In this document: in pieces, positions 1-5,351 of the stretch | Layout: the number at the start of each line of letters is the position of its first letter | Position numbering within the stretch: position 1 is the first letter of the stretch | DNA from: an uncultured Anaerolineales bacterium | Lineage (GTDB): Bacteria > Chloroflexota > Anaerolineae > Anaerolineales > UBA11657 | DNA length: 5,351 nucleotides | Assembly: GCA_913031335.1 (NCBI GenBank) | Contig: CAJWGI010000116.1 | Location: 1 to 5,351, forward strand | Direction: 5' to 3' | Notes under the pieces: model-generated | The model's database searches: none | Seen by the model: the letters and a program-made list of their open reading frames with translations, nothing else | What the model was told of the DNA's origin: nothing | Made by a program: the position numbers and the translations under genes

Positions 1-829
1 CGGGTGGCAGCACGCAGACGAAGGGCTCGTCCGCGTAGGCCTGTTCGCAGCGTTCACGCAGGGCGGAATGGTCGGCGGCGGCCAGCAGCGGCAGGTAAAT
101 GGTGGAGAGGATGCCGCGCGGAACTGGCAGCAGGTGCGGCGAGAAAATCAATTCCGGCGGGCTGTCGGTCAGGCGCGCCAGCGCCTGCTCCATTTCCGGA
201 AGGTGGCGGTGAACTCGGCCGATTTTGTAGGGCGAGAAGTTGTCGGCCACCTCGACGAAATGCAGGTGCTGCCGCGCCGCGCGTCCGGCCCCTGATACGC
301 CCGATTTTGCGTCTACGATGAGCGGGCGCTCGCTGTCTATCGCCCCGGCGGGCAGCAGCGGCCAGAGCGGCAGCAGCACGCTGGTGGGGTAGCAGCCCGG
401 GTTCGCCACCAGTCGCGCGCCCGTGAGTTCGGCGCGGGCGGTCTCGGTTAGGCCGTAGACGGCCTCGCTGAGCAGCTCCGGGGCGGGGTGCTCCGAGCCG
501 TACCAATTTCCGTATTGCGCCGCATCGCGCAGGCGGAAATCGGCGCTCAGGTCAATCACGCGCGCACCGGCTTGCAGCGCCGCGACCGCAGTGGGCGCAG
601 CGGCGGAGTGCGGCAGGCAGAGGAACACAAGCTCGACCGCATCCAGCGCGGCCTTGGCGGCGGGCTGCAAGCTGATTTGCGGCGCACCCGCGATGACCGT
701 GCTGAGCGGTTCTCCGGCGTGCGCCTCGGAAGTGGCAAAGGTTATTTCCACCCGCGGATGGCGCGTCAGGATATTGGCCAGTTCGGCCCCGGTGTATCCA
801 GTTGCTCCGAATATTCCGACTTTTTTCAT
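1..829 (-). CDS. argC: N-acetyl-gamma-glutamyl-phosphate reductase, 3' end beyond window
   Basis: Third step of arginine/ornithine biosynthesis: NADPH-dependent reduction of N-acetylglutamyl-5-phosphate to the semialdehyde, in the cytoplasm. I translated the minus strand from the ATG at 829-827; the frame stays open for 276 codons to the window edge. An N-terminal nucleotide-binding motif GATGYTGAEL is at residues 8-17, LPHSAA at 72-77, DLSADFR at 93-99, the catalytic cysteine motif NPGCYPT at 143-149 (Cys146), KSGVSGAG at 175-182, and the active-site HRHLPE from His207. Family members are about 345 aa, so about 70 C-terminal residues are missing here. The start is supported by GGGAG (837-841) seven bases upstream and by the conserved N-terminus. 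The gene lies behind a leader peptide and terminator (847-980) and is probably controlled by them. No frameshift or missing key residue is seen. Identification is secure. Confidence 0.97.
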   Translation of the reverse strand, partial: MKKVGIFGATGYTGAELANILTRHPRVEITFATSEAHAGEPLSTVIAGAPQISLQPAAKAALDAVELVFLCLPHSAAAPTAVAALQAGARVIDLSADFRLRDAAQYGNWYGSEHPAPELLSEAVYGLTETARAELTGARLVANPGCYPTSVLLPLWPLLPAGAIDSERPLIVDAKSGVSGAGRAARQHLHFVEVADNFSPYKIGRVHRHLPEMEQALARLTDSPPELIFSPHLLPVPRGILSTIYLPLLAAADHSALRERCEQAYADEPFVCVLPP

Positions 830-846
830 GGCAGTGCTCCCATAAC

Positions 847-877
847 AAAAAGCCGCCAGACAAAGGTCTGGCGGCTT
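847..877 (-). terminator. Intrinsic terminator in the argC leader (attenuator, arms 3:4)
   Basis: Read on the minus strand, AAGCCGCCAGAC (877-866) pairs perfectly with GTCTGGCGGCTT (861-850) around a CTTT loop, a 12-bp GC-rich stem. Five T residues (851-847) follow, overlapping the stem end. It lies between the promoter and the argC start, only 17 bases before the ATG, so it would stop transcription before the gene. That position identifies it as an attenuator rather than an end-of-gene terminator. On the plus strand no U-run follows the stem, so it is directional. Confidence 0.88.
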
Positions 878-939
878 GTGCGCGTGCTGTGGCTGTTCGC
901 GCTACTCAGGCAAGGTCATGCGCCAGACCCGGGGTCCGG
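847..939 (-). promoter_or_regulatory. Mutually exclusive attenuator structures (1:2, 2:3, 3:4) for argC
   Basis: Four segments in transcript order can pair alternatively. Segment 1 is CCGGACC (939-933). Segment 2 is GGTCTGGCG (929-921). Segment 3 is CGCCAGACC (873-865), inside the terminator 5' arm. Segment 4 is the terminator 3' arm (861-850). Segments 1 and 2 form a 7-bp hairpin (one G-U pair, 3-nt loop). Segments 2 and 3 form a perfect 9-bp antiterminator, and 3 with 4 form the terminator. Segments 2 and 4 share GTCTGGCG, the direct repeat expected of an attenuator. Segments 1 and 2 lie inside the Arg-rich leader peptide. A ribosome stalled at Arg11/Arg12 (950-945) should mask segment 1 and free segment 2 to disarm the terminator. 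A ribosome that reaches the stop codon should cover part of segment 2 or leave 1:2 to form, allowing termination. Pairings are seen in the sequence; the mechanism is inferred by analogy with trp/his/leu leaders. Confidence 0.82.
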
Positions 940-980
940 TGGGAACGACGAGCGCGGCGACGACCGTGAGCAGCAATCAT
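906..980 (-). CDS. Arginine-rich leader peptide of the argC attenuator (24 aa)
   Basis: A short minus-strand ORF, ATG at 980-978 and TGA at 908-906, encodes 24 residues beginning MIAAHGRRRARRSHR and ending LAHDLA. Six of 24 residues are Arg: 7-9 (CGT CGC CGC), 11-12 (CGT CGT) and 15 (CGG). It sits between a good promoter and the terminator in front of argC, an arginine biosynthesis gene. The match between encoded residue and pathway product is the classic signature of a ribosome-mediated attenuation leader. AGG (988-986) lies five bases upstream. If transcription starts about seven bases past the -10 box (around 984-983), however, the mRNA would be nearly leaderless. An in-frame ATG at 992-990 overlaps the -10 box and is a less likely start. 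The peptide probably has no function beyond its translation. Confidence 0.8.
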   Translation of the reverse strand: MIAAHGRRRARRSHRTPGLAHDLA

Positions 981-984
981 TGTC

Positions 985-1002
985 GCCTGCATTCTAGCAG
1001 GC
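985..1002. repeat. Perfect inverted repeat bracketing the argC -10 box (possible operator)
   Basis: GCCTGC (985-990) and GCAGGC (997-1002) are perfect 6-bp inverted arms separated by exactly the six bases of the -10 hexamer. A protein bound here would occlude RNA polymerase, so it could be a repressor site acting in addition to attenuation. It does not look like the AT-rich ARG box known for ArgR/AhrC. It may also be chance in GC-rich DNA. Confidence 0.45.
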
Positions 1003-1018
1003 TTCGGCGTTATGTCAA
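991..1018 (-). promoter_or_regulatory. Sigma70-type promoter for the argC leader
   Basis: On the minus strand a perfect -35 TTGACA (1018-1013) is followed after 16 bases by -10 TAGAAT (996-991). Expected transcription start is near 984-983, three or four bases before the leader-peptide ATG. The full match of the -35, the suitable spacing and the position directly ahead of the leader support it. It is back to back with the candidate plus-strand promoter at 1024-1052. Confidence 0.75.
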
Positions 1019-1023
1019 TGGGT

Positions 1024-1052
1024 GGATTCTTTTGCGCCGCCGGAGATATAAT
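1024..1052 (+). promoter_or_regulatory. Candidate promoter for the YwaF-like gene
   Basis: A consensus -10 TATAAT lies at 1047-1052. The -35 position 17 bases upstream (1024-1029, GGATTC) is a poor match, so the call rests on the -10. Transcription would start near 1059, giving a 5' leader of about 11 bases before the GTG start, just enough to hold the AAGG at 1059-1062. Confidence 0.45.
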
Positions 1053-1069
1053 GGCGTCAAGGCCCTCCA

Positions 1070-1795
1070 GTGAGCGCATTTTTTTCCCCGAACTTTCCCG
1101 GGCAGCCGCTGCAACTGCTGTCGGCGCAGCACCTGTGGCCGCTGGCAGCGCTGCTGTTTCTACTCGGCGTGACGTCGATGGTCTTTCGCGGGCAGCGCGC
1201 GCCCGCTGCGCGACGCCGGGTGCGTCTCGGCCTCGGCGTGGCCATGATAGCCATCGAGCTTTCGTGGCACGCGTGGGCGCTGCGCGTGGGCGTCTGGCAC
1301 GTGAACTACGCGCTACCGCTGCACGTGTGCAGCCTGGCCGCGCTGCTCGCCATCGTGATGTTGCTTGCGCGCAGCCGCCCGCTTTTCGAGCTGCTTTATT
1401 TCTGGGCGTTCGCCGGCACCACGCAGGCGCTTCTCACGCCGGATTTGCGGGGCTTCAACTTCCCGCACTTTCATTACTTCTGGTATTTCAGCAGCCACGG
1501 CGCGGTGATTTTGGCGGTGGTTTGGATGCTACGCGTGGAGCGTTATCGGGTGAGCTGGCGCTCGTTCTGGCGCGCTGCGCTGATAACAAACCTGTACGCG
1601 GCGGCGGTGTACCCGCTCAATTTGCTCACCGGCGGCAACTACCTGCTGCTGATGCAAAAACCGGCCGTGCCCACCATCGCCGTCTGGCTGGGCGCGTGGC
1701 CTGGCTACATCCTCTGGCTGGAGCTGATTGGGCTTGCGCTGTTCGCGGCCTGTTATCTGCCGTTCGCTTTTGGTGACTGGCAGCGGCGGAATTGA
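1070..1795 (+). CDS. YwaF/TIGR02206-type integral membrane protein
   Basis: A 241-aa very hydrophobic protein with about seven predicted membrane segments (roughly residues 23-39, 52-70, 80-100, 104-122, 143-155, 166-185 and 204-232). It resembles the YwaF/TIGR02206 family of conserved membrane proteins. Characteristic stretches are LPLHVCSLAALLAI at 82-95, FWAFAGTTQALLTPDL at 111-126, FPHFHYFWYFSSHG at 131-144 and a late GGNYLLLMQKP at 188-198. The His and aromatic residues near the membrane faces are typical. No biochemical function is established for the family as far as I know. The start is GTG at 1070 with AAGG (1059-1062) seven bases upstream. A longer ORF in another frame (from 1012) is Arg/Ala-rich with no membrane pattern and is rejected. 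The gene is divergent from the argC leader and shares the left region's high GC. Confidence 0.85.
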   Translation: MSAFFSPNFPGQPLQLLSAQHLWPLAALLFLLGVTSMVFRGQRAPAARRRVRLGLGVAMIAIELSWHAWALRVGVWHVNYALPLHVCSLAALLAIVMLLARSRPLFELLYFWAFAGTTQALLTPDLRGFNFPHFHYFWYFSSHGAVILAVVWMLRVERYRVSWRSFWRAALITNLYAAAVYPLNLLTGGNYLLLMQKPAVPTIAVWLGAWPGYILWLELIGLALFAACYLPFAFGDWQRRN

Positions 1796-1868
1796 GCGGG
1801 AAGGGCGCGGAGGTTTCCCTTCACGACGCGATGCACGCCCGACCCGTCTTTCGTTCTTGTTGCCGTAA

Positions 1869-1877
1869 TGGTAATAT
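1869..1877 (+). promoter_or_regulatory. Possible extended -10 promoter ahead of the first half-transporter
   Basis: TGGTAATAT matches the TGn-TAnnnT extended -10 form, 33 bases before the ATG at 1910. No convincing -35 is present. Transcription would start near 1884 and give a leader of about 26 bases. Confidence 0.3.
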
Positions 1878-1909
1878 TGCGGGCACTGGCTTTTCAGATT
1901 GGAGATAAG

Positions 1910-2326
1910 ATGAACATACCTGTTGCGCTTGCACTTGTTTCACTGGTGTTTCTGGGTCTGGGAGCGTTTTTCAACAAAGTGGCTGCCTCTGACGGAATAT
2001 ATTTCCCCCCCTTCACGATGATTGTGAGTGTGGCTTACGTCGTCATGGCTGCGGTGGTTCACGTCACCCAGAAGCAGGCTTTTGCCCTCACTGCTCGCAC
2101 GTTTTGGATTGGCATGCTGGTTGGGCTGTTTGGTTCAATCGGGTATGCCTGCATGTTCTATGCACTCCAAAAGGGCGGCGAGGGAAGCGTCGTTTTCCCT
2201 ATTGTCGGGTTGGGAGTGCTAGTATCTGTCGCGCTTTCCGTTATTGTTTATCGTGAGCCGCTTACGGCAGCGCGAGTGCTCGGTTTTGGGTTGGCCGCAG
2301 GCTCCATTGTGCTTTTGTCACGTTGA
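1910..2326 (+). CDS. Half-size EamA/DMT-family membrane protein (first)
   Basis: A 138-aa protein with five apparent membrane segments (about 5-21, 33-52, 65-86, 94-114 and 120-136). The end follows the EamA (drug/metabolite transporter) repeat pattern: FYALQKGGEGSVVFPIVGLG around 83-102, then VIVYREPLTAARVLGFGLA around 111-129 with the usual Arg-Glu after the fourth helix. EamA transporters normally hold two such repeats in about 300 aa. This has one, so it should work as a homo- or heterodimer, like small SMR-type proteins. The substrate cannot be read from sequence. I chose ATG 1910 because GGAG (1901-1904) sits five bases upstream and the helix begins at once. An in-frame ATG at 1868 has no ribosome binding site. 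Positive charges are weakly biased to the N-terminal side (loops 2 and 4). Confidence 0.82.
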   Translation: MNIPVALALVSLVFLGLGAFFNKVAASDGIYFPPFTMIVSVAYVVMAAVVHVTQKQAFALTARTFWIGMLVGLFGSIGYACMFYALQKGGEGSVVFPIVGLGVLVSVALSVIVYREPLTAARVLGFGLAAGSIVLLSR

Positions 2327-2387
2327 ACGAGCGCACTTTTTTCGTCGAAAACCCATAGCGGTTCGGTATAGGACTTGGGAGACAAAC

Positions 2388-2543
2388 ATGGCAACAGAAG
2401 ACAATGAAGACCCCATCCTCGCGGCCCTGGATCAAGACGAACATGAAGACGCCGATTGGGAAGAGCCGGAGGAAAACCCCGATTCGGGCGACCATAAAGA
2501 CGACGAGGACGCCCAGTTCCGCAGAGCCGTTGACGAAGGGTGA
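2388..2543 (+). CDS. Small, very acidic hypothetical protein (51 aa)
   Basis: I do not recognise this protein. It has 51 residues, of which 22 are Asp or Glu and only three Lys/Arg (K37, R45, R46). It has no hydrophobic segment and is probably cytoplasmic and disordered. A short hydrophobic patch PILAALD (9-15) and a C-terminal AQFRRAVDEG (42-51) are the only parts not dominated by acid. The start is supported by GGGAG (2377-2381) six bases upstream of the ATG, and ordinary codon use continues to a TGA. A longer reading of the same frame from 2244 overlaps the preceding gene and has no ribosome binding site. It lies between two half-size EamA membrane proteins on the same strand, so a co-expressed accessory role is possible but unproven. 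Confidence 0.7.
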   Translation: MATEDNEDPILAALDQDEHEDADWEEPEENPDSGDHKDDEDAQFRRAVDEG

Positions 2544-2565
2544 TTAGCGCCAGATACTGACTGCC

Positions 2566-2588
2566 GGTGCGCGGGCGGCTCGCGCACC
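2566..2588 (+). repeat. GC-rich hairpin between the acidic protein and the second half-transporter
   Basis: GGTGCGCG (2566-2573) and CGCGCACC (2581-2588) form a perfect 8-bp stem with a 7-nt loop. No T-run follows on either strand, so it is not a standard intrinsic terminator. It could protect mRNA, act as a weak or factor-assisted terminator, or be a protein site. It stands out from the AT-rich DNA that follows. Confidence 0.5.
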
Positions 2589-2636
2589 ACGCAGGGAATA
2601 ATTAGCGCAAATAATTCCAGTTGCAAGGAGGGCAAT

Positions 2637-3071
2637 ATGTCTAAAGCCTTATTGTTTGCAGGTCTCGCGGCTCTCGGAAATGCATTGTTTGTTTACGGCC
2701 AAAGAAGAAGTAGCATTGCCAACAATTCCTTCTCGTATTTGACAAGTGCCGTTTTCATTGCGGCGGCATTTTTTGCGTTGGCAGCCGTGGCCCTGCGAAC
2801 ACAACAGGAAATTAATCTAACTGGCAATGTTTTCATCACAATTGTCGGTGGTGTAGGTCTGTTCATCACGTTGATAGGATTTTATTTTCTTTATTCTAAA
2901 TATGGCGCAGTCTATTATGGGATTTACGCCGTCCTTTCAATTATTACCACCACTATTGGCGTAGGAGTATTGATATTTCGAGAATCTTTCAATCAATATC
3001 AAATTGTAGCTTTGATACTGGCGATATTAGCTATTGTTATGTTTAGTGTCGGTGAGACATTGGCAAAATGA
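2637..3071 (+). CDS. Half-size EamA/DMT-like membrane protein (second)
   Basis: A 144-aa protein with five apparent membrane segments (about 3-20, 34-53, 64-86, 91-113 and 120-138). The YGIYAVLSIITTTIGVGVLIFRES-type stretch at 93-116 followed by a final hydrophobic helix follows the single EamA/SMR-like repeat, although the match is looser than for the gene at 1910. Dimerisation would be needed for a complete transporter. The substrate is unknown. The start is clear: AAGGAGG (2625-2631) lies five bases before the ATG. Loops 1 and 3 and the C-terminus (R23, R24, K87, K144) carry slightly more positive charge than the N-terminal side (K3, R54, R115), hinting at a topology opposite to the first half-transporter. 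The gene is much more AT-rich than the left of the window; for example 2881-2940 has 20 G/C of 60 by hand count. Confidence 0.72.
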   Translation: MSKALLFAGLAALGNALFVYGQRRSSIANNSFSYLTSAVFIAAAFFALAAVALRTQQEINLTGNVFITIVGGVGLFITLIGFYFLYSKYGAVYYGIYAVLSIITTTIGVGVLIFRESFNQYQIVALILAILAIVMFSVGETLAK

Positions 3072-3171
3072 TCAAGGATGACGACTCGCTGTTGCCAGTG
3101 CGTACTACTTGAAAAGTGATGACATTGTAAGCCAGATAACGCAATGGAATGTTTTCTACACAGTCCGAATA

Positions 3172-3193
3172 CTGTCATCATATGAAATGACAG
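3172..3193. repeat. Inverted repeat upstream of the aldo/keto reductase (possible operator)
   Basis: CTGTCAT (3172-3178) and ATGACAG (3187-3193) are perfect 7-bp inverted arms with an 8-base spacer containing CATATG. The right arm touches the GAGGG (3193-3197) used by the reductase gene. TGATGACA at 3117-3124 is the exact reverse complement of TGTCATCA at 3173-3180, so the motif occurs more than once in this intergenic region. This fits either an operator or an mRNA hairpin near the ribosome binding site. No regulator gene is in view. Confidence 0.45.
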
Positions 3194-3208
3194 AGGGTTT
3201 TTCACACC

Positions 3209-4222
3209 ATGATATATCATTCATTAGGACGCACTACTGTGCAGGTCAGCGAAATTTGTCTGGGGTGCTTGCCCTTTGGATCCACTACGGAACCCAAAGA
3301 GGCATGTTCCATCATCGATCGATCGATCGATGCCGGGGTAAACTTCTTTGACACTGCTAACGCGTATGGCTGTGGCCGGTCTGAGGAGGTGACCGGTGCG
3401 GCCCTAAAGGCAAATGGCAAGCGGGCGAAAATAGTATTGGCAACCAAGGTCCACTGGCGAATGGCAGATGATGATCCGAACGCTGCGGGTAACAGCCGTC
3501 GCCACATCATCGAGCAGTGTGAGGCTAGCCTGCAGCGCCTGCAAACCGACTACATAGACCTTTACCAGATCCATCGACCGCAGTCAGACACTCCCATAGA
3601 CGAGACACTGCGCGCACTTGATGACCTGATCCGCGCGGGTAAGGTACGCTACATCGGCTGCAGTACCTTCGCTGCTTGGCAAGTTGTTGAATCCCTGTGG
3701 GTTGCGAAAGAGCTCGGCCTGAACCGCTTTGTCTGTGAACAGCCGCCCTACAATCTACTGGACCGCCGAATCGAACGGGAACTCCTGCCGATGGCACAAA
3801 CCTATGGGTTCGCCGTCATCCCCTGGAGTCCAATCGGCGGAGGCCTTCTGACCGGAAAATACCGACGTGACAAAATGCCCAAGACAGGTCGCTTCGCCGA
3901 TGTATCTGCCTTGCCCCCTGAGATTGCGCGGCGACTCACTCCGGGCTTGTTTGACTTGGTTGACAAATTGGATCCAATTGCTGCGGAAAAGGGCTGTACC
4001 TTGGCGCAACTGGCGCTGGCTTGGGTGGTAGGGCGCCGTGGAGTCACCAGTCCCATCATCGGCCCGCGCACAATGGAACAATTCGAAGAGAATCTCAGTG
4101 CGCTGGAGGTGGTGTTGACAGATGAAGACTTGGCTCAAATTGACGAGCTTGTGCCACCTGGCTCAATGATCTCCCCATTTTATGAGGCGGATTTTGGGCC
4201 GCATGTTCATCGGTGTCTATAA
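3209..4222 (+). CDS. Aldo/keto reductase
   Basis: A 337-aa cytoplasmic NAD(P)H-dependent oxidoreductase of the aldo/keto reductase (TIM barrel) superfamily, acting on a carbonyl substrate that sequence alone does not reveal. The catalytic tetrad is visible as Asp48 and Tyr53 (FFDTANAYG), Lys80 (VLATKV) and His122 (LYQIHRP). Further family signatures are GKVRYIGCSTF (144-154), EQPPYNLLDRRIE (177-189), PWSPIGGGLLTGKY (205-218) and a C-terminal cofactor-binding segment with IIGPRTMEQFEENLSAL. Length and ends fit the family. The ATG at 3209 has GAGGG eleven bases upstream, somewhat far but acceptable, and the N-terminal MIYHSLGRT is typical. A tandem ATCG repeat (3314-3331) lies within codons for residues 36-41. 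The gap of about 137 bases to the upstream membrane protein suggests its own expression unit. Confidence 0.93.
   Translation: MIYHSLGRTTVQVSEICLGCLPFGSTTEPKEACSIIDRSIDAGVNFFDTANAYGCGRSEEVTGAALKANGKRAKIVLATKVHWRMADDDPNAAGNSRRHIIEQCEASLQRLQTDYIDLYQIHRPQSDTPIDETLRALDDLIRAGKVRYIGCSTFAAWQVVESLWVAKELGLNRFVCEQPPYNLLDRRIERELLPMAQTYGFAVIPWSPIGGGLLTGKYRRDKMPKTGRFADVSALPPEIARRLTPGLFDLVDKLDPIAAEKGCTLAQLALAWVVGRRGVTSPIIGPRTMEQFEENLSALEVVLTDEDLAQIDELVPPGSMISPFYEADFGPHVHRCL
3314..3331 (+). repeat. Tetranucleotide tandem repeat inside the reductase gene
   Basis: Four ATCG units plus AT run without interruption within the coding sequence, encoding part of IIDRSIDAG in the usual helix before the catalytic Asp. 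Gain or loss of one unit would shift the frame early in the gene. The protein here reads through intact. Four units are few for active phase variation, and the sequence is also self-complementary. Confidence 0.7.
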
Positions 4223-4348
4223 TGGAATTGATTGTGGTCTGGAAGGTGCCTGGCTGGTAACGACGATCGCATCACATGCAAATGTAGTCCCTGCAATCAG
4301 GACACTTTACAGTAATAAAGGTTGTTTTTAAAGAGCGGGAGTTTAACT

Positions 4349-5002
4349 ATGCCATTCAAGTCGTTAGAGTTAAAGCCGTTACCGGGGTATGAATTAATTA
4401 ATCGCTCATCTACATTTCGTCGGCAGTTGGCCACGCGGCGCAGCGTTCGCCATTTCTCGACCAGGGAAGTCCCAATGGAAGTCATCGAAAATGTGATCAT
4501 GACGGCTTCATCGGCTCCTTCCGGTGCCAACCAGCAGCCGTGGAAATTCGTGGTCGTGAGGGATCCCAAAGTGAAGCGTGAGATCAGAGCCGCGGCTGAG
4601 AAAGAAGAGAAATCGTTCTACGAACACCGTGCGCCTGATGAGTGGCTCGCCGAATTGGCGCCGCTGGGGACGGATTGGCAAAAACCCTTCCTTGAAGATG
4701 CGCCTTTTCTCATAATAGTGTTCAAAAAGATTTACGGTGTGAAAAAAGAACAACAAATCAAGCACTATTATGTCAATGAGTCGGTCGGGATTGCTGTCGG
4801 TTTTCTGTTGACTGCGATCCATCAGACGGGACTTGTGGCGTTAACACATACGCCCAGTCCAATGGGTTTTCTCGCGGAAATCCTAAATAGACCAGAAAAT
4901 GAGAAAGCCTTTTTAGTTGTCCCCGTGGGATATCCGGTGGAAGATGTAGAAGTGCCTGTTTTGACCAAGAAGACATTTGAAGAAGTCTCAGAGGTGTTCT
5001 GA
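4349..5002 (+). CDS. Nitroreductase-fold flavoprotein, iodotyrosine deiodinase-like
   Basis: A 217-aa FMN-dependent protein of the nitroreductase superfamily, closest in pattern to iodotyrosine deiodinase (IYD), which reductively removes halogen from halotyrosines. FMN-contact motifs are TRRSVRHFS (29-37) and SSAPSGANQQPW (54-65), with HYYVNESVGIAVGF (139-152) and LTHTPSPMG (165-173) further on. Human IYD binds the zwitterion of its substrate with Glu157, Tyr161 and Lys182. Glu87, Tyr91 and Lys112 here have exactly the same spacing (4 and 21) within matching context (FYEHR ... DWQKPFL). The substrate is therefore plausibly a halogenated tyrosine or similar phenol, but this is inference. The ATG at 4349 has GGGAG (4337-4341) seven bases upstream, so I prefer it over a TTG at 4322. 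It is followed two bases after its stop by a lipoprotein gene, suggesting one transcript. Confidence 0.88.
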   Translation: MPFKSLELKPLPGYELINRSSTFRRQLATRRSVRHFSTREVPMEVIENVIMTASSAPSGANQQPWKFVVVRDPKVKREIRAAAEKEEKSFYEHRAPDEWLAELAPLGTDWQKPFLEDAPFLIIVFKKIYGVKKEQQIKHYYVNESVGIAVGFLLTAIHQTGLVALTHTPSPMGFLAEILNRPENEKAFLVVPVGYPVEDVEVPVLTKKTFEEVSEVF

Positions 5003-5004
5003 CG

Positions 5005-5351
5005 ATGGGCATGAAATACGCTTTGGTGCTACTCCTTCTCGCGCCCGGCGTTCTAGTCTCCTGCGGTCCATCCACGGAAGAAATCGCGCAGGTTGCGGAA
5101 GAAATGGCAGTAACTATGGTGGCTGAGACCGCGGAAGCCGAGGCCAAGTTCGTTCTGGCACTGCAGCAAACTCAGGTGGCCCAACCAACTAGTACTGAGA
5201 CGGCTACCTCCACCTCGACCTCGACCATTACGTCTTCTCCGACCACCATGAAAACATTGACCCCTACGCCTACGGTTACCGCAAGTCCGACCCGCACAAC
5301 CATTCGCGCTTCTACCGCAACAGTTACCCCCACAGCAACTTCAACAGCGAC
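5005..5351 (+). CDS. Lipoprotein with Thr/Ser/Pro-rich linker, 3' end beyond window
   Basis: An open frame from ATG 5005 to the window edge gives 115 residues. The N-terminus has Lys4, a hydrophobic core (about 5-18) and a lipobox LVSC ending at Cys20, so the product should be exported, lipidated and membrane anchored. A charged Glu/Ala-rich, probably helical stretch (about 24-55) follows, then from about residue 58 a low-complexity region made mostly of Thr, Ser and Pro, likely an extended linker to a domain not in view. AGAGGTG (4990-4996) lies inside the end of the preceding gene, eight bases before the ATG; a second in-frame ATG is at 5011. The two-base gap after the flavoprotein stop suggests translational coupling. 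The function cannot be told without the missing C-terminal part. Confidence 0.82.
   Translation, partial: MGMKYALVLLLLAPGVLVSCGPSTEEIAQVAEEMAVTMVAETAEAEAKFVLALQQTQVAQPTSTETATSTSTSTITSSPTTMKTLTPTPTVTASPTRTTIRASTATVTPTATSTA

Follow-up and report, generated by a model that had tools for sequence, protein, structure and literature searches.

Arginine is the textbook case of repressor control, and its genes are classically controlled by arginine via the ArgR/AhrC repressor, a DNA-binding protein. Could an argC gene be controlled by a ribosome that reads arginine codons in a leader peptide? This question is raised by contig C116 of an uncultured Anaerolineales bacterium, whose whole 5,351-base stretch is referred to here as the window and which comes from a 73% complete draft assembly totalling 1.73 Mb over 351 contigs. 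The initial annotation had recognized the parts of a ribosome-mediated attenuator upstream of argC and interpreted them as an arginine attenuator. On the minus strand, a promoter-like site, a leader ORF, a terminator and argC follow one another in this order, with the features listed below.

1018-991, minus strand: promoter-like site, sigma-70-like, with TTGACA (1018-1013), a 16-nt spacer and TAGAAT (996-991).
980-906, minus strand: leader ORF of 24 codons, MIAAHGRRRARRSHRTPGLAHDLA, plus TGA (ATG 980-978, stop 908-906).
939-933, minus strand: segment 1, CCGGACC, which can pair with GGTCTGG (929-923) in 7 bp, one of them G-U.
929-921, minus strand: segment 2, GGTCTGGCG, the 5' strand of the antiterminator, within the leader ORF, with 9 perfect pairs to 873-865.
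873-865, minus strand: segment 3, CGCCAGACC, the complement of segment 2, common to antiterminator and terminator.
877-847, minus strand: predicted intrinsic terminator, made of segments 3 and 4 and a T tract; eight of its 12 pairs are G-C.
829-2, minus strand: argC, N-acetyl-gamma-glutamyl-phosphate reductase (TIGR01850, 301.9 bits against a cut-off of 233.6), cut by the contig end.

Six of the 24 leader codons encode Arg, at positions 7, 8 and 9 (962-954), 11 and 12 (950-945) and 15 (938-936), exactly as first annotated. The proposed antiterminator of 929-921 with 873-865 was confirmed, as was the 12-bp terminator, whose stem (877-850) has a loop of 4 and whose five Ts end at 848, two of them lying inside the stem; from the terminator to the argC ATG there are 18 nt. 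Since the antiterminator (2:3, 9 bp) and the terminator (3:4, 12 bp) both use 873-865, the two are mutually exclusive. The annotated 1:2 hairpin, drawn as 939-933 with 929-921, was found as far as 923 but falls short of 921, and a helix equivalent to it was predicted in an alignment of 29 relatives. The promoter-like site has 11 of 12 consensus bases and a TG ahead of its second hexamer (one such site found in the region against 0.1 expected), which would place the predicted transcript start about 4 nt upstream of the leader ATG. The divergent neighbour of the leader encodes a TMEM164-family membrane protein (1070-1795, plus strand; PF14808, E = 2.7e-50), the frame of which starts 52 nt away from the -35 box of the promoter-like site. 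Two small membrane-protein frames were also observed on the plus strand, one matching EamA (PF00892; 1868-2326) and one that resembles it by eye (2637-3071).

To judge this arrangement against chance, we used 3000 dinucleotide shuffles of the 300 nt upstream of argC. A terminator was found in 33 of them, and a terminator together with a leader of at least three Arg codons and an antiterminator of at least 6 bp in 4. The window has five Arg in eight codons and a 9-bp antiterminator, and a leader with five in eight plus a terminator occurred in none of the 3000. The remaining ORFs in the argC upstream region were rejected as mechanical.

We consider it very likely that these elements form a leader-peptide transcription attenuator ahead of argC, which senses arginine via the supply of charged tRNA-Arg. 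When arginine is plentiful, the ribosome would complete the leader, and segment 2 would be either covered or back in a leader hairpin; with segment 2 unavailable, the 3:4 terminator would form and transcription would halt ahead of argC. When arginine is short, the ribosome would stall at the Arg codons and open the leader hairpin, and the freed segment 2 would pair with segment 3, allowing the polymerase to continue into argC. We infer the transcript start, leader translation, stalling, termination and arginine response in this scheme from the sequence.

The leader transcript, which the initial annotation had proposed to fold, is stable: the ribosome-free minimum-energy fold reached -64.6 kcal/mol (z = -4.52), and none of 200 shuffles was as stable. 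In this fold, segment 2 sits in a longer leader hairpin that extends beyond the short 1:2 helix. The short helix as the sole competitor of 2:3 pairing was rejected, as folding favours the longer hairpin. We then set the ribosomal A site at each leader codon and folded the RNA up to segment 3, an equilibrium model that shows that the geometry can work. The probability of 2:3 pairing in the window was 0.00 without a ribosome and stayed at 0.03 and 0.01 with the A site at codons 1 and 2; it rose to 0.57 at codon 3 and lay between 0.82 and 0.93 over codons 4-13, including 0.88-0.93 at Arg7-9 and Arg11-12; the non-Arg codons 4-6, 10 and 13 gave values as high as the Arg codons. From codon 14 on, Arg15 included, it was 0, where the ribosome footprint covers segment 2. 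Thus, the stall geometry first envisaged, with a ribosome at Arg11/12 leaving segment 2 free, works in the model, but it is not the only one: Arg7, 8 and 9 in the A site work too (0.88-0.91), because the ribosome breaks the long leader hairpin. With the ribosome at the stop codon, the probability was 0.00, 0.37 and 0.93 for upstream footprints of 18, 15 and 12 nt, respectively. An outright reading of this state as termination was dropped, since it rests on an assumed footprint; termination after a finished leader is predicted only where the ribosome extends back over segment 2 or departs quickly. Across 77 loci, 2:3 pairing had a mean probability of 0.31 without a ribosome, exceeding 0.5 in 24/77. 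The mean rose to 0.61 with the ribosome at the first Arg and to 0.92 at the best Arg stall, where 74/77 loci exceeded 0.5, and was 0.18 at the stop codon (14 loci over 0.5), where in 57/77 loci the covering rule sets the value to zero.

The arrangement recurs upstream of argC in related genomes. Among 60 relatives, there are seven close argC orthologues besides that of the window (53-63% identity), of which six (L002, L004, L005, L006, L007 and L008) carry an Arg-codon leader, a matching segment and a terminator, L007 with two Arg only; the upstream region of the seventh, L003, is an unreadable run of N. In the wider class, 232 of 396 genomes (our own included) carry this argC at E ≤ 1e-55. 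We examined 109 of the other 231 loci (29 loci and 80 stretches), all from the listed, better-scoring part, so that the sample leans to closer relatives. Together with L001-L008 and nine further Chloroflexota loci, these made 126, of which two were removed as duplicates and three for short or masked upstream sequence, leaving 121. Over their last 150 nt, the upstream regions of L117 and L124, from genomes of the class, are identical to those of L032 and L033, and on this basis we take the class to be Anaerolineae (Chloroflexota). An automatic test, calling for at least three Arg in 8 codons, at least six Watson-Crick antiterminator pairs and a terminator no more than 350 nt from argC, was passed by 83/121 of these usable regions compared to 0/605 shuffles. 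By our own reading of the family codes, the 83 positives are spread over about 26 families. Two loci whose leaders were mis-called by the script (L137 and L181) are still contained in these 83 and in the promoter counts below, and were dropped from the Arg-enrichment, codon and folding sets. Among the 38 regions that fail, at least L007, L008 and L035 carry the parts by eye, and L034 and L036, inspected in the same way, show no attenuator parts. The comparison of argC upstream regions proposed with the initial annotation therefore turned out in its favour: relatives retain the Arg-rich ORF, segment 2 and the terminator together, the opposite of a terminator kept without its leader parts.

We also looked at how the pairing segments vary. 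In the 29 closest sequences, the GTCTGG of segment 2 is invariant. Changes on both sides were seen at several pairs of the 3:4 stem and at 2/9 pairs of 2:3, for which 44/500 shuffles reached the pairing percentage; these 2:3 pair counts are weak because the core hardly varies in this close set. When the partner was slid by one column, 2:3 pairing dropped from 88.1% to 37-46% in the same sequences. In distant families the switch segments differ, as in L043 (ACAGTGTGTC/GACACACTGT), L196 (ATGAGGTTCG/CGAACCTCAT) and L165 (ATCGGGTCCGG/CCGGGCTCGAT). Pairing tests on loci that had been picked for pairing were set aside as biased by selection and redone with 57 loci picked only by an ATG leader with at least four Arg in 8 codons and a terminator. 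The pairing of leaders with their own terminators averaged 7.07 bp, against 5.84 bp after re-pairing, and 0 of 20,000 permutations reached this value. The same held when the set was cut to the 19 loci lacking TCTGG or to one locus per family (19 loci). Leader and terminator thus co-vary. Taken together, the attenuator parts upstream of argC are confirmed as real, and the first interpretation of them as an arginine attenuator is supported.

Arginine stands out as the leader residue. Of 93 loci in which an ATG ORF precedes a terminator, 57 had at least four Arg in eight codons compared to 2.2 expected from shuffled sequence, and the next commonest leader residues were Gly (6) and Pro (5). In leaders of loci for which the argC coding sequence was counted as well, CGC and CGT made up 121/148 Arg codons and CGG 11, compared to 293/514 and 141, respectively, in the coding sequences themselves (39 loci); argC leaders thus favour CGC/CGT and avoid CGG relative to the coding sequence. 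A preference of this kind would suit a leader that reads a single main tRNA-Arg; over the whole set of 77 leaders, AGG is frequent too (61/364 Arg codons).

The start of the leader has its own pattern. An ATG starts the leader in 79 of the 83 positives. In 43 of these 79, a promoter-like site matching at least 8/12 bases lies within 20 nt upstream of that ATG, compared to 145/1580 random positions; the -10 box ends 6-10 nt upstream of the ATG in 33 of the 43. A Shine-Dalgarno-like tetramer was found in 16/79 leaders. The promoter-like sites so close to the ATG suggest that, in these loci at least, the leader mRNA has little or no untranslated sequence at its 5' end, making it leaderless or almost leaderless. 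Leaderless initiation of a leader peptide is known from trpL of Sinorhizobium, and the Corynebacterium ilvBNC leader peptide reportedly lacks a ribosome binding site.

A second ArgC-like gene in the genome of the window (C90) shares 35% identity with this argC, and in relatives ArgC-like paralogues stand, by eye, downstream of a LysX-like gene; the upstream regions of such paralogues passed the attenuator test in 0/22 cases. Downstream of argC in L031 come genes for an amino-acid kinase, a class-III aminotransferase, a GNAT acetyltransferase and, last, argininosuccinate synthase; in L033, argC is followed by a kinase and an aminotransferase, with a GNAT gene farther along. In both, argC is at the head of an arg gene cluster, and by our own reading the kinase and aminotransferase are argB and argD.

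The attenuator would resemble ArgR/AhrC in placing arginine genes under arginine control and differs from it in that the latter is a DNA-binding protein. A search for ArgR (PF01316) found none in 61 near genomes, including our own, 73% complete one, and was positive in 9/14 controls. In the 396 class genomes, ArgR matched in 11 at E ≤ 0.001, and the four that pass the cut-off belong to one genus and cover 45 of 70 positions only. These matches are 112-aa frames (L319-L322) aligned to positions 24-68 of the 70-position ArgR DNA-binding domain. Among the four genomes, G384 and G164 also carry the attenuator (L195 and L196).

The switch is also found ahead of other genes. A covariance model, R1, built from the 29 closest attenuators matched 80/396 class genomes at E ≤ 0.01, 29/61 relatives at E ≤ 0.1, with many weak matches, and 10/221 phylum genomes at E ≤ 0.001, our own included; matches to the terminator on the opposite strand were ignored. 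We analysed 46 further places, 40 fetched from among the class and relative matches plus six phylum loci, and identified genes by tblastn against reference proteins. In 19/46 alaS lies downstream (in two at more than 700 nt), and Ala is the richest leader residue in 14 of these 19 and another residue in 5. An Ala-run leader with a GTCTGG-type segment and a terminator was observed ahead of alaS in L279-L286, L288-L292, L300, L301, L305 and L312, for example MKQSCVISAAAAAQTSGLVTSAA in L279; these leaders are likely an alanine attenuator of alanyl-tRNA synthetase. The leader was Arg-rich at 2/2 argG and 1/2 argD sites, these attenuators (L295, L296 and L298) standing where argG or argD lies apart from argC, and two of the 46 places turned out to be argC, with Arg as the richest residue in one and Pro in the other. 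All 4/4 lysine-gene sites (two lysX and two homocitrate synthase) have Lys, in KKxKK-type runs ahead of lysW-lysX or homocitrate synthase (L307, L310, L311 and L328), likely representing lysine attenuators; a small ORF ending EDWGE upstream of lysX in L307 and L311 is presumably lysW. At the two prephenate-dehydratase sites (L309 and L318), Phe is the richest residue in one and Ala in the other, and both have a leader with the run FFYAYFYGAP; the gene behind it encodes a chorismate mutase-prephenate dehydratase fusion, so that the device is likely an attenuator for Phe/Tyr. Among five LysE-like sites, Gln is richest in two; Gln-rich leaders with the same switch were seen in L324, L326 and L327 (about 1440-1620 in hit direction), from phylum genomes outside the class, ahead of a gene that we take to encode a LysE-type exporter. 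The remaining 10/46 have none of the reference genes downstream; in two cases, L287 and L293, the place runs to the end of its contig. In the examples scanned, NCBIfam confirmed alaS, argD, argG, LysX, homocitrate synthase and prephenate dehydratase with chorismate mutase.

In most cases, then, the leader is rich in the residue that matches the target gene, as attenuation predicts. We therefore lean, with modest assurance, towards the view that amino-acid metabolism in Chloroflexota is governed by a family of leaderless or nearly leaderless attenuators with a GTCTGG/CCAGAC-type switch and an exchangeable codon run: Arg for argC, argD and argG, Ala for alaS, Lys for homocitrate synthase and lysW-lysX, Phe/Tyr for prephenate dehydratase and perhaps Gln for an exporter. 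For arginine, this family would stand in for ArgR, and it would comprise the first attenuators for arginine biosynthesis, lysine biosynthesis and alanyl-tRNA synthetase.

The same comparisons bear on other explanations. The Arg-rich nascent chain could itself arrest the ribosome on sensing a free small molecule inside the tunnel, as described for the fungal arginine attenuator peptide, so that its peptide sequence and not tRNA charging would be decisive. Arginine-dependent arrest peptides exist, as an excerpt of PMC11550727 shows, and some close relatives of the window have the peptide motif RRxRRRQTxGL in common. However, the QTxGL part of this motif is encoded by the pairing segments, leader peptides differ across families apart from their Arg residues, and Ala and Lys runs occupy the same layout ahead of alaS and lysine genes; this explanation is thus quite improbable. 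Slightly less probable still is an incidental ORF, in which CGN codons merely reflect the GC-rich DNA of the hairpins and the terminator acts constitutively or marks the end of a small RNA, without control by translation. The genome region is indeed GC-rich, and the attenuator test also fired on 19/71 other argC loci, mostly in other phyla. What it picked up there was always an ORF whose last residues are FSKR. We took these ORFs as tails of the upstream gene, presumably the end of the ribosomal protein S9 gene, and the calls as misfires, and the test is not clean in other phyla because it fires on such tails. An incidental ORF is at odds with the absence of positives among the 605 shuffles of equal composition, with the Arg enrichment over shuffled sequence, with the promoter-like sites near the leader ATG and with leader residues that track the target gene. 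Least probable of all is a ligand-binding riboswitch or a protein-bound terminator/antiterminator with the ORF as a by-product: mutually exclusive hairpins also mark riboswitches, but an Rfam search of 700-1200 brought no family near its gathering score, T-box and riboswitches included, the conserved columns are the Arg-codon and pairing positions, and leader residues follow the target gene.

A ribosome-read arginine attenuator has close counterparts among known systems. Classical ribosome-mediated attenuators control the trp, his, leu, thr, ilv and phe operons. The argC attenuator is like them in having a short leader ORF rich in codons for the end product, alternative 2:3 and 3:4 hairpins and an intrinsic terminator before a biosynthetic gene, and differs in its arginine signal, its Chloroflexota host and a leader AUG predicted to coincide with the transcript start or to lie a few nt from it at most. 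Classical amino-acid operon attenuators are mentioned in an excerpt of PMC1262725, in which arginine genes of Firmicutes are under T-boxes and arginine operons of Actinobacteria showed no conserved RNA structure upstream. In T-box leaders, tRNA charging likewise controls a terminator, but the RNA binds tRNA directly without a leader peptide. In Salmonella, two consecutive Arg codons in the leader orf34/speFL of speF sense arginine by ribosome pausing, but the target is a polyamine gene, controlled through Rho-dependent termination and RNase G decay and without an intrinsic-terminator attenuator, as an excerpt of PMC6386406 describes. By inspection, the argC leader peptide lacks the SpeFL (DUF2618) core HIRRT given in that excerpt, and its downstream gene is argC, not speF. 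Leader Arg codons also sense arginine supply in rbfL of Staphylococcus aureus, where, according to an excerpt of PMC13009471, stalling prevents a biofilm regulator from being translated by blocking initiation, so that low arginine represses. The open-access literature searched contained no bacterial attenuator of arginine biosynthesis, in agreement with the remark in the initial annotation that arginine is not a standard target of attenuation. The mechanism is classical, and its arginine signal, Chloroflexota host, leaderless start and Ala and Lys sister devices appear new within that literature.

If this reading is true, the type of regulator is not fixed by the amino acid that it serves, since arginine supply would be read by ribosome stalling in this bacterial class. 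It would also explain how arg genes are controlled where ArgR is missing. Furthermore, the more than 80 natural variants, together with their Ala and Lys counterparts, offer material for studying stall geometry and the translation of leaderless leader peptides.
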